Below are positions 1 through 64,000 of a stretch of DNA of 64,000 bases, piece by piece. The position numbers were made by a program, and so were the translations under genes. Origin of the DNA: Paragemmobacter amnigenus (GTDB lineage Bacteria > Pseudomonadota > Alphaproteobacteria > Rhodobacterales > Rhodobacteraceae). The notes beneath the pieces are model-generated. The model was not told the DNA's origin. It searched no databases and saw only the letters and a program-made list of their open reading frames with translations. The stretch lies in the NCBI RefSeq assembly GCF_009908265.2, contig NZ_JAAATX020000010.1, positions 124,001 through 188,000 of the forward strand. The letters are read 5' to 3'. Every line of letters begins with the position of its first letter. Positions within the stretch are counted from its first letter, which is position 1.

Positions 1-898
1 CTACCCCCACCTGAAAGACGCCTACTGGCTCTCGGTAAATTACGGCATGGTCGAAGAGGCGCGCCGCCTCGGCCTCTCGTTCGAGGTGTTCGAGGCAGGC
101 GGCTACCCCAACCTCTCGCGCCAGATCGACCAGCTTCGCGCCTGCGGCTCGGATGCCTTCGACGCCGTCATCCTTGGCGCGGTGTCCTATCAGGGCCTCA
201 CCTCCACCGTGCTGGACATCGCCGCCACCAAACCCGTGATCGCCGCTGTGAACGACATCGACGACCGCGGCATCACCGCCAAGGCCGCCGTCCCGTGGCG
301 CGAGATGGGCGCCGCCGCCGGTCGCGTCATCGCGGAACGCCACCCCGCAGGCAGCCCCCCCGTCAATGTCGCATGGTTCCCCGGACCCAAGGGCGCGGGC
401 TGGGTCACCTTCGTCGAGGACGGCTTCCGCGCCGAACTCGCCCGCTCCTCCGCCCGCCTCGTCGCCACGAAATACGGCGATACCGGCCTCGAGGAGCAGG
501 TGCTTCTCGTGGAAGAGGCGCTCGATGAACAGCCCGACATCGACTATCTCGCAGGCTCCGGCCCCATGGCCGAGGCTGCGGTTTCCATCCTGCGCGCCCG
601 TGGCCTGACCGGCCGCGTCCAGATCGTCTCCACCTATATCAGCCACGCCGTCTATCGCGGCATCATGCGCGGCCGCATCCTCGCCGCCCCCACCGATTTC
701 GCCGCCATGCAGGGCAGGCTCTCGGTCGAAATGGCCGCCCGCGCGCTCGAAGGCAGCCTTGTCCACTCCCACGCCGGACCCCGCATCACCACCGTGACCC
801 CCGACAGCATCGCCACCATCGGCGCCGAAGGCTCGCTCGCCCCTGCCAGCTTCGTCCCGATCTTCACCCTGCGCGCGGGCACGGACAGCGGCAACTGA
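1..898 (+). CDS. torT: TorT-like periplasmic TMAO sensor protein, 5' end cut by window
   Basis: The reading frame is open from base 2, so the gene starts outside the window and about 298 residues are visible. The N-terminal visible part (YPHLKDAYWLSVNYGM) closely resembles E. coli TorT, the periplasmic binding protein that detects trimethylamine N-oxide and acts with the TorS kinase. The fold is the sugar-binding-like periplasmic type I fold; conserved-looking blocks include VPWREMG near residue 100 and STYISHAVYRG near 215. No torS, torR or torCAD gene is in the window; they may lie upstream. dnaX follows 64 bp later with its own ribosome-binding site, so the two are probably separate units. 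Confidence 0.85.
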   Translation, partial: YPHLKDAYWLSVNYGMVEEARRLGLSFEVFEAGGYPNLSRQIDQLRACGSDAFDAVILGAVSYQGLTSTVLDIAATKPVIAAVNDIDDRGITAKAAVPWREMGAAAGRVIAERHPAGSPPVNVAWFPGPKGAGWVTFVEDGFRAELARSSARLVATKYGDTGLEEQVLLVEEALDEQPDIDYLAGSGPMAEAAVSILRARGLTGRVQIVSTYISHAVYRGIMRGRILAAPTDFAAMQGRLSVEMAARALEGSLVHSHAGPRITTVTPDSIATIGAEGSLAPASFVPIFTLRAGTDSGN

Positions 899-962
899 CC
901 CGCAGCCGTCCTTGCCCATCCCCCGCCCGACCGACTAGGGTATGCCGGTTCAAGGAGCGTCC

Positions 963-2723
963 ATGTCCGACTCGCCCGAAAAGGCCTATCAGGTCCTCGC
1001 CCGCAAATACCGCCCGCAGACCTTCGCCGATCTCATCGGGCAAGAGGCGATGGTGCGCACGCTCAAGAACGCCTTTGCCGCCGACCGCATCGCCCATGCC
1101 TTCGTGATGACCGGCGTGCGCGGCGTGGGCAAGACCACCACCGCCCGCATCATCGCCAAGGGGCTTAACTGCATCGGCCCCGACGGCACCGGCGGCCCCA
1201 CCACCGAACCCTGCGGCATCTGCGAACCCTGCCGCGCCATCGCCGAAGGCCGCCACGTCGACGTGATGGAGATGGACGCCGCCTCCCGCACCGGCGTGGG
1301 CGACATCCGCGAGATCATCGACAGCGTCCACTACCGCGCCGCCTCCGCGCGCTACAAGATCTACATCATCGACGAAGTGCACATGCTGTCGAACAACGCG
1401 TTCAACGCGCTGCTCAAGACGCTGGAAGAACCCCCCGCACACGTCAAATTCATCTTCGCCACCACCGAAATCCGCAAGGTTCCCGTCACGGTCCTGTCGC
1501 GCTGCCAGCGCTTCGACCTCAAACGGATCGAACCCGAGGTGATGATGGCCCACCTCACCCGCGTGGCCTCTGCCGAAGGCGCGACCCTTGCGCCCGACGC
1601 GCTCGCCCTCATCACCCGCGCCGCCGAAGGCTCGGTCCGCGATGCCATGTCGCTGATGGATCAGGCCATCGCCCATGGCGCGGGCGAAACCTCCGCCGCG
1701 CAGGTCCGCGCCATGCTGGGCCTTGCCGACCGTGGCCGCGTCCTCGACCTCTTCGACCTCATCGCCACGGGCGATGCGGCGGGCGCGCTCTCCGAACTCG
1801 CCGCCCAATATGCCGACGGCGCCGACCCCGTCGCCATCCTGCGCGATCTGGCCGAGATCACGCATTGGCTCTCGGTCATCAAGATCACCCCCGCCGCGGC
1901 CGAGGACCCCACCACCCCCCCCGACGAACGCGCGCGCGGGCTGGATATGGCGGGCCGTCTGGGCAAACGCGTCCTCGCCCGCCTCTGGCAGATGCTGCTC
2001 AAGGCGCTGGAAGAGGTGACGATCGCCCCCAACGCCATGATGGCCGCCGAAATGGCCGTCATCCGCCTTACCCACGTGGCCGACCTGCCCGATCCCGAAA
2101 CCCTGATCCGCCAGTTGCAGGACAACCCGCCCCCGACCGGCGGCCCCCGCCCCACCGGCGGCGCCCCCGCAGGCGGCGGCGGCGGCACGCTGCACGCCCC
2201 CGCCATGCGCCTGGCCCCCGCCAGCGCACCCGCGCGCGGCCCCGTCATGCAGGGCAATCAGGCCCTCGCGCTCGCCGAAGGCCAGCTTCAGGTCTACGCC
2301 ACCTTCGACAGCGTCCTCGACCTGATCCGCGAAAAGCGCGACATGAAACTGCTCTACGAGGTGGAACACGGCCTCCGCCTCGTCCGCTACAGCCCCGGCC
2401 GGATCGAATTCCAGCCCACCCCCGACGCGCCCCCCGACCTCGCCGCCCTCCTCGGCGCGCGGCTGCAAGGCTGGACCCAGGCCCGCTGGGGCGTCTCGGT
2501 CGTGAACGAAGGCGGCGCCCCCACCGTGGCCGAGGAACGCGACCGCGCCGAAACCGAAGCCCGCGCCGAGGCGATGCATAACCCGCTGGTCCAGGCCGTC
2601 CTCGCCGCCTTCCCCGGCGCGAAGATCGCCGAGATCCGCACCCCCGAGGCGCTCGCCGCCGCAGCACAGGCCGAAGCCCTGCCCGAAGTGGAAGACGAAT
2701 GGGACCCCTTCGAAGACGGCTGA
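963..2723 (+). CDS. dnaX: DNA polymerase III subunit gamma/tau
   Basis: This is the ATPase motor of the replicative clamp loader. The Walker A motif GVRGVGKTTTAR is at residues 51-62, four zinc-binding cysteines are at C70, C84, C87 and C90, and the Walker B/sensor segment IIDEVHMLS starts near 136. A proline/glycine-rich linker at roughly 390-430 precedes a tau-like C-terminal domain. The start at 963 is preferred over an in-frame ATG 21 bases upstream because AAGGAG lies at 952-957. Length is 586 aa. I see no A-rich slippery heptamer of the E. coli kind, so a gamma form by frameshifting is not evident. The 3' end overlaps the next gene by 25 bp. Confidence 0.97.
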   Translation: MSDSPEKAYQVLARKYRPQTFADLIGQEAMVRTLKNAFAADRIAHAFVMTGVRGVGKTTTARIIAKGLNCIGPDGTGGPTTEPCGICEPCRAIAEGRHVDVMEMDAASRTGVGDIREIIDSVHYRAASARYKIYIIDEVHMLSNNAFNALLKTLEEPPAHVKFIFATTEIRKVPVTVLSRCQRFDLKRIEPEVMMAHLTRVASAEGATLAPDALALITRAAEGSVRDAMSLMDQAIAHGAGETSAAQVRAMLGLADRGRVLDLFDLIATGDAAGALSELAAQYADGADPVAILRDLAEITHWLSVIKITPAAAEDPTTPPDERARGLDMAGRLGKRVLARLWQMLLKALEEVTIAPNAMMAAEMAVIRLTHVADLPDPETLIRQLQDNPPPTGGPRPTGGAPAGGGGGTLHAPAMRLAPASAPARGPVMQGNQALALAEGQLQVYATFDSVLDLIREKRDMKLLYEVEHGLRLVRYSPGRIEFQPTPDAPPDLAALLGARLQGWTQARWGVSVVNEGGAPTVAEERDRAETEARAEAMHNPLVQAVLAAFPGAKIAEIRTPEALAAAAQAEALPEVEDEWDPFEDG

Positions 2724-3106
2724 CAACCGCCGCCGCCCTCCTCCTCCCCGCCCCCGCATGGGCCGGAACCTGCGCGACGATCCGCCCCGACTGGACCGCC
2801 GCCGCAGGCCCGCAGGGCTGGCTTGCCGAAACCGCCTATATCCTCGCCTCGCCCCCCGCGCTCATCCTCTTCCTCCTCCTCGCGCTCGCGCTGGTGATCC
2901 CGCGCCTCTGGCTCGCCATCCCCGCCGCGCTGCTGGCGCTGGCCTTCGCAGCCCTCCTCACCGTCTCGCGCCAGGCCGACATGGCCGCCCTCGCACAGGC
3001 CGAAGGCTGCCTTGCCACCGCCCTTCCCGCCACGATCCTCCTCGTCCTCGCCGCCCTCCTCCCCATCGCCCGCGCCCTCGTCCGCCGCCGCCGCCGCCCC
3101 GCCTGA
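2699..3106 (+). CDS. Small secreted/membrane protein of unknown function
   Basis: This is a 135-residue ORF overlapping the end of dnaX by 25 bp. It begins with a basic stretch and a hydrophobic segment ending in APAWAG, which looks like a signal peptide. It then has two or three hydrophobic stretches (about residues 50-85 and 105-122) and ends in an arginine-rich tail. I do not recognise a family. Its position between dnaX and ybaB and its coherent membrane-protein composition argue for a real gene. The long overlap and lack of a clear separate ribosome-binding site keep confidence moderate; translation may be coupled to dnaX. Confidence 0.55.
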   Translation: MGPLRRRLTTAAALLLPAPAWAGTCATIRPDWTAAAGPQGWLAETAYILASPPALILFLLLALALVIPRLWLAIPAALLALAFAALLTVSRQADMAALAQAEGCLATALPATILLVLAALLPIARALVRRRRRPA

Positions 3107-3162
3107 CCTTGCCGTCCCCCGCCCCAGCCCCTACTGTCAGGGCCAAGACAAAGGAGACGATC

Positions 3163-3516
3163 ATGCTCAAGGGTATCCCCGGCCTCGGCGGCCTCGGCGA
3201 CATGGCCAAGATGATGAAGGCCGCGCAGGAAATGCAGACCAAGATGGCCGAAATGCAGGAGCAGATGGCCAACACCGTCGTCGTGGGCGAATCCGGCGCC
3301 GGCCTCGTCAAGGCCCGCGCCACCGCCAAGGGCGAGGTGACGGGACTCGACATCGACCCCTCCATCCTCGTGGCGTCCGAGAAGGAGGTGGTCGAAGACC
3401 TCATCATCGCCGCCATCAAGGACGCGCAGGTGAAGGGTCAGCAGAAGATGGCCGACGAGATGCGCCGCATGACCGAATCCCTCGGCCTGCCCGCTGACAT
3501 GAAACTCCCCTTCTGA
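3163..3516 (+). CDS. ybaB: YbaB/EbfC family nucleoid-associated protein
   Basis: A 117-residue DNA-binding protein. It has the glycine-rich N-terminus, the [15 protein letters not shown] coiled helix and the C-terminal [11 protein letters not shown] typical of the family. EbfC/YbaB proteins bind DNA as dimers and are often encoded between dnaX and recR, exactly as here. AAGGAG at 3151-3156 sets the ATG at 3163. The stop codon overlaps the recR start by one base (TGATG), so the two are translationally coupled. Confidence 0.95.
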
Positions 3517-4121
3517 TGCCCGACGCCGAGGCCCCGCCGCAGATCGAGGCGCTGATCGACCTCATGGCCCGCCTGCCCGGCCTTGGCCCCCGCTCGGCCC
3601 GCCGCGCGGTCCTGACCCTGCTCAAGAAGCGCGGCAGCCTCATGGCCCCGCTCGCCACCGCCATGGCACAGGTCGCCACCACCGCCCGCGACTGCCGGAC
3701 CTGCGGCAACATCTCGACCGCCGACCTCTGCCCCATCTGCACCGACGACCGCCGCGCCACCGGCGAAATCTGCGTGGTCGAAGACGTGGCCGACCTCTGG
3801 GCGCTGGAACGCGCGGGCGTCTTCCGTGGCCGCTACCACATCCTCGGCGGCACCCTCTCGGCCCTCGACGCCGTAGGCCCGGACGAGCTCCGCATCCCCG
3901 CCCTCCTCGCCCGCATCCGCAGCGAAGGCACGCGCGAAGTCATCCTCGCGCTCAACGCCACCGTCGACGGCCAGACCACCGCCCATTACATCGCCGACGC
4001 CCTCACGCCCACAGGCGTCACCATCACCTCCCTCGCCCAAGGCGTCCCCATCGGCGGCGAACTCGACTACCTCGACGACGGCACCCTCAGCGCCGCCCTG
4101 CGCGCCCGCAAAAGCTTCTGA
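3516..4121 (+). CDS. recR: Recombination protein RecR
   Basis: RecR acts with RecF/RecO in loading RecA at gaps. The 201-residue product has the N-terminal helix-hairpin-helix ([11 protein letters not shown], about 20-30), a four-cysteine zinc finger (C60, C63, C72, C75) and a Toprim domain starting near 80 with [14 protein letters not shown]. Length matches the family. It is the last gene of the dnaX-ybaB-recR run; the region after it contains hairpins and the terminator of the convergent asd gene. Confidence 0.96.
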
Positions 4122-4140
4122 GCCCGCCCCCATTTTCCGT

Positions 4141-4201
4141 CCCCAAATATCCTCAAGGGGTGAATTGGCCGCTTGCGGCCAAGAGGGGACAGAATGTCCC
4201 C
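4141..4201 (+). repeat. Tandem hairpin intergenic element
   Basis: Two adjacent perfect inverted repeats follow recR. TTGGCCGC/GCGGCCAA (4165-4182) has a 2-nt centre, and GGGGACA/TGTCCCC (4185-4201) has a 3-nt loop. They follow CCCCAAATATCC (4141-4152), whose CCAAATATCC-like start resembles the flank of the repeats at 9116 and 50513. It looks like a mosaic extragenic repeat that could also help end recR transcription. Whether it is repeated genome-wide cannot be seen here. Confidence 0.5.
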
Positions 4202-4282
4202 TGACGCGGAGGTTGCGCGCGGCACGCGCGCTGCCGACGGCAAAGGCTTGCGGGCGGCACGCCCGCTCCACCTGAATAGAAA

Positions 4283-4308
4283 AAGGCCGCCCCGAAGGAC
4301 GGCCTTTC
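4283..4308 (-). terminator. Intrinsic terminator of asd
   Basis: AAAGGCCG and CGGCCTTT form an 8-bp stem that can extend inward to a CGAA loop after one mismatch. On the minus strand it is followed by a run of T, the pattern of a rho-independent terminator. It sits 20 bp past the asd stop. On the plus strand the A-run precedes it, so it may work both ways for recR. Confidence 0.8.
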
Positions 4309-4327
4309 CCGCAATCTCCCGGAACCC

Positions 4328-5350
<1,023 letters not shown>

Positions 5351-5452
5351 CGGGGTTCTCCTTGTACCCGTCCTCTCCAAACGAAAGACGGCGCCTGTTA
5401 GCGCAATGCCGTCAGGCAGGAAAGCGGATTCGCCCCCCTTGCGCGCAAAGTC

Positions 5453-6625
5453 TCAATCCGTGCGGTCCTGCGAGAACAGATAGACCGCCAGCCCCGCCGC
5501 CAGCATCACCGCGAAAAAGGCGAAGATGCCCTGATAGGCCACGACCGCCCCCTGCCCCTCCAGCCCCGCATGGATGCGCCCCGTCACCACCTGCGCCAGC
5601 CCAACCGCACCAAGACCAAACAGGTTCAGAAGCGTCACCCCGCGCCCCACCAGATGCGGCGGAAAGAACGCCCGCCCATGCGCGATGACCATCGGATAGG
5701 ACGCACCGGCAAAGCCCAGCGCCGCAAACAGCGCCAGCGTCACCCACCCCCCCGCCGCAGGCATCGCCACCAGCGCCACCAGACAGCACAGCACCCCCAG
5801 ATTGCCCCCGAAGATCAGCCACTTCCGCGTCCCCAGCACACGGTCCATCGGCCCATAGGCGAAATTCCCCAGAACCATCGCCGCGCCCATCACCAGCGTG
5901 ACCACCCCGATCGCCGCCGCATCCGCCCCGAAGACCTCGGCATGATAGGGCCCCACCCACAGCCCCCGCAGCCCCGCCGCCGGCGCATAGCAGACCGCCA
6001 TCATCACCAGCACGGGCCACAGCGCCCGCATCCGCAGCAGGTCCAGAAGCGACCCCCGCCCCGCCCCCTCCACCTTCGGCGGATCGCGCACCAGAAGGGC
6101 CAGCCCCGCCGCCACCGCCAGCGTCACCCCCGCCATGCCCCACAACGTCCCGCGCCAGCCGAACGCCTCCACCGCCGCGGCCAGAGGCAGGCTCGACGCG
6201 ATATTCCCCAGACTGCCGATCCCGATCACCATCCCCGCCAGCGTGCCGAAAACCGCAGGCGCATAGGTCCGCGCAAAGATGTAATAGGCCGCCATCAGCA
6301 CCGGCGCACAGCCCGCCCCGATCAGCGCCATCGCCACCGTCACCGCCCCCGGCCCCTGCGCCATGGCAAGGACCGCCGCCCCGCCCGCACCGCCCAGACC
6401 CAGCGCGACCGACGCCGTCCGCCGCGGCCCCACACGGTCCAGCGCCGCGCCCACCGGTATCTGCGCCAGCGCAAAGGCCAGAAACCACACGCCCGAGGCC
6501 CGCGCCAGATCCTCCGCCCCCGCCCCGATCCCTGCCGCCAGAGCGGGGGCCAGAACGGCCAGAAACGCCCTGTAGAACTGGCTCAGCACATAGGCCGCCA
6601 CCAGCGCCGCAATTCCCGCAACCAT
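5453..6625 (-). CDS. MFS transporter
   Basis: This 390-residue membrane protein has about 12 hydrophobic segments. The MFS signature between TM2 and TM3 (VGAALDRVGPRRTASVAL) is near residues 55-72. The start at 6625 has a GGGAGG-type ribosome-binding site just upstream; a much longer in-frame extension to the right has no such support and overlaps the antisense of the DUF4424 gene. Substrate cannot be told from sequence. It ends about 100 bp from the asd start and is probably monocistronic. Confidence 0.85.
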   Translation of the reverse strand: MVAGIAALVAAYVLSQFYRAFLAVLAPALAAGIGAGAEDLARASGVWFLAFALAQIPVGAALDRVGPRRTASVALGLGGAGGAAVLAMAQGPGAVTVAMALIGAGCAPVLMAAYYIFARTYAPAVFGTLAGMVIGIGSLGNIASSLPLAAAVEAFGWRGTLWGMAGVTLAVAAGLALLVRDPPKVEGAGRGSLLDLLRMRALWPVLVMMAVCYAPAAGLRGLWVGPYHAEVFGADAAAIGVVTLVMGAAMVLGNFAYGPMDRVLGTRKWLIFGGNLGVLCCLVALVAMPAAGGWVTLALFAALGFAGASYPMVIAHGRAFFPPHLVGRGVTLLNLFGLGAVGLAQVVTGRIHAGLEGQGAVVAYQGIFAFFAVMLAAGLAVYLFSQDRTD

Positions 6626-6748
6626 CCCCGTCCTCCCTGACGCGGGCGCACCCTGCCGCGCCCCGCGACCGGCTGCAACCCCGCCGCAACGCCTTGCCAG
6701 CCCGCCCCCGTCGGGGCAACACTGCCCCGTCCCGTTCCGGAGTGTCCC

Positions 6749-7774
6749 ATGTTCCGCGCCCTGCTCGCCTCCCTCCTCCTCGCCACCCCCGCCCTCGCGA
6801 ATGACGGCTTCGGCGGCCTCTCCGCCACCGGCCTCACCTTCGCGCAGACCGACGCCATCGCGATGGAACGCGAGGATCTCTTCATCGGCCTCGACCGCAT
6901 CCGCGTGGCCTATACCTTCCGCAACCTGACCGCACAGGACGTCACGGGCGAGGTGATCTTCCCCCTCCCCCCGATCTCGCTCCAGTTCCTGATGTCCTCG
7001 GATTTCAACATGGGCGCCGACCGCGACAACATCGTGGGCTTCACCGCCACCGTCGCGGGCCAGCCCGTCACCCCGCGCATCGACCGCATCGCCGTGATCG
7101 AACCGCCCTATGACGAGAACCGCCCCGCCGCCGAACACTACGACACCCCCGGCCGCGACGTGACCGCCGCCCTCGCCCGCCACGGCATCCCCCTCTCGCT
7201 CGACACCGCCGAAATCGCCACCCTCCTCCTCGCCCTGCCGCCCGAAGCGCAGGCCGAACTGAAATCCGAAGGTATGGCCGATTTCTACGAAGGCGACCCC
7301 GCGCAGGGCTTCCCGCCCGAGGCATGGCCGCTCTGGTCCGTGGTGATCCGCTACCACTGGACCCAGACCTTCCCCGCCAATGCCACGCTGGACGTTGTGC
7401 ATGACTACGAAAACCACCCGCCGGGCGGCATCTTCGGCTGGCAGCACCCGCCGGTGGACGACTGGGCGCAGGATTACGCCGCGCGCTACTGCATCGACGA
7501 CGGCACCTCGCGCGCCATCGCCAAACGCCTTGCCCCGACCGACGGCTACGGCATCGCCTATACGCTGGCCTATGTCCTGCGCACCGCCAATTCATGGGCC
7601 GGCCCCATCGGCGACTTCCGCCTAACGCTGGACAAGGGCGCGCCGGAAAACGTCATCTCGCTCTGCATCGACGGGATCGAAAAGACCGGCGCCACCACGT
7701 TCGAGATGCGGGCCAAAGACTTCACCCCCGACCGCGACCTCGACATCCTGATCGTGACGCCGACCGGACCCTAG
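6749..7774 (+). CDS. Secreted DUF4424 family protein
   Basis: The 341-residue product has a clear signal peptide (MFRALLASLLLATPALA, cleavage near residue 17). The mature part resembles the DUF4424 family, exported proteins of unknown function common in alphaproteobacteria. Typical features are an early DGFGGLSATGL block, a PLPP segment near 75 and a late pair of cysteines (YCIDDG, LCIDG) that could form a disulfide. GGAGTG precedes the ATG. The 3' end overlaps the convergent MFS gene by 4 bp. Function is not known and the neighbours do not suggest one. Confidence 0.75.
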   Translation: MFRALLASLLLATPALANDGFGGLSATGLTFAQTDAIAMEREDLFIGLDRIRVAYTFRNLTAQDVTGEVIFPLPPISLQFLMSSDFNMGADRDNIVGFTATVAGQPVTPRIDRIAVIEPPYDENRPAAEHYDTPGRDVTAALARHGIPLSLDTAEIATLLLALPPEAQAELKSEGMADFYEGDPAQGFPPEAWPLWSVVIRYHWTQTFPANATLDVVHDYENHPPGGIFGWQHPPVDDWAQDYAARYCIDDGTSRAIAKRLAPTDGYGIAYTLAYVLRTANSWAGPIGDFRLTLDKGAPENVISLCIDGIEKTGATTFEMRAKDFTPDRDLDILIVTPTGP

Positions 7775-9015
7775 GCCGCCGCCGCCGCCACCGGCCCCCG
7801 GCTTTCGCGCACCGGCAGATGCACGATGGCCGAAAACGCCCCGACCCCGACCCCGATCCACCAGACCAGCGTATAGCCGCCGGTGATGTCATACATCATC
7901 CCCCCCAGCCACACGCCAAGGAACCCGCCGATCTGGTGGCTCAGGAACACCACGCCATAGAGCGTGCCCATATAGCGCAGCCCGTACAGATGCGCGACCA
8001 AACCGCTCGTCAGCGGCACAGTGGCCAGCCACAGCGCCCCCATCACCGCCGAAAACACCAGCACGCTCTCGGGCGTGATGGGCAACAGGATGAACACCGC
8101 CGCCGCCACCGTCCGCCCCGTATAGATCCCCGCCAGCAGGTATTTCTTCGTATACCGCTTGCCCAGCCACCCCGCCGTGATCGTGCCCACGATGTTGAAC
8201 AGCCCGATGGTGGCAATCGACACCGCCCCCAGCGCGCTCGTCGTGGTGATCCCCATGCCCGCGATCATCCCGCCCGGATCGATGGGCCCGCACAGCTCGG
8301 TCACAAAGGCCGGAAAATGCGCCGTGATGAAGGCCAGCTGATAGCCGCAGGAAAAGAAGCCAAGGAAGATCAGCGTATAGGACGGGTCGCGGAACGCCCG
8401 CTTCAGCACCACCCCCATGCTTTCCTCCAGCTCCGCCTTGCTCGCCACCTTGGGCGACCGGATGAAGGGCAGCGCGAAGAGCGACGACAGGATGACCACG
8501 GCAAAGATCAGGAACACTTCCTGCCAGCTATAGGACTGCAACAGGAACTCCGCCACAGGCGCGCCGATCACCTGCCCCGCCGACCCCGCCGCCGTGGCAA
8601 TGCCCAGCGCCATCGACCGGTTCTCCGCACTCGCCGCACGCCCCACGATGGCCAGCACCACGCCGAACCCCGTCCCCGCGATCCCGAACCCCACGAGGAT
8701 CTCCAGCAGCTGCATCTGCCCCGGCGTGATCGCCCAGGCCGACAGCACCAGCCCCGCCGCATACATCAGCGCGCCCGCAACGATCGCCTTCCTGTCCCCG
8801 AACCGCTCCGCCACCGCCCCGAACAGCGGCTGCCCGATCCCCCAGGCCAGGTTCTGCACCGCAATCGCCAACGAGAATTCCGCCCGCGCCCAGCCGAACT
8901 CCTCGGCAATGGGGATCTGGAACACCCCGAAACTCGCGCGGATGGCAAAGCCCAGCATCAGCACGACACAGCCCGCAATCAGAACGGGGGTAATCAGCGG
9001 GGCCTTGGTCGTCAT
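7771..9015 (-). CDS. MFS transporter, monocarboxylate/oxalate-like
   Basis: A 414-residue, 12-helix transporter. The TM2-TM3 loop AERFGDRKAIVAGA (about 69-82) and a longer central loop (KVASKAELEESMG, about 190-202) fit the MFS. The overall look resembles the OFA/monocarboxylate-porter branch, but the substrate is a guess. AAAGG precedes the ATG at 9015. It is divergent from the GH13 gene across a 344-bp gap with two repeats, and its last 4 bp overlap the DUF4424 gene. It could serve the neighbouring sugar block, but nothing shows this. Confidence 0.85.
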   Translation of the reverse strand: MTTKAPLITPVLIAGCVVLMLGFAIRASFGVFQIPIAEEFGWARAEFSLAIAVQNLAWGIGQPLFGAVAERFGDRKAIVAGALMYAAGLVLSAWAITPGQMQLLEILVGFGIAGTGFGVVLAIVGRAASAENRSMALGIATAAGSAGQVIGAPVAEFLLQSYSWQEVFLIFAVVILSSLFALPFIRSPKVASKAELEESMGVVLKRAFRDPSYTLIFLGFFSCGYQLAFITAHFPAFVTELCGPIDPGGMIAGMGITTTSALGAVSIATIGLFNIVGTITAGWLGKRYTKKYLLAGIYTGRTVAAAVFILLPITPESVLVFSAVMGALWLATVPLTSGLVAHLYGLRYMGTLYGVVFLSHQIGGFLGVWLGGMMYDITGGYTLVWWIGVGVGAFSAIVHLPVRESRGPVAAAAA

Positions 9016-9115
9016 GGGGCAAACCTTTCTGTCGCCCGATCCTTCTCTGCCCGCCGCCTGCCAAGGTCAAATGCAGATTTGTGATGCAGACAATCCCCCC
9101 GCCCCTTCATCTCGG

Positions 9116-9158
9116 CCCAAATACCCGACGGGGGTCCGGGGGTGTCAAACCCCCGGCG
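9116..9158 (+). repeat. Extragenic inverted-repeat element, copy A
   Basis: A 43-nt element with the stem CCGGGGG/CCCCCGG and a 7-nt loop. It begins CCCAAATACCCGACGGGGG. It matches the reverse complement of 50471-50513 at about nine in ten positions, including the loop and flanks. Confidence 0.8.
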
Positions 9159-9242
9159 GCGTCCCCCGCCGCGCCGGTCCGGACCCGTCACGCCCCGCAC
9201 TGCCCCTATCCGCCCGTCCGGTCCTTGCCCGTTTCCTGACCA

Positions 9243-9302
9243 ACCGTGCGCTGCGTATGTACAGTTTGCGGCACAGTGCGCGGCACAACCATCGGTACAC
9301 CC
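9243..9302 (+). repeat. Dodecamer-array repeat, copy 1
   Basis: Four 12-nt units in exact register occupy 9255-9302: GTATGTACAGTT, TGCGGCACAGTG, CGCGGCACAACC, ATCGGTACACCC. A fifth weaker unit lies at 9243-9254. Related arrays are at 25660-25707 and 56153-56200 on the opposite strand. The core of each unit is GGYACA or a variant. It lies 60 bp before the GH13 start and might affect its expression. Confidence 0.8.
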
Positions 9303-9359
9303 TGTATCCGCCCCCCGAACACCGATACGCTCCTCCGGCAAAACAGGTCAGGAGAGCGC

Positions 9360-10967
9360 ATGTCCTCGCAGGATTGGTGGAAAGGGGCCGTCACCTATCA
9401 GGTCTATCCCCGCAGTTTCCAGGACTCGAACGGGGACGGTCTGGGCGATATCAACGGCATAACCGCCCGCCTGCCCCATATCGCGGACCTCGGCGTCGAT
9501 GCGGTCTGGCTCTCGCCCATCTTCACCTCGCCCATGCGCGACATGGGCTATGACGTGTCCGATTACACCGATATCGACCCCAGCTTCGGCACCTTGGCCG
9601 ACTTCGACACCCTGATCGCCCGCGCCCATGACCTTGGCCTGAAAATCATTATCGACCAAGTGCTTAGCCACTGCTCGGACCAGCACCCCTTCTTCACCGA
9701 AAGCCGCGCCAGCCGGGACAATCCCCGCGCCGACTGGTTCGTCTGGGCCGACCCCCGCAAGGACGGCACGCCCCCCACCAACTGGCTCTCCGTCTTCGGG
9801 GGCAGCGCATGGACATGGGACGCACGGCGCAAGCAGTACTATCTTCACAACTTCCTGTCAGAACAGCCCGACTTCAACTTCCACAATCCAGCCGTGCAGG
9901 ACTGGCACCTCGCCAACATGCGCTTCTGGCTCGACCGCGGCGTGGACGGATTCCGCTTCGACACCGCCAACTATTTCTTCCACGACCCGCAATTGCGCGA
10001 CAATCCCGCCGACATCCGCGAAAAAACCCGACCCGACGCCAACCCGTACGAGATGCAGTATCACCTCTTCGACAAGAACCGCCCCGAAACGACAGGCTGG
10101 ATGGAACGCATCCGCAGCCTGCTCGACAGCTATGACGCGCGGGCCTCGGTGGGCGAAGTGGGCGACAGCCACCACGCCATCCGCCTGATGGGCGACTACA
10201 CCGGCCCGCGCCGCCTGCACCAGTGCTACAGCTTCGAGATGATGGGGCCCGACTACACCCCCGCCCTCTTCCGCCAGAAGGTCGAGGATTTCTTCGCCGG
10301 CGCGCCAGACGGCTGGCCGATGTGGGCCTTCTCGAACCATGACGTGCCGCGCCACGTCACCCGCTGGGCCGCGCATGGCGCCTCGCCCGATGCGCTGGCC
10401 AAACAGGCCGCGGCCCTGATCCTGTCGCTCGAAGGCTCCATCTGCCTCTGGCAGGGCGAGGAGCTGGGACAGACCAACACCGACCTCGACTTCCACGAAC
10501 TGACCGATCCGCAGGGCATCGCCTTCTGGCCCGAACCGGTGGGGCGCGACAACACCCGCACACCCATGGTCTGGGACGGGAGTGCCAATGGCGGCTTCAC
10601 CACGGGCACCCCTTGGCTGCCCGTGAAACCCCCGCAACTGGCCCGCAACGTGGCGGATCAGTTGCAAGACCCTGATTCCGTTCTGAATTTTTACAGGTTA
10701 ATGATTGGTTACCGCCGCGAGACAGCCGCGCTCCGGCAGGGACGCACCCGCTTTGTCGACCTGCCCGACCCCGTCTTCGGCTTCCAGCGCGGCAATGATC
10801 TGGCCTGTTTCTTCAACCTCGCCCCCGCCGCGACGGTGCTGCGCCTGACCGGTCTCGGCACCCTGACCGGCCCCTCGCTCGCCGCTGTGCTGGAGGGGGA
10901 CACCCTCACGCTCGGCCCCAACGGGGTCGCCTTCGTCACCGTCTCGGGCGTGGTGGAATTGCGCTAA
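9360..10967 (+). CDS. aglA: GH13 alpha-glucosidase (AglA-like)
   Basis: A cytoplasmic alpha-glucosidase of glycoside hydrolase family 13, hydrolysing terminal alpha-glucosidic bonds of maltose- or sucrose-like sugars. The 535-residue protein has QVYPRSFQDSNGDGLGD at 14-30, the nucleophile D201 in GFRFDTANY, the acid/base E266 in SVGEV and the transition-state aspartate D328 in FSNHDVPR. AGGAG at 9350-9354 sets the start. It resembles AglA of rhizobial agl operons; the symbol is by resemblance only. Its 3' end overlaps the convergent GH42 gene by 4 bp. Its + orientation puts it outside the leftward galactoside operon. Confidence 0.88.
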   Translation: MSSQDWWKGAVTYQVYPRSFQDSNGDGLGDINGITARLPHIADLGVDAVWLSPIFTSPMRDMGYDVSDYTDIDPSFGTLADFDTLIARAHDLGLKIIIDQVLSHCSDQHPFFTESRASRDNPRADWFVWADPRKDGTPPTNWLSVFGGSAWTWDARRKQYYLHNFLSEQPDFNFHNPAVQDWHLANMRFWLDRGVDGFRFDTANYFFHDPQLRDNPADIREKTRPDANPYEMQYHLFDKNRPETTGWMERIRSLLDSYDARASVGEVGDSHHAIRLMGDYTGPRRLHQCYSFEMMGPDYTPALFRQKVEDFFAGAPDGWPMWAFSNHDVPRHVTRWAAHGASPDALAKQAAALILSLEGSICLWQGEELGQTNTDLDFHELTDPQGIAFWPEPVGRDNTRTPMVWDGSANGGFTTGTPWLPVKPPQLARNVADQLQDPDSVLNFYRLMIGYRRETAALRQGRTRFVDLPDPVFGFQRGNDLACFFNLAPAATVLRLTGLGTLTGPSLAAVLEGDTLTLGPNGVAFVTVSGVVELR

Positions 10968-12865
10968 AGCCGCTCCCAATGCACCCCGGCGGGCGGGATC
11001 ACCACCCCGCCCCATTCCACCGGAACGGGGTTGTAATTGAACCAGAAGCGGTGCGTATCGGTATCCCGCCGCCGCAGCCCCTCGGGCAGCACCTCGACGG
11101 AAATCCCCTGCGCAGCGCAGAGAGCCGACAGTATCCGGTCCATCGCCACCTCGTCCGGCCAACCGGCCAGATAATGCAGCCCCCCCGCCCGCAGCAGCGC
11201 AGGCCAACCATCCGTCGCCCGCTCCACCACCTCGGCGGGGCCGTCCATTTTCTCGCGCCAGTGCAACAGGTTACCCCCGCCCTCCAGCGGCACGGGCACA
11301 TCCGGCGGCAGGCTTTCCACCCGCGCCACCACGGCCTCCAGCCCCGGCAGATTGGGCGGCAGCGGGACGGGCGTCGCGAACTCCACCGTCTTGGCATTGC
11401 TGCGCGGCCCGATCAGCGCGGCCCCCCGATACGCCTTCAACGCCCCAAGGAAGGCCTCCGACAAGGTCGCCACACCGGGCGCCAGAACCAGCCGATACCC
11501 CGACAGGTCCGCCACATCCGGCGGCAGAATATCCACGTTCAACCCCAGCCGCCGCAGCCCGCGATAAAAGGCAAAGACCAGCCGGAAATAGTCGAAATCC
11601 CGCCCCTGCGGCTGCGTGGCCCAGGCCCAGGCGCTGGCATAGTCGAAGACCACCGCCACATCCGCCCGCGCCGTGCCGACATCCGGCATCGCCGCCAGTT
11701 CCCGCGCGACTTCGCCTGCCTCTTCAAAGGCTTGCGCGGGCGCGCTGTCCGGCCTCAACAAGCCTGCATGCATCTGTTCCTGCGCGAAAGGCGCCTGCCG
11801 CCAGCGGAAATAGCACACCGCCTCTGCCCCATGCGCGAAGGCCTCCCACGCCCAGAGCCGCGCCATCCCGGGCAGCGGATCGGCATTCCACGGGGCCCAG
11901 TTCACCGGCCCCGGCTGCTGTTCCATGATCCACCACCGCCCCCGCCCCACGGCGCGGTACAGGTCATGGTGGAACGCTTGGAAATCCGGATCCCCCTGCC
12001 GCACGAAGCGCCGTTTGTGTTCCGGCGAAACCTCCAGCCGGTCGGACAGGAAGCCCAGCGGATAGGCATCCCACGTTGCGATATCCAGATCCGCCCCCAC
12101 CGCGAAATGGTCGAATTCCGTGATGCGGCCCATATAGTTATGGGCAATCGGCGCGTCCGAGAATCTGCGGATGATCTGCGTCTGGATGCGGTTGTATTCC
12201 GCCACCTCGTCACTGGCAAAGCGGCGGAAGGCCATGACATGCGACGGGTTCGCCTCGGTCACGGTCAGGTTGGGCAGGCCGATCTCGTCAAAGCTGGAAT
12301 ATTCCATCGACCAGAACACGTTGCCCCAAGCACGGTTCAACGCCTGCGGGCTTTGATACCGCCGCGCCAGCCATTCGCGGAAGGCATCCCGCGCAGCGTC
12401 CGAATAGCTCAGCACCGTATCGTGGCAGCCATATTCATTGTCCGTCTGCCACGCCGCGACATGAGGAATCCGCCCATAACGCCGCGCCAGTTCCGTGACG
12501 ATCCGCGCACTCTCAGCACGATAGCCGCGATGCGAAAAACAGTAATGCCGCCGCGATCCGAACCCGCGCGGCCTGCCTTGCGCGTCCACCGCCAGCATGT
12601 CGGGATGCCGCTCCAGCATCCAGCGCGGCGGCGTCGCGGTGGGCGTGCCCAGCACCACCTTCAACCCCGCCTTGCCCAGCGTGTCGATGGCGCGATCCAG
12701 CCAATCCCAGTCGAACCGGCCCGGCTCAGGCTCCATCCGGCTCCACGCGAATTCCCCGATCCGCACCCATGTCAGACCCAGCCCCGCCATGCGCGCGGCA
12801 TCTTCGGCCCATTGCGCCTCGGGCCAGTGTTCGGGATAGTAGCAGACGCCCAGCGTGCGTTTCAC
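10964..12865 (-). CDS. GH42 beta-galactosidase
   Basis: Hydrolyses beta-galactosides such as lactose or plant-wall galactan fragments. The 633-residue protein begins LGVCYYPEHWPE, a family-42 hallmark. It has the acid/base E144 in WQTDNEYGCH and the nucleophile E315 in WWIMEQQPGPVNW. A trimerisation/Rossmann-like domain follows (about 390-590) and then a small beta domain. No signal peptide is seen, so it acts on imported sugars. The start overlaps the end of the SMP-30 gene by 4 bp (ATGA), making it the last gene of the leftward operon. Confidence 0.93.
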   Translation of the reverse strand: MKRTLGVCYYPEHWPEAQWAEDAARMAGLGLTWVRIGEFAWSRMEPEPGRFDWDWLDRAIDTLGKAGLKVVLGTPTATPPRWMLERHPDMLAVDAQGRPRGFGSRRHYCFSHRGYRAESARIVTELARRYGRIPHVAAWQTDNEYGCHDTVLSYSDAARDAFREWLARRYQSPQALNRAWGNVFWSMEYSSFDEIGLPNLTVTEANPSHVMAFRRFASDEVAEYNRIQTQIIRRFSDAPIAHNYMGRITEFDHFAVGADLDIATWDAYPLGFLSDRLEVSPEHKRRFVRQGDPDFQAFHHDLYRAVGRGRWWIMEQQPGPVNWAPWNADPLPGMARLWAWEAFAHGAEAVCYFRWRQAPFAQEQMHAGLLRPDSAPAQAFEEAGEVARELAAMPDVGTARADVAVVFDYASAWAWATQPQGRDFDYFRLVFAFYRGLRRLGLNVDILPPDVADLSGYRLVLAPGVATLSEAFLGALKAYRGAALIGPRSNAKTVEFATPVPLPPNLPGLEAVVARVESLPPDVPVPLEGGGNLLHWREKMDGPAEVVERATDGWPALLRAGGLHYLAGWPDEVAMDRILSALCAAQGISVEVLPEGLRRRDTDTHRFWFNYNPVPVEWGGVVIPPAGVHWERL

Positions 12866-13719
12866 AAGATCACCTGTGGTTCGGGCAGTCCCCGGCCAAT
12901 GCCTTGGACTGCAAAGGTCTTTCCCGCTTCGGGGTCGGCCGCGCGGGCGGCGACATCCATCCCCTCATGCGCGGTGGTGCAGAACAGCGTCGCCATCCCC
13001 TCGCCCCCGAAAGCGGGGCAAGAGGTCTGCGTGGCCCCCATCGCCACCGCCCTGAGGAACCGCCCGTCGGGGCCGTAACAGGCCACCCGCCCAGCCCCCC
13101 ATTGCGCGTTCCACAGGTTGCCCTCGGCATCCACCGTGGCGCCATCGGGCAGTATACCCTCCGCGCTCAAATCCACGAACACCTCCGGCGCGCCCACGGG
13201 CCAGCCGTGGGCATCCAGCGCCACCCGCATGATGCGGTGGGTCAGCGTGTCCGAGAAATGGGCAAATTTCCCGTCCGGTGTGAAGCAGATGGAATTGGGA
13301 ATCGTCAGCCCCGAAAACAGCCGCCGCATCTCGCCCCGATACCACCGCCAGATCGACCCGCGCCCGGGATCATTCCCGCCCCGCTTGCCCATCGTCCCGA
13401 TCCAGAACCCGCCCTGCCGGTCGGCCCGCCCGTCATTCGACCGCGTGCCGGGATCGTCGGCCTCGAGCTCGGCCAGACTTTCGATCTCTTCCGTCTCCAG
13501 ATCGAACAGGAAAAGGTCCCGCTCTCCGGCAATCAGCAGGATGTCGCGGCTGACCCATCCGGCGGCCGAGACCAGCTCGACAAAGGACCACGTCCGCGCC
13601 TCGCCATCCTCGACCGAGTGCAGCTTTTTCCCAAGGATATCAAACCAGAAGACCTGCCGCCGGATCGGGTGCCAGAACGCCCCCTCACCCAGTTCGCAGA
13701 TGCGATTGTCGAAAATCAT
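12862..13719 (-). CDS. SMP-30/gluconolactonase family protein, probable sugar lactonase
   Basis: A 285-residue six-bladed propeller protein of the SMP-30/LRE family. Metal-binding residues fit the family: E12 in LGEGAFWHP, the [18 protein letters not shown] block (about 93-110), the TIPNSICF segment and [16 protein letters not shown] near 188-203. In this operon it most plausibly opens galactono-1,4-lactone to galactonate after galactose oxidation; that role is inferred from context. It overlaps dgoA upstream and the GH42 gene downstream by 4 bp each. Confidence 0.88.
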
Positions 13720-14327
13720 CCCACCGCCCCGTCATAGGCCGCCACGATCCGCGCCGCCCGTTCCGCCACCTCGGCCACCGAAAGTCCCGGCGTGTAAAGC
13801 GCGGTGCCGATGCCGAAACCATCCGCCCCGGCCTTGATCCACTGGGCAAAGTTATCGGGCCCCGCGCCGCCCACGGCATAAACCTGACAGCCCTTGGGCA
13901 GCACCGCACGGATGGCTTTTACCCCGTCCGGCCCGATCAGGCTGGCCGGAAAGATCTTCAACCCATCCGCTCCGGCCTTCAGCGCGGCGAAGCATTCCGT
14001 GGGCGTCATCACCCCCGGCCAGCTTTGCAGCCCCCGCGCCTTGGTCGCGGCGATGACCTCCGGGTCGCAATTGGGCGACACGATCAACCGCCCCCCCGCC
14101 TCGGCCACTTCGGCCACATCGGCGACGGTCAGCACGGTCCCCGCCCCGATCACCGCATGATGTCCCAATGCCTTGGCCATTGCGGCAATCGACGTCACCG
14201 GATGCGGGCTGTTCAGCGGCACCTCGATCGTGGTGATCCCCGCCTTGACCAGCGCCTCGGCCACCGGCACGGCCTCGGGCGGGGTGATGCCCCGCAGGAT
14301 GGCGATGATGTTGCGCTGTGCCGTCAT
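13716..14327 (-). CDS. dgoA: 2-dehydro-3-deoxy-6-phosphogalactonate aldolase
   Basis: Cleaves 2-keto-3-deoxy-6-phosphogalactonate to pyruvate and glyceraldehyde 3-phosphate, the last step of the De Ley-Doudoroff pathway. The 203-residue class I aldolase has the catalytic glutamate E35 in [10 protein letters not shown] and the Schiff-base lysine K124 in DGLKIFPAS. The PLNSP segment and dgoK next door favour KDPGal over KDPG aldolase. The ATG at 14327 overlaps the dgoK stop by 4 bp; a long in-frame extension upstream is just antisense of dgoK. Confidence 0.92.
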
Positions 14328-15220
14328 GCCGTCACCCTTGCCCGTGCCACGACCAGACCCGCCAGAACGGCATCGGTGCCCGATACCACGCGCGGCTCTA
14401 CCCCCTGCGCCCGCAAGGCACGCGCATAGGATGCCGCCAGCCCCTCGGACCCCACCACAGTCACCGCCTGACCCAGCCAGTAGGGCCGCGCCGCCGCCAG
14501 TTCGACCCCGATCAGCAGACCCGACAACCGCGCCCGCGCCGCGGCCGATGGCAGCCCAGCAATCAACCCCTCGGCCCTGATGGAAAACAACTTGGCGCCC
14601 AGCCGTTCCGGCCGCGACAGCGCCTCGGACAGCGCCGTGTCGAAGGCCGCCTCGTCCCAGCCGCCCGCCGCCATGCCGTGACGCAGGACCGACCCTTGGG
14701 ACAGAAGCGCGAACATCTCGCCCGTCATGAAGGTCTGGAAGGACACCACCTCGCCCGCGCTGACATGGGCCCATTTCGAATGGGTGCCGGGCAGGCAGAT
14801 CACCCCGTCGAAGCTGCGGTTCAGTGCAAGAACCCCAGCCACCTGCGTCTCTTCCCCGCGCATCACATCGGCGGGCGCGGACTGTTTCAACCCCGGCACC
14901 AGCCGGACCGAGATGCGCCCGTCGCGCGTCGGCACCGCCACCGTCGCTGCCGCATCCAGCGGCGCGCAGGGCACCGCGCGATAGGGCGCCTCGTGCCAGC
15001 CCTGACGACTGCCCACCATCCCGCAGGCGACGACATCGGTCACCCGACCGGCCTGCAACCACGGACCGACCAGCCGCAACAGCGCCGGTTCGAAACCGTC
15101 GCGGTCCAGACGCCCCATGCCATCCTCGGAGGCGGCATGGTCCAGAACACCCTCCGCCCCCATCGCCCAGGCCCGCAGGTTCGTGGTGCCCCAGTCGACT
15201 GCGATCCATTCGGTCTTCAT
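14324..15220 (-). CDS. dgoK: 2-dehydro-3-deoxygalactonokinase
   Basis: Phosphorylates 2-keto-3-deoxygalactonate with ATP, feeding DgoA. The 298-residue protein shows the family's N-terminal phosphate loop [14 protein letters not shown] (about 5-18), GMVGSRQGW near 68-76, and the LPGTHSKWA block near 145-153. The ATG at 15220 is preferred over a TTG six bases upstream because the ribosome-binding site GGGGAAGG is correctly spaced only for the ATG. It lies 15 bp after the GH36 gene and overlaps dgoA. Confidence 0.93.
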
Positions 15221-15235
15221 GGCCAAAACCTTCCC

Positions 15236-17323
15236 CTACGCCTGCCGGACCCGCTCGCCCTCGACCACCCACATCGTCGCGGGCCATGCCACCGGCAGCA
15301 AAAGCCCGCGCTGCATGAGCGCACGCCCCGACAGCGTCAAGTCCCCGGATTTGAGCGCATTCGGACCCCGCGACTGCGGCGGGGCATCGTCCGGATTCAC
15401 CAGACGAACGCGATAGGTGGCGTCCGGCTCCAGCCCCGCCAGCCGCAGGGGGCGCGGCAGGATCTGCACGCTCGTTTCCTCCTGCCCCGCGAATAGGACA
15501 AAGCGCCCGCCGTCGCGCGCCACCTGCACCTCGGCCACCACGGCGGGATCGTCGCTGTCGATGCGGTGGATATCGCCCGCCATCATCCAGCCGCGATTGG
15601 CCTTCCACCATGCGGTGACGGATTTCAGCGTGGCAGCCTCGTCGTCCGGCAGGTGGCGCAGGTCCATCTCGAACCCGAAATGCCGCTGCGCCGCGACCCA
15701 CGCACGGAAAGACATGGGCAGCACCCGACCTGCCGTATGGCTGCGCCGCGCGCCGACATGGCTGCCCGTCACGGCGGCAGGCAGGAAGAGCGCCGCGTCA
15801 TGCTGCATGCGCAACCGCTCGATCCCGTCGATGCTGTCGGACAGCCAGACGCGCTGCGTATGGGCAAGGATACCGGCGTCGATCCGCCCGCCCCCGCTGG
15901 CGCAGCTTTCGATCTCGACCGCCGGATGGGCCTTTCGCAGAGCCCCCAGCAATTCGTAGATACCCCGCGTCTGGGCCGCATCCACGACCGGCAACAGGCG
16001 GTTATGGTCCCACTTGATGTAATCGATGTCGTATTCGCCAAGGATTTCGGAAATCGCGTTGAACAGGTATTCGCGCACCTCTGCCCGCGACAGGTCCAGC
16101 ACCATCTGGTTGCGCCCCGCCACCTGATCGGCAGGGCCGAGCATCCAGTCCGGATGGGCGCGCATCAGGTCGCTGTCGGGGTTCACCATTTCCGGCTCGA
16201 ACCACAGACCGAAGGTCATGCCCAGTTTGTGGACATGCGCGATCAGCGGATGCAGCCCGTCCGGCCATTTGCGACGGTCCACCGACCAGTCGCCAAGGCT
16301 GGTCGTGTCGTCATCCCGCCGCCCGAACCAGCCGTCGTCCAGAACGAAACGCTCTGCCCCCATATCGGCGGCGCGGTCCGCGATGGCGGCAAGATCGGCA
16401 AGCTTGTGGTCGAAATAGATCGCTTCCCAGCAGTTGTAATGCACAGGGCGCGGACGGGCCGGATCGGGCCATGTAACGACACGGTCGCGCAGGTCGCGTT
16501 GCAGGGTGATGCCGATCCCGTTCAGCCCTGCCGCGGAATAGGCGGCCAGCAACTCGGCGGTTTCGAACCGCGTCGCGGCCTGCACCTCGGCCCCCCACGG
16601 GTTGCCGAATTGCACCTGACGGCGACCGTCGGGCAATTCCTCGGCCACCATACGATGCCCGCCCGACCATGCGTAATGCAGCGCCCGCACCTCGCCCTGC
16701 GTATTGGTCGCCCCGTTTCCCGCGAACAGGGCATAGGGCGGATGTTCGTGCCCCGACCGGCCCGTCCGCGCCTCGCGCAGGCGCGCGCCAGGGGTCCATG
16801 CCAAGCGATTCAGGTGGAATTCCCGCGTCCACTTGCCGTGGATATCGATGATATCCCCGTCCTGCGGCGCAGGCAGCACCGGCGCGGCCAGCCAGTGGAG
16901 ACGGACAGGCTGTGTTGACTCCAGCATCGTCCGCATCCCGATCACGCCGGTCGGATAGGCGCGGAATTCGTGCGTCAGCCGCAACCCCTCGGCCATGCTG
17001 ACAAGGCGCAGAAGGCCCCGCTCTTGCTCTGCCCGGTCGAAGGCGAAGGCGGGCAGCAGCGGCGCGCCCTCTGCCGTGGCCAGCACCAGCCCCGCCTGCC
17101 CCTGAAAGGCCCGCCCCGCCTCGGGACACAGCGAAAGTGCGGGCAGCGCGTCCAGCATCCCGCCCGTCAGGTCATGCCGTCCGGCGGCGGCAAGCTGTGC
17201 CAGATCCTCGGCCGCGGGCAGGGCGGCGCCCCACCAGATGACCTGCGGAATTCCGCCATCCGTGGTGAGCGCGATCGTCTGCGCCGTGGCCCCCGTTCCG
17301 GCGTCGAGTCGGTATTCCGTCAC
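15236..17323 (-). CDS. GH36 alpha-galactosidase
   Basis: Removes alpha-galactosyl units from sugars such as melibiose or raffinose. The 695-residue protein has the N-terminal beta-supersandwich and the catalytic barrel, with [12 protein letters not shown] near 328-339, nucleophile D439 in [17 protein letters not shown] near 472-480 and acid/base D496 in WLSDSID. The start is GTG at 17323, overlapping the permease stop in GTGA; no better start exists and the permease downstream in-frame extension is antisense noise. No export signal is seen, so it should act in the cytoplasm after ABC import. Confidence 0.93.
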
Positions 17324-18165
17324 TTCACAGCCCCCAGCGTCAGGCCCGCGATGAAATGCTTCTGCATCAGGAAGAACATCAGCACCGGCGGCAGCGCGGC
17401 AAGGATCGACCCCGCTGACACCAGATGCCATGCCGCCACCCATTGCCCGTTCAGCGACGACAGACCCGCCGTGATCGGCTGCGCCTCGGGGCTGGAGGTC
17501 AGGACGGTGGCCCAGAAAAAGTCGTTCCAGATGAAGGTGAAGACCAGCACAGACAGCGCCGCGATGGCGGGCCGCATCAGGGGCAGCACGATGAACCAGA
17601 AGATGCGCCACTCGGCCACGCCTTCGACACGCGCGGCCTCGATCAGCTCATACGGCAGTGCCTTGATGAAATTCCGCATGAACAGCGTGCAGAACCCCGT
17701 CTGGAAGGCGATGTGGAACAGCGCCAGCCCGTGATAGCTGTTGTACATCCCCAGATTCAGCGTCAGGTCGCGCACGGGGACCATCAGGATCTGGAAGGGC
17801 ACGAAATTGCCCGCCACGAACATGAAGAACAGGATCAGGTTGCCCCTGAAGCGATAGACCGCCAGCGCGAAGCCCGTCATCAACGACAGCGCCACCGCGC
17901 CGATCACCGTGGGGATCGTGACGATGAAGCTGTTCAGGATATACCGCCCCATCGGCGTGTTGCGGAACACATCGGCGTAGTTCTCGAAGGCGAGGTAGGA
18001 GGGCATGCCGAAATAGTTGCCCTGCGCCAGATCCGAGGCCGGACGGACCGAGGTGACAGCCACGCCCAGCAGCGGCAACAACCACAGGATCAGCGCGGCA
18101 GGCAGGGCGATCTTGTACATCACCTGCATGGCGGGGGCGGTTTGTTCGATGGGACGGGGAAACAT
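17320..18165 (-). CDS. Sugar ABC transporter permease (MalG type)
   Basis: A 281-residue inner-membrane protein with six hydrophobic segments. The permease EAA loop is EAARVEGVAEWRIFWF with the downstream LPLMRP (about 185-205), which docks on the ATPase. It forms the transmembrane pair with the gene at 18167-19069, one base away. Substrate is probably a galactoside from operon context, not from this sequence. Confidence 0.93.
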   Translation of the reverse strand: MFPRPIEQTAPAMQVMYKIALPAALILWLLPLLGVAVTSVRPASDLAQGNYFGMPSYLAFENYADVFRNTPMGRYILNSFIVTIPTVIGAVALSLMTGFALAVYRFRGNLILFFMFVAGNFVPFQILMVPVRDLTLNLGMYNSYHGLALFHIAFQTGFCTLFMRNFIKALPYELIEAARVEGVAEWRIFWFIVLPLMRPAIAALSVLVFTFIWNDFFWATVLTSSPEAQPITAGLSSLNGQWVAAWHLVSAGSILAALPPVLMFFLMQKHFIAGLTLGAVK

Positions 18166-18166
18166 C

Positions 18167-19069
18167 TTACCGCTCCGTTTCGTCGCGCCACATCTTCCAG
18201 ATGAAGCCCGAAATGAAGACCATCATGATGGCAAACAGCACCACGGCGATGGCCGCGCCATAGCCCATGCGATAGCCATATTCGCTGAGCGCCTGCTCAT
18301 ACATGTAGAAGGACAGCACGCGGCTTGACCCGAACGGTCCGCCCGACGTCATGACCGAGACAAGGTCGAAAGACCGCAGCGCGCCGATGACCGTGACGAC
18401 CACCGCGATGAAGGTGGCAGGCCGCAGTTGCGGCAGGATCACGTACCACAGCATTCGCCACCCCTTGGCCCCGTCCAGACGCGCGGCCTCGACCTGATCG
18501 GGGGCCACGTTGTTCAGGCCGGTCAGATACAGGATCATCACATAGGCGATCTGCGGCCAGAGCCCTGCCGCGATGATGCCGTAGGTGACGTATTTCTCTT
18601 CGGCAAGGATGGCGACACCCGTACCGGTGACGGCCTCGATCAGGTTGTAGAACAGGCCGAAATCGGGGGCGTAGAACCACGAGAAGATCAGGCCGACGAC
18701 GACCTGCGAAATCACGAAGGGAAAGAAGAACAGCGACTTGTAAAGCCGGATGCCCCGCACGCTCTGGTTCAGGAAGATCGCGATCAACAGCCCTGCCGGA
18801 ACCGCCAGCAGATAAAGCCCGAGCCAGAGCACGTTGTTGACGAGCGAGGTGACGAATGCAGGGTCGGACCAGAGTTCCTGGAAATTGCCCAGACCGACGA
18901 AGCGACCGGTGAATTCGCCCTCGCGGTTGTAGAGCCCGTCCCAGTCGTACAGCGACAGAAGCAGGCTCTCTCCGATCGGCCAGATGACGTAGACAAGGAA
19001 CATCAAAAGGCCGGGCGCAAGGAACAGCCAAGGCGCGAGGCTGCGCTGGTTGAAAGACCGTGACGACAT
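18167..19069 (-). CDS. Sugar ABC transporter permease (MalF type)
   Basis: A 300-residue permease with six transmembrane helices and an EAA motif (EAARLDGAKGWRMLWY, about 213-228, then LPQLRP). It is the MalF/UgpA-type partner of the next gene. Length and N-terminus (LAPWLFLAPGLLMFLVYVIWP) match the family. It is separated from the substrate-binding protein gene by 105 bp with a GC-rich hairpin. Confidence 0.93.
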   Translation of the reverse strand: MSSRSFNQRSLAPWLFLAPGLLMFLVYVIWPIGESLLLSLYDWDGLYNREGEFTGRFVGLGNFQELWSDPAFVTSLVNNVLWLGLYLLAVPAGLLIAIFLNQSVRGIRLYKSLFFFPFVISQVVVGLIFSWFYAPDFGLFYNLIEAVTGTGVAILAEEKYVTYGIIAAGLWPQIAYVMILYLTGLNNVAPDQVEAARLDGAKGWRMLWYVILPQLRPATFIAVVVTVIGALRSFDLVSVMTSGGPFGSSRVLSFYMYEQALSEYGYRMGYGAAIAVVLFAIMMVFISGFIWKMWRDETER

Positions 19070-19101
19070 GCCAACCTCGATGCGGAATTCCGTGGTGAAA
19101 G

Positions 19102-19128
19102 GCCCCGGGACAGATAACGCCCCGGGGC
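19102..19128 (-). terminator. GC hairpin between binding protein and permease genes
   Basis: GCCCCGGG and CCCGGGGC form an 8-bp perfect stem with an 11-nt loop, placed between the binding-protein stop and the first permease start. No T-run follows on the minus strand. This fits a partial terminator or an mRNA 3'-end stabiliser that leaves more binding-protein than permease transcript, a common arrangement in sugar ABC operons. Confidence 0.6.
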
Positions 19129-19174
19129 TGGAGTAAACGGGCGCGACCCTGAGGGGGACGCGCCCGCTGGGAGG

Positions 19175-20419
19175 TTATTGGTAGACCCGCTGGCGGACGG
19201 ACTCGAGCCGCTCGAGGATCGCGTCGAGGTTTTCGGGCTTCACGAGGAACTCCTGGAAGCCTTCCATGCCGGCCTTCGCCATTTCGGCGGGCGCGTCACG
19301 GTCGAAGAACTGCGCCAGCGCATAGGCCGAGGACAGCGATTCGAAGCCTGCCGAGATGAAGGGATCATCCGCGGCGACGGTGGAGTTCTTGTTCGTCGGC
19401 AACTGGCCCAGCGCGGCGTTCAGCTTGGTCTGGGCATCGGCCGAGGCGACGAAGGCAAGGAACTTCTTGGCATCGTCCACGTTCTGCGCACCTGCCGGGA
19501 TATGGATGGTATCCGTCGGCGCCTCTTCCGCGCGCGGGATGCCGGGGGTGATTTCCGGGAAGACCATGAAGCCCAAATTGTCGTTCGTCATGCCGCCTTC
19601 CTTGAAGGTGCCGACGGCGAAGTTGCCCATGACGTAGTTCGCGGCCTTGCCCTGCACCAGAAGCGCTGCGGCATCCTGCCAGTCGATCGCGGCGTGGTTC
19701 GCCGTGACATAGGGCTGGAGCTTGGCGAATTCGGCAAAGACCTTTTTCACCGACTCGTCCGTCCAGGCGATTTTCCCGGCGGTCAGGTCCATGTGCCATT
19801 CATAACCGTTGGTACGCAGCGACAGGTAGTCGAAGATGCCCGCAACCGGCCACAGCGCCTTGGAGCCCGTGGTGACGCAGTCGATACCTGCGGCCTTGAA
19901 CGCCTCGCAATTCTTAAGGAACTGCTCCCAGGTCACGCCACCATCGGGGGCTTCCAGACCGGCCGCCTTGTAGGCGTCGCGGTTAAAATAGATGCCCCAT
20001 TGGTAGTAGGTGTAGGGCACGCCCCACTGCTTGCCGTCGATGGTCATCGACGCCTTGGCCGAGGCCAGCGCGTCGTTCAGGCCGTTGGCCTCCCACACAT
20101 CGGTGACGTCCATGAACTGGCCCGCGTTGACAAAGGGGGCCATCCGGTTGCCGGCGTACCAGTTCGCCAGATCAGGGGCATCCGCCGTCAGGAAGTTGCG
20201 GATCGCGGTCTTGTAGCCTTCGTGATCGAAATTGTTGAGCTGCACGTCGATGTCGGGGTTCGCAGCCTCGAAATCGGCAATCAGCGCTTCCATCGCGGCC
20301 AGCGGAATCGGGTCGTAGTCGGCATTGTACTTCAGGACACGCTTGTCCTGCGCCACTGCCGCCGTGGACAGCAGCAAAGCCGCCGTCAGCGCCATTGCGC
20401 CCTTCGCGTAACGGACCAT
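19175..20419 (-). CDS. Sugar ABC transporter substrate-binding protein
   Basis: A 414-residue family-1 extracellular solute-binding protein. The signal peptide (MVRYAKGAMALTAALLLSTAAVA) ends near residue 24. The mature part shows the family's IADFEAANPDIDVQL and WYAGNRMAPFVNAGQ blocks. The ATG at 20419 follows GGGAGG; an 8-residue upstream extension lacks support. It is the first gene of the leftward galactoside operon and diverges from the IclR regulator. The ligand is unknown; an alpha- or beta-galactoside is likely from the enzymes encoded with it. Confidence 0.93.
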   Translation of the reverse strand: MVRYAKGAMALTAALLLSTAAVAQDKRVLKYNADYDPIPLAAMEALIADFEAANPDIDVQLNNFDHEGYKTAIRNFLTADAPDLANWYAGNRMAPFVNAGQFMDVTDVWEANGLNDALASAKASMTIDGKQWGVPYTYYQWGIYFNRDAYKAAGLEAPDGGVTWEQFLKNCEAFKAAGIDCVTTGSKALWPVAGIFDYLSLRTNGYEWHMDLTAGKIAWTDESVKKVFAEFAKLQPYVTANHAAIDWQDAAALLVQGKAANYVMGNFAVGTFKEGGMTNDNLGFMVFPEITPGIPRAEEAPTDTIHIPAGAQNVDDAKKFLAFVASADAQTKLNAALGQLPTNKNSTVAADDPFISAGFESLSSAYALAQFFDRDAPAEMAKAGMEGFQEFLVKPENLDAILERLESVRQRVYQ

Positions 20420-20521
20420 CGGTTTCCTCCCTTGTGGTTCCATTATGTGAAACTTAGTCTTGAATATTGAAAACTATGGTGCGTATCGTCTAGGCTGTCA
20501 ACAGCGACGCGAGGGAAGGCG
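20420..20521. promoter_or_regulatory. Divergent promoter/operator region for binding-protein operon and IclR gene
   Basis: A 102-bp gap between divergent starts. The part at about 20440-20480 is AT-rich against its surroundings and has an AATATT core (20463-20468) flanked by imperfect symmetric bases (TTG and GAA). IclR-family proteins often bind short imperfect palindromes in such gaps and control both directions. The exact operator and start sites cannot be fixed by eye. Confidence 0.45.
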
Positions 20522-21304
20522 ATGGCGGCGGATCAGGGTGACGGGACGGTGGGCAAGGCGCTGGATGTGCTCGACATGGTCGCGGCTGTGGGCCGCCCTG
20601 TGCGGTTCACCGACCTGCTGGCGCGGTCCGAATATCCCAAGGCCACGCTGTATCGCCTGATCCAGACGCTGACCCATCAGGGGATGCTGGCCTATGATCC
20701 GGACCGGCAGACCTATGCCCTCGGCGTGCGGCTGGTGCGGCTGGCCCATGCGGCATGGGCGACATCATCGCTGGCCCCGCTGGCGCGGCCCTATCTTGAT
20801 GAATTGTCTGCCGAAACGGGCGAGACGATCCACCTTGCCCAGATGGATAACGGGCAGGTCCTGTATGTGGACAAGCGCAACGCGGCGAAGCCTGTCGAGA
20901 TGTTCGCGCAGGCCGGCAAGGTGGGGCCCGCCTATTGCACGGGGGTGGGCAAGGCGATGCTGGCCTATCTGTCCGAGGACGAACTGGAGCGCGCGATCCA
21001 GCGGCAGAGCTTCCACCGCTTCACCGATCATACGCTGGACACGCCCGAGAAGTTGAAGGCCGAATTGCAGGCCATCCGTGCCCGCGGCCATGCCTATGAC
21101 CGCGAGGAGCACGAGCCGGGAATCATCTGCTGTGCCGTGCCGATCCTGTCACGCACGGGGCGGGTGATCGGCGCCTTGTCCGTCACCTCGACCACCAGCC
21201 GGACCACTCTGGCCGACCTCGATTCGGGGGCGGCCCGCATCAAGCAGACAGCAGCACAAATCGCGGCCGAGGCGGAAAGCTGGCGCTTTCCGGAACAGGC
21301 CTAA
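20522..21304 (+). CDS. IclR family transcriptional regulator
   Basis: A 260-residue regulator with an N-terminal winged helix-turn-helix (about 10-70, PKATLYRLIQTLTHQGML) and a C-terminal effector domain. The effector domain carries GVGKAMLAYL near 141-150 and the late block EPGIICCAVPILSR near 200-213. Divergence from the ABC/galactosidase operon suggests it controls that operon in response to a sugar or sugar acid intermediate. The ABC ATPase gene follows 24 bp later in the same direction, so it probably shares its transcript. Confidence 0.92.
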   Translation: MAADQGDGTVGKALDVLDMVAAVGRPVRFTDLLARSEYPKATLYRLIQTLTHQGMLAYDPDRQTYALGVRLVRLAHAAWATSSLAPLARPYLDELSAETGETIHLAQMDNGQVLYVDKRNAAKPVEMFAQAGKVGPAYCTGVGKAMLAYLSEDELERAIQRQSFHRFTDHTLDTPEKLKAELQAIRARGHAYDREEHEPGIICCAVPILSRTGRVIGALSVTSTTSRTTLADLDSGAARIKQTAAQIAAEAESWRFPEQA

Positions 21305-21328
21305 GGGAATTTCAGGGAGGAAACGGTC

Positions 21329-22384
21329 ATGTCAGGCGTCGTGCTTCAGAAGGTCGTCAAACGCTTTGGCGAGGCGCAGGTCATCCACGGGGTCGATCTG
21401 GTGATCGAGGATGGCGAATTCTGTGTCTTTGTCGGCCCGTCGGGCTGCGGGAAGTCCACGCTGCTGCGGATGGTGGCGGGGTTGGAGGAAACGTCCGAAG
21501 GGGCGATCCGCATCGGCGCGCGGGATGTCACGAAGGCCGACCCGTCGGAACGCGGCGTGGCGATGGTTTTCCAGACCTACGCTCTCTACCCCCACATGAC
21601 GGTGGCGGAAAACATGGGCTTTGGCCTGAAGATGACGGGCCATCCCAGGGCCGAGATCGACCGCAAGGTGGCCGAGGCGGCGCGCATCCTGAAGCTGGAA
21701 GACTTGCTCGCGCGCAAGCCCAAGGCCCTGTCAGGCGGGCAGCGGCAGCGGGTGGCGATCGGGCGGGCCATCGTGCGGGGGCCGGAGGTGTTTCTCTTCG
21801 ACGAGCCGCTGTCCAATCTGGATGCCGAGTTGCGGGTCGAGATGCGGGCCGAAATCGCGCGCCTTCACCGCGAGATCGGCGCGACCATGATCTACGTGAC
21901 CCATGACCAGGTCGAGGCGATGACGCTGGCCGACAAGATCGTCGTGCTGCGCAAGGGCAAGGTGGAACAGGTGGGCAAACCGCTGGACCTGTATCACGAC
22001 CCCGACAACCGCTTTGTCGCGGGCTTCATCGGAAGCCCCGCGATGAACTTCGTTTCCGGCACGGTCGAAGGCGCGGGTCGTGTCGCGGCGGCGGGTCTGG
22101 CAGCGACCGTGACGACCGGGGTGGCCCTGCCCGGCGCGGGGGCGAAGGTGGAGATCGGACTGCGTCCGCAGCACCTTCAGGTCATCGACGGGACCACGCA
22201 TCGGGTGGAGATGACCGAGGCGCTGGGGGGTGTGTCCTATATCCATGTCACCGCACCCACAGGCGAGAAGCTGGTGATCGAGGCGAAGGGGGATGTCATT
22301 CCCGCCACCGGCGCGCAGATCGGGGTGGGCTTCGACGCGAAAGACGCGCTGGTCTTTTCCGAAAGCGGTGCGCGACTGCGCTAG
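21329..22384 (+). CDS. ugpC: Sugar ABC transporter ATP-binding protein (UgpC/MsmK type)
   Basis: A 351-residue ATPase energising the sugar permeases. Walker A is GPSGCGKST (36-44), the signature [15 protein letters not shown] is near 132-146, and Walker [12 protein letters not shown] follows. The C-terminal TOBE domain contains [17 protein letters not shown] precedes the ATG. It is the only ATPase gene here, so it very likely serves the permeases encoded divergently at 17320-19069, although such ATPases can be shared. The symbol marks the subfamily, not a proven substrate. Confidence 0.93.
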
Positions 22385-22390
22385 GCCGGA

Positions 22391-23293
22391 TCAGGCGCCG
22401 AGGTGCGGCTCTCCCCGCGCCTTGGCCAGTTCCATCTGCCGTTGGCGTTCGCGGAAGCGGGCGCGGTCCGCTTCGGTATATTCACCGGTGCAGGCGGGAC
22501 AGCAGACGCCATCCTCGAATGCCGGATCGCGGCGCTGCTCGGGGGTGACGGGGCGGCGGCAGGCGCCGCAGGTCGTCATCTGGCCCTGCACCAGACCGTG
22601 GCCGACCGACACGCGCTGGTCGAAGACGAAGCATTCGCCCTGCCACAGGGATTGGTCGGCGGGCACCTCCTCGAGATATTTCAGGATGCCACCCTTGAGG
22701 TGGTATACCTCTTCAACCCCTTGTTGCAGAAGGAAATTCGTCGACTTCTCGCAGCGGATGCCGCCGGTGCAGAACATGGCGATCCGCTTGTTGTGGAAAC
22801 GGTCGCGGTTCTGTTCCCACCATGCGGGGAATTCGGAGAAGCTGCGCGTTTTCGGGTCGATGGCCCCTTCGAAGGTGCCGATGGCAACTTCGTAGTCATT
22901 GCGGGTGTCGATCACCGCGACATCGGGTGAGGCGATCAGCGCGTTCCACTCCTGCGGGGCGACGTAATGGCCGACCTGCGCGCGGGGGTCGACGTCGGGC
23001 TGGCCCATCGTCACGATCTCGCGCTTCAGTTTCACCTTCATCTTGCCGAAGGGCATGGTGGCGGCGGGGCTTTCCTTCCACTCCAGCCCGTCACAACCCG
23101 GAAGGGCGCGGATATGGGCCAGCACCGCGTCAATCCCCGCGCGGGTTCCGGCGATGGTGCCGTTGATCCCCTCGGCAGCCAGCAGGAGCGAGCCCTTCAC
23201 CCCATGCCCCACGGCACAGTCCAGAAGCGGCCCGCGCAGGGCGGCGGGATCGGGGAAGCGGGTGAAGTGGTAAAGCGCGGCGACGGTCAGCAT
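22391..23293 (-). CDS. trhO: tRNA uridine(34) 5-hydroxylase TrhO (rhodanese-like)
   Basis: Oxygen-dependent hydroxylation of tRNA wobble uridine is the known role of TrhO/YceA. The roughly 300-residue protein has an N-terminal acylphosphatase-like domain and a rhodanese domain with active cysteine C175 in [13 protein letters not shown] cysteine-rich tail (CGAC, CCPAC) follows, fitting a metal site. The start at 23293 matches the family's N-terminus ([10 protein letters not shown]-like); a GTG at 23308 with AGGGGA upstream is possible and adds five residues. It converges on the ABC ATPase gene with a 6-bp gap. Confidence 0.9.
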
Positions 23294-23396
23294 GGGGCGG
23301 GGATGCACCTGTTTTCCCCTGTTTTCAAGCCGTTCCCATTGACGCAGGGGCGGGGGTTTCCTACGCAGGGCCAGTCACCAAGCCGTGAGGTTCCCG

Positions 23397-24005
23397 ATGC
23401 GTGCCGCGACCGAAGCCCTGATCGTGATCGACGTCCAGAACGATTTCTGTCCCGGCGGTGCGCTGGCCGTGGCAGAGGGGGACAAAATCATCAACCGGAT
23501 CAACGGGTTGATGGATGACTTCGTCGTCACGGTCCTGACGCAGGACTGGCATCCGGCCAACCATTCCTCATTCGCGTCGAACCACGCGGGCAAGGCGCCG
23601 TTCGAGACGTTAACAATGTCTTACGGACCGCAGACCCTGTGGCCGGACCATTGCATCCAGGGCACAGCGGGCGCTGAATTTCACCCCGACTTGCGCACCG
23701 ATCCCGCCCAACTGGTGATCCGCAAGGGATTCCGCCCCGCGATCGACAGCTATTCCGCCTTTTTCGAGAATGACCGTAGCACGACGACGGGACTGGATGG
23801 TTACCTGCGCGCGCGGGGGGTGACGGGCGTCACCTTCGTTGGACTGGCCACGGATTTCTGCGTCGCCTATTCGGCGCTGGACGCGGCGCGGTTGGGCTAT
23901 CGGGCGACGGTCCTGCTGGGGGCCTGCCGCGGGATCGACCTTGGCGGGTCGATGGCGGCCATGACGGCCCAGATGCGCGCGGCAGGCGTCGCGCTGGAGG
24001 ATTGA
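23397..24005 (+). CDS. pncA: Nicotinamidase
   Basis: Hydrolyses nicotinamide to nicotinate for NAD salvage. The 202-residue protein carries the catalytic triad D12 (VIDVQNDF), K110 (IRKGF) and C155 ([10 protein letters not shown]), with metal-site residues D50 and H52 in [12 protein letters not shown] and H85. The ATG at 23397 is favoured over a GTG at 23385 because TGAGG is correctly spaced. The next gene, pncB, begins one base after its stop, so the two salvage enzymes are co-transcribed. Confidence 0.94.
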
Positions 24006-24006
24006 T

Positions 24007-25296
24007 TTGGTCGATATCGCCACGCGCGTGCACAATCACAACTGGAAGATCGACCCGATCGTCCGGTCCCTGATCGACACCGACTTTTACAAGCTGCTGA
24101 TGTGCCAGTCGATTTTCCGCAACAAGCCGGAGACGACGGTGACCTTCTCTCTCATCAACCGGACGGCCGAGGTTCGGCTGGCCGACCTGATCGACGAAGG
24201 AGAGCTGCGCGAGCAACTGGATCATGTGCGGTCGCTGTCGCTGTCGCGGGGCGAAAGCACATGGCTGCGCGGGAACATGTTCTATGGCAAGCGCCAGATG
24301 TTCCGCCCCGATTTCATGGAGTGGTTCGAGGGGCTGCGCCTGCCGCCCTATCATCTGGAAAAGCGCGACGGGCAATACGAGCTAACCTTCGAGGGGAGTT
24401 GGCCCGAGGTCATGCTGTGGGAGATTCCCGCGCTGGCCGTGCTGATGGAATTGCGGTCGCGGGCCGTGCTGAAGGGGATGGGGAAGTTCGAGCTGCAAAT
24501 CCTCTATGCCCGCGCGATGACGCGGCTGTGGGAGAAGATCGAGCGGCTGAAGTCACTGGAAAACCTGCGGATTGCCGATTTCGGCACACGGCGGCGGCAT
24601 TCCTTCCTGTGGCAGGACTGGTGCGTGCAGGCGATGCAGGAGGGGTTGGGGGCAAAGTTCACCGGCACCTCGAACTGCCGCATCGCGATGAAACGGGATA
24701 TCGAGGCGATCGGGACCAACGCGCATGAATTGCCCATGGTCTATTCCGCGCTGGCGGAGGATGACGAGGCCCTGGCGCAGGCGCCCTATCAGGTGCTGGC
24801 CGACTGGCACGAGGAACATGACGGAAACCTGCGGATCATCCTGCCCGATACCTATGGCACCGAAGGTTTCCTGCGGAAGGCGCCGGACTGGTTAACCACG
24901 TGGACGGGTATCCGCATCGATTCGGGCGATCCGGCGGCGGGGGCCGAGACGGCGATCCGCTGGTGGACGTCGCGGGGCGAGGATCCGGCGCAGAAGCTGG
25001 TGATCTTTTCCGACGGTCTGGATGTGGAGAAGATCGAGGAATTGCACCGTCAGTTCCGCGGGCGGGTCAAGGTGTCCTTCGGCTGGGGCACGATGTTGAC
25101 CAATGATTTCAGGGGCTTGGCAGGCGACCGGCTGGCGCCGTTCAGTCTGGTATGCAAGGCGGTGTCAGCCAACGGGCGGCCTACGGTGAAGCTGTCGGAC
25201 AACCCGAACAAGGCGATGGGGCCCAAGGACGAGATCGCGCGGTACAAGCGGGTGTTCGGCGTGGGCGAGCAGGCGGCGATGGATGTAACTGTCTGA
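24007..25296 (+). CDS. pncB: Nicotinate phosphoribosyltransferase
   Basis: Makes nicotinate mononucleotide from nicotinate and PRPP, the step after PncA. The 429-residue product has the family's [10 protein letters not shown] (about 25-34), the FGTRRRHS block near 195-202 with the histidine that is phosphorylated in the family, and a C-terminal [13 protein letters not shown]. The start is an unusual TTG at 24007, supported by GGAGG at 23996-24000 within the end of pncA, with 6-nt spacing. It converges on the phosphotransferase gene with a 2-bp gap. Confidence 0.94.
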
Positions 25297-25298
25297 AA

Positions 25299-26216
25299 TC
25301 ACGCCATGATCCGGCGGGCGACCATTTCGGCGCGGGCGAGGTGGCTGATGTGGATCGGGTCGTCGGGGGCAAGGCGCGGCATCGTCCAGCCGACCGAGGC
25401 AAGGGTGCGCGCCATCGTGAAAAGTTCCACGCTTTCAACGTCTTGCGTGCCGTATCCGGCCATCAGCGCATCGCGCAATTCGTCGCGGGCGGGTTCGTAT
25501 TGGTTCTGGGACAGGACGGTTCCGAGGTCGTAGAGGCGGTAGCCGAAGCCGCTGTCGTCGAAATCGATCAGGGCGGGGTAACTTTCGGAAAACAGGACGT
25601 TTTCGCGCAGGACATCGGCGTGGATCAGGCCGATGGGGGGATTGGTGCGGTCCAGATGCAACCGTACCGCATCCCGTGCCGCAAGCAGTACCGCACGTTG
25701 TACATACGCAGCGCGCGGATGGTCCCAGAAGCGGCCCCAGAAGGGGGCCTCGCCCACCAGACCCCCGGCATCCCATCGGGGGCGGGTGAAGGTGGCGGGC
25801 AGGGTCAGGCCGTCGCTGGCGGTGTGCAGACGGCGCAGCAGTTGGCCGAGGCGGAAGTGTCGGTCGGTCTGGATGGCGACGGGTTCGGGAAAGGGCACAC
25901 CCGCCGTGCCAAGGGGCGTGCCGTCGATCCAGCGCACGACGCTGGCGAGGCGGCCGGTGGCGAGGGGTTCGAGCAGGTTGCCCGCGCGGGATTCGACGGG
26001 GGTCGCAACCGGCAGGCCCAGCGCGGCGAGTTCGCTGCACCACCAGAGTTCCGAGGCGATGGATGCCTGCGTCTGGTAGCCGATGCGGTGCAGGCGCAGG
26101 GCGGCGCGGGTACCGTCGGGCAGGGCGATTTCGTGGACGGCGTTTTCGCGGGCGAGGATCAGGCGGACATGGGTCGCGCCCCATAGCGCGGCGGCGGCGC
26201 GGGCTTCGTCAGTCAT
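25299..26216 (-). CDS. Phosphotransferase of the aminoglycoside/homoserine kinase fold (SrkA-like)
   Basis: A 305-residue kinase-fold protein. The catalytic Brenner motif is LIHADVLRENVLF and the metal-binding segment is LIDFDDSGFGYRLYDLG. Both fit the APH/SrkA/CotH-like group that phosphorylates small molecules or serine residues; the substrate cannot be told. Residues about 170-186 are encoded by a copy of the dodecamer repeat (25660-25707), although the peptide still looks like an ordinary helix. It overlaps arfB by 8 bp and is probably co-transcribed with it. Confidence 0.8.
   Translation of the reverse strand: MTDEARAAAALWGATHVRLILARENAVHEIALPDGTRAALRLHRIGYQTQASIASELWWCSELAALGLPVATPVESRAGNLLEPLATGRLASVVRWIDGTPLGTAGVPFPEPVAIQTDRHFRLGQLLRRLHTASDGLTLPATFTRPRWDAGGLVGEAPFWGRFWDHPRAAYVQRAVLLAARDAVRLHLDRTNPPIGLIHADVLRENVLFSESYPALIDFDDSGFGYRLYDLGTVLSQNQYEPARDELRDALMAGYGTQDVESVELFTMARTLASVGWTMPRLAPDDPIHISHLARAEMVARRIMA
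25660..25707 (-). repeat. Dodecamer-array repeat, copy 2 (inside a CDS)
   Basis: On the minus strand four 12-nt units run without gap: GTATGTACAACG, TGCGGTACTGCT, TGCGGCACGGGA, TGCGGTACGGTT. The preceding GCGCTGC extends the match to copy 1 to 16 identical bases. It lies within the phosphotransferase gene, in the same strand and in frame with it. Confidence 0.7.
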
Positions 26217-26634
26217 CGTCGCCGTCCACCTTGCCGCGCAGGGACTTGACCTCTCCCCTTACCGATTTGGCGGCGAGGCGGCGGCGCTGGCTGCCCAGCG
26301 TCGGCTTGGTGGCGATGCGGCGTTTCGGGGTGACGAGGGCCTGACGGATCAGGTCGGCCAGACGGTCGCGCGCGATCTCGCGGTTGCGGGCCTGGCTGCG
26401 CGTTTCGTCGACCTGGATGACGATGGCGCCTTCGGTCGTCCAGCGGCGGCCGGCAAGGCGTTTGAGGCGGGATTTCACGGGGTCGGACAGGTGGGGGGAG
26501 CGCGCGGCCTCGAACCGCAATTCGACCGCGGTGGAGACCTTGTTCACGTTCTGCCCGCCGGGACCGGAGGCGCGGATGAACTGTTCGGTCAGTTCCCAAT
26601 CGGCGATGGCGAGGGTTTCGGTGATGTGCAGCAT
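26209..26634 (-). CDS. arfB: Peptidyl-tRNA hydrolase ArfB (ribosome rescue)
   Basis: ArfB frees stalled ribosomes by hydrolysing peptidyl-tRNA without a stop codon. The 141-residue protein has the release-factor GGQ motif (SGPGGQNVNK, GGQ at 26-28). Its C-terminal tail is rich in lysine and arginine (KPTLGSQRRRLAAKS) and inserts in the mRNA channel in known homologues. Start at 26634 by homology; an upstream TTG is possible. It is preceded by a hairpin and a tiny ORF with an extreme Shine-Dalgarno, and overlaps the phosphotransferase gene. Confidence 0.93.
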   Translation of the reverse strand: MLHITETLAIADWELTEQFIRASGPGGQNVNKVSTAVELRFEAARSPHLSDPVKSRLKRLAGRRWTTEGAIVIQVDETRSQARNREIARDRLADLIRQALVTPKRRIATKPTLGSQRRRLAAKSVRGEVKSLRGKVDGDDD

Positions 26635-26651
26635 GGGCGGGGTCCGCAAGA

Positions 26652-26680
26652 GAAAGGGTCGCCTGCGCGGCGACCCTTTC
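26652..26680 (-). terminator. Strong hairpin between the leader ORF and arfB
   Basis: GAAAGGGTCGCC and GGCGACCCTTTC form a perfect 12-bp stem with a 5-nt loop. On the minus strand only TCTTGC follows, so the U-run is poor. Placed between the small ORF at 26752-26808 and arfB (18 bp away), it could end the leader transcript or attenuate arfB. Confidence 0.7.
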
Positions 26681-26751
26681 CGAGATCCAAGGAGATGGGC
26701 CAGTTAGGTTTCAAGCCCAATCAGGTGGTCTGTCTGGCTGAGGGGCTGCCC

Positions 26752-26808
26752 TCAGAAAACACGCCTCCGGACTGTCCCGACACCTCTCTCCAATGTAGCT
26801 CTAGACAC
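26752..26808 (-). CDS. Candidate 18-residue leader peptide upstream of arfB
   Basis: GTG start at 26808 and TGA at 26752 give an 18-residue basic peptide reading VSRATLERGVGTVRRRVF. It is too short for automatic calling. The evidence for translation is the ribosome-binding site: AAGGAGG ends 7 nt before the GTG, inside a 17-nt stretch complementary to the 16S tail, and a TTGACA box lies upstream. The peptide has five arginines and no match I recognise. It may be a regulatory leader for arfB or a highly expressed tiny protein; non-coding function is also possible. Confidence 0.45.
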   Translation of the reverse strand: MSRATLERGVGTVRRRVF

Positions 26809-26824
26809 TGGATCACCTCCTTTC
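26808..26824 (-). promoter_or_regulatory. Extended Shine-Dalgarno complementary to the whole 16S rRNA tail
   Basis: The minus strand reads GAAAGGAGGTGATCCAG, complementary over 17 nt to the usual 16S 3' end CTGGATCACCTCCTTTC. Ordinary sites match 4-7 nt. A segment at 26689-26697 (minus-strand CATCTCCTT) can pair with AAGGAGGTG over 9 bp including one G-U, so the site could be hidden by the transcript itself. Confidence 0.75.
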
Positions 26825-26839
26825 GATGGGTTACCGATA

Positions 26840-26872
26840 GAGGTAGCGTGGCACAGATTTTGTGTTTGTCAA
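26840..26872 (-). promoter_or_regulatory. Candidate sigma-70 promoter for the leader ORF
   Basis: A perfect TTGACA (26867-26872 on the minus strand) lies just after the yhhQ stop. At 17-19 nt spacing the candidate -10 is weak (ACGCTA or GCTACC). Alphaproteobacterial promoters tolerate poor -10 boxes. It would start a transcript about 20-30 nt before the extended Shine-Dalgarno. Confidence 0.5.
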
Positions 26873-26878
26873 AGCCTT

Positions 26879-27502
26879 TTACGCTACCCTTGTGGCAAAG
26901 CGGCGGATGGCCAGACGGAAGGGCAGCAGCGCCACCACGTCCACCGCGATCTTGACCAGCCAGTCGGCGAAGCCCAGCGAGACCCAGAAGGGAACGGCGG
27001 GACCAAAGCCCAGAAGGGGCATGGTTTCGGCGGCCCATGACACGTCGTTGGCGGGTTCGAGGAAGGCGAAGGTCATCGAGAAGGCCAGCGTGAAGAAGAT
27101 CACGGTGTCGAGGGTGGAGCCGAGGAAGGTGGAGATGAAGGGCGCCTTCCACCATGCGGCGCGGCGCAGGCGGTCGAAGACGAAGATGTCCAGCAGTTGC
27201 GCGCAGAGGAAGGCGAGGCCCGAGCCCAGCGCCACGCGGATTGTGACGAGCGGACCGAATTCGCCCATGATCTGCGTGCCGATGGCCGAGCAGGCAAGGC
27301 CCGTGACGAAACCCGCATAGACCACGCGGCGGGCGGCGGCGGGGCCTTCCAGACGGTTGACGATGTCCGAGACGAGGAAGGCCAGCGGATAGGTGAAGGC
27401 ACCCCATGTCAGCCATGTGCCGATCGGATGCTGGACGAGGATGTTGGAGGCCACCACGACGATGGCCATGGCGGCGACGCCATAAAGCGAGATGCGGGTC
27501 AT
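26879..27502 (-). CDS. yhhQ: Queuosine precursor transporter, YhhQ/VUT family
   Basis: A 207-residue inner-membrane protein with about six helices. The family features are SNILVQHPIG near 20-29, LTWGAFTYPLAFLVSDIVNR near 33-52, a YAGFVTGL helix and an acidic FADWLVK near the end. Family members import queuosine precursors (preQ0/preQ1) for tRNA modification. The start at 27502 matches the family's N-terminus; a 16-residue extension lacks support. No preQ1 riboswitch is recognisable upstream. Confidence 0.88.
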   Translation of the reverse strand: MTRISLYGVAAMAIVVVASNILVQHPIGTWLTWGAFTYPLAFLVSDIVNRLEGPAAARRVVYAGFVTGLACSAIGTQIMGEFGPLVTIRVALGSGLAFLCAQLLDIFVFDRLRRAAWWKAPFISTFLGSTLDTVIFFTLAFSMTFAFLEPANDVSWAAETMPLLGFGPAVPFWVSLGFADWLVKIAVDVVALLPFRLAIRRFATRVA

Positions 27503-27589
27503 GTCAGATTCCGTTTTGACAAGGTCGCGGAGACTTGGCCCCCCGCGCATCGGGGGACGCGCGGCCCCTACGCCTGTGGCGCGGTGCTG

Positions 27590-28486
27590 TCAATCGGGCA
27601 GGCGGTATTCGACGATCTCGGTCGTCTGGAAGAAGTTGTAATTGTCGTCCGAGATCAGGGTCAGCCGGATCGCCCCATCCGGCCCGCGCCAGACCGAGAT
27701 GCCTTCGAGGTTGTCGTGCAGGCCGGTGGGGGATTGCAGGTCGGTGCGTTCGTCGGTCAGGCCGGACTCCGACAGGGCAAAGCTGCGGACGCGGCTGGCG
27801 AAACCGGCGATGCCGTGGAATTCGCGTTCCAGCAGGTAGAAGCGCCCGTCAGGTCCGATATCGGCGCCTACGGCAAGAAAGCCCCCGTCACGGCGCAGGG
27901 CGAAGGGCTGGTCCCATGTGCCGTTGCGAAAGCGCCAGAGGGGAAAGGGCCGTTCCATCCGGCCCGAGCGTTCGGGCAGGGTGTAGAGCGTGCCGTCGGG
28001 GGCGATGGCCAATGCCTCGAGCGCGGAGTTGGTCTGGAGCGTGGCGAATTCCGGCGGGGTGGGCAGGTTTTCGGCAGGTCCGTCGAGCGTGGCATAGCGC
28101 AGGACGCGGGCGACGTTTTCGAAGGAGACGAAGGCGGTGCCATCGGGGGCGATGGCCAGCCCTTCGGAATCGTTGCGGCCCTTTTCCAGCGGGCCGTCGC
28201 CCTTGCCCCGCAGGAGGCGCAGGGGGGCGGCGGTGATGGCGGTGATGCGGCCCTGCGCGTCGCGGGTGATCGTGCCGGCGGTCCATGCGCCGCGGTCGGA
28301 AATGGCGGTGAAGCGCAGCCCGTCAGCGGAAAGCTCGATGCCCGAAAGGCCGCCGAAGGCGTCATCCGGCATCGTCCATTCGTAGGAACCAAGAAAGCCC
28401 GCCGGTGCGGGCGGGCTGGCGCTGCCTTGCAGTGCGAGGGCCAGACAGGCCGCCGCCGTCAGGGCGAGGAGAGGACGTTTCGGCAT
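27590..28486 (-). CDS. Secreted esterase-like activity of phytase family protein
   Basis: A 298-residue protein with a signal peptide ([12 protein letters not shown], cleavage near 24). It has a beta-propeller-like body typical of the phytase-like domain: [13 protein letters not shown] (about 45-57), [21 protein letters not shown] and [15 protein letters not shown] (late). The biochemical activity of this family is not firmly known. The start overlaps the end of mepA by 28 bp, so it is coupled to that gene; GC-rich hairpin-forming bases at about 27536-27555 may end the unit. Confidence 0.8.
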
Positions 28487-29346
28487 TGTCTGGGCAGATC
28501 GGCAAGGGTGTAGTCGCGCGCGCCGCGCTCACGCGGGGCGGGCTGGGCATTCGGGTCCGGTTCGGGGTTGAGGTATTCGTCCGAGACCCACCACATCAGC
28601 GTCTCGTCACAGCCGTCGCCGCCTTTCGACAGTTCATCGACGGTGGGGGTCTGCGTCTCGCACTGGCGGGCGCCGCGGGGGCATTTCAGGCGGACGTGGA
28701 AATGGGTGTCATGCCCCGCCACGGGGCGGATCTTCTGGAGCCACTTGCGGTCGGCGCGGGTGGCGGTGCGGCACATCTCGATCTTGACGGCGGCGGCGAC
28801 GAAGATGCGGTCGACGCGCGGATCGGATGCGGCGGCCTGCAGAAGCGCGGCATGGGCGGGGGTCCAGTTGTCGGTGACGCTGCGCTGGTCGGCGGAGCGG
28901 ACGGGGATCGACGAGATATCCTCGCGTTCCTGCCGCGACAGGTCGAGGCGGCGGGGGGGCAGCATCCAGATGTCGGCGTCCAGCCCGATCTGGTGGCTGG
29001 CATGGCCGCTGGTCATCGGGCCGCCGCGGGGCTGGCTGATGTCGCCGATATAGAGGCCGGCCCAGCCGATCTGCGTGGCGGCGCGGCTGAGGTCGACGAG
29101 GTAGTCGATCATTACCGGATGGCCGAAGTTGCGGTTGCGCGACAGGCGCATGGCCTGCCATGTGGGCCCCGTCTCGGGCAGTTCGACAAGGCCGTCCGCG
29201 CAGCCCTTGGCGTAGCTGCCATAGGGCATGGGGCGGCTGGAGCTGGGCTGGTCCACCGCGCCGAAAAGCTGGTTCGCCTTGGTCTCTGCCGTTGCCGGCA
29301 GCGCGAGGGCGACTGCCAGTGCCAATCCTGCCAATGACTTGAACAT
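28459..29346 (-). CDS. mepA: Penicillin-insensitive murein endopeptidase
   Basis: A periplasmic LAS-type metallopeptidase that cuts D-alanyl-meso-diaminopimelyl cross-links in peptidoglycan. The 295-residue protein has a signal peptide (to about residue 20, ALPATA). Zinc ligands fall in [15 protein letters not shown] (H115 and D125) and in [12 protein letters not shown] near 215. Cysteines fit the family's disulfides. The start overlaps the stop of the upstream MFS gene by one base (TGATG); a GTG three bases earlier is equally possible. Confidence 0.93.
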
Positions 29347-30716
29347 CACGCCTGCTCGCCCTTTGCCCGCACGAAGGATAGCAGAACGAGGCCGATCAGG
29401 AACATCACGATCAGCGGAGAGATGCCGATGCGCTGCGATCCGCTGAGATAGGTGGCAAGGGCGATCAGCGCGGGCGAGATGAAGGAGGCGACCTTGCCCG
29501 ACAGGGCGTAAAGGCCGAAGGCTTCGGTCGCGCGGTCGGGGGTGGTGTGGCGGACCATCATGGTGCGCGAGGCGGCCTGAAGCGCCCCGCCCGCCGCGCC
29601 GATGAGCGCGCCGCAGGCGAAGAAGATGGTGTCCGATGCGCTGGAGGCAGGGTCGAGCGGGAGGCCCCAGAGCGACTCGCGCGTCATGCCGACGATGACG
29701 AGGCAGACGAGCATCAGGACCACGATGCAGAAGGCGATCACGGGTTTGGGGCCGAAGCGGCGGTCGGCCTTGCCGCCGATCCAGCTTGCGACCATCGCCG
29801 TCACCGCGCCCACCACGCCGAAGACGCCGATCTGCGTGATCTCCCAGTTCAGCACGCCCGAGGCATAGACCCCGCCGAAGCCGTAGAGCGCGTTCAGCGC
29901 ATCGCGGTAGAAGAGCGACGAGGCAAGATAGGCCGAGAGGCTGCCGCGCCAGCGGAGCGAGGCGAGAAGGTCGCGCAGGCTGGCGAAGGCAAGGCCGAGG
30001 TTCAGGGGGCGGCGTTCGGTGCGGGGTTCACGCACCCAGAGGAAGAAGGGGATCATGAAGACCGCATACCAGAGCGCGGTGAAGGGACCGACGGCGCGCG
30101 TCCCCTCGCGCGCTTCGGGGTCGAGGCCGAGGATGGGGTCGAGGCCGATCAGCGTTTTCCCCGTCGCGCTGTTTTCGGCAAAGAGCGCGAGCATCAGGAT
30201 CAACGCGAGCAGCCCGCCCAGATAGCCGAAGGCAAAGCCCGAGCCGGAAATGGCGCCCATGTCGTCATGGTCCGAAAGCGAGGGCATCAGGGCGTTGGTG
30301 AAGATGGTGGCGAATTCCATGCCGATGAAGCCCAGCCCGAAACAGGCCACCGCCCAGAACAGCGTGTCGCCCCCCGGTGCCACGAACCACAGCGCGGCGG
30401 AGCCTGCGACGTAGAAGGCCGAAAAGAACCAGACCCAGACCATCCGCCGCCCCGTGCTGTCGGCAATCGCGCCGAGGATGGGGGCGAAGATGGCGATGGC
30501 GACGGAGGAAATGGCAAGGCCGAGGCCCCAATAGGCCTGTGCCGCGGCGCCTGCGGCATCGGCATCCAGCCCTTGGGCCATGTACTGGCCGCGGGCGATC
30601 TCGGCGAAGTAGGGGCCAAAGATGAAGGTCAGGAGCAGGGTGTTGTAGGGCTGGCTGGCCCAGTCGAAGAACCACCATCCCCAGATGCGCTTTCTTGCGC
30701 TGACCGTCGCACTCAT
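29346..30716 (-). CDS. UMF1 family MFS transporter (Atg22-like)
   Basis: A 456-residue, roughly 12-helix protein. The N-terminal KRIWGWWFFDWASQPYNTLL is characteristic of the UMF1/Atg22-type branch of the MFS. The loop GAIADSTGRRMVWVW fits the MFS motif. In eukaryotes Atg22 exports amino acids from vacuoles; the bacterial substrate is unknown. The start at 30716 is set by this N-terminus; an upstream extension of about 58 residues has no support. It is co-directional and coupled with mepA. Confidence 0.87.
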   Translation of the reverse strand: MSATVSARKRIWGWWFFDWASQPYNTLLLTFIFGPYFAEIARGQYMAQGLDADAAGAAAQAYWGLGLAISSVAIAIFAPILGAIADSTGRRMVWVWFFSAFYVAGSAALWFVAPGGDTLFWAVACFGLGFIGMEFATIFTNALMPSLSDHDDMGAISGSGFAFGYLGGLLALILMLALFAENSATGKTLIGLDPILGLDPEAREGTRAVGPFTALWYAVFMIPFFLWVREPRTERRPLNLGLAFASLRDLLASLRWRGSLSAYLASSLFYRDALNALYGFGGVYASGVLNWEITQIGVFGVVGAVTAMVASWIGGKADRRFGPKPVIAFCIVVLMLVCLVIVGMTRESLWGLPLDPASSASDTIFFACGALIGAAGGALQAASRTMMVRHTTPDRATEAFGLYALSGKVASFISPALIALATYLSGSQRIGISPLIVMFLIGLVLLSFVRAKGEQA

Positions 30717-30789
30717 GCCCGCCCCCTGCCCTTTCGGCCTTTTGTCGCGATTGAATCGTGAAACCGGCCGTCTGGCAAGGCTGGAGCGG

Positions 30790-31320
30790 TCAACGGGCGG
30801 GGGGCCAGGGCCGCTGCCCCTCGGCCGCGATCCAGGCTTGCACGAAATCGGGCAGGGGCGGGCTTTGCTGCGGCTGGCCCAGCGCGGCAAGCACGCGGTC
30901 GGGCGCGACGATGCCGTCCTTCGAGGTCACGGCCGAGCGGATGACCTGATGGCTGGTGCAGTCGTCGCCCTTCCACATCGATTGTTCGATATAGAGGAAG
31001 CGGTGGTCCCAGCCGATGCAGCGGCTGTGCATCGTGATGCGGTCGAAGGCGCGGATGCGGCGGCGGTAGCGCACGGTGTTGCCCGCGACCGTCATCCCCC
31101 AGCCATTCGCCGCCAGAACGCGGTGCAGCCCCGTGCGCTGGCCCAGAGGGATACGGCCCAGATCGTAGATCGTCAGCGTGCGGCCATTGTTCAGTTCGAC
31201 CCACGGGTCCAGATCCCACGGCCAGCACATATGCGTGCTGACATGCGTGCCCAGCAGCGGAAGGGCGGGGGCATTGCGGAAGACCCACAACTCTTTGGCC
31301 ATGCGGAGGAAGGGATACAT
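30790..31320 (-). CDS. Acyl-CoA thioesterase family protein (hotdog fold)
   Basis: A 176-residue protein resembling the 4-hydroxybenzoyl-CoA thioesterase/FcbC-like group. The blocks DLDPWVELNNGRTLTIYDLGR (near 37-57) and DHRFLYIEQSMWKGD (near 105-120) fit the family. AGGAG lies upstream of the ATG at 31320; the 36-residue in-frame extension has no ribosome-binding site. The natural acyl substrate is unknown. It is divergent from yggT across 134 bp in which I see no clear motif. Confidence 0.82.
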   Translation of the reverse strand: MYPFLRMAKELWVFRNAPALPLLGTHVSTHMCWPWDLDPWVELNNGRTLTIYDLGRIPLGQRTGLHRVLAANGWGMTVAGNTVRYRRRIRAFDRITMHSRCIGWDHRFLYIEQSMWKGDDCTSHQVIRSAVTSKDGIVAPDRVLAALGQPQQSPPLPDFVQAWIAAEGQRPWPPAR

Positions 31321-31454
31321 GAGCAGCTCTCCTGTCGGCTGCGGGTTGCCCGCTGGGGCGCGGAAGGTCAAGGCGCGACGCTGCGGAAGGGCGTTGCGGT
31401 TTTGGCCGCCAGAGGCTACCTGTGACACAAGCCCTAGTATGCGGAGGCCGCTGA

Positions 31455-31742
31455 ATGACCTCGATCCTGCAAATCCTGCTGCTCATCCTGGATGTCGTGC
31501 AGTGGGTGATCCTTGCCCATATCATCATGAGCTGGCTGATCAACTTCCAGGTTCTGAACCTGCGCCAGCCGCTGGTCGGGCAAATCTGGGATGCGCTGAA
31601 CCGTCTGCTGGAACCGATCTATTCGCGCGTCCGGTCGGTGCTGCCGAACCTTGGCGGGATCGACCTTGCCCCGCTGGTCGTGCTGCTGGCGGTCTATGCG
31701 CTGCGGATCGTTCTGGTGAACAACGCCGCCGCCTTCATGTGA
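31455..31742 (+). CDS. YggT family membrane protein
   Basis: A 95-residue protein with two hydrophobic helices (about 5-27 and 70-90) around the family signature SWLINFQVLNLRQPLV and a central LLEPIYSRVRSVLPNLGGIDLAPLVVLL. YggT proteins are linked with membrane/osmotic and cell-division functions in other bacteria, without a settled mechanism. Length matches the short one-repeat form. recQ follows 73 bp later in the same direction. Confidence 0.9.
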   Translation: MTSILQILLLILDVVQWVILAHIIMSWLINFQVLNLRQPLVGQIWDALNRLLEPIYSRVRSVLPNLGGIDLAPLVVLLAVYALRIVLVNNAAAFM

Positions 31743-31815
31743 TCTTCACCGCTTCGTAACCACGGGCGGGGCAGGCTTTCCCCGCCCCGTCCCGATTCAG
31801 GCCCCCTGCCCCGCC

Positions 31816-33858
31816 ATGACCGATCCCGAAACCTTGCTGCGTTCCGTCTTCGGCTTTCCGGGGTTCCGCCCCGGTCAGGCCGAAATCGTGGCGGCGGTGA
31901 TGGCGGGGCGCAACACGCTGGCCATCATGCCGACGGGCGGGGGCAAGTCGCTGTGTTTCCAGCTGCCCGCGCTGTGCCGCGACGGGGTGACGGTGGTGAT
32001 CTCGCCTCTCATCGCGCTGATGCGGGATCAGGTGCGGTCGCTGCGCGAGGCGGGGGTGGAGGCGGGGGCGCTGACATCAGGCAATACCGAGGCCGAGACG
32101 GAAGAGGTGTTCTCCGCGCTGGATGCGGGGCGGCTGAAGCTTTTGTACATGGCGCCGGAGCGGTTGGCATCGGCGGCGACGCTGCCCATGCTGCGGCGGA
32201 TCGGGACGCGGCTGATCGCGGTGGACGAGGCGCATTGCGTCAGCCAGTGGGGGCATGATTTCCGGCCCGATTACCTGCGGATCGGGGAGTTGCGCCGCGC
32301 GCTGGGCGTGCCGCTGGCGGCATTCACCGCCACCGCGGACGAAGAGACGCGGGCCGAGATCGTGACGCGGCTGTTCGACGGGGTGGCGCCCGAGACTTTC
32401 CTGCGCGGATTCGACCGGCCAAACATCCATCTGGCCTTTGCGGTGAAGGACAATCCGCGCACGCAGGTGTTGCGGTTCGCGGCGGCGCGCAAGGGGCAGT
32501 CGGGCATCGTCTATTGCGCGACGCGGGCCAAGACCGAGACGCTGGCGCAGGCGCTGCGCGAGGCGGGGCATGTGGCCTGCCACTATCACGGCGGGATGGA
32601 CCCCGAGGAGCGGCGGCAGGTCGAAATCCGCTTCCAGCGCGAGGACGGGCTGATCGTGGTGGCGACCATCGCCTTCGGCATGGGGATCGACAAGCCGGAT
32701 ATCCGCTGGGTCGCCCATGCCGACCTGCCCAAGTCGATCGAGGGCTATTATCAGGAGATCGGGCGCGCGGGGCGTGATGGCGCGGCGGCCGAGACGATGA
32801 CGCTTTACGGTCCCGACGACATCCGGCTGCGGCGGGCGCAGATCGACGAGGGGATCGCGCCTGCGGACCGCAAGGCGGCGGATCATGCGCGGCTGAATGC
32901 GCTGCTGGGGCTGGCCGAGGCGATGGGCTGCCGACGGCAGGTCCTGCTGGGCTATTTCGGCGAGGCGGCGGAGCCTTGCGGGAATTGCGACCTGTGCGAC
33001 CGACCTGCGGTGCTGTTCGACGCGACCGAGGCGGTGAGGAAGGCGCTGTCGGCCATCCTGCGGACGGGGGAATGGTTCGGGGCGGGGCATCTGATCGACA
33101 TCCTGACGGGGGCGGCGACGGACAAGGTGCGCGAGCGGGGGCATGACAAGCTGCCCACCTTTGCCGTGGGGCGCGATCTGACCAAGGCCGCATGGGGCGC
33201 GGTGTTCCGGCAGATGATGGGGCGCGATCTGGTGCGCCCCGATCCGGAGCGGCATGGCGCGCTGCGCATGACCGAGGCGGCGCGGCCCATCCTGCGGGGA
33301 GAGGAGAGCATCACGCTTCGCAAGGATACGGTCGATGCGGCGCGGCCTTCGGTGGCGGTCAAGGCGCTGGTATCCGACGAGGATGCGCCGCTTCTGTCGG
33401 CGCTGAAGGCCAAGCGGCGCGCGCTGGCCGAGGCGGCGGGGGTGCCCGCCTATGTGATCTTCCCCGACCGGACCCTGATCGAGATGGCCGAGCGGCGGCC
33501 CGCCACGCTGGACCAGATGGCGGGGATCACGGGGGTGGGTGCAAAGAAGCTGGAAAGTTACGGGGCAGAGTTCCTTGCCGTGATCGTGGGGGCGACCGAG
33601 CAGGTGCATCCCCAGCGGCTGCGGCTGGCGGGGCAGGCGGCGGGGCCGGTCTTTGACCGGCTGGCCGATGTGCAGGTCGCGCTGTCGCGGGGCGAGGACG
33701 GGACGGGGAAATACCTGTCCGTCACCCATTCCACGCTGCGCCTGATTGCCGAGCGGCGTCCGTCGACCCTGACCGAGTTGCAGCGGATACAGGGGATGGG
33801 CGACCAGAAGGTGGAACGGTTCGGAGAAGCCTTCCTGTCGGTCTTGCGCGAGGCGTAA
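31816..33858 (+). CDS. recQ: ATP-dependent DNA helicase RecQ
   Basis: A 3'-5' helicase of recombination and repair. The 680-residue protein has Walker A MPTGGGKSLCF (about 38-48), the DEAH box with RecQ signature DEAHCVSQWGHDFRPDY (near 136-152), a helicase C domain with ATIAFGMGIDKPDIRW, and a zinc site (CGNCDLC). Two HRDC-like helical domains follow, near 535-595 and 610-680. Many RecQ proteins carry a single HRDC, so it is a little longer than E. coli RecQ (about 610 aa). Confidence 0.95.
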   Translation: MTDPETLLRSVFGFPGFRPGQAEIVAAVMAGRNTLAIMPTGGGKSLCFQLPALCRDGVTVVISPLIALMRDQVRSLREAGVEAGALTSGNTEAETEEVFSALDAGRLKLLYMAPERLASAATLPMLRRIGTRLIAVDEAHCVSQWGHDFRPDYLRIGELRRALGVPLAAFTATADEETRAEIVTRLFDGVAPETFLRGFDRPNIHLAFAVKDNPRTQVLRFAAARKGQSGIVYCATRAKTETLAQALREAGHVACHYHGGMDPEERRQVEIRFQREDGLIVVATIAFGMGIDKPDIRWVAHADLPKSIEGYYQEIGRAGRDGAAAETMTLYGPDDIRLRRAQIDEGIAPADRKAADHARLNALLGLAEAMGCRRQVLLGYFGEAAEPCGNCDLCDRPAVLFDATEAVRKALSAILRTGEWFGAGHLIDILTGAATDKVRERGHDKLPTFAVGRDLTKAAWGAVFRQMMGRDLVRPDPERHGALRMTEAARPILRGEESITLRKDTVDAARPSVAVKALVSDEDAPLLSALKAKRRALAEAAGVPAYVIFPDRTLIEMAERRPATLDQMAGITGVGAKKLESYGAEFLAVIVGATEQVHPQRLRLAGQAAGPVFDRLADVQVALSRGEDGTGKYLSVTHSTLRLIAERRPSTLTELQRIQGMGDQKVERFGEAFLSVLREA

Positions 33859-33896
33859 GCGGGCCTATCTGGGCAGGCTAGCCAAAGGAGATTGCC

Positions 33897-34691
33897 ATGC
33901 TGTGCGTCATTTCCCCTGCAAAGCGGCTGGACGAAGAGCCGCGCGCCCTGCCTGCGGGCCTGGAGCCGACCGAACCCTCCTTCGGTGCGGATGCGGCCAA
34001 GCTTGCGAAGATCGCGCGGGGGCTTTCGGTGGCCGATTTGCGCGCGCTGATGGGGATTTCGGAACCGCTGGCGCGGCTGAATGCCGAGCGGTTCGCGGCC
34101 TTCCGCGCCAAGCCTGCGGCGGGCGCGGTGAAACCCGCGGCCTTCTGCTTTGACGGGGATACCTATGCGGGGCTGGAGGCAAAGACGCTGGATGCCGACG
34201 CGCTGCGCTGGGCGCAGGGGCATCTGCGTATCCTGTCGGGGCTTTACGGGCTGTTGCGGCCCCTGGACCTGATCCAGCCCTACCGGCTGGAGATGGGCAG
34301 CCGTCTGGCCAATCCGAAGGGGCCGGACCTTTACGCATGGTGGGGCAACCGGATCGCGCGGGCGCTGAACGCGCAGGGGGCCGAGGTCGGGGCGGAGGTT
34401 CTGGTGAACTGCGCCTCGCAGGAATATTTCGGGGCGGTGGACCTGCGCGCGCTGAAGTTGCGGGTGGTGACGCCGGTCTTCCTTGAAGGACGGGGGGCCG
34501 AGGCGAAGGTGGTGTCCTTCTTCGCCAAGAAGGCGCGGGGGGCGATGGCGCGCTTCATCGCCGAGAACCGGCTGACCGATCCTGCGGATATCCTTGGCTT
34601 TTCCACGGGCGGCTATGCGCTGGACGCGGAACGTTCCACACCGGACAGGCCGGTCTTCCTGCGCGAGGCGGGGGCGGAAGCGGCAGCCTGA
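33897..34691 (+). CDS. yaaA: Peroxide stress protein YaaA (UPF0246)
   Basis: A 264-residue protein with the family's start MLCVISPAKRLDEE. It also has FDGDTYAGLEAKTLD near 85, LSGLYGLLRPLDLIQPYRLEMG near 116-137 and the late VSFFAKKARGAMARF. YaaA lowers intracellular iron and DNA damage under peroxide stress in E. coli. AAAGGAG precedes the ATG. It converges on the hybrid kinase gene with a 7-bp gap, with no separate terminator visible. Confidence 0.93.
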   Translation: MLCVISPAKRLDEEPRALPAGLEPTEPSFGADAAKLAKIARGLSVADLRALMGISEPLARLNAERFAAFRAKPAAGAVKPAAFCFDGDTYAGLEAKTLDADALRWAQGHLRILSGLYGLLRPLDLIQPYRLEMGSRLANPKGPDLYAWWGNRIARALNAQGAEVGAEVLVNCASQEYFGAVDLRALKLRVVTPVFLEGRGAEAKVVSFFAKKARGAMARFIAENRLTDPADILGFSTGGYALDAERSTPDRPVFLREAGAEAAA

Positions 34692-34698
34692 GGGCGGG

Positions 34699-37248
34699 TC
34701 AGGCGGCGCTGGCGGCGGGGGTGGCCGCTTCGGCATGGGGTCCGAGATCGGCACCTTCGGGGCAATATTCCTGTAGCGCGGCAAGGATGGCCGAACGGCG
34801 GAGCGGCTTGGTCAGGTGCTTGTCCATTCCGGCGGCGAGGATGTCGTCGCCATCCTCGGGCATGGCATGGGCGGTAAGGGCGAGGATGGGAACGCGGGCG
34901 CGGCCAGCCTCGGCCTGACGGATGGTGCGGGCGGCGGTGCAGCCGTCCATCACGGGCATCGAGATATCCATGAAGATCACGTCGGGGTGGAAGGTCTGCC
35001 ACAGATCGACCGCCTGCTGGCCATCCGCCGCAAAGCGCAGATCGAGGTCGAGGTCGCGCACCATCTTGGCAAAGACGAGCTGGTTGGTCTGGTTGTCCTC
35101 GGCCGCGAGGACGCGCATCCGGCGGGCGGCGGGCGGCGGGCTGACCGCATCGGGCGGGGTTTCGGCACCGGTCAGGCGGGCGACGGCCGACCAGAGTTCG
35201 CCACGCAGGACAGGGCGGGGAAGAACGGCGGCGGCCATGCCCTGCGCGACATGTGCATTGGCCGCGGACAGGCCCGCCGGGTTGGCAAGCAGGATCAGCG
35301 GCGGCGGATTGCGGCGGGCCTGAAGGGTGTCGAGCAGGGTCTGGCCTTCGGGGCCATCGCCCGGGAAGTCGGCGATGACCAGATCGCAGGGGCCTTCGAG
35401 CAGCGGGGCGATTTCGGCAGCGCTGCGGCAGGTGGTGACGGCAAGCGACAGGGGCGCGAGTTGCCGTTCCAGAATGTCGCGGTTGAGCGGGTTCGGATCG
35501 CAGAGCAGCACGCGGCGCAGGCTGGTGGGGCGCGGCATGGCGTGCAGCTCTTCCGCGACGGGCAGGGAGAGGGAGAAGCCGAAGCACGAACCCTTGCCCG
35601 GTTCGCTGTCGACCCAGATATCCCCCCCCATGCGATCCACGAGACGGCGGGTGATGGCAAGGCCCAGACCCGTACCTTCGAAGCGGCGGTTGGCGGCGCT
35701 GTCGGCCTGATTGAATTCGCCGAAGATGTGGTCGATCTGTTCGGGTGCGATGCCGATCCCCGTATCCTCGACCGAGATGTGCAGCCGTGCGTTGCCGCCC
35801 TTTTCACCGGGGATGCCGACGACGCGGACGATGACATGGCCTGCCTCGGTGAATTTGACCGCATTGCCCATGAGGTTGGTCAGCACCTGCCGCAGCCGCC
35901 CCGGATCACCGATGAAGCGGGTGGGAAGGAACATGTCGTAGTCGATCATCAGGTCGATCCCCTGCGCGCGGGCCTGCGGTTGCAGGAGGATCGCGGTTTC
36001 GTGGATCAGGCGGTCAAGGTCGAAGGGTTCGGGATGCAGGTTCAGGCGCCCCGCCTCGATCTTGGAGTAGTCGAGGACGTCGTTGATGATGGTCAGCAGC
36101 GCCTCGCCCGAGGAGCGGATGGTTTCGGCGAAAAGGCGCTGCTCTTCGGTCAGGGGGGTGCCGCAGAGCAGTTCGGCCATGCCGACGACGCCGTTCATCG
36201 GTGTCCTGATCTCGTGGCTCATATTCGCAAGGAAGGCGGATTTGGCGCGGCTGGCAGCTTCGGCGGCGGCGCGGGCGGTGCGGAGGGATTCCTGCACCTC
36301 GCGCTCGGCCGAGATGTCGGTGCGAAGGCCGACGCGGCCGCCATCGGGGGTGGGGTGGTCCTTGGCGCGGATCCAGCGGCCATCGGCAAGGTGTTGTTCC
36401 GACAGGCCCGAGGCGGAGCGGAATTCGGCGATGCGTTCGGCAAGCCATTCCTCCTCGCGGCCGATGGCATCGGAATGCTGGCCGGCGGCAAGGCCCGCGC
36501 GCAGGATGTCCTCGAACCGGGCGCCGGGGCGGATGGTGTCGGCGGCGGCGGAATAGATGCGGCGGTAGGTCTGGTTGCACAGCAGAAGGCGGTCGTGACG
36601 GTCGAAGATGACGAAGCCGTCGGGGATCGCCTCGATCGCGGCGCGCAGGCGCATTTCGCCGGTGATGTCGATGGCGAGGCTGACAAGATCGCCGTCGCGG
36701 GCGCGCCGGTCCTCGAGCCGGACCCAGAGGCCGGAGCGGAAGGCGAGTTCCACGGGGGGAATGTGGTCGGCGGCGATGCGGTCAAGCATGGTGGCGACCC
36801 AGTCCTCGACCGGCTGGTCCGTGTCGATGAGCGGGGCGAGACGTTCCATCAGGTCGCGGTAGGTCATGCCCTGAACCACGGCCCCTTGCGGGAAGGGCTG
36901 CATCATCGCGCGGTTGGCAAGCACGAGGCGGTCGTCACCGTCGAATACCGCGAAACCGTCGCGGATGGTGTCGATCGAGGTCCGCAGGCGGCGTTCGGCC
37001 ATGACGGCGGCGGTGTGGGCGCGGTCGAGATCGCCGACATAGCGTTCGTTCTGGCCCTTGAGACGCGCAGCCTCGGACCGGGCGGCGCGGGCGGACTGGC
37101 GTTCCTCGACCACCTGTTCCGAAAGGGCGCGGGCCTGAAGGGCCAGCTTTTCGTTGGCCGCGGCCAATTCGCGGCTTTTCCATTCCAGATGCCGTTCCGC
37201 CGCCATGCGCGCGCGGCGTTCCTGTGCCAGACGTTCTGTCAATGTCAT
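34699..37248 (-). CDS. Hybrid sensor histidine kinase/response regulator
   Basis: An 849-residue cytoplasmic kinase. In order it has an N-terminal coiled coil (about 1-85), two PAS-type domains (from about 95 and 215) and HisKA with phospho-acceptor FLANMSHEIRTPMNGV. An HATPase domain (GTGLGLAITRRLVDRMGG) follows, then a degenerate receiver-like domain (DLVIADFPGDG) and a canonical receiver with VIFMDISMPVMDGC. No membrane helices are seen, so it senses an internal signal, perhaps redox or a cofactor bound by PAS. No dedicated partner regulator is adjacent. ATG 37248 is chosen; the upstream extension is antisense noise. Confidence 0.92.
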   Translation of the reverse strand: MTLTERLAQERRARMAAERHLEWKSRELAAANEKLALQARALSEQVVEERQSARAARSEAARLKGQNERYVGDLDRAHTAAVMAERRLRTSIDTIRDGFAVFDGDDRLVLANRAMMQPFPQGAVVQGMTYRDLMERLAPLIDTDQPVEDWVATMLDRIAADHIPPVELAFRSGLWVRLEDRRARDGDLVSLAIDITGEMRLRAAIEAIPDGFVIFDRHDRLLLCNQTYRRIYSAAADTIRPGARFEDILRAGLAAGQHSDAIGREEEWLAERIAEFRSASGLSEQHLADGRWIRAKDHPTPDGGRVGLRTDISAEREVQESLRTARAAAEAASRAKSAFLANMSHEIRTPMNGVVGMAELLCGTPLTEEQRLFAETIRSSGEALLTIINDVLDYSKIEAGRLNLHPEPFDLDRLIHETAILLQPQARAQGIDLMIDYDMFLPTRFIGDPGRLRQVLTNLMGNAVKFTEAGHVIVRVVGIPGEKGGNARLHISVEDTGIGIAPEQIDHIFGEFNQADSAANRRFEGTGLGLAITRRLVDRMGGDIWVDSEPGKGSCFGFSLSLPVAEELHAMPRPTSLRRVLLCDPNPLNRDILERQLAPLSLAVTTCRSAAEIAPLLEGPCDLVIADFPGDGPEGQTLLDTLQARRNPPPLILLANPAGLSAANAHVAQGMAAAVLPRPVLRGELWSAVARLTGAETPPDAVSPPPAARRMRVLAAEDNQTNQLVFAKMVRDLDLDLRFAADGQQAVDLWQTFHPDVIFMDISMPVMDGCTAARTIRQAEAGRARVPILALTAHAMPEDGDDILAAGMDKHLTKPLRRSAILAALQEYCPEGADLGPHAEAATPAASAA

Positions 37249-37399
37249 GCCTTGGTCCCGACTCGGCCCGTTGCTGCGCCAGCATCGGAGAGGGCGGTAA
37301 ATGGCTGGTAAACGGCTGCCCGCGACGGGACGCCGCTTGCCAGACAGGCGGGGGAGTGACAGCATCGGCGGCAGTTCCAACACCTCTGGTGGTGCCGCC

Positions 37400-40300
37400 A
37401 TGCGTTTATTGTCCCTGTGCCTTTCGGCCCTGATCTTCCTTGTCCCGACGGTGACCCAGGCGCAGGAGCTTGTGCCGCAGAAGCGGATCGTGATGTGGCA
37501 GGATACGGACCTGCCGGGGGGCGATATCGCCTCGGCCTTCGATACCACGGTGGAGGCGTGCCAGCGGGCCTGTCTGGCCAACACATCGTGCGAGGCATTC
37601 ACCTTCAACAGCCGCAACGGAAGCTGCTTTCTGAAGGCGGGAACCGGCGCGGCGGAGAGCTATGCGGGGGCGCTGTCCGGCACGGTGGCGCTGGCGGACG
37701 AGGGCGCGGCAGGGCGCGCGCGCGAGCGGCGGGGCGAGATCGGTTTCGTGCAGGACTGGGAGCTGGGGGCGGTCACTCAGCAGGCGGCCGATCTGGCGGG
37801 GAACCATCCGGCGGGCGGGTGGAGCGCCGAGGAATGGCGCGCGGCGGCGGCGGATGCCGAGATGCAGGGCGATTTCGACAGCGCCTTCCGGCAGGCGGGC
37901 GCGGTGGCGAGCCTGACCGATGCGGCGGCGGACTGGGCGGAATATGCGCGGCTGCTGTTTGCCATGGGCGGGTTCGAGGGGCCCGAGCAGCGCAGCTATT
38001 TCGAGCGGTCCTATTACGCGGCGGTCAATGCCTGGCTGCGGTCGGACGATCCGCGCGAGGGGCATACGATCCTTGTGCAGATGGGCCAGGCGCTGGAGCG
38101 GATCGACCGTGGCGGCGACATGGTGCGCGCGCTGCGGCTGGCGCAGGAGATCCAGCCGCGGGACGACACGGCCGCGCTGCTGGCCGATGCGGCGGGGAAA
38201 TACGGGTTCCGCATCGTCGAGAACCGCGTGGAAAGCGACAGCGCGCGCCCGCGCATCTGCGCGACCTTTTCCGAGGATCTGGTGGCCAAGGGCGTGGATT
38301 ACGCCAGTTTCGTGCAGCTTGACGCGCCGGACCTGACGGTCAGCGCCAATTACCGAGACATCTGTGTCGAGGGTCTGACACACGGGCAGCGGGCGACGGT
38401 GACCTTCCGCGCGGGGCTTCCGGCGGCGGACGGGCAGGTTCTGGCGGATGCGGTGGACATCACCCAATACATCCGCGACCGGTCGCCCGGCGTGCGCTTT
38501 CCGGGGCGGGCCTATGTCCTGCCCAAGGCCGCAGGCGCGGCGCTGCCGGTCGAGACGGTGAATACCGAGGTGGTCGATCTGGTGCTGTATCGCGTGACGG
38601 ACCGGAACCTGATCCGCGCCTTCCAGAACGGCTATCTGTCGGCGCCGCTGGCCGAATGGCAGGAATATGATTTCACCGCCCAGACGGGGACCGAGGTCTG
38701 GAAGGGATCAGCCAGCGTGGGGATGGAGGTGAACCGCGACGTGACCACCCGCCTGCCGATGGACGAGGCGCTGGCGGGACAGGGGGCGGGGGTCTATGCG
38801 CTGCGCGCGTCGGTCCCGGGCAAGCAGGCGTGGGAGGTGGCGGCGGGCTGGCAGTGGTTCACCGTTTCGGATCTGGGGATGACGACCCTGTCGGGGGTGG
38901 ACGGGCTGCACGTCTTTGTCCGCTCGCTCGGCTCTGCCGAGGCGAAGGCGGGCGTCGCGCTGGAGCTGGTCTCGAACGGGAACGAGGTTCTGGGGTCTGC
39001 CACGACCGACGAGCAGGGCTATGCGCGGTTCGATGCGGGTCTGACGCGCGGGACGGGCGGGGCGGCACCGGCGATGGTGGTGGCGCGGGATGGTGGCGAG
39101 GATGTGGCCTTCCTGTCGCTGACCGAGCCGGAATTCGACCTGTCGGATCGCGGGGTCGAGGGGCGCGAGGCGGCACCGCCGGTGGATGTGTTCCTGACCA
39201 CGGATCGCGGGGCCTATCGCGCGGGCGAGACGGTCTATGCCACGATCCTTGCCCGCGACAGCGGGGCGGCGGCGATCGAGGGGCTGCCCCTGACCGTGGT
39301 GGTCAAGCGGCCCGACGGGGTGGAACATGCGCGGCAGGTGGTGAGTGACTGGGGCGGCGGCTATGTCGCCAGCCAGCCGATCCTTGGCAATGCGCCGCGC
39401 GGTGTCTGGCGGATGGAGGTTCTGGCCGATGCCGATGCCGCGCCCTTGGTCGCCAAGACCTTTCTGGTCGAGGATTTCCTGCCCGAACGGATCGATTTCG
39501 ACGTGACGGTTCCCGAAGGGCTGCGTCCCGGTCAGGTGGCGGAACTGGGGGTCGAGGCGCGCTATCTGTTCGGCGCGCCGGGGGCCGATCTGGCGGTGGA
39601 GGGCGAGGTTCTGTTGCGCGCGGCCGAGGAGTTGGCGGGCTGGGACGGCTATCGTTTCGGCGCGCATGACGTGCCCTTTGATGCAGTGATGCAGGGCTTC
39701 GATCCGGCGCGGACGGATGCGGCGGGCAAGGCGGCGGTGACGCTGGCGATGCCGGATGCGGCGACGGCGGACCGTCCGCTGGAGGCGCGGGTGGCGGTGC
39801 GCGTGGCCGAAGGGTCGGGCCGTCCGGTGGAGCGGGTGGTGACGCAGGCGCTGGCCCCTGCGGCGGCGATGATCGGGGTGAAGCCGCTGTTCGACGGGGT
39901 GGTGGCCGAGAATGCCGAGGCGCGGTTCAGCGTTGCGGCGGTGGGGCCGGACAGCAAGGCCACGGCGATGGCTGCAAAGTGGGAGCTGATGCGGGTCGAG
40001 ACGACCTATCAGTGGTACCAGAGTTACGGCAACTGGATGTGGCAGCCCGTCACGCGGCGCGAGCGGGTGGCAGAGGGCGATCTGGCGCTGGCGGCGCCTG
40101 CGGAACTGGCGGTGCCGGTGACGTGGGGAGAATATGTGCTGACCGTCACGCAAGGCGACGGGGTGGCGCTGACATCCGTTCCGTTCAGCGCGGGGTGGTT
40201 TGCGGCGGCGGATGCGGCGGCGACGCCCGACACGCTGGAGCTGTCGCTGGACAAGGCGGCCTATGCGGCGGGGGATGTGGCCAAGCTGCGGCTGGTGCCG

Positions 40301-42805
40301 CGCTTTGCGGGGAAGGCCGTGGTGATGGTGCTGTCGAACCGACTGGTCGCCATGCAGGCGGTGGATGTGGCCGAGGGCGAGAACGTCATCGACCTGCCCG
40401 TGACGGATGACTGGGGCGCGGGGGTCTATGTGACGGCGCAGGTGCTGCGCCCGATGGATGTGGCGGCGGGGCGCAATCCGGCGCGGGCGCTGGGTCTGGC
40501 CCATGCGGCGGTCGATCCCGGCGCGCGGGCCTTGTCCGCGATGGTGGAGGTTCCGGCCGAGGCCGATCCGCGCGGCGTGCTGCCCGTGGCGGTGAAGGTG
40601 GAGGGCGTGGCGGCGGGCGAGACGGCCTATGTCACCATAGCGGCGGTGGATCAGGGCATCCTGAACCTGACGTCATTCACCCCGCCCGATCCGCAGGGGC
40701 ATTACTTCGGGCAGCGCAAGCTGGGCGTCGGCATCCGCGACCTGTACGGGCGGTTGATCGACGGGATGAACGGGGCAGAGGGGACCGTCCGGTCGGGCGG
40801 CGATGCGGGCGCGCAGGCGCGGTTGCAGGCCCCTCCGCCGACAGAGGAGCTGGTCGCCTATTTCACCGGTCCGGTGGAGGTGGGCGCTGATGGCACTGCG
40901 CGCGCCGAATTCACCCTGCCCGCCTTCAACGGCACGGTGAAGGTGATGGCGGTCGCGTGGTCAAGGACCGGCGTCGGGCAGGCGAGTGCGGATGTTCTGG
41001 TGCGCGATCCGGTGGTCGTGACGGCGTCCCTGCCGCGCTTCATGGCGCCGGGGGATGAAAGCCGCGTGTTGCTGGAGATCGTCCACGCCACGGGGCCCTT
41101 CGGCAAGACGGGGCTGGCGGTCGAGGGGCGCGGGGTCAGCCTTGGCGATGTGCCGGCAAGCGTCGATCTGGCCGAGAAGGGCAAGCAGGTCGTCGCGGTG
41201 CCCGTGACGGCGGCGGAGGAGGGCGTGCAGGAGATTGCCGTCACCCTGACCACGCCGGATGGCAAGGTCCTGACCAAGGTGCTGTCGCTGCCCGTTATGC
41301 GGGGCGATCCCGAGGTGGTGAAGGTGTCGCGCTTCGATCTGGCGGGGGGGCAGACCTTCGCCTTTGACGATGCGGTGCTGGCGGGGTTCCAGCCGGGCGC
41401 GCGGGCGACGCTGGCGATCGGGCCGCTGGCGCGGCTGAATGCGCCGGGGCTGCTGGCGGCGCTCGACCGGTATCCCTATGGCTGCACGGAACAGATGACG
41501 TCGAAGGCGATGCCGCTGCTTTACTTCGATCAGGTGGCGCAGGCGATGGACCTGCCGTGGTCGGATGACGTGCAGGGCCGCGTGCAGCAGGCGGTGACGG
41601 AGATCCTGACCAATCAGGGGGCCGAGGGCGGCTTTGGCCTGTGGGGGCCGGGGTCGGGGGATATGTGGCTGGATGCCTATGTCACCGACTTCCTGTCACG
41701 GGCCAAGGCGCGCGGGTTCGACGTGCCGGATGCGGGCTTCCGCATGGCGCTGGACAACCTGCGTAACCAGGTCAACTACACCGCCGATTTCGACTATGGC
41801 GGCGAGGCGCTGGCCTATGCTCTGATGGTGCTGGCGCGCGAGGGGGCGGCGGCGATCGGGGACCTGCGCTATTACGCCGACGTCAAGGGCGATGCCTTTG
41901 CCACGCCCACCGCCATGGCGCAGCTTGGCGCGGCGTTGGCCGCCTATGGCGAGCAGCGGCGCGCGGATGCGATGTTTGCACGGGCAGGGGCGGCGCTGGA
42001 TGCGGCGGCGGTGGAGACAGAGCAACTGTTCCGCGCGGATTACGGCACGGTCTATCGCGATGCGGCGGCGGTGCTGACGCTGGCGGTCGAGGCGGGGTCG
42101 GCTGCCGTGGACCGCGAGGCGCTGGCGGACCGGATCGCGACGCAGGGGCGGATGTCGACGCAGGAGGTGACCTGGGTGCTGCTGGCGGCCAATGCGCTGA
42201 TCGACGGGGCGGGGGCCGAGGGCGTCACGCTGGACGGTCAGGCGGCGGACGGGCCGTTGGTCGCCATGCGGGGTCTGGGCGCGGTGCCGGTCGCGGTGGC
42301 GAATGGCGGGGCGGATACGACGCTGACTGTCACCACCTTCGGCGTGCCCGAGGCGGCCGAGCCTGCATCCGGCAACGGCTATGCCATTACGCGCAGCTAT
42401 CTGGCGATGGATGGCACGCCGGTCGATGCGGCCACCGTGCCGGTCGGGACGCGGATGATCGCGGTGCTGGAGGTGACGCCCTTCGGTACGGGCGAGGCGC
42501 GGCTGATGGTGGCCGATCCGCTGCCCGCGGGGTTCGAGATCGACAACCCGAACCTGATAACGGGGGGCGCGGTGCCCGCGCTGGCGGGGCTGGGCCTGCT
42601 GGAGGCGGTGGCCCATGCCGAATACCGGCAGGACCGGTTCCTTGCCGCGGTGGACCGCATGGACAACCAGCCCTTCCGGCTGGCCTATGTGGTGCGCGCG
42701 GTGTCGCCGGGGGTGTTCCACCATCCCGCCGCCTCGGTCGAGGATATGTACCGTCCCGATTTCCGCGCGGTGGGAGAGACCGGGCGGGTCACCGTGACGG
42801 AATGA
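37400..42805 (+). CDS. yfhM: Bacterial alpha-2-macroglobulin with N-terminal PAN domain
   Basis: A 1801-residue periplasmic protein thought to trap proteases that enter the envelope. It has a signal peptide (to about residue 22, TVTQAQ) without an obvious lipobox, a PAN/Apple-like domain with paired cysteines (ACLANTSCEAF, GSCFLK), then repeated macroglobulin domains. The thioester motif GCTEQ is at 1361-1365, intact. The start at 37400 begins the signal peptide; a 33-residue extension from 37301 has a plausible ribosome-binding site but would bury the signal. pbpC overlaps its stop by 4 bp, the classical repair-and-defence pair. Confidence 0.92.
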   Translation: MRLLSLCLSALIFLVPTVTQAQELVPQKRIVMWQDTDLPGGDIASAFDTTVEACQRACLANTSCEAFTFNSRNGSCFLKAGTGAAESYAGALSGTVALADEGAAGRARERRGEIGFVQDWELGAVTQQAADLAGNHPAGGWSAEEWRAAAADAEMQGDFDSAFRQAGAVASLTDAAADWAEYARLLFAMGGFEGPEQRSYFERSYYAAVNAWLRSDDPREGHTILVQMGQALERIDRGGDMVRALRLAQEIQPRDDTAALLADAAGKYGFRIVENRVESDSARPRICATFSEDLVAKGVDYASFVQLDAPDLTVSANYRDICVEGLTHGQRATVTFRAGLPAADGQVLADAVDITQYIRDRSPGVRFPGRAYVLPKAAGAALPVETVNTEVVDLVLYRVTDRNLIRAFQNGYLSAPLAEWQEYDFTAQTGTEVWKGSASVGMEVNRDVTTRLPMDEALAGQGAGVYALRASVPGKQAWEVAAGWQWFTVSDLGMTTLSGVDGLHVFVRSLGSAEAKAGVALELVSNGNEVLGSATTDEQGYARFDAGLTRGTGGAAPAMVVARDGGEDVAFLSLTEPEFDLSDRGVEGREAAPPVDVFLTTDRGAYRAGETVYATILARDSGAAAIEGLPLTVVVKRPDGVEHARQVVSDWGGGYVASQPILGNAPRGVWRMEVLADADAAPLVAKTFLVEDFLPERIDFDVTVPEGLRPGQVAELGVEARYLFGAPGADLAVEGEVLLRAAEELAGWDGYRFGAHDVPFDAVMQGFDPARTDAAGKAAVTLAMPDAATADRPLEARVAVRVAEGSGRPVERVVTQALAPAAAMIGVKPLFDGVVAENAEARFSVAAVGPDSKATAMAAKWELMRVETTYQWYQSYGNWMWQPVTRRERVAEGDLALAAPAELAVPVTWGEYVLTVTQGDGVALTSVPFSAGWFAAADAAATPDTLELSLDKAAYAAGDVAKLRLVPRFAGKAVVMVLSNRLVAMQAVDVAEGENVIDLPVTDDWGAGVYVTAQVLRPMDVAAGRNPARALGLAHAAVDPGARALSAMVEVPAEADPRGVLPVAVKVEGVAAGETAYVTIAAVDQGILNLTSFTPPDPQGHYFGQRKLGVGIRDLYGRLIDGMNGAEGTVRSGGDAGAQARLQAPPPTEELVAYFTGPVEVGADGTARAEFTLPAFNGTVKVMAVAWSRTGVGQASADVLVRDPVVVTASLPRFMAPGDESRVLLEIVHATGPFGKTGLAVEGRGVSLGDVPASVDLAEKGKQVVAVPVTAAEEGVQEIAVTLTTPDGKVLTKVLSLPVMRGDPEVVKVSRFDLAGGQTFAFDDAVLAGFQPGARATLAIGPLARLNAPGLLAALDRYPYGCTEQMTSKAMPLLYFDQVAQAMDLPWSDDVQGRVQQAVTEILTNQGAEGGFGLWGPGSGDMWLDAYVTDFLSRAKARGFDVPDAGFRMALDNLRNQVNYTADFDYGGEALAYALMVLAREGAAAIGDLRYYADVKGDAFATPTAMAQLGAALAAYGEQRRADAMFARAGAALDAAAVETEQLFRADYGTVYRDAAAVLTLAVEAGSAAVDREALADRIATQGRMSTQEVTWVLLAANALIDGAGAEGVTLDGQAADGPLVAMRGLGAVPVAVANGGADTTLTVTTFGVPEAAEPASGNGYAITRSYLAMDGTPVDAATVPVGTRMIAVLEVTPFGTGEARLMVADPLPAGFEIDNPNLITGGAVPALAGLGLLEAVAHAEYRQDRFLAAVDRMDNQPFRLAYVVRAVSPGVFHHPAASVEDMYRPDFRAVGETGRVTVTE

Positions 42806-44850
42806 TCCGCGCGCGGGGCATCCTAGCGCTGGCGGCGGGGCTGTGGCTGGCCGCCATCGGGCGGGATGCGTTCGACGGCTGGGTGGCGGTGACGGTGTTG
42901 CCGCCGCTGGTCCCCGAAACCTCGGTTCTAGTGGAGGATCGGGACGGGCGGCTGCTGCGGGCCTATACGGTGGCGGACGGGCGGTGGCGGCTGGCGCTGT
43001 CGCCCGGGCAGGTGGACCAGATATTCGTGGACATGCTGGTCGCCTATGAGGACGGGCGGTTCCGCGACCACGCGGGCGTGGACGGGCGCGCGCTGGTGCG
43101 GGCGGGGGCGCAGGCGGTGCGGAACGGGGGCATCGTGTCGGGCGGGTCGACGCTGACGATGCAGGTGGCGCGACTGCTGGAGGAAAGCGGGACGGGGCGG
43201 CTGTCGGGCAAGCTGCGGCAGATGCGGGTGGCGCTGGCGCTGGAACGGCGTCTTACGAAGGGGCAGATCCTGTCGCTCTATCTGCAACTGGCGCCCTATG
43301 GCGGGAATATCGAGGGGTTGCGGGCGGCGTCGCTGGCCTATTTCGGGAAGGAACCCGCGCGGCTGACACCGGCCGAGGCGGCGCTGCTGGTGGCCATTCC
43401 GCAAAGCCCCGAAAGCCGCAGGCCGGACCGCCACCCGGACGCGGCGGCAGATGCGCGCGACCGCGTGCTGGCGCGGGCGGTGGCCAAGGGCATCCTGCCC
43501 GCCGATCAGGCCGCGGCCGCGCGGCGCGAGACGGTGCCGGTGGCGCGTCGCCCCGTGCCCGCCATCGCGCCGCATCTGGCCGACCGTGCGCGAGTGGCGG
43601 ATCCTGCGGCGCAGGTGATCCGGCTGACGGTGGATCGCGGGGTGCAGGTCGCGCTGGAGCGGCTGGCCGCCGAGACGGTGCAGCATCAGGGCGAGCGGTT
43701 GCAGGTCGCCATCGTGGTGGCGGATCATGCGACGGGGGAAATCCTTGCCTCGGTCGGGTCGGCGGCGTTCCGGGCGGATGCGCGGCAGGGGTTCGTGGAC
43801 ATGACGCAGGCGCTGCGGTCGCCGGGGTCGACGCTGAAGCCACTGGTCTATGCGCTGGCCTTTGACGAGGGGCTGGCCCATCCCGAGACGATGATCGAGG
43901 ACCGCCCGCGCCGGTTCGGCACCTATGCGCCGCAGAATTTCGACCGGCAGTATCGCGGCACGGTGCGGGTGCGGCAGGCGTTGCAGATGTCGCTGAACCT
44001 TCCTGTGGTGGAACTGACCGAGGCGATGGGTCCGGCGCGGCTGCTGGTGGCGATGGACAGGGCGGGGATGGGGTATCGGCTGCCGCCGGGGCAACCCGGG
44101 CTGGCCATCGCGCTGGGCGGGATCGGGGTGAGCCTGCAGGACATGGTGCAGCTTTACGCGGGCCTTGCGCGGGGCGGGGTGGCGCTGCCGCTGCGCTGGC
44201 GCATGGAGGGGGAAAGTGCACAGGGCGGCGGCGCGCGTGTGGTGTCGCGCGCGGCGGCGTGGCAGGTGGGCGATATCCTTGCCGGACTGGCCCCGCCGCC
44301 GGGCGCGCCGGAGAACCGTCTGGCCTACAAGACAGGGACGAGTTACGGGCACCGTGACGCGTGGGCGATCGGGTTCGACGGGCGGCATGTGGTGGGCGTG
44401 TGGCTGGGGCGGGCAGACGGCACGCCGGTTCCGGGGGCCTTCGGGGCCGAGGTGGCCGCGCCCGTTCTGTTTCAGGCCTTTGCGCGGGTGAAACCCGCGC
44501 TGGTGCCGCAGCCCCCTGCCCCGCCCGAAACGCTGCTGGTGGCCAATGCCCGCTTGCCCCAGCCCCTGCAACGGTTCCGTTCGCGAACGGCGGCCTTTGA
44601 CGGTGCCCAGAACGCGCCAGTCGTGGCCTTTCCTCCAGACGGGGCCGAGGTTGAGCGGCTTCCCGAAGGGGTGATGGTGCGCGTCGAGGGGGGGAAGGCC
44701 CCCTTTACATGGCTGGCGGACGGGATGCCGGTGCTGACGGGCGAAAGACGGAGCGAGGTCATACTGCCCATTCTCGAGGCAGGATTTCTGTCCTTGTCTG
44801 TTATTGATGCAGAGGGAAGATCGGCCAGAACCGAGATCAGGCTGCGGTGA
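42802..44850 (+). CDS. pbpC: Penicillin-binding protein 1C
   Basis: A 682-residue bifunctional peptidoglycan synthase anchored by an N-terminal helix. The transglycosylase domain has YEDGRFRDHAGVD (near 76-88) and GGSTLTMQVARLL. The transpeptidase has the SxxK serine in SPGSTLKPLVYAL and KTGTSYGHRD. A C-terminal BiPBP_C-like beta domain starts near 595. The ATG overlaps the macroglobulin stop in ATGA. PbpC is known to travel with alpha-2-macroglobulin and is thought to repair the wall after breach. Confidence 0.95.
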   Translation: MIRARGILALAAGLWLAAIGRDAFDGWVAVTVLPPLVPETSVLVEDRDGRLLRAYTVADGRWRLALSPGQVDQIFVDMLVAYEDGRFRDHAGVDGRALVRAGAQAVRNGGIVSGGSTLTMQVARLLEESGTGRLSGKLRQMRVALALERRLTKGQILSLYLQLAPYGGNIEGLRAASLAYFGKEPARLTPAEAALLVAIPQSPESRRPDRHPDAAADARDRVLARAVAKGILPADQAAAARRETVPVARRPVPAIAPHLADRARVADPAAQVIRLTVDRGVQVALERLAAETVQHQGERLQVAIVVADHATGEILASVGSAAFRADARQGFVDMTQALRSPGSTLKPLVYALAFDEGLAHPETMIEDRPRRFGTYAPQNFDRQYRGTVRVRQALQMSLNLPVVELTEAMGPARLLVAMDRAGMGYRLPPGQPGLAIALGGIGVSLQDMVQLYAGLARGGVALPLRWRMEGESAQGGGARVVSRAAAWQVGDILAGLAPPPGAPENRLAYKTGTSYGHRDAWAIGFDGRHVVGVWLGRADGTPVPGAFGAEVAAPVLFQAFARVKPALVPQPPAPPETLLVANARLPQPLQRFRSRTAAFDGAQNAPVVAFPPDGAEVERLPEGVMVRVEGGKAPFTWLADGMPVLTGERRSEVILPILEAGFLSLSVIDAEGRSARTEIRLR

Positions 44851-44879
44851 ATGCGGGTTCGCGCCATTTTTTAACCGAA

Positions 44880-44919
44880 AGTATGTATTTTGACATACTA
44901 ATATTAATAAATTTATACT
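44880..44919 (+). promoter_or_regulatory. Near-consensus promoter with overlapping palindrome in an AT-rich patch
   Basis: TTGACA at 44890-44895 is followed by TATACT at 44914-44919 with 18-nt spacing (or TTATAC at 17). The inverted repeat AGTATGT/ACATACT (44880-44899, 6-nt centre) overlaps the -35. The whole stretch 44860-44940 is strikingly AT-rich in this GC-rich DNA. It would drive the response regulator downstream, with a leader of about 140 nt. Confidence 0.75.
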
Positions 44920-45069
44920 TTTTTATGTTAGCTATCCTTCTGAGAAATGCGGCCAGAACTTCGTCGATTGACGTCAACATGTATTGACACAAATCTTTAC
45001 CAAACGGTCACAGCTGCATTTTGCGGTGGCCTAGGGTGTGTGTCCGGGGACCGAAAAAGCGTGGAACAG

Positions 45070-45711
45070 ATGAATAGTGGCGCAGGGAATGCGGGCAAGA
45101 CACGCCTGCTTCTTGCAGATGATCATGAAATGCTTTTGGAAATGTTCGCCATCTATCTGCGGACGAACCACGATTTCGAGGTGGTGACGGCCCGCAGTTT
45201 CGACGAGGCGGTCGAACGGATCGAGGCAGAGGGTCCGTTCGACGTCGCGCTGCTGGACTGGAACATGCCCGGCATGCATGGCGTGGCAGGGCTGAAGCGG
45301 GCGCTGCAGTTGCAGGGCGGGCGGCCCGTCGGGATCATCACCGGCGAGGCGCTGCCCAAGGTGATCGACGAAACGGTGGCCGCGGGCGCGGCGGGGATCG
45401 TCCTGAAATCGTCGGGTGTGCGGTCGCTGGTCAATGCGCTGAACCTGATCCTGTCGGGCGAGCGCTATCTGCCCTTCGATCTGGTGATGCGGCGGGCGGA
45501 CCCGAACGAAGAGTCGAACGACACCCTGACCAAGCGCGAGATGCTGATCCTTGTCGAGATTGCGAAAGGCAAGAGAAACAAGGAGATATGCGCCGATCTG
45601 CGGCTGGCGCTGCCGACGGTGAAGATGCATGTGTCGTCGCTCTGCCGGAAGCTGGGCGCGAAGAACCGGCTGCATGCGACGGTCATCGCGCGCGACCTTG
45701 GCCTGATCTAG
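45070..45711 (+). CDS. NarL/FixJ family response regulator with LuxR-type HTH
   Basis: A 213-residue two-domain regulator. The receiver has LLLADDHEMLLEMF (about 14-27) and the phospho-acceptor aspartate in VALLDWNMPGMHG. A LuxR-type helix-turn-helix follows (LTKREMLILVEIAKGKRNKEIC, then TVKMHVSSLCRKL). The start is uncertain: ATG 45070 is used, GTG 45061 would add three residues, and a frame open to 44947 would run through the leader. No kinase is adjacent. It converges with a second regulator at 45739-46215. Confidence 0.88.
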   Translation: MNSGAGNAGKTRLLLADDHEMLLEMFAIYLRTNHDFEVVTARSFDEAVERIEAEGPFDVALLDWNMPGMHGVAGLKRALQLQGGRPVGIITGEALPKVIDETVAAGAAGIVLKSSGVRSLVNALNLILSGERYLPFDLVMRRADPNEESNDTLTKREMLILVEIAKGKRNKEICADLRLALPTVKMHVSSLCRKLGAKNRLHATVIARDLGLI

Positions 45712-45738
45712 GGCGGTCGCGCGCGGCCCTTGCGCCCG

Positions 45739-46215
45739 CTAGTTCCGCAGCGCCACTGGCACCATCGCGGCCGCTGCCGACATGCGGAAAAGGTTGCGGT
45801 CGTCGGCGCGGGGATAATAGAGCTCGCCCTCCAGAATGCTGGCGATCGCGGCAAGGATGTCGGCGAAGGGTTGCGATTTCAGGATCACGCCTGCCGCGCC
45901 GCTGGCAAAAAGGGTGGACTGGCGCAGATCGACCGTGCCCGCGGTCAGGATGGCGACACGGCCGGTGCGGTTGTCGCGCACGACGGTTTCCACCGAGGCG
46001 GCCCCGTCCATCCCCGGCATGTCGAGGTCGAGCAGGACGAGGTCATATCCCCCCTGCGCGTGGATCGCCGCGCGGGCATCGAGCAGCGTCTCGACGACGG
46101 CGACGCGGTATTCGCCCGAGGCTTCGAGGATGTGACACATGGCTTCGGCGACGAGGCTGTGGTCATCGGCGATCAGCACGGTAATCGGCTTGGCGGTATC
46201 TTTATCGGTCAACAT
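45739..46215 (-). CDS. Receiver-only response regulator
   Basis: A 158-residue protein with a full receiver domain: VLIADDHSLVAEAM near 15-28, phospho-acceptor in LVLLDLDMPGMDG, a conserved threonine in ILTAG and lysine in VILKSQ. The C-terminal 25 residues (LFRMSAAAAMVPVALRN) are too short for the LuxR HTH seen in its convergent neighbour, whose receiver it resembles. It could be a phosphate sink, a protein-binding regulator or a truncated NarL-type protein. ATG at 46215 follows AAAGGGA. An inverted repeat lies 22 bp upstream. Confidence 0.82.
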   Translation of the reverse strand: MLTDKDTAKPITVLIADDHSLVAEAMCHILEASGEYRVAVVETLLDARAAIHAQGGYDLVLLDLDMPGMDGAASVETVVRDNRTGRVAILTAGTVDLRQSTLFASGAAGVILKSQPFADILAAIASILEGELYYPRADDRNLFRMSAAAAMVPVALRN

Positions 46216-46236
46216 ACGCGTAAATTCCCTTTGACG

Positions 46237-46262
46237 CTTGCAGGCAAGTTGGTCCCTGCAAG
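46237..46262 (-). promoter_or_regulatory. Inverted repeat upstream of the receiver-only regulator
   Basis: CTTGCAGG (46237-46244) and CCTGCAAG (46255-46262) form a perfect 8-bp inverted repeat with a 10-nt centre, spaced like a two-turn operator. It lies just before the gene's ribosome-binding site and could be an operator or a leader hairpin. Confidence 0.5.
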
Positions 46263-46402
46263 GCATCTTGGCGCAGGCACGTGCAATTTCATGGATTTTT
46301 ATAGCGCCATTTCGAATCCTAAGTTTACCGGCAGCCATTTGGTCTGTCTTTACTTGTTCCAAAGTCTGCACATGCACACATGCGCTGCATCTTAAGCGTG
46401 TT

Positions 46403-47563
46403 TCAGACCCGCTCGATCGCGAGGGCAATGCCCTGTCCGCCGCCGATGCACATGGTCAAAAGGGCGGTGCCCTGCCCTGTCCGCTCCAGCGTGTGCAGGG
46501 CCTTGGTGGCGAGAATCGCCCCCGTCGCGCCGACGGGATGGCCCAGCGCGATGGCCCCGCCCGTGGGGTTCACCCGCGCCGGATCGAGGTCCAGCGCACG
46601 GGTCACCGCGATGGCCTGTGCCGCGAAGGCCTCGTTCGACTCGACGAGGTCGAAGTCCTGCGGGCGCATGCCGAGACGGGCGCAGAGCGCCTGCGTGGCG
46701 GGGACGGGGCCAAGACCCATGACACGGGGCGCCACGCCCGCAACGGCGTAGCCCATGATGCGGGCACGGGCCCCGTCGCGGCGGCCACGGCACAGGACCA
46801 GCGCCGCCGCGCCGTCATTGATGCCGCTGGCATTGCCGGCGGTGACGGTGCCGTCGTTGCGGAAAGCGGGTCTGAGGGCGGCCAGAGCACCGGCGGTGGT
46901 GGCCTTTGGGTGTTCGTCACGGTCGACGGTGACGGGGCCCTTGCGGCCCGCCACTGTCACCGGCGCGATCTCGGCGGCGAACCAGCCCTGCGCGATGGCA
47001 TGGGCGGCGCGGCGCTGGCTTTCCAGCGCGAAGGCATCCTGATCGGCGCGGCTGATGGCGTGGTCCTGCGCGACATTCTCGGCCGTGATGCCCATATGGC
47101 CGGTGCCGAAGGGGCAGGTCAGCGCGCCGGTCATCATGTCGGTGGCGCGCATGTCGCCCATCTTCTGACCGAAGCGGGCGGAGGGCAGAATGTGGGGTGC
47201 GCGCGACATGCACTCTGCCCCGCCGACAAGTGCGGTGTCGGCCTCTCCCAGCAAGAGCGCCTGCGCGCCCGAGGCGATGGCCTGAAGCCCCGAACCGCAG
47301 AGGCGGTTGACGTTCATCGCGGGGGCGGTTTCCGGCACGCCCGCCTGCAGGGCGGCAACGCGCGAGAGATACATGTCGCGCGGTTCGGTATTGATCACAT
47401 GGCCCATGACGGTTGTCCCGATCGCAGAGGGAGCGAGCCCCGCACGGTCGATGGCGGCGCGGGCAGCGGCGGTGGCCAGATCGACCGGCGCGACCGTGGC
47501 AAGCGATCCGCCGAAAGTGCCGATGGCCGTGCGTGCGGCGGAGAGGATGAAGATGTCGGTCAT
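46403..47563 (-). CDS. Acetyl-CoA C-acyltransferase (thiolase)
   Basis: A 386-residue thiolase with nucleophile C89 (NVNRLCGSGLQ), H342 (GGAIALGHPVGATGA) and the deprotonating C372 (TMCIGGGQG), all intact. It can condense two acetyl-CoA or cleave 3-ketoacyl-CoA; BktB/PhaA-like biosynthetic or beta-oxidation roles are both possible. No phaB or beta-oxidation partner is nearby. It is divergent from an MFS gene. Confidence 0.92.
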   Translation of the reverse strand: MTDIFILSAARTAIGTFGGSLATVAPVDLATAAARAAIDRAGLAPSAIGTTVMGHVINTEPRDMYLSRVAALQAGVPETAPAMNVNRLCGSGLQAIASGAQALLLGEADTALVGGAECMSRAPHILPSARFGQKMGDMRATDMMTGALTCPFGTGHMGITAENVAQDHAISRADQDAFALESQRRAAHAIAQGWFAAEIAPVTVAGRKGPVTVDRDEHPKATTAGALAALRPAFRNDGTVTAGNASGINDGAAALVLCRGRRDGARARIMGYAVAGVAPRVMGLGPVPATQALCARLGMRPQDFDLVESNEAFAAQAIAVTRALDLDPARVNPTGGAIALGHPVGATGAILATKALHTLERTGQGTALLTMCIGGGQGIALAIERV

Positions 47564-47733
47564 GGTGCCCCCCTGTTTACGGTCAGGATGACATGGCGCG
47601 CAGCATCGCGCAGCGGTGACGTGGCGTCGGTGGTGCCCGCGTGACGGGCAGGGGTTGCCGTGTCGCGGGCGCGATTGACAGTCGCTGCGGGGCGGGGGAA
47701 ACCCGCAGGCAGTCCGTGACCGAAGGTGGCCCG

Positions 47734-48852
47734 TTGAACGCCCTGATCCGCACCCATGCCGCGCTGCTTTTTGCCGGCATCACCACCTTTGCCCTGATGG
47801 GGGCGGGTCAATCGCTTTATGGTCCGGCGCTGCCGGCCTTTGCGCGGGCCTTCGACCTGACGGTGGCGCAGGCGGGGTGGCTGGTGTCGGCGCTGTGGAT
47901 CGGGTCGGCGACGGGCGTGGCGCTGATGTTCTTCCGCGGCCGCCATGTCACGCCGCGCCATGCGCTGGGGGTGATGGTGATCGGGTCCGGCATCATCGCC
48001 TCGGGCATCGGGTGGTGGCCGACGCTGGCGGGGTCGGTGATCTTTGGCACGGGCTATGGCATCTCGACCGTGGTGTTCAATCCGCGCGTGCTGAAGGCCT
48101 TTGGCGTGAAGGGGCCGTCGATGGTCAGCCTGCTGAACGCGATGTTCGCGGTGGGGGCGATCCTTGCGCCGCTGGGTTTTGTCGCCATCGGGTCGGACCC
48201 GCGGCTGGCCTTTGGCGTGGTGTCGGGGTTGTGCGCGCTGGTCTGGCTGGCCGCCGGAACGACGGAACGGGCCGCGACGGCAGAGGCGGCGGGGGCATCG
48301 AAACCCTATCGCTTCCGCGCGGGGCTTTTGTGTTTCGGCGTGGTCTGCATCGGGGTGGAGGCCTGTCTGATCGGGCTGGGGCCGACCGCTCTCATCCGTG
48401 CGGGCGCGAGCGAGGAGACGGCGGCGCGGGCGCTGTCCGGGTTCTTCGTGGCCTTTCTGATTGCGCGGTCGGCGCTGGTCTTCATGGCGCATCTGGTGCC
48501 GGCCTTTACCATCTATGCCTTTGCCATGTGCGGGGCGGCCCTTTGTGCGGCGGGGGCGGCGCTGTTTCCGGCGGTACCCTTCTTCATCGCGATGGGGGCT
48601 TTTGCGGGGCTGTTCTTCCCGGGTTTCTTCGTCACCGCCTCGCGGTTGATGGGGGATGATCCGCGCGTGACGCCCACGATCATCGCGGCGGGGCTGGTGG
48701 GGGGGATTTCGTCCCCCGTGCTGCTGGGTGCGCTGGTGGAAGGCATGGGCGAGCGCGGCTTTTTCCAGATCGTTGCCGCCATGACGCTGGCCACGGCGGC
48801 GGGTGCGCTGCTGCGCCTGCGGCGGATCAATGACGAGGCGCTGCGCGGCTGA
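47734..48852 (+). CDS. MFS transporter
   Basis: A roughly 372-residue, 12-helix transporter with GPALPAFARAF near the first periplasmic loop and GWWPTLAGSVIFGTGYG in the middle of the N-half. Substrate unknown. The start is a TTG at 47734 supported by GAAGGTGG at 47722-47729; a GTG at 47716 is the alternative, and the frame is open back to 47641 without support. Its stop and the stop of the convergent UPF0314 gene lie back to back in TGATCA. Confidence 0.8.
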   Translation: MNALIRTHAALLFAGITTFALMGAGQSLYGPALPAFARAFDLTVAQAGWLVSALWIGSATGVALMFFRGRHVTPRHALGVMVIGSGIIASGIGWWPTLAGSVIFGTGYGISTVVFNPRVLKAFGVKGPSMVSLLNAMFAVGAILAPLGFVAIGSDPRLAFGVVSGLCALVWLAAGTTERAATAEAAGASKPYRFRAGLLCFGVVCIGVEACLIGLGPTALIRAGASEETAARALSGFFVAFLIARSALVFMAHLVPAFTIYAFAMCGAALCAAGAALFPAVPFFIAMGAFAGLFFPGFFVTASRLMGDDPRVTPTIIAAGLVGGISSPVLLGALVEGMGERGFFQIVAAMTLATAAGALLRLRRINDEALRG

Positions 48853-49416
48853 TCAGCCGCCCGCCTGCCATGTCTTCACCGCCTCCAGCGGCCAGAGCAG
48901 CATGAGGACATTCAGCGCCAGCCCGTCGCGGATGAGCCATGTGGTCAGCGCCTCGAATCCGAGGATCAGCACCACGGAGAGCCAGACCGGAAGGACGCGG
49001 GCGAAGGCGAAACCCGCGATCATGGCGAGGATGTCGGCCACCGAGTTGATGACGCTGTCACCGTAATAGTCGAGCGAGATGGTGACCGAGCGGTAGCGTT
49101 CGATGACGGCTTCGGAATTCTCGACGATCTCCCACGCGCTTTCGATCAGGGTGGCGATGGTCAGCCGCCACGCCACCGACAGGCGGCGCGCGACGAGGTG
49201 CAGCAGGCCGTAGAAGATCAGACCATGGATGATGTGCGACGGGGTATACCAGTCGGCCAGATGCTGGGAGTTTTCGGAGCTCAGGGTCTGGCCGTGCCAG
49301 AGTTTGACATAGCCGCAGTCGCAGATCGGGACGCGCCCGACATGCCAGAGCCAATAGGCGGTCACGGCGATGATGGCGGCGGTGGCGAGGTGGGGAAAAC
49401 GGCTGGCACTGGTCAT
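48853..49416 (-). CDS. UPF0314 (DUF2585) membrane protein
   Basis: A 187-residue protein with about four hydrophobic helices. The UPF0314 hallmarks are [14 protein letters not shown] (near 29-42), [20 protein letters not shown] (near 50-69), [10 protein letters not shown] and [12 protein letters not shown]. The family is found widely in alphaproteobacteria and has no known function. AAGGA precedes the ATG at 49416. Confidence 0.9.
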
Positions 49417-49507
49417 GGGGCATTCCTTGCTGGACAGAGGCAGAAAAACGGAAATCCGGCGGGCTGTCACCCCTTCCCGTCGGGGCGGGGCGGACTAGTT
49501 GCGGGGG

Positions 49508-49717
49508 ATGAGCAAGTACGGACCCACACGCGGCGAACATCTGTTCCGCCTGATCTTCTCGCTGGCCGGGCTGGCCTTCATCGGCGTTCTGATCGCCGTG
49601 CGGGGCGTGCCCAAGGGGCCGGGTCTGGTGGAGGTGGTGGGGATCGCGGGCGTGTTCTTTGCCGGAACCGTGGTGCTGTCGGCGCGGGCGCTGTTGCGCG
49701 GCAAGGATCAGGGCTGA
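49508..49717 (+). CDS. Small two-helix membrane protein of unknown function
   Basis: A 69-residue ORF with two hydrophobic stretches (about 13-32 and 41-60) separated by RGVPKGPGLVE, ending in basic RALLRGKDQG. I do not recognise the family. The start at ATG 49508 has only a G-rich tract upstream; a TTG nine bases earlier is in frame. It overlaps the convergent phosphatase gene by 10 bp. Confidence 0.6.
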   Translation: MSKYGPTRGEHLFRLIFSLAGLAFIGVLIAVRGVPKGPGLVEVVGIAGVFFAGTVVLSARALLRGKDQG

Positions 49718-50442
49718 AGCGGGACGCGGCCGTTATCGGTCAGGTGCCAGACGTCGCGCCCTTCGATCACCACGGCGGTGAGCGGGCCGCCATAGGCGGC
49801 GGAGCTGTCGATATTCACGCGGTTGCCGTAATGCGTGGCACGGTCGAGCGCGGTATGGCCGTGCAGGACGAGGAAGCCATGGTCGCGCGGATCGTCGAGG
49901 AACCCCGCGCGGATCCAGACGAGGTCGGTTTCCTGCTGCGCCTCCATCGCGATGCCGGGGCGGATGCCGGCATGGACGAAGACGACCTCGCCGCGGCGGT
50001 GCCATGCGGGGCGGTCCTGCAGGAAGTCGAGATGCGATTGCGGGACGGCCTCGGTGGCCTCGGCATGGACGGGGGCGAGGGGGCGGTCCATCGCGTTCTT
50101 CACCCCGTAGGAGGCGAGCGTCTCGGCTCCGCCGATGCGGGGGTGGAGCCATGACAGATCGGCGCGCAGACCGGGTTCGGGTTCCTTCGGATCGCGCAGG
50201 AAGCGGGTGAACATGCGGTCATGGTTGCCCTTGAGGGTCAGCCACTTCTCGCCCCGCGCGGTGCCGTCCATCAGGAATTGCACCACGCCGCGGCAGTCGG
50301 GGCCGCGGTCGACGTAATCGCCCAGATGGATGACGGGCGCGTCATGGTCGCCCGTGGCGCGGCGGTCTGCCGCGATCAGGTCATGGGCGTGCAGGAGCAG
50401 GTCGATATGACCGTGGATGTCGCCAATGGCGTAGCTGCGCAT
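49708..50442 (-). CDS. Metallophosphoesterase, bacterial PPP-type serine/threonine phosphatase
   Basis: A 244-residue phosphatase with the dimetal motifs in order: GDIHGHIDLL (7-16), LGDYVDRGPD (about 40-49), LKGNHDRMF (near 70-78), VFVHAGIRPG (near 154-163) and LHGHTALD (near 193-200). It belongs with the PrpA/PrpB-like bacterial phosphatases; diadenosine tetraphosphatase-like activity is an alternative. No partner kinase is adjacent. Confidence 0.9.
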   Translation of the reverse strand: MRSYAIGDIHGHIDLLLHAHDLIAADRRATGDHDAPVIHLGDYVDRGPDCRGVVQFLMDGTARGEKWLTLKGNHDRMFTRFLRDPKEPEPGLRADLSWLHPRIGGAETLASYGVKNAMDRPLAPVHAEATEAVPQSHLDFLQDRPAWHRRGEVVFVHAGIRPGIAMEAQQETDLVWIRAGFLDDPRDHGFLVLHGHTALDRATHYGNRVNIDSSAAYGGPLTAVVIEGRDVWHLTDNGRVPLQP

Positions 50443-50470
50443 CGTGCCTGTCCGTTTGTCCGGTGGAAAG

Positions 50471-50513
50471 CGCCGGGGGTTTCACACCCCCGGGCCCCCG
50501 TGGGATATTTGAG
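50471..50513 (-). repeat. Extragenic inverted-repeat element, copy B
   Basis: CCGGGGG/CCCCCGG stem with a 7-nt loop and conserved flanks; the reverse complement of copy A at 9116-9158 with few changes. It lies between the phosphatase start and the serA terminator. Confidence 0.8.
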
Positions 50514-50519
50514 CGACGG

Positions 50520-50547
50520 GGAAGGGGCAAGTCGAATTGCCCTTTCC
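50520..50547 (-). terminator. Hairpin after serA
   Basis: GGAAGGGGCAA and TTGCCCTTTCC form an 11-bp stem with one G-U pair and a 6-nt loop, 8 bp past the serA stop. The T-run on the minus strand is poor, so it may act with rho or as a 3' stabiliser. Confidence 0.65.
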
Positions 50548-50555
50548 CGCGCAGA

Positions 50556-52148
50556 TCAGGCCACGTCGAATTCCAGCGGTTTGACCTGCTGGAACATGCC
50601 GGTGGATTCCAGCGTCTCGACCACCTTGGGATCGATGGGCTGGTCGAGGTAGAGGATGGCGATGGCGTCCTGTCCCACGCCCGAGCGGCCCAGCGTGAAG
50701 TTCGCAATGTTCACGTTGTTCTTGCCCATCGTCATGCCCAGCAGGCCGATGATGCCCGGCACGTCCTCGTTCGTGGTGTAGAGCATGTGGGGGCCGATCT
50801 CGGCGTCGATGTTGATGCCCTTGATCTGGATGAAGCGCGGCTTGCCGTCGGAGAAGCAGGTGCCGGCGACCGACCGTTCGCGTTTGTCGGTGACCATCGT
50901 GACCTTGATATAGGCGTCGAACACGCCGGTCTTTTCCTGACGGGTGGTGGAGATCTGGATGCCGCGTTCCTTGGCCACCACGGGGGCGGAGACGAGGTTG
51001 ACGTCGGGGTTGTGCGCCTTGAGCACGCCCGCGATCACCGACTGGTTCAGCGCGGCGAGGTTCATGTCGGCAACGGCACCGTCGTAGAGGATGTTGATGG
51101 CCTTGATCGGTTCATCGGTCATCTGGCCGATGAAGGCGCCCAGATGGGCGGCGAGTTTGACCCAGGGGCCCATGACGGCGGCCTCTTCGGCCGTGACGTT
51201 GGGCATGTTCAGCGCGTTCTGCACGGCGCCGGTCAGCAGGTAGTCCGACATCTGTTCGGCCACTTGCAGCGCCACGTTTTCCTGCGCCTCGGTCGTGGAG
51301 GCGCCGAGATGGGGGGTGCAGACGACGTTGGGGTGGTTGAAGAGGACGTTGTCGGTGGCGGGCTCCACCTCGAACACGTCTAGCGCCGCGGCGGCGACGT
51401 GGCCGGTGTCGAGCGCGTCCTTCAGCGCGGCCTCGTCGATCAGCCCGCCACGGGCGCAGTTGATGATGCGGACGCCCTTCTTCGTCTTGGCGAGGTTCTC
51501 GCGCGACAGGATGTTGCGGGTCTTGTCGGTCAGCGGCACGTGCAGCGTGATGAAATCGGCGCGGGCGAGGAGGTCGTCCAGTTCCACCTTGGTGACGCCC
51601 AGTTGCTTGGCGCGTTCTTCCGACAGGAAGGGGTCATAGGCCACGACGCGCATCTTCAGGCCCACCGCGCGGTCGCAGACGATGCCGCCGATGTTGCCTG
51701 CGCCGATCACGCCGAGGGTCTTGTTGAAAAGCTCCACCCCCATGAATTTCGACTTTTCCCACTTGCCCGCATGGGTGGAGGCGTTGGCCTCGGGGATTTG
51801 CCGCGCGATGGAGAACATCATGGCGATGGCATGTTCTGCCGTGGTGATGGAGTTGCCGAAGGGCGTGTTCATCACGATGACGCCCTTCTTGGACGCGGCC
51901 GGGATGTCGACATTGTCGACGCCGATACCGGCGCGGCCGACGACCTTCAGGTTCGTCGCCTGTTCCAGCAGCTTTTCGGTCACCTTGGTGGCGGAGCGGA
52001 TGGCGAGGCCGTCATATTGGCCGATCAGTTCGGCCAGCTTTTCCTTGTCCTTGCCGAGTTTCGGCATGTAGTCCACCTCGACCCCGCGGTCGCGGAAGAT
52101 CTGGACGGCGGTTTCGGAGAGTTCGTCGGAGACGAGAACCTTGGGCAT
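50556..52148 (-). CDS. serA: D-3-phosphoglycerate dehydrogenase
   Basis: First step of serine synthesis, oxidising 3-phosphoglycerate with NAD. The 530-residue long form has the NAD-binding GVIGAGNIGG (146-155), the catalytic arginine in NCARGGLIDE (near 240), E and H in the dehydrogenase core (TPHLGAST near 290), an intervening domain and a C-terminal ACT domain (PGIIGLLGMTMGKNNVNIA), the usual site of serine feedback. ATG 52148 follows AGGTG; a 9-residue longer frame is less likely. It follows serC by 97 bp. Confidence 0.96.
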   Translation of the reverse strand: MPKVLVSDELSETAVQIFRDRGVEVDYMPKLGKDKEKLAELIGQYDGLAIRSATKVTEKLLEQATNLKVVGRAGIGVDNVDIPAASKKGVIVMNTPFGNSITTAEHAIAMMFSIARQIPEANASTHAGKWEKSKFMGVELFNKTLGVIGAGNIGGIVCDRAVGLKMRVVAYDPFLSEERAKQLGVTKVELDDLLARADFITLHVPLTDKTRNILSRENLAKTKKGVRIINCARGGLIDEAALKDALDTGHVAAAALDVFEVEPATDNVLFNHPNVVCTPHLGASTTEAQENVALQVAEQMSDYLLTGAVQNALNMPNVTAEEAAVMGPWVKLAAHLGAFIGQMTDEPIKAINILYDGAVADMNLAALNQSVIAGVLKAHNPDVNLVSAPVVAKERGIQISTTRQEKTGVFDAYIKVTMVTDKRERSVAGTCFSDGKPRFIQIKGINIDAEIGPHMLYTTNEDVPGIIGLLGMTMGKNNVNIANFTLGRSGVGQDAIAILYLDQPIDPKVVETLESTGMFQQVKPLEFDVA

Positions 52149-52180
52149 TTTGTCACCTGATGTGTTCTGGGGCATCGCGT

Positions 52181-52197
52181 CCCGGGCTTGACCCGGG
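52181..52197. repeat. CCCGGG palindromic repeat, copy 1
   Basis: CCCGGGCTTGACCCGGG between serC and serA, a 6-bp stem with a 5-nt loop. An identical 17-mer in inverse orientation is at 54510-54526. It may form a hairpin in the serC-serA transcript. Confidence 0.7.
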
Positions 52198-52245
52198 ACC
52201 TCATGGGATGGAGAGGCCCAGGGTCAGGCCCCGGGCGGGGTTTCC

Positions 52246-53403
52246 TTAGGCGGCCTGCGCCAGTGCTGCGATTTCCGCGTGGAAGGCGTGGGCGATCCAC
52301 GGCATCAGGGCGGCGACATCGGCGGTTTCCACGGTCGATCCGCACCAGATGCGCAGGCCGGGGGGGGCGTCGCGATAGGCGCCCACGTCATAGGCCACGC
52401 CCGCCTTTTCCAGCCGTTTCGCCACGGCCTTGGCGAAGGCCGCGCCGTCGGTGATGCGGGGATCGGTAAATTTCAGGCAGACGGAGGTGGTGGAGGCGGT
52501 CGCGGCATCTTCGGCAAGGTTCGCGATCCACGGGTTGGCGGCGCAGAAATCCCAGACGGTGCGGGCATTCGCCTCGGCCCGCGCGACAAGGCCCTTAAGC
52601 CCGCCCAAGGATTTCGCCCATTTGAGGGCGACGAGGTAATCTTCCACCGCCAGCATGGAGGGGGTGTTGATCGTCTCGCCCACGAAGATGCCGTCGATCA
52701 GTTTGCCCTTCGACGTAAGGCGGAAGATTTTCGGCAGGGGCCAGGCGGGGGTGTAGGTTTCCAGACGCTCCACCGCGCGGGGGGACAGGATCAGCATGCC
52801 GTGCGCGCCCTCGCCGCCCAGCACCTTTTGCCAGGAGAAGGTGGTGACGTCGAGCTTGTCCCAGGGCAAGTCCATCGCGAAGGCGGCAGAGGTCGCGTCG
52901 CAGATGGTGAGGCCCGCGCGGTTGGCGGGGATGGCGTCGCCATTCGGGACGCGGACGCCGGAGGTGGTGCCGTTCCAGGTGAAGACCACGTCGGCGTCGA
53001 AATTCACGGTCGCAAGGTCGACGATCTGGCCGTAGGGGGCCTTTTTAACGGTGGCGTCGAGTTTGAGCTGTTTCACCACATCGGTGACCCAGCCTTCGCC
53101 GAAGGATTCCCATGCCAGCATTTCCACCGGACGGGCGCCGAGCATCGTCCACATCGCCATTTCCACGGCGCCGGTGTCGGAGCCGGGGACGATGCCGATG
53201 CGGTAATCGGCAGGGACGTTCAGGATTTCGCGGGTAAGGTCGATGGCTTCCTGCAGTTTCGCCTTGCCCACCGCCGCGCGGTGCGAGCGGCCCAGCGGCG
53301 CATCGGCAAGGTGGTTCAGGGTGAAGCCGGGGATCTTGGCGCAGGGGCCAGAGGAAAAGCGCGGATTGGCCGGGCGCTGTGCCGGTTGAGTCAGGTCTGT
53401 CAT
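52246..53403 (-). CDS. serC: Phosphoserine aminotransferase
   Basis: Second step of serine synthesis and also used for pyridoxal phosphate in some bacteria. The 385-residue aminotransferase has the PLP lysine K193 in [16 protein letters not shown], the [12 protein letters not shown] block (near 74-85) and [23 protein letters not shown] precedes the ATG at 53403. It starts the serC-serA operon and is divergent from serB, so all three serine enzymes are together. Confidence 0.95.
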
Positions 53404-53450
53404 GGTAGCCTTCCAGCTAAAAGCCCCTCGTTGGGGAGGGGTGTCCCACG
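53404..53450 (-). ncRNA. serC leader hairpin (serC-motif candidate)
   Basis: On the minus strand CCCCTC-CCCAAC-GAGGGG (53424-53441) is followed by CTTTTAGCTGGAAGG, which carries the serC ribosome-binding site. This closely resembles the serC RNA motif reported upstream of serC in alphaproteobacteria, a terminator-like hairpin next to the ribosome-binding site. Recognition is from memory of the motif; no covariance search was run. Confidence 0.6.
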
Positions 53451-53553
53451 GATGGGGATAGCGGGGCGGTCGGGGTGGCACAAGGCGGAAAATTGCCCTA
53501 AAGCGGCGGAACGTCGTGCGAAAGCGACGCGCAAGTTCACTATCGGAAACCTG

Positions 53554-54429
53554 ATGTTCATCGCGACCCTGCTGACCAATCCCGACACGCCCGTTCTTGA
53601 CCGCGCCATGGTGGAGTCGGTCCGCAATGCCTGGGGCGGGGGGGATGCGGTCTGGCTGGACCCCGGGGTGGCGGCGGAATTCCCGTTGGAAACCATGCCC
53701 TTGAACCGGTGGGAGGTGTGGGAAGGGCTGCAATCCCTGCGCGTCGATCTGGTGGTGCAGCGGGCCGAGGGGCGGCGGAAGCGGGTGCTGCTGGCGGATA
53801 TGGATTCGACCATGATCCGGCAGGAATGCATCGACGAACTGGCCGACGAGGCGGGGGTGGGGGTGCGTGTTTCCGACATCACGCGCCGCGCGATGAATGG
53901 CGAGCTGGACTTCGAATCGGCACTGCGCGAGCGGGTGGGGCTGTTGAAGGGGCTGCCCGTGGCGGTGATCGACCACGTGATCCGCGACCGGATCACGCTG
54001 ATGCCGGGGGGGCCGGCGCTGGTGGCGACGATGCGGGCGAACGGGGCCTATGCGGCGCTGGTGTCGGGGGGGTTCACGGCGTTCACGTCGCGGATCGCGG
54101 CGGTGCTGGGGTTCGATGAGAACCGCGCCAATACGCTGAATGCGGAAGGGGATTTCCTGTCGGGCACAGTGGCGGAACCGATCCTTGGCAAGCAGGCGAA
54201 GGTGGACGCGCTGGTGGATATTACCAAACGGTTAAGCATCACCGAGGATGAGGTCATGGCCGTGGGCGACGGGGCGAATGATCTGGGGATGCTCAAGCGG
54301 GCGGGGGCGGGCGTGGCCTTGCACGCGAAGCCCGTGGTGGCGGCGGAATGCGACATACGCATCAACCATGGGGACCTGACGGCCCTTCTGTTCATACAGG
54401 GGTATCGGCGCGAGGAGTTCGTGGCGTGA
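53554..54429 (+). CDS. serB: Phosphoserine phosphatase
   Basis: Last step of serine synthesis. The 291-residue HAD-family enzyme has the nucleophile and acid aspartates in [10 protein letters not shown] (D82 and D84), [11 protein letters not shown] near 167-177 and [16 protein letters not shown] near 230-245. An N-terminal ACT-like part (1-75) precedes the catalytic domain. The ATG at 53554 is chosen because it begins the family's N-terminus; a longer open frame to the left is antisense of serC. Divergent from serC with 150 bp between. Confidence 0.95.
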
Positions 54430-54509
54430 GTTCGACGTTTCGGGATCAGCCGTGTGGGGTTTTGTCCCGCGGTCTGAGATCGGACCTCCTGCGCGGCTTT
54501 GGCGGCGGC

Positions 54510-54526
54510 CCCGGGTCAAGCCCGGG
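54510..54526. repeat. CCCGGG palindromic repeat, copy 2
   Basis: CCCGGGTCAAGCCCGGG, the reverse complement of 52181-52197. It lies in the 160-bp gap between the convergent serB and periplasmic ClpP-fold genes, where no other element is seen. It could act as a transcription end hairpin. Confidence 0.7.
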
Positions 54527-54589
54527 GCGGGTATTCGGGGGACAGTCTGGGGCGAAGGGGCAAACGGTGGGTTAACCTGCCGTCCTGCC

Positions 54590-55270
54590 TCAATCCGCCT
54601 GCGGGGCGGGGGTCAGGAGACCCGCCTCCTCCATCTCTTTCCGCGTGGGATACCACATGCTGTTCATGCCGATGGTCGCGATCTTGACCGCGAATTCGGC
54701 GCTGACGCCGTGGTTGATGAAATGGGCGAAGACCTTGGTCGCGTCGCGCTGGCCTTCCTCGTAAACCCATTCGGAGAAGGCGAATTCGTCCTTCCAGCCG
54801 GAATCCTCGCGCCAGTCGAGATAGTAGCTGCGGATGCTTTCCACGCCCCAGCTGGGCGGGTGCAGGCCAATGCGGCCACCCTTGTTCATCCGCCGCTCGG
54901 TCCCCGCGGCGAAGATCACCGCGCAGGCGCTGGAACATTCGCCCTGCACCTCGGTCTTGAGGCCGTAATCGGCGACGATGGCGGCCATGTCATAGGCGGC
55001 CTCGATATAGCCGCCGTCCGAGGTGAGGCGCATCGTGTCGATCCGGTCGGCATTGCGGTCGAGGATGGAGCGGAGGGCGCCGATATCCTCATACGCGATG
55101 TCGCCGCGCGTGTCTTCGGCGGTCATGCCCGAGGCGGGGTCGACCAGCGTCGCGTCGACGGGGAAAGACGTGTTGTAGATCAACACGTTGGCGTCGATGG
55201 TGAAGCGGTTTTCCGCCATCGCGGGCAGGGCTGCGAGCGACAGGAGGAGCGTGGCGGCGAGCGTTTTCAA
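54590..55270 (-). CDS. Periplasmic ClpP-fold serine protease-like protein
   Basis: A 226-residue exported protein (signal peptide to about 19, ALPAMA). The body has LTSDGGYIEAAYDMAAIVADY (near 82-102), GECSSACAVIFAAGTERRM with S114, and GGRIGLHPPS with H137. Together these form the ClpP/crotonase-like serine-histidine core of the COG3904-type periplasmic proteins. Activity and substrate are unknown. The start is TTG at 55270, supported by GGAGG five bases upstream. It is divergent from the TSUP gene. Confidence 0.75.
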   Translation of the reverse strand: MKTLAATLLLSLAALPAMAENRFTIDANVLIYNTSFPVDATLVDPASGMTAEDTRGDIAYEDIGALRSILDRNADRIDTMRLTSDGGYIEAAYDMAAIVADYGLKTEVQGECSSACAVIFAAGTERRMNKGGRIGLHPPSWGVESIRSYYLDWREDSGWKDEFAFSEWVYEEGQRDATKVFAHFINHGVSAEFAVKIATIGMNSMWYPTRKEMEEAGLLTPAPQAD

Positions 55271-55381
55271 TCTGTCCTCCGGCGGCGTGGTTGCGGGACA
55301 GATTAGCGACCGGCCCGCACCCCGCGCAAGGCAGGAGCGACGGGGGTTTACTTCGCCCTGCGGGGCGGGGATGAAGGCGGC

Positions 55382-56149
55382 ATGCTGTTCGAGATCGCCA
55401 CCGAGACCGCCCTTCTGCTGATCCTTGCCGCCTTTGTGGCGGGGTTCGTCGATTCCATCGCGGGGGGCGGGGGGCTGATCTCGGTTCCGGCGCTGTTGCT
55501 GGCGGGGGCAAATCCGGTGGAAGCCTTGGCGACCAACAAGTTGCAGGGCACCTTCGGGGCGGGGACGGCGATGGTGACCTATGCCCGCGCGAGGCATGTG
55601 CGGTTGCGGGACCAGTTGGGGATGGCGGTGATTTCGGCCATCGGCGGCGGGCTGGGGGCGCTGGTGGCGCATCTGGTTCCGGTGGGGGTGTTGCGGGTGG
55701 TCATGCCCGTGATCCTTGTGGCGGTGGCGCTTTTTTTCGCGTTGAAACCGGGGCTTAGCGACATTGACCGGGTGCAGCGGATGCGGCCAGGGGTGTTTGC
55801 CGTGACGGCGGTGCCGCTGATCGCGGCCTATGACGGGTTCTTCGGGCCGGGGACGGGGTCGTTCTTCATGCTGGCCTTCGTGATGCTGGCGGGATATGGC
55901 GTCCTGAAGGCGACGGCGCATACGAAGCTTTTGAATTTTTCCAGCAATATCGGCAGCTTGTGCGTGTTCATCCCGTCGGGGGCGATGTGGTGGGCGGTGG
56001 GTCTGGGGATGGCTGCGGCGCAGGTTGCGGGGGCATCGCTGGGGGCGCGGCTGGCGATGCGGGTGGGGGCGCGGCTGATCAAGCCGCTGCTGGTCGCCAC
56101 CTCGACCGCGATGGCGGCGCGGCTGTTGTGGCAGGCCTGGGCGGGCTGA
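55382..56149 (+). CDS. TSUP family membrane transporter (TauE/SafE)
   Basis: A 255-residue protein with about seven to eight helices. The family repeats show as FVDSIAGGGGLISVPALLLAG (near 21-41) and AYDGFFGPGTGSFFMLAF (near 145-162). TSUP proteins move sulfonates, sulfite or organic anions; the substrate here is unknown. The ATG follows GGATGAAGG. A dodecamer repeat begins 3 bp after its stop. Confidence 0.9.
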   Translation: MLFEIATETALLLILAAFVAGFVDSIAGGGGLISVPALLLAGANPVEALATNKLQGTFGAGTAMVTYARARHVRLRDQLGMAVISAIGGGLGALVAHLVPVGVLRVVMPVILVAVALFFALKPGLSDIDRVQRMRPGVFAVTAVPLIAAYDGFFGPGTGSFFMLAFVMLAGYGVLKATAHTKLLNFSSNIGSLCVFIPSGAMWWAVGLGMAAAQVAGASLGARLAMRVGARLIKPLLVATSTAMAARLLWQAWAG

Positions 56150-56152
56150 GCG

Positions 56153-56200
56153 GGTCGTACCGGCGGTTGTGCCGATGGCTGTACCGCAGAGTGTCAGCAC
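56153..56200 (-). repeat. Dodecamer-array repeat, copy 3
   Basis: Minus-strand units GTGCTGACACTC, TGCGGTACAGCC, ATCGGCACAACC, GCCGGTACGACC lie without gap between the TSUP gene and higA. Units 2 and 3 match copy 1 closely, and CGCTGC precedes the first unit as in the other copies. Confidence 0.8.
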
Positions 56201-56234
56201 GCAGCGGACTGTGATGCGGTCAGTCCGCAACGGG

Positions 56235-56549
56235 TCAGGTGAAGGTGGCCGGTTCGCCGTGATAGCGGGCGACGTCGATCTGGGCCGCCCTGCGGCGGGT
56301 CAGGGCGATGTCGTGGTTGGTCTGCATCCGCAAGAGCGTTTCCATCGACACGCCAAAGGCCTTTTCGATCCGCAACGCCATTTCGGGTGACAGGCCCGCG
56401 CGCGCGTTGAGCACGGCCGAGAGCGCGGCGCGCGTGACGCCGAGGATTTCCGCCGCGCGGGTGACGGTCAGGCCGAGCGGGGCGATGATGTCATCCCGCA
56501 CGAAGCTACCCGGATGGGCGGGATTGAGCAGTTGGAGGTCCTGGGGCAT
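56235..56549 (-). CDS. higA: HigA family antitoxin
   Basis: A 104-residue helix-turn-helix protein with the family's NPAHPGSFVRDDIIAPLGL (about 9-27), TRAAEILGVTRAALSAVLN (near 30-48) and a C-terminal NHDIALTRRRAAQI. HigA binds the HigB toxin and represses the operon. It lies second, after the toxin, the order that distinguishes higBA from most toxin-antitoxin pairs, with a 12-bp gap. Confidence 0.93.
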   Translation of the reverse strand: MPQDLQLLNPAHPGSFVRDDIIAPLGLTVTRAAEILGVTRAALSAVLNARAGLSPEMALRIEKAFGVSMETLLRMQTNHDIALTRRRAAQIDVARYHGEPATFT

Positions 56550-56561
56550 CGGTTGGGGTTC

Positions 56562-56852
56562 CTAGTGGTAGTCCTGATAGTCGAGGTCGATGATTTCCAG
56601 CCCGTCGCGGTCGATGCGGAAGGTCAGGCGCCAGTTGCGGGTGACGGACAGGCTCCATGTTCCGCGCAGGTTGCCGGAGAGAAGATGCGCGTTCCACGAC
56701 GGGACCGCGCGCAGGTCGTCTTCGTGATCCATCGCTTGCAGGAACGAGATGATGCGGCGCAGTTTTTCCACGGCGGGAGGGTGAAGGCCAGACGGATCGT
56801 CCGTCTCGATGAAACGGCGAAGTCCCTTATGCAGGACGTTGCGGATCTTCAT
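56562..56852 (-). CDS. higB: HigB family mRNA interferase toxin (RelE superfamily)
   Basis: A 96-residue toxin with the HigB start MKIRNVLHKGLRRFIETDD, LSGNLRGTWSLSVTRNWRL near 58-76 and a late DLDYQDYH with catalytic-type residues. HigB cleaves mRNA in the ribosome. ATG 56852 is preferred to a GTG two codons earlier by family alignment. The promoter region carries a perfect 28-bp palindrome 17 bp upstream. Confidence 0.93.
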   Translation of the reverse strand: MKIRNVLHKGLRRFIETDDPSGLHPPAVEKLRRIISFLQAMDHEDDLRAVPSWNAHLLSGNLRGTWSLSVTRNWRLTFRIDRDGLEIIDLDYQDYH

Positions 56853-56868
56853 GGCCACTCGGTACAGA

Positions 56869-56896
56869 CTGTATAGTGTATCTTTACACTATACAG
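56869..56896. promoter_or_regulatory. higBA operator palindrome
   Basis: CTGTATAGTGTA and TACACTATACAG are perfect 12-bp inverted repeats around TCTT. On the minus strand the site overlaps plausible promoter elements (TTGAAT then TAAAGA at 17 nt). HigA dimers repress by binding such sites. It also lies next to the end of zapE, so it is the whole control region of the pair. Confidence 0.85.
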
Positions 56897-56917
56897 ATAC
56901 GACATTCAAGCGCGGCC

Positions 56918-57997
56918 TTACGCCCCCCAGTCCGCCCCCTGCATCTCGCGCAGGCGGGAGGCGGTGCGTTCGAATTCGAAGGCGCCGGTGCCTTCGAGGT
57001 AGAGCCGTTCGGGTTCGTCGGCGGCGGAGCAGATGAGGCGGACGCGCGCCTCGTAGAGCGCGTCGATGAGGGTGACGAAGCGCTTGGCCTCGTTGTAGTT
57101 CGATGCCGAGAGCTGGGGGATGTCCTCGAGGATCAGGACGCGGACGTTCTGCGCAATGGCGAGGAAGTCGGCGGGGCCGAGGGGGCGGGCGCAGAGGTCC
57201 CAGAAGGTGGCGCGGGCGACACCGTTGGCGAAGCGCGGGAGTTCCACGGTGCGGCCATTGACGGCAAGGCGCAGGGGTTCGCCCGCCGCTCCGCCCGTCA
57301 GGTCGGACCAGATGGCGGCGATCTGGCCCTGCACGCGGCCTGCGGGGTGGAAATAGACCTGCGCGCCGTGCAGGCGGTGCTGGCGGTAGTCGGTCGGGCT
57401 TTCGAGTTTCACCACCTGCAACCGGTCGCGGATCAGGTCGATGAAGGGCAGGAAGAGCGCGCGGTTGAGGCCGTCCTTGTACAGATCCTCGGGCGGGCGG
57501 TTCGAGGTGGTGACGATCACAACACCGGCGGCGAAGAGTTTTTCGAAGAGGCGGCCCACGACCATGGCATCGGTGATGTCGGTGATCTGCATTTCGTCGA
57601 AGGCGAGGAGGCGCGTGTCCCTGATGATCGCATCGGCCACGGGGGCGAGGGGGTCTTCGACGCCACGCTTGCGCGCCTCGTGCATGCCTTTGTGGATGTC
57701 CTGCATGAAGGCGTGGAAATGGACGCGGCGTTTGGCGCGGATCGCGGTCGCCTCGGTGAAGAGGTCCATGAGCATGGATTTGCCCCGCCCGACACCGCCC
57801 CAGAGGTAAAGACCCCTTGGCGGGGTCAGCGGTTTGGCGAAGAGGCCCGCGAAGAGGCCGATGCGGCGTTCGGCATTGGCTTCGAGCCAGTCGCGCAGGG
57901 CGTCGAGCGCAGGCAGCACGGCATGTTGCGCCGGATCGGCGCGGAGCGTGCCCTGTGCCACGCGGGCATCGTAGAGGTCGGTCAGAGATTGCCGCAT
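56918..57997 (-). CDS. zapE: Cell division protein ZapE (AFG1-like ATPase)
   Basis: A 359-residue P-loop ATPase, bacterial ZapE/Afg1 family, linked with Z-ring constriction and with inner-membrane protein quality control in mitochondria. Walker A is GGVGRGKSML (67-76), Walker B LLAFDEMQITDI follows, then TSNRPPEDLY and the C-terminal LEGTGAFEFERTASRLREM. The ATG at 57997 is chosen by family length; a longer open frame has no support. The 65-bp gap after its stop holds the higBA operator. Confidence 0.92.
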   Translation of the reverse strand: MRQSLTDLYDARVAQGTLRADPAQHAVLPALDALRDWLEANAERRIGLFAGLFAKPLTPPRGLYLWGGVGRGKSMLMDLFTEATAIRAKRRVHFHAFMQDIHKGMHEARKRGVEDPLAPVADAIIRDTRLLAFDEMQITDITDAMVVGRLFEKLFAAGVVIVTTSNRPPEDLYKDGLNRALFLPFIDLIRDRLQVVKLESPTDYRQHRLHGAQVYFHPAGRVQGQIAAIWSDLTGGAAGEPLRLAVNGRTVELPRFANGVARATFWDLCARPLGPADFLAIAQNVRVLILEDIPQLSASNYNEAKRFVTLIDALYEARVRLICSAADEPERLYLEGTGAFEFERTASRLREMQGADWGA

Positions 57998-58193
57998 ACC
58001 GTTGTATACCGTGACCTTTGGCGCGAGGGAAGCATCCGCATGGGCCGGCACCCAACCCGTTCTTACGGATGGTATTTGTCCGAAAGAGACGGATCGGCGA
58101 ACCGGTGGAAAGGCGAAAGCTGCCCGTCCGACTGGCACAATGCCCGTCATGCCCGCGCGAGTCGATGCGCGGCAGAACGTGAGGACAAGGAAG

Positions 58194-58373
58194 ATGAGCG
58201 ACGCCACCCACGGCCTGCCGGTCTATCGGCCCGATCCCGATTTCGGGCGCGCCTATCGCCGTCCCGGCGAGGTGGTGCCGACACTGGCGCTGCCGCGCGG
58301 ATTGTGGATTGCGGTGGCGGTATCGGGGGCGGTGGCGGGCTGGGCCGCGCTGCTGGGCGTCGTGATCTTCTGA
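58194..58373 (+). CDS. Small single-pass membrane protein of unknown function
   Basis: A 59-residue protein. The N-terminal half is polar (YRPDPDFGRAYRRPGE); the C-terminal half is one hydrophobic helix (about 38-59, LWIAVAVSGAVAGWAALLGV). CAAGGAAG is right before the ATG. I do not recognise the family. The 196-bp gap to zapE holds a short direct repeat (ACGGTATACA, ACGGTATGCG on the minus strand) near the zapE start and nothing else clear. Confidence 0.65.
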   Translation: MSDATHGLPVYRPDPDFGRAYRRPGEVVPTLALPRGLWIAVAVSGAVAGWAALLGVVIF

Positions 58374-58438
58374 GCCGTCCCTAAATCCCGCGCGGGGCAA
58401 GCCGTTCTGGTGAGCGGACCCACGCGCAGGAGGCAGGA

Positions 58439-59695
58439 ATGGCAGTCGCCCATCTTTACGGCTTGAAATCGGCGGTGCCGGAGGCGCCGCGTGCCCCGCG
58501 CATGTTCGTCGAGCCGCCGGATTTTGCGAGCGTTGCGGAACTGGCGCGGTCCATCGCGGGCTGCGAGAGGGCCTGCATCCGGCTGCAGGACGAGGAGACG
58601 GGCGAGATGCGGATTGCCTTCTTTCCGCCGCTGGAGGGGGTGCATGACCTGCCGCCCGCGCTGCTGCCCAACGGGCGGGGGATCGCGCAGATGGATGCGG
58701 GATCGATGAAGGACGAGATGGTGGCGGCGGGGCTGGGCGATCTGGCCTTCTGGGCCGGTTTCGCGCTGAAATCGCCGGGCGGGCGGGTGCTGGGTGTGCT
58801 GGGGCTGATGGACAGCCGGTCGCGCGACCTGTCCGAGACGGTGTTGCAGCAGTTGAGCCAACTGGCGGGAATCCTGTCGGTGGGCGTGGCCATGGCGGGA
58901 TCGGTGATCCGCGTTCTGGCGCGCCAGACGCTGGGCGTGATCGAGGATGTGGCCGAGATCGACGTGGGCGCGGCATCGCCCGCGCTGACCGGGCTGATGC
59001 GCTTTGCCTCGGGGCGGTTGCCGTCGAGCGCGGAGTCGATGGCCATGCGGATCGCGGGGCTGGCCGAGCTGTCGAACGGGATGCTGCTGCTGACCCAGCC
59101 CGCGAAGGCGATCCTTTACACCCATGGCTTCCGTCTGTCGGACCCGCAGGGGATGGCGGTCGAGGAGCCGGTGCTGGCGGCGGAGCCGGAGCCCGAGGCG
59201 TTCAGGCCGATGGCGCGGCTGCGGATCGGCGAGGTGCATCACGACATCGCGCGGGACGAGGAGACGGACAAGTTCGCCTTCCGCATCACGGGCACGGAGG
59301 ATGCCTGGGTGCTGCTGGACAACGGGTTGGAGGAAGGCTGGCCGGAAATGGCGGCCGAGATCATCAAGCGGACGCGGAATGCGACCTTCGACTATGTGCG
59401 CATGCACATGATCCACCACCGCGACGCGGTGATGCCCGAGGGCGAGTTCCTCTATGACCTTTACGGGATGGAATGGGCGGTGCGCGGCACGCCCGCCCAT
59501 GCCGAGGCGCGGGGCGCGGACGGGGTGTGGCGGCGGTTCGACGCGGCCCATGTGACCCCGGATGCGACGCGGGACTTTTCGGCGCTTGCCGCCTTTGCCG
59601 CGATCCCCGGTCTGGCCGAGAGGATCGGGCAGGACGTGCATGAATGGTCCAAGCGGATCGCGGCGGGGTCCGAGATCACGCCGATCTTCGGCTGA
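58439..59695 (+). CDS. Hypothetical protein with GAF-like N-terminal domain
   Basis: A 418-residue cytoplasmic protein. Residues about 28-150 look like a GAF domain (RACIRLQDEETGEMRIAFF, FWAGFALKSPGGRVLGVLGLMD, LSETVLQQLSQLAGILSVGVAMAG). The C-terminal part (about 245-418) includes VHHDIARDEETDKFAFRITG, EIIKRTRNATFDYVRMHMIHH and FLYDLYGMEWAVRG, with several histidines, and I do not recognise it. It may be a sensor or an accessory to a signalling system; the neighbours include two regulatory-looking genes. It ends back to back with the FlgB fusion in TGATCA. Confidence 0.7.
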   Translation: MAVAHLYGLKSAVPEAPRAPRMFVEPPDFASVAELARSIAGCERACIRLQDEETGEMRIAFFPPLEGVHDLPPALLPNGRGIAQMDAGSMKDEMVAAGLGDLAFWAGFALKSPGGRVLGVLGLMDSRSRDLSETVLQQLSQLAGILSVGVAMAGSVIRVLARQTLGVIEDVAEIDVGAASPALTGLMRFASGRLPSSAESMAMRIAGLAELSNGMLLLTQPAKAILYTHGFRLSDPQGMAVEEPVLAAEPEPEAFRPMARLRIGEVHHDIARDEETDKFAFRITGTEDAWVLLDNGLEEGWPEMAAEIIKRTRNATFDYVRMHMIHHRDAVMPEGEFLYDLYGMEWAVRGTPAHAEARGADGVWRRFDAAHVTPDATRDFSALAAFAAIPGLAERIGQDVHEWSKRIAAGSEITPIFG

Positions 59696-60121
59696 TCAGT
59701 CGTCGCCTTCCATCGCGGTGATGCTTTCCCGAAGGCGGCCGACGGCCGCCTTCTTGATCTGGCTGACACGGCCCGTGGTGACGCCGAGGATTTCGGCGAT
59801 TTCGTAGACGTTCAGTTCTTCCGCGAATTCCATCTGTTCGGTGGAGAGTTCCACCGTATTGCCGTCGAGCGAGGTGGTCACGGGCACGCGATAGCCGAGC
59901 TGGCCGTCGGCCAGCGCGGTGCCCATGTGGCCGGCGGCGGTGCGGTCGGGGCCGCCGGTGCCCATGGAGCGGGCGAGTTCGGACTCGAAGTCGAAGTCGC
60001 GGGCCTTGAAGTTGGGGGTGGCGGCATTGGCGATGTTGGAGGCGAGGATTTCGCCCCGTCTTTCGCGCAGGACGAGGGCCTGCGCGTGCAGCCCTATCGT
60101 TTCGCGGAAACCGACCGTCAT
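59696..60121 (-). CDS. FlgB rod protein joined to sigma-28-like region 4 (chimera)
   Basis: A 141-residue ORF. Residues 1 to about 100 match the flagellar proximal rod protein FlgB: GLHAQALVLRERRGEILASN (10-29), IANAATPNFKARDFDFESEL (30-49) and TTSLDGNTVELSTEQMEFAE (82-101). Normal FlgB continues as a C-terminal helix for about 30 more residues. Here the rest (101-134, ELNVYEIAEILGVTTGRVSQ then IKKAAVGRLRES) looks like the helix-turn-helix of sigma region 4 as in FliA. A GAGGG motif is 8 nt before the ATG and the frame is intact. No other flagellar gene is in the window. It could be a deletion remnant or a genuine fusion. Confidence 0.75.
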   Translation of the reverse strand: MTVGFRETIGLHAQALVLRERRGEILASNIANAATPNFKARDFDFESELARSMGTGGPDRTAAGHMGTALADGQLGYRVPVTTSLDGNTVELSTEQMEFAEELNVYEIAEILGVTTGRVSQIKKAAVGRLRESITAMEGDD

Positions 60122-60216
60122 TGTCTGTGCCCTCTGGTTCCTGCCGGAAGGGTCCGGCGCTTTCAGGCGCGGGTCTTGCAAGGGGCGTGCCAGTTGGGTC
60201 GGGAAGCGGGGTCGGT

Positions 60217-61494
60217 ATGGCGGCGGCACGGAAGAAGACGGCATTGCAGCGGGCGGCGCGCGCGGTGTTGAAGGCCGTGGAGGGGTTGCATCCGGACGAG
60301 GCGCTGGTGCGGCTGGAGCCGGTGGCGGCGGCAGAAGGGCCGGGCTTGCGGCGGCGGGTGCTTTTGTCGGCGCGGATCGAGTTGTTGCGACGGGCGCTGG
60401 AGATGCCGCGGAGGCAGGCGGCGGAGCCGGAACCGCTGGTGGTGGTCCCGCCGGAGCCTGTGGCCGTTGTGGCAGAGGAGCCCAAGCCGCCAAGACCGCC
60501 CAAGGCGCTGTCCAAGGGGTCGATGATGTCGGTCAGCCTGGAGGATGCGGCCAAGCTGCTGTTCGTCGCGCCGGAGCCCGAGGGCGACGTGGCCGAGGCG
60601 GCGGGGGCCGCGCCTGCGGAGGCCTTCGTGCCTGCATCCTGGACCGATGCGGCGCAACAGGTCGACGGGCCGCCGCCGGACGCCGCGCCCGATACGGAGC
60701 CCGACGGGGACGCGGCAGGGCGCGGCGGCGAGACGGTGATCCTTGACGATCTGGATGCCGCCGTGGCGTCGCTGAGCGGGCTGGCCGATGACAGCGCGAT
60801 GTTCCCCGAGGACCCGCCCGCCGTGGCCGCACCGCCGCGCAAGGCGGCCAAGGGCGGCAAGGTCAAGGGGCGCAAGGGATCAGGCCCCGTGATCGAGGAT
60901 ATGGAGACGCTGGCGGCCTTTGCCACGGGACCGTCGCAGGGGGGGCTGCCTGCGGGGATCGATGCCGATCTGGCCAAGCTGGCCGCGCTGGATGCGTTGT
61001 CCGAGGCGGTGGTGGCGGCGGACCCGCCTGCGGGAATGGTGGACCCCGCGGCGGCCTTTGCCGCGCTGGCGGCGGCGGACGAGGACGAGGCGCGGGCGAT
61101 GCTGGCGCCCGTGCGGGGGGCGGTGGTGGACCATGTCGCCGCGATGGCCGCACTGGAGGAGTTGGGGCCGGTGATGCGGGTGCCGCCCGCGCCCGCCGAT
61201 CCGGAGGTGGCAGGGGGCGAGGCGGTGGCCCCTCCTGCCCCGCGCCCGCGCGGCAGGGCGGCGCTGGACCCGTCGGCCGCCTTTGCCGCGATGGAGGAGG
61301 CCGAGGTCGTCGATCCCGCAACGGCGACACGGGCCCGCCCCGCCCCCGTGATGGATGCCGCGGCGGCCTTTGCCGCGCTGGAGGCGGCGGATGAGGCAGA
61401 GGCCAAATCCATCGCCCCCGCGGGCAAGCCCAAGCCGCTGGCCATCGACCTTTCGGCGCAGTTCGCGGCGCTGGGAAAGGATGCGGAGGAGTGA
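60217..61494 (+). CDS. Alanine/proline-rich protein with repeated DxxAAFAAL motif
   Basis: A 425-residue low-complexity protein. Residues 1-65 are basic and helical (ARKKTALQRAARAVLKAVEG). The rest is acidic, rich in A, P, E and D, probably disordered. A short motif of the form D-x-x-A-x-F-A-A-L occurs at about 276, 305 (degenerate), 351, 380 and 411. I do not recognise the family. The start at ATG 60217 has GGGAAG upstream; an in-frame extension to 60121 is antisense of the FlgB chimera gene. It is convergent with the hybrid kinase, the stops being adjacent. Confidence 0.6.
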   Translation: MAAARKKTALQRAARAVLKAVEGLHPDEALVRLEPVAAAEGPGLRRRVLLSARIELLRRALEMPRRQAAEPEPLVVVPPEPVAVVAEEPKPPRPPKALSKGSMMSVSLEDAAKLLFVAPEPEGDVAEAAGAAPAEAFVPASWTDAAQQVDGPPPDAAPDTEPDGDAAGRGGETVILDDLDAAVASLSGLADDSAMFPEDPPAVAAPPRKAAKGGKVKGRKGSGPVIEDMETLAAFATGPSQGGLPAGIDADLAKLAALDALSEAVVAADPPAGMVDPAAAFAALAAADEDEARAMLAPVRGAVVDHVAAMAALEELGPVMRVPPAPADPEVAGGEAVAPPAPRPRGRAALDPSAAFAAMEEAEVVDPATATRARPAPVMDAAAAFAALEAADEAEAKSIAPAGKPKPLAIDLSAQFAALGKDAEE

Positions 61495-64000
61495 CTATTC
61501 CGCCGCGGCGCGGCTGAGCGCGAGGGCGAGGCCCTTGTCGCGCAGTTCCGCAACGGTGCGCGGCAGGATACGGCGGATGTCGTCGAGCGCCGAGGAGGCC
61601 GCCGTGGCGTCGCATTCATTGGCGGCGCGTTCATAGCTGGCGAGGGCGGAGTGCAGACCGGACAGGCCGATGGCCGCCGCGGCCCCCGCCGTCTTGTGCG
61701 CGGCCTTGCCCGCATCGGCGAAGGAGCCGACACTGCCCAGATCCTCGAGCTGGATGATCACGGACTCGGTCTCGTGCAGCAGGCGGTCGGCGATGCGTTC
61801 GACGAAGTCGCGGCCCATCTCTTCCAGCGTTTCGCTGAACACATCGGCATTTATGACGGGAACGGCGACGTCCGGCGCGGGGGCGGGGCGCTGGCGGGTA
61901 CGGGCGGTGCCGCGGGCGTAATTGGCGATGACGGCCACGAGCGCGGCGCGGGTGATCGGCTTGACCAGCACGTCGGTCATGCCGGCGCCAAGGAATTCGG
62001 GCATCTTGTCGGGGCTGGCATTGGCGGTGACGCCGATGATCGGAATGGTGCGGCAGAGGCCTTCGCGGCGGATGATGCGGGTGGCTTCCAGCCCGTCCAT
62101 GCGGGGCATGGAAATATCGGTCAGGATCATGTCGAAGGCGATTGCGGCAGCGTGTTCCACGGCTTCGACACCGTCGGCGGCGGTGGTGACGGTGTGGCCG
62201 CGCAGGCGGAGCATCTCGGTCAGCAGGAGGCTGTTGATCGGATTGTCCTCGACCACGAGGATGTTGAGGGCGGGCACCTCGTCCTCGGCCAGCGGGGCAT
62301 CGTCTCTGGCATGGGCGGGGGCTTCGACGGCGACGGGAAGGGTGACGTCGAAGGTGAAGGTGGAGCCCTTGCCCAGCGCCGAGGAGACGCGGATCGTGCC
62401 GCCCATCGCCTCGGCCGAGAGTTTGGCGATGCCGAGACCGAGGCCGGTGCCTTCGCGCATCCGCGCGTAGGAGGCGTCGAGGGTTTCGAAATTGTGGAAG
62501 ATGCGTTCGAGGTCGCCTTCGGCGATGCCGATGCCGGTGTCGATGACGGAAACGGTCAGGTGCAGCCGCGAGCCGCCATCGCGCAGGTCGGTGGCAAGCC
62601 GGACGGTGACCGAGCCTGCATCGGTGAATTTGATGGCGTTGCCGATCAGGTTGTAGAGCACGCGCAGGAAAAGCTGGCGCGGGGCGGAGACCTTGGCGAC
62701 GGGGGTTTCGGGTTCCTCGAATTGCAGGATGTTGCCGCGCTTGGCCGCGTGGGGATGGTTTTGCAGCATGAGGTCGCGGATGACCTGCACGGGCGAGAAA
62801 TCGGTGACCTGATAGCTGGCCGACTGCTCCGAGCCGAGACGGGTGAGTTCCAGCACGTTGTTGACCTGATCCAGCGCCGCCCAACCGCAGGAGAGCACGA
62901 TTTCCGACAGCCAGCTTTGCCGCTGGTCAAGATCGGTGGAGCTTTGCAGCAACTCGGTCGCGGCGATGAGGCCGTTCAGGGGCGTGCGCATCTCGTGGCT
63001 CATGACGGCGAGGAAGCGGGACTTGGCCTCTTCGCCCTTGAGCGCGTCGTTGCGGGCCTTTCGCAGGCTTTCCTCGCGTTCGATGCGTTCGGAGATGTCG
63101 CGGATGAAGGCGATGAACATCGGCTCGCCGCTGGCGCCCTTGGCTTCGGCGAGCGCCACCTCGACCGGAACGCGGCCGCCGTCGGCGCGGCTGGCGGCCA
63201 TCTGGAGGCGGCCGTCCTGCAGTTCGGGGGCGTTGGAGCGGATCATGTGATGCAGGCTGGCCAGCGGGTCGTCATGGCCGTCGCGGCCCAGAAGCTGGGC
63301 AAAGCGGACGCGGCGCACCTCGTCACGGCTGCGGCCGAAGAGCGCCTCGGCCGCGCCGTTGCAATCGGTAATCTGGCCGTGGACATCGGCGATGATGAGA
63401 GCGTCGAGCGAGCTTTCGATGGTGGCGCGAAGGTTGTGGATGGCGCGCTCGGTGGTTTCCGAGCGGCGGCTCTGCGCGCGGTTCTGCAGGATGATGACGA
63501 GCGAGAGCGCGGCCATCAGCCCCAGCAGACCCAGCGAGGCCGAGGCAAAGACCTGAAGCGAGCGGCGCAGTTCGGTACGGCGGGAATCGCCCGCCTCCAT
63601 CAGGGTCTGGAGCGAGCCCACAACCTGTTCGCGGACACGGTCGGTGATGGTGTCCATTTCCACGCGCAGGGCGGGGACGGCGGCGCCGAGCGTCGCGTCA
63701 TCGCCGTCGATCAGGGGGGTGACGCGTTCGAAGAAGGCACCCTGCGACCACAGTTCCTCGCGCAGGCTGCTGGTGACGGGCAGGCTGCGGAGCTGGTCGG
63801 AGCGGGAGAGGATGTTGAACCGGCTGTAGAAGATGTCGAATGCCAGCCGCAGATCGTCGAGGGCGGCGGGATCGGACGGGCGTTCCGAGGCGAGGATCAC
63901 GGCGCGCTGGAGTTTCAGGGCGTCGACCTCGATCTGGGCGAGGGTCCATGTGACGTTGTCGGAGTTGACCGAGGCGGACCTGTCCAGTTCCCGGTCGATC
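61495..64000 (-). CDS. Hybrid sensor histidine kinase with C-terminal Hpt, 5' end cut by window
   Basis: The frame is open to the right edge, so the start is outside; about 835 residues are visible. A sensor part with a long helical region is followed by one transmembrane helix (LGLLGLMAALSLVIIL), a PAS domain (SLDALIIADVHGQITDC) and HisKA (FLAVMSHEMRTPLNGL). An HATPase (GTGLGLGIAKLSAEAMGG), a receiver (MILTDISMPRMDGL) and an Hpt domain with histidine in AAHKTAGAAA complete it. This is a full phosphorelay chain in one protein, so a separate response regulator should receive the phosphate. Confidence 0.92.
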   Translation of the reverse strand, partial: IDRELDRSASVNSDNVTWTLAQIEVDALKLQRAVILASERPSDPAALDDLRLAFDIFYSRFNILSRSDQLRSLPVTSSLREELWSQGAFFERVTPLIDGDDATLGAAVPALRVEMDTITDRVREQVVGSLQTLMEAGDSRRTELRRSLQVFASASLGLLGLMAALSLVIILQNRAQSRRSETTERAIHNLRATIESSLDALIIADVHGQITDCNGAAEALFGRSRDEVRRVRFAQLLGRDGHDDPLASLHHMIRSNAPELQDGRLQMAASRADGGRVPVEVALAEAKGASGEPMFIAFIRDISERIEREESLRKARNDALKGEEAKSRFLAVMSHEMRTPLNGLIAATELLQSSTDLDQRQSWLSEIVLSCGWAALDQVNNVLELTRLGSEQSASYQVTDFSPVQVIRDLMLQNHPHAAKRGNILQFEEPETPVAKVSAPRQLFLRVLYNLIGNAIKFTDAGSVTVRLATDLRDGGSRLHLTVSVIDTGIGIAEGDLERIFHNFETLDASYARMREGTGLGLGIAKLSAEAMGGTIRVSSALGKGSTFTFDVTLPVAVEAPAHARDDAPLAEDEVPALNILVVEDNPINSLLLTEMLRLRGHTVTTAADGVEAVEHAAAIAFDMILTDISMPRMDGLEATRIIRREGLCRTIPIIGVTANASPDKMPEFLGAGMTDVLVKPITRAALVAVIANYARGTARTRQRPAPAPDVAVPVINADVFSETLEEMGRDFVERIADRLLHETESVIIQLEDLGSVGSFADAGKAAHKTAGAAAAIGLSGLHSALASYERAANECDATAASSALDDIRRILPRTVAELRDKGLALALSRAAAE

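Follow-up and report, generated by a model that had tools for sequence, protein, structure and literature searches.

A putative CC2171-like small RNA locus of Paragemmobacter amnigenus with an extended match to the 16S rRNA tail

Ribosome-dependent attenuators and leader peptides, peTrpL among them, follow a common plan in which a short ORF behind a strong Shine-Dalgarno sequence (SD) precedes pairing segments and a terminator. A second point of reference for the locus described here is the Caulobacter sRNA CC2171 (Rfam RF01867), for which a literature search, with the founding Caulobacter description lying outside its reach, returned no function. In the accessible text of the sources, CC2171 appears twice: the Rfam 15 paper gives it one row in a table of improved structures, and a list of Mesorhizobium sRNAs includes it. 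Nothing on it was found beyond these two. The accessible text of a Caulobacter ribosome profiling study states that two predicted ncRNAs are actually translated (PMC4117421), and that of the Rhodobacter papers yielded no named sRNA at the present locus.

The stretch analysed, hereafter the window, is 64,000 nucleotides of the Paragemmobacter amnigenus genome. RF01867 matches it with 35.8 bits (E 5.1e-6), short of the gathering cut-off of 75, and in a search of the genome the locus is the single match (E 9.9e-6). The 5' block of the family is present, comprising an AAC box, GAAAGGAGGUGAUCCA and the start codon; the upstream AAC recurs in 24/30 and 28/30 of the two best-30 hit sets described below. 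The profile alignment to the window contains many non-standard pairs relative to the Rfam structure, and separate consensus folds give a start-codon helix in both groups of relatives. Judged by this profile match and shared 5' block, the element is a divergent relative of CC2171. The initial annotation had described a TTGACA box, a 17-nt block, an 18-codon GTG ORF, a CATCTCC partner and a 12-bp hairpin, all of which are present on the minus strand where it had placed them. In transcript order, the features are as follows.

26879..27550, minus strand: queuosine precursor transporter gene, upstream neighbour, outside the element (NCBIfam TIGR00697; Pfam Vut_1)
26867..26872, minus strand: -35-like box TTGACA, read in the sequence; no good -10 scored
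26808..26824, minus strand: extended SD GAAAGGAGGTGATCCAG, complement of the 16S tail, its final G shared with the GTG start
26814..26820, minus strand: P1 5' strand GGAGGUG, the SD core (RNAalifold and pair counts, 67 relatives)
26805..26812, minus strand: P2 5' strand UCCAGUGU, including the start codon (consensus fold, window fold, pair counts)
26752..26808, minus strand: 18-codon ORF VSRATLERGVGTVRRRVF, GTG start 26808-26806, TGA stop 26754-26752
26789..26796, minus strand: P2 3' strand ACAUUGGA (T-L-E codons), partner of the start region; 97.6% of cells paired
26777..26780, minus strand: P3 5' strand UCGG; two-sided changes in 3/4 pairs
26700..26703, minus strand: P3 3' strand CUGG (pair counts)
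26697-26689, minus strand: CATCTCCTT, stretch 3' of the ORF that includes the CATCTCC partner of the SD
26691..26697, minus strand: P1 3' strand CAUCUCC, a segment resembling the 16S tail that faces the SD; 98.1% of cells paired
26652..26680, minus strand: perfect 12-bp hairpin GAAAGGGTCGCC/GGCGACCCTTTC with a weak T tract after it, a probable intrinsic terminator
26212..26634, minus strand: arfB, downstream neighbour, outside the element (NCBIfam NF006718, 189 bits; Pfam RF-1 domain)

A TTGAC[AG] box, counted by eye, is found in 25 of 27 aligned loci, our own included. A scan of the window for sigma-70 promoters and terminators scored neither by its own rules, the T tract of the hairpin being weak.

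Two further observations concern the surroundings. The promoter spacer holds a short dyad at 26865-26851 (minus strand), ACACA-AAATC-TGTGC, a possible operator; most genus relatives have ACACA-AAATC-TGTGT instead, and several other genera also retain the dyad. Elsewhere in the window, a serC leader lies at 53400-53451 on the minus strand (Rfam RF00517, 68.3 bits).

Pairing with the 16S tail and distribution

The 17-mer pairs without a gap with the 16S tail CUGGAUCACCUCCUUUC as found in family relatives, in line with the perfect complement first proposed for it. A short 16S motif was unmatched in all four genomes searched for it, so the complement was checked in the 16S rRNA of relatives. The reference was a 54-nt 16S 3' end, which matches, at 100% identity, database records that include those from Rhodobacter, Ruegeria, Paracoccus, Sulfitobacter, Alloyangia and Cereibacter. 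The 17-nt complement extends beyond the anti-SD toward helix 45. A Sinorhizobium 16S oligonucleotide, as given in the accessible text, begins GGCUGGAUCACCUCCUUUCUAAGG, the same tail (PMC6943124). Within the genus, the 17-mer occurs once per genome and only in the element, in 7/7 genomes searched, our own among them.

Further relatives were examined through RF01867 hits, taken as the best 30 from the family search and the best 30 from the alphaproteobacterial search and located with AAGGAGG[TC]G. The 13-nt core AAAGGAGGTG[AG]TC is present in 59 of these 60, the remaining one starting with G. Opposite one U of the 16S tail, the SD carries A in 51 hits, G in 9 and a pyrimidine in none; this purine stays single-stranded in each of the two consensus folds derived, those of the Rhodobacterales type and of the VSHC type described below. 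Across relatives, by sequence, the complementarity of the SD to the 16S tail spans 13 nt or more.

Conservation in close relatives had been set as a test of the initial proposal, and a DNA search recovered the locus in 18/18 same-genus relatives. Overall that search placed it in 33/61 genomes, our own included, and in 15/43 genera, some of the distant ones through the SD block alone. The exact SD with its start codon occurs in 36/385 alphaproteobacterial genomes, once in each, while the reversed pattern gave none. A scan of named genomes for the exact SD yielded at least 117 stretches; exact-SD loci form a sample biased toward the SD, and some loci from the DNA search and from the exact-SD scans are one place reached twice. 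The RF01867 profile matched 121/150 family genomes, 120 of them in single copy and one with a second, weak match, and left 29/150 unmatched, weak matches being dropped under stricter filters; the cut-off was reached in 0/150. In the wider class, 66/289 alphaproteobacterial genomes matched, 10 above the cut-off, and among 14 control genomes Caulobacter was the sole match. When 18 loci were scored directly (15 of other types, 3 of Rhodobacterales type), the 5 that exceeded the cut-off were all of other types.

Two trivial origins were considered and rejected. Recurrence in the DNA search (18/18 same-genus relatives; 33/61 genomes), together with the 121/150 family genomes matched and the 18-codon ORF shared by the best 30 hits, rules out a chance match. 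A remnant of a 16S gene was set aside because the window contains no rRNA match and the element is conserved as a separate unit.

Fold around the start site and the small ORF

Structure was compared in two alignments. Of 73 Rhodobacterales-type loci, 67 went into the first; five were omitted because their first 150 nt were identical, and one because it was cut. The second holds 24 of 29 VSHC-type loci (L033, L038, L071, L098 and L110 were left out as short or atypical). For the 67 relatives, RNAalifold returned P1 (SD with CAYCUCC), P2 (UCCAGUGU with AYAUUGGA), P3 and the terminator. In this fold 95.8% of cells are paired, versus 44-53% for slid controls, and two-sided changes occur in 14/30 pairs; 0/500 shuffles were equally high on any measure. 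The terminator hairpin carries two-sided changes in 10/11 counted pairs, and P2 in 1/8. Changes in P1 are nearly all C/U or A/G opposite the invariant SD and none is two-sided, because the SD side never varies. The locus in the window itself folds to -79.1 kcal/mol (z -3.97).

The suggestion that the SD could be hidden by a downstream partner was therefore borne out at the level of the consensus fold, in which P1 is present with 98.1% of cells paired. In the 24 VSHC-type relatives the start region is paired with GACCUGGA, likewise inside the ORF. In essence, comparison among relatives shows a conserved predicted fold that would compete for the 16S-matched start site through an internal tail-like segment.

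Model energies describe the terms of that competition. For Rhodobacterales loci the SD has a median unpaired probability of 0.01 and would cost 11.5 kcal/mol to open, a cost set against -31.0 kcal/mol for the 16S duplex; a 6-nt SD would net -1.6 kcal/mol. In the VSHC type the site is less well hidden, with an SD unpaired probability of 0.50. The effect in the window is modest, the SD being equally hidden in 3% of 200 flank-shuffled controls (simple, not dinucleotide, shuffles). The start codon was equally hidden in 35% of 200 such simple shuffles, and its occlusion in the window is therefore not unusual.

So strong a predicted duplex, with its reach toward helix 45, invites the idea of a trap or quality probe, in which a 17-nt pairing too long for productive initiation would capture 30S subunits, free or still immature, through their 16S tail. 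According to the accessible text of a 2026 study, bS21 of E. coli would be a steric obstacle to the extended SD helix observed in S. aureus (PMC13009471). A pure trap, however, would have no need of the start codon, spacing and ORF length that are conserved here, and we judge this reading improbable.

All 60 of the RF01867 hits examined begin the ORF with ATG or GTG at a single spacing, although the two bases preceding this codon vary in the best 30 alphaproteobacterial hits, and the ORF has exactly 18 codons in the best 30 family hits. Among the exact-SD loci listed, L121 has 20 codons and L072 is cut by the locus end. In 72 loci the stop is TGA in 32, TAG in 25 and TAA in 15. Rhodobacterales-type loci were chosen by an ORF length of 16, 18 or 20 codons together with an LE or VE motif, and no other length was seen for LE/VE-motif ORFs in the listed matches. 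Among those matches, the ORF type behind the extended SD in Rhodobacterales is VSRxxLExGVGT (18 codons); outside Rhodobacterales there are VSHC...W (21-26 codons), VSxxKRCHLAxxAR (14) and MSS... (20-31).

These observations bear on whether the element is a conventional antisense-type sRNA, its ORF fortuitous, whose CAYCUCC would target the SDs of other mRNAs. CC2171 is catalogued as an sRNA, conservation is at the RNA level (see below) and CAYCUCC, itself conserved, could base-pair with SDs elsewhere. Nevertheless, the exchange of ATG and GTG at fixed spacing and a stop that is kept while using three different codons point to translation, which leaves this explanation unlikely.

The peptide itself drifts. 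Diversity by codon position is alike in the Rhodobacterales ORFs (0.315, 0.324 and 0.301 in 60 distinct ORFs; 0.317, 0.320 and 0.299 in a second set, permutation p 0.67), and the third position is no freer in 3/4 ORF types (p 0.67, 0.87 and 1.0). Since the codon positions vary alike, the conservation is, on this comparison, at the level of RNA rather than peptide. A peptide gene was rejected on the same tests. A functional micropeptide expressed at a high rate would fit the recognisability of VSRxxLExGVGT in 62 distinct ORFs, at a substitution ratio of 0.68 of expectation, as well as the MSS (MSSE) type, where the ratio is 0.57 and the third position is slightly freer (p 0.0135). Set against the uniform codon positions in Rhodobacterales, a ratio of 1.25 in the VSHC type and peptides that differ from type to type, it is very unlikely. 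Translation initiation looks conserved, and the peptide not, or only weakly.

Terminator and relation to arfB

A terminator-like hairpin, recognised by a custom script made for this analysis, follows the stop in 71/71 Rhodobacterales-type loci versus 15/306 random places. The same holds in 69/83 other alphaproteobacterial loci (random 18/361) and in 10/18 others (random 2/85). From the terminator-like ends in 71/71 loci, an independent transcript is predicted.

The position of arfB is less regular. Counted by the pattern GGQ[NH]V[NSA]K (relaxed a little for loci of other types), arfB lies within 600 nt downstream in 52 of 68 Rhodobacterales-type loci with enough flank, a count that is not de-duplicated (L022 and L109 look like the same contig). 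It is absent nearby in 16/68, of which 15 still adjoin the upstream transporter gene; by a short C-terminal motif, that gene was recognised in 61/72 loci. Six genomes without a near arfB were examined. Two have the gene on the same strand, 1.4-1.6 kb downstream; in two others the distance is 16 kb and 224 kb. One carries it on another contig, and in the sixth (G004) it was not found. No downstream arfB was seen in the covered flanks of 103 loci of other types.

Two individual loci deserve mention. In the 1.5-Mb same-genus genome G004, the element (L021) is kept at 84% identity and no arfB was found. In a Hyphomonadaceae locus of MSS type (L113), arfB is divergently upstream, the sole arfB motif in the flanks of the 103 other-type loci.

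The initial annotation had presented the element as a leader of arfB. Under that reading, ribosomes that translate the ORF or stall within it would alter read-through of the hairpin and so set the ArfB level. Neighbourhood speaks for it: arfB is within 600 nt in the 52 loci counted above and in 24 of the best 30 family hits, its ATG in the window (26634) is 17 nt past the 12-bp hairpin with little room for a promoter, and two of the six exceptions still have arfB 1.4-1.6 kb downstream on the same strand. A cis leader would call for a constant position upstream of arfB, however, and 52/68 within 600 nt is short of that; the element persists in the 16 loci without a near arfB, the gene is far away or on another contig in three of the six genomes and not found in one, other types have none downstream in the flanks covered, and the consensus fold shows no anti-terminator. 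An arfB-only leader was rejected on the 16/68, the 0/103 and G004, and arfB control in the broader sense we consider unlikely. With a terminator-like hairpin in 71/71 loci and no near arfB in 16/68, the leader claim is not supported; of the two alternatives originally offered, arfB control comes out weak and a 16S-tail-binding RNA stronger, given its complementarity and fold. From its terminator-like ends and the gene order, the element is most readily regarded as an independent gene whose usual place in one family is ahead of arfB, and an arfB switch is probably not its purpose. Where arfB starts about 20 nt past the hairpin, with hardly room for a promoter, read-through may still set the level of arfB.

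Proposed mechanism and known systems

We tentatively favour, at somewhat less than even confidence, a stand-alone small transcript related to CC2171 and built around a translation start, whose state would depend on how many free 30S subunits are available. In the folded RNA the site would be closed, with the SD paired to the internal tail-like segment and the start codon to mid-ORF bases. Because the whole 16S tail could invade, a free 30S subunit would open the site, and the state of the RNA would follow 30S supply. Reading of the 18 codons would unfold P2 and P3; alternatively, the state of the RNA could track ribosome movement along it. The output may be an altered fold, stability or partner binding, and the ORF would be read for the act of translation, not for its product.

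How cells sense the supply of free ribosomes is a long-standing question, for which this element is a direct candidate. It is usually single-copy and present in most sampled family genomes and a good part of the sampled Alphaproteobacteria, and its match to almost the whole 16S tail is paired off in the predicted fold. Not only does the CC2171 family gain an anatomy, with a conserved translation start and ORF, but it also extends into Rhodobacteraceae, missed by the Rfam cut-off.

Tiny ORFs behind the same SD also occur in single contigs of other phyla among the matches listed. For instance, in the phylum of one Myxococcales record (L142) the SD is found in 16/188 genomes, the seed counted, and the reversed pattern in 0/188; 12/16 ORFs of this set (L142, L119, L252-L267) have 14-16 codons, with EVV or EVA near the end. 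It is possible, if doubtful, that a multi-phylum class of stand-alone mini-mRNAs exists, in which a near-full 16S-tail SD before a tiny drifting ORF senses the 30S pool or 3'-end maturity; its branches would be CC2171, Ms_IGR-5 and unnamed families in Myxococcota, Phycisphaerae and other groups.

Individual contigs give some further detail. The L142-phylum family has ORFs such as VDIDCTYTAGEVVHF and similar segments downstream. In Planctomycete contigs L081, L082, L084, L094 and L174 this SD comes with ORFs of 9-16 codons, and a terminator-like hairpin is present as well; L081, L084 and L174 have a GCTCGACGG segment in common past the stop. In Acidobacteria, L075 has an Ms_IGR-5 match at 2623-2818 (minus strand, 47.7 bits) that overlaps both a 19-codon ORF and an extended SD in its G variant.

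Several known systems resemble the element in part. Attenuators and leader peptides such as peTrpL, as far as the accessible text describes them, share the short strong-SD ORF, the pairing segments and the terminator, whereas the element lacks a fixed structural gene downstream, conserves its peptide little and shows no anti-terminator in its consensus fold. In Staphylococcus aureus, extended SD-anti-SD pairing likewise runs past the core SD toward the start codon; in the accessible text it is a general trait of many mRNAs, while the element is a single dedicated RNA, as a rule present in one copy, whose site is paired (PMC13009471). Ms_IGR-5 (RF02471, Actinobacteria) is linked by the acidobacterial match, which overlaps the same kind of extended SD and small ORF, but has no match in this genome or in any control genome. 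CC2171 shares the 5' block of AAC box, extended SD and start codon, the small ORF, the terminator-like end, the start-codon helix (in VSHC relatives) and usually one copy per genome; what sets the present element apart from it is an 18-codon VSRxxLExGVGT ORF of its own, a CAYCUCC partner of the SD past the stop, and its usual place before arfB.
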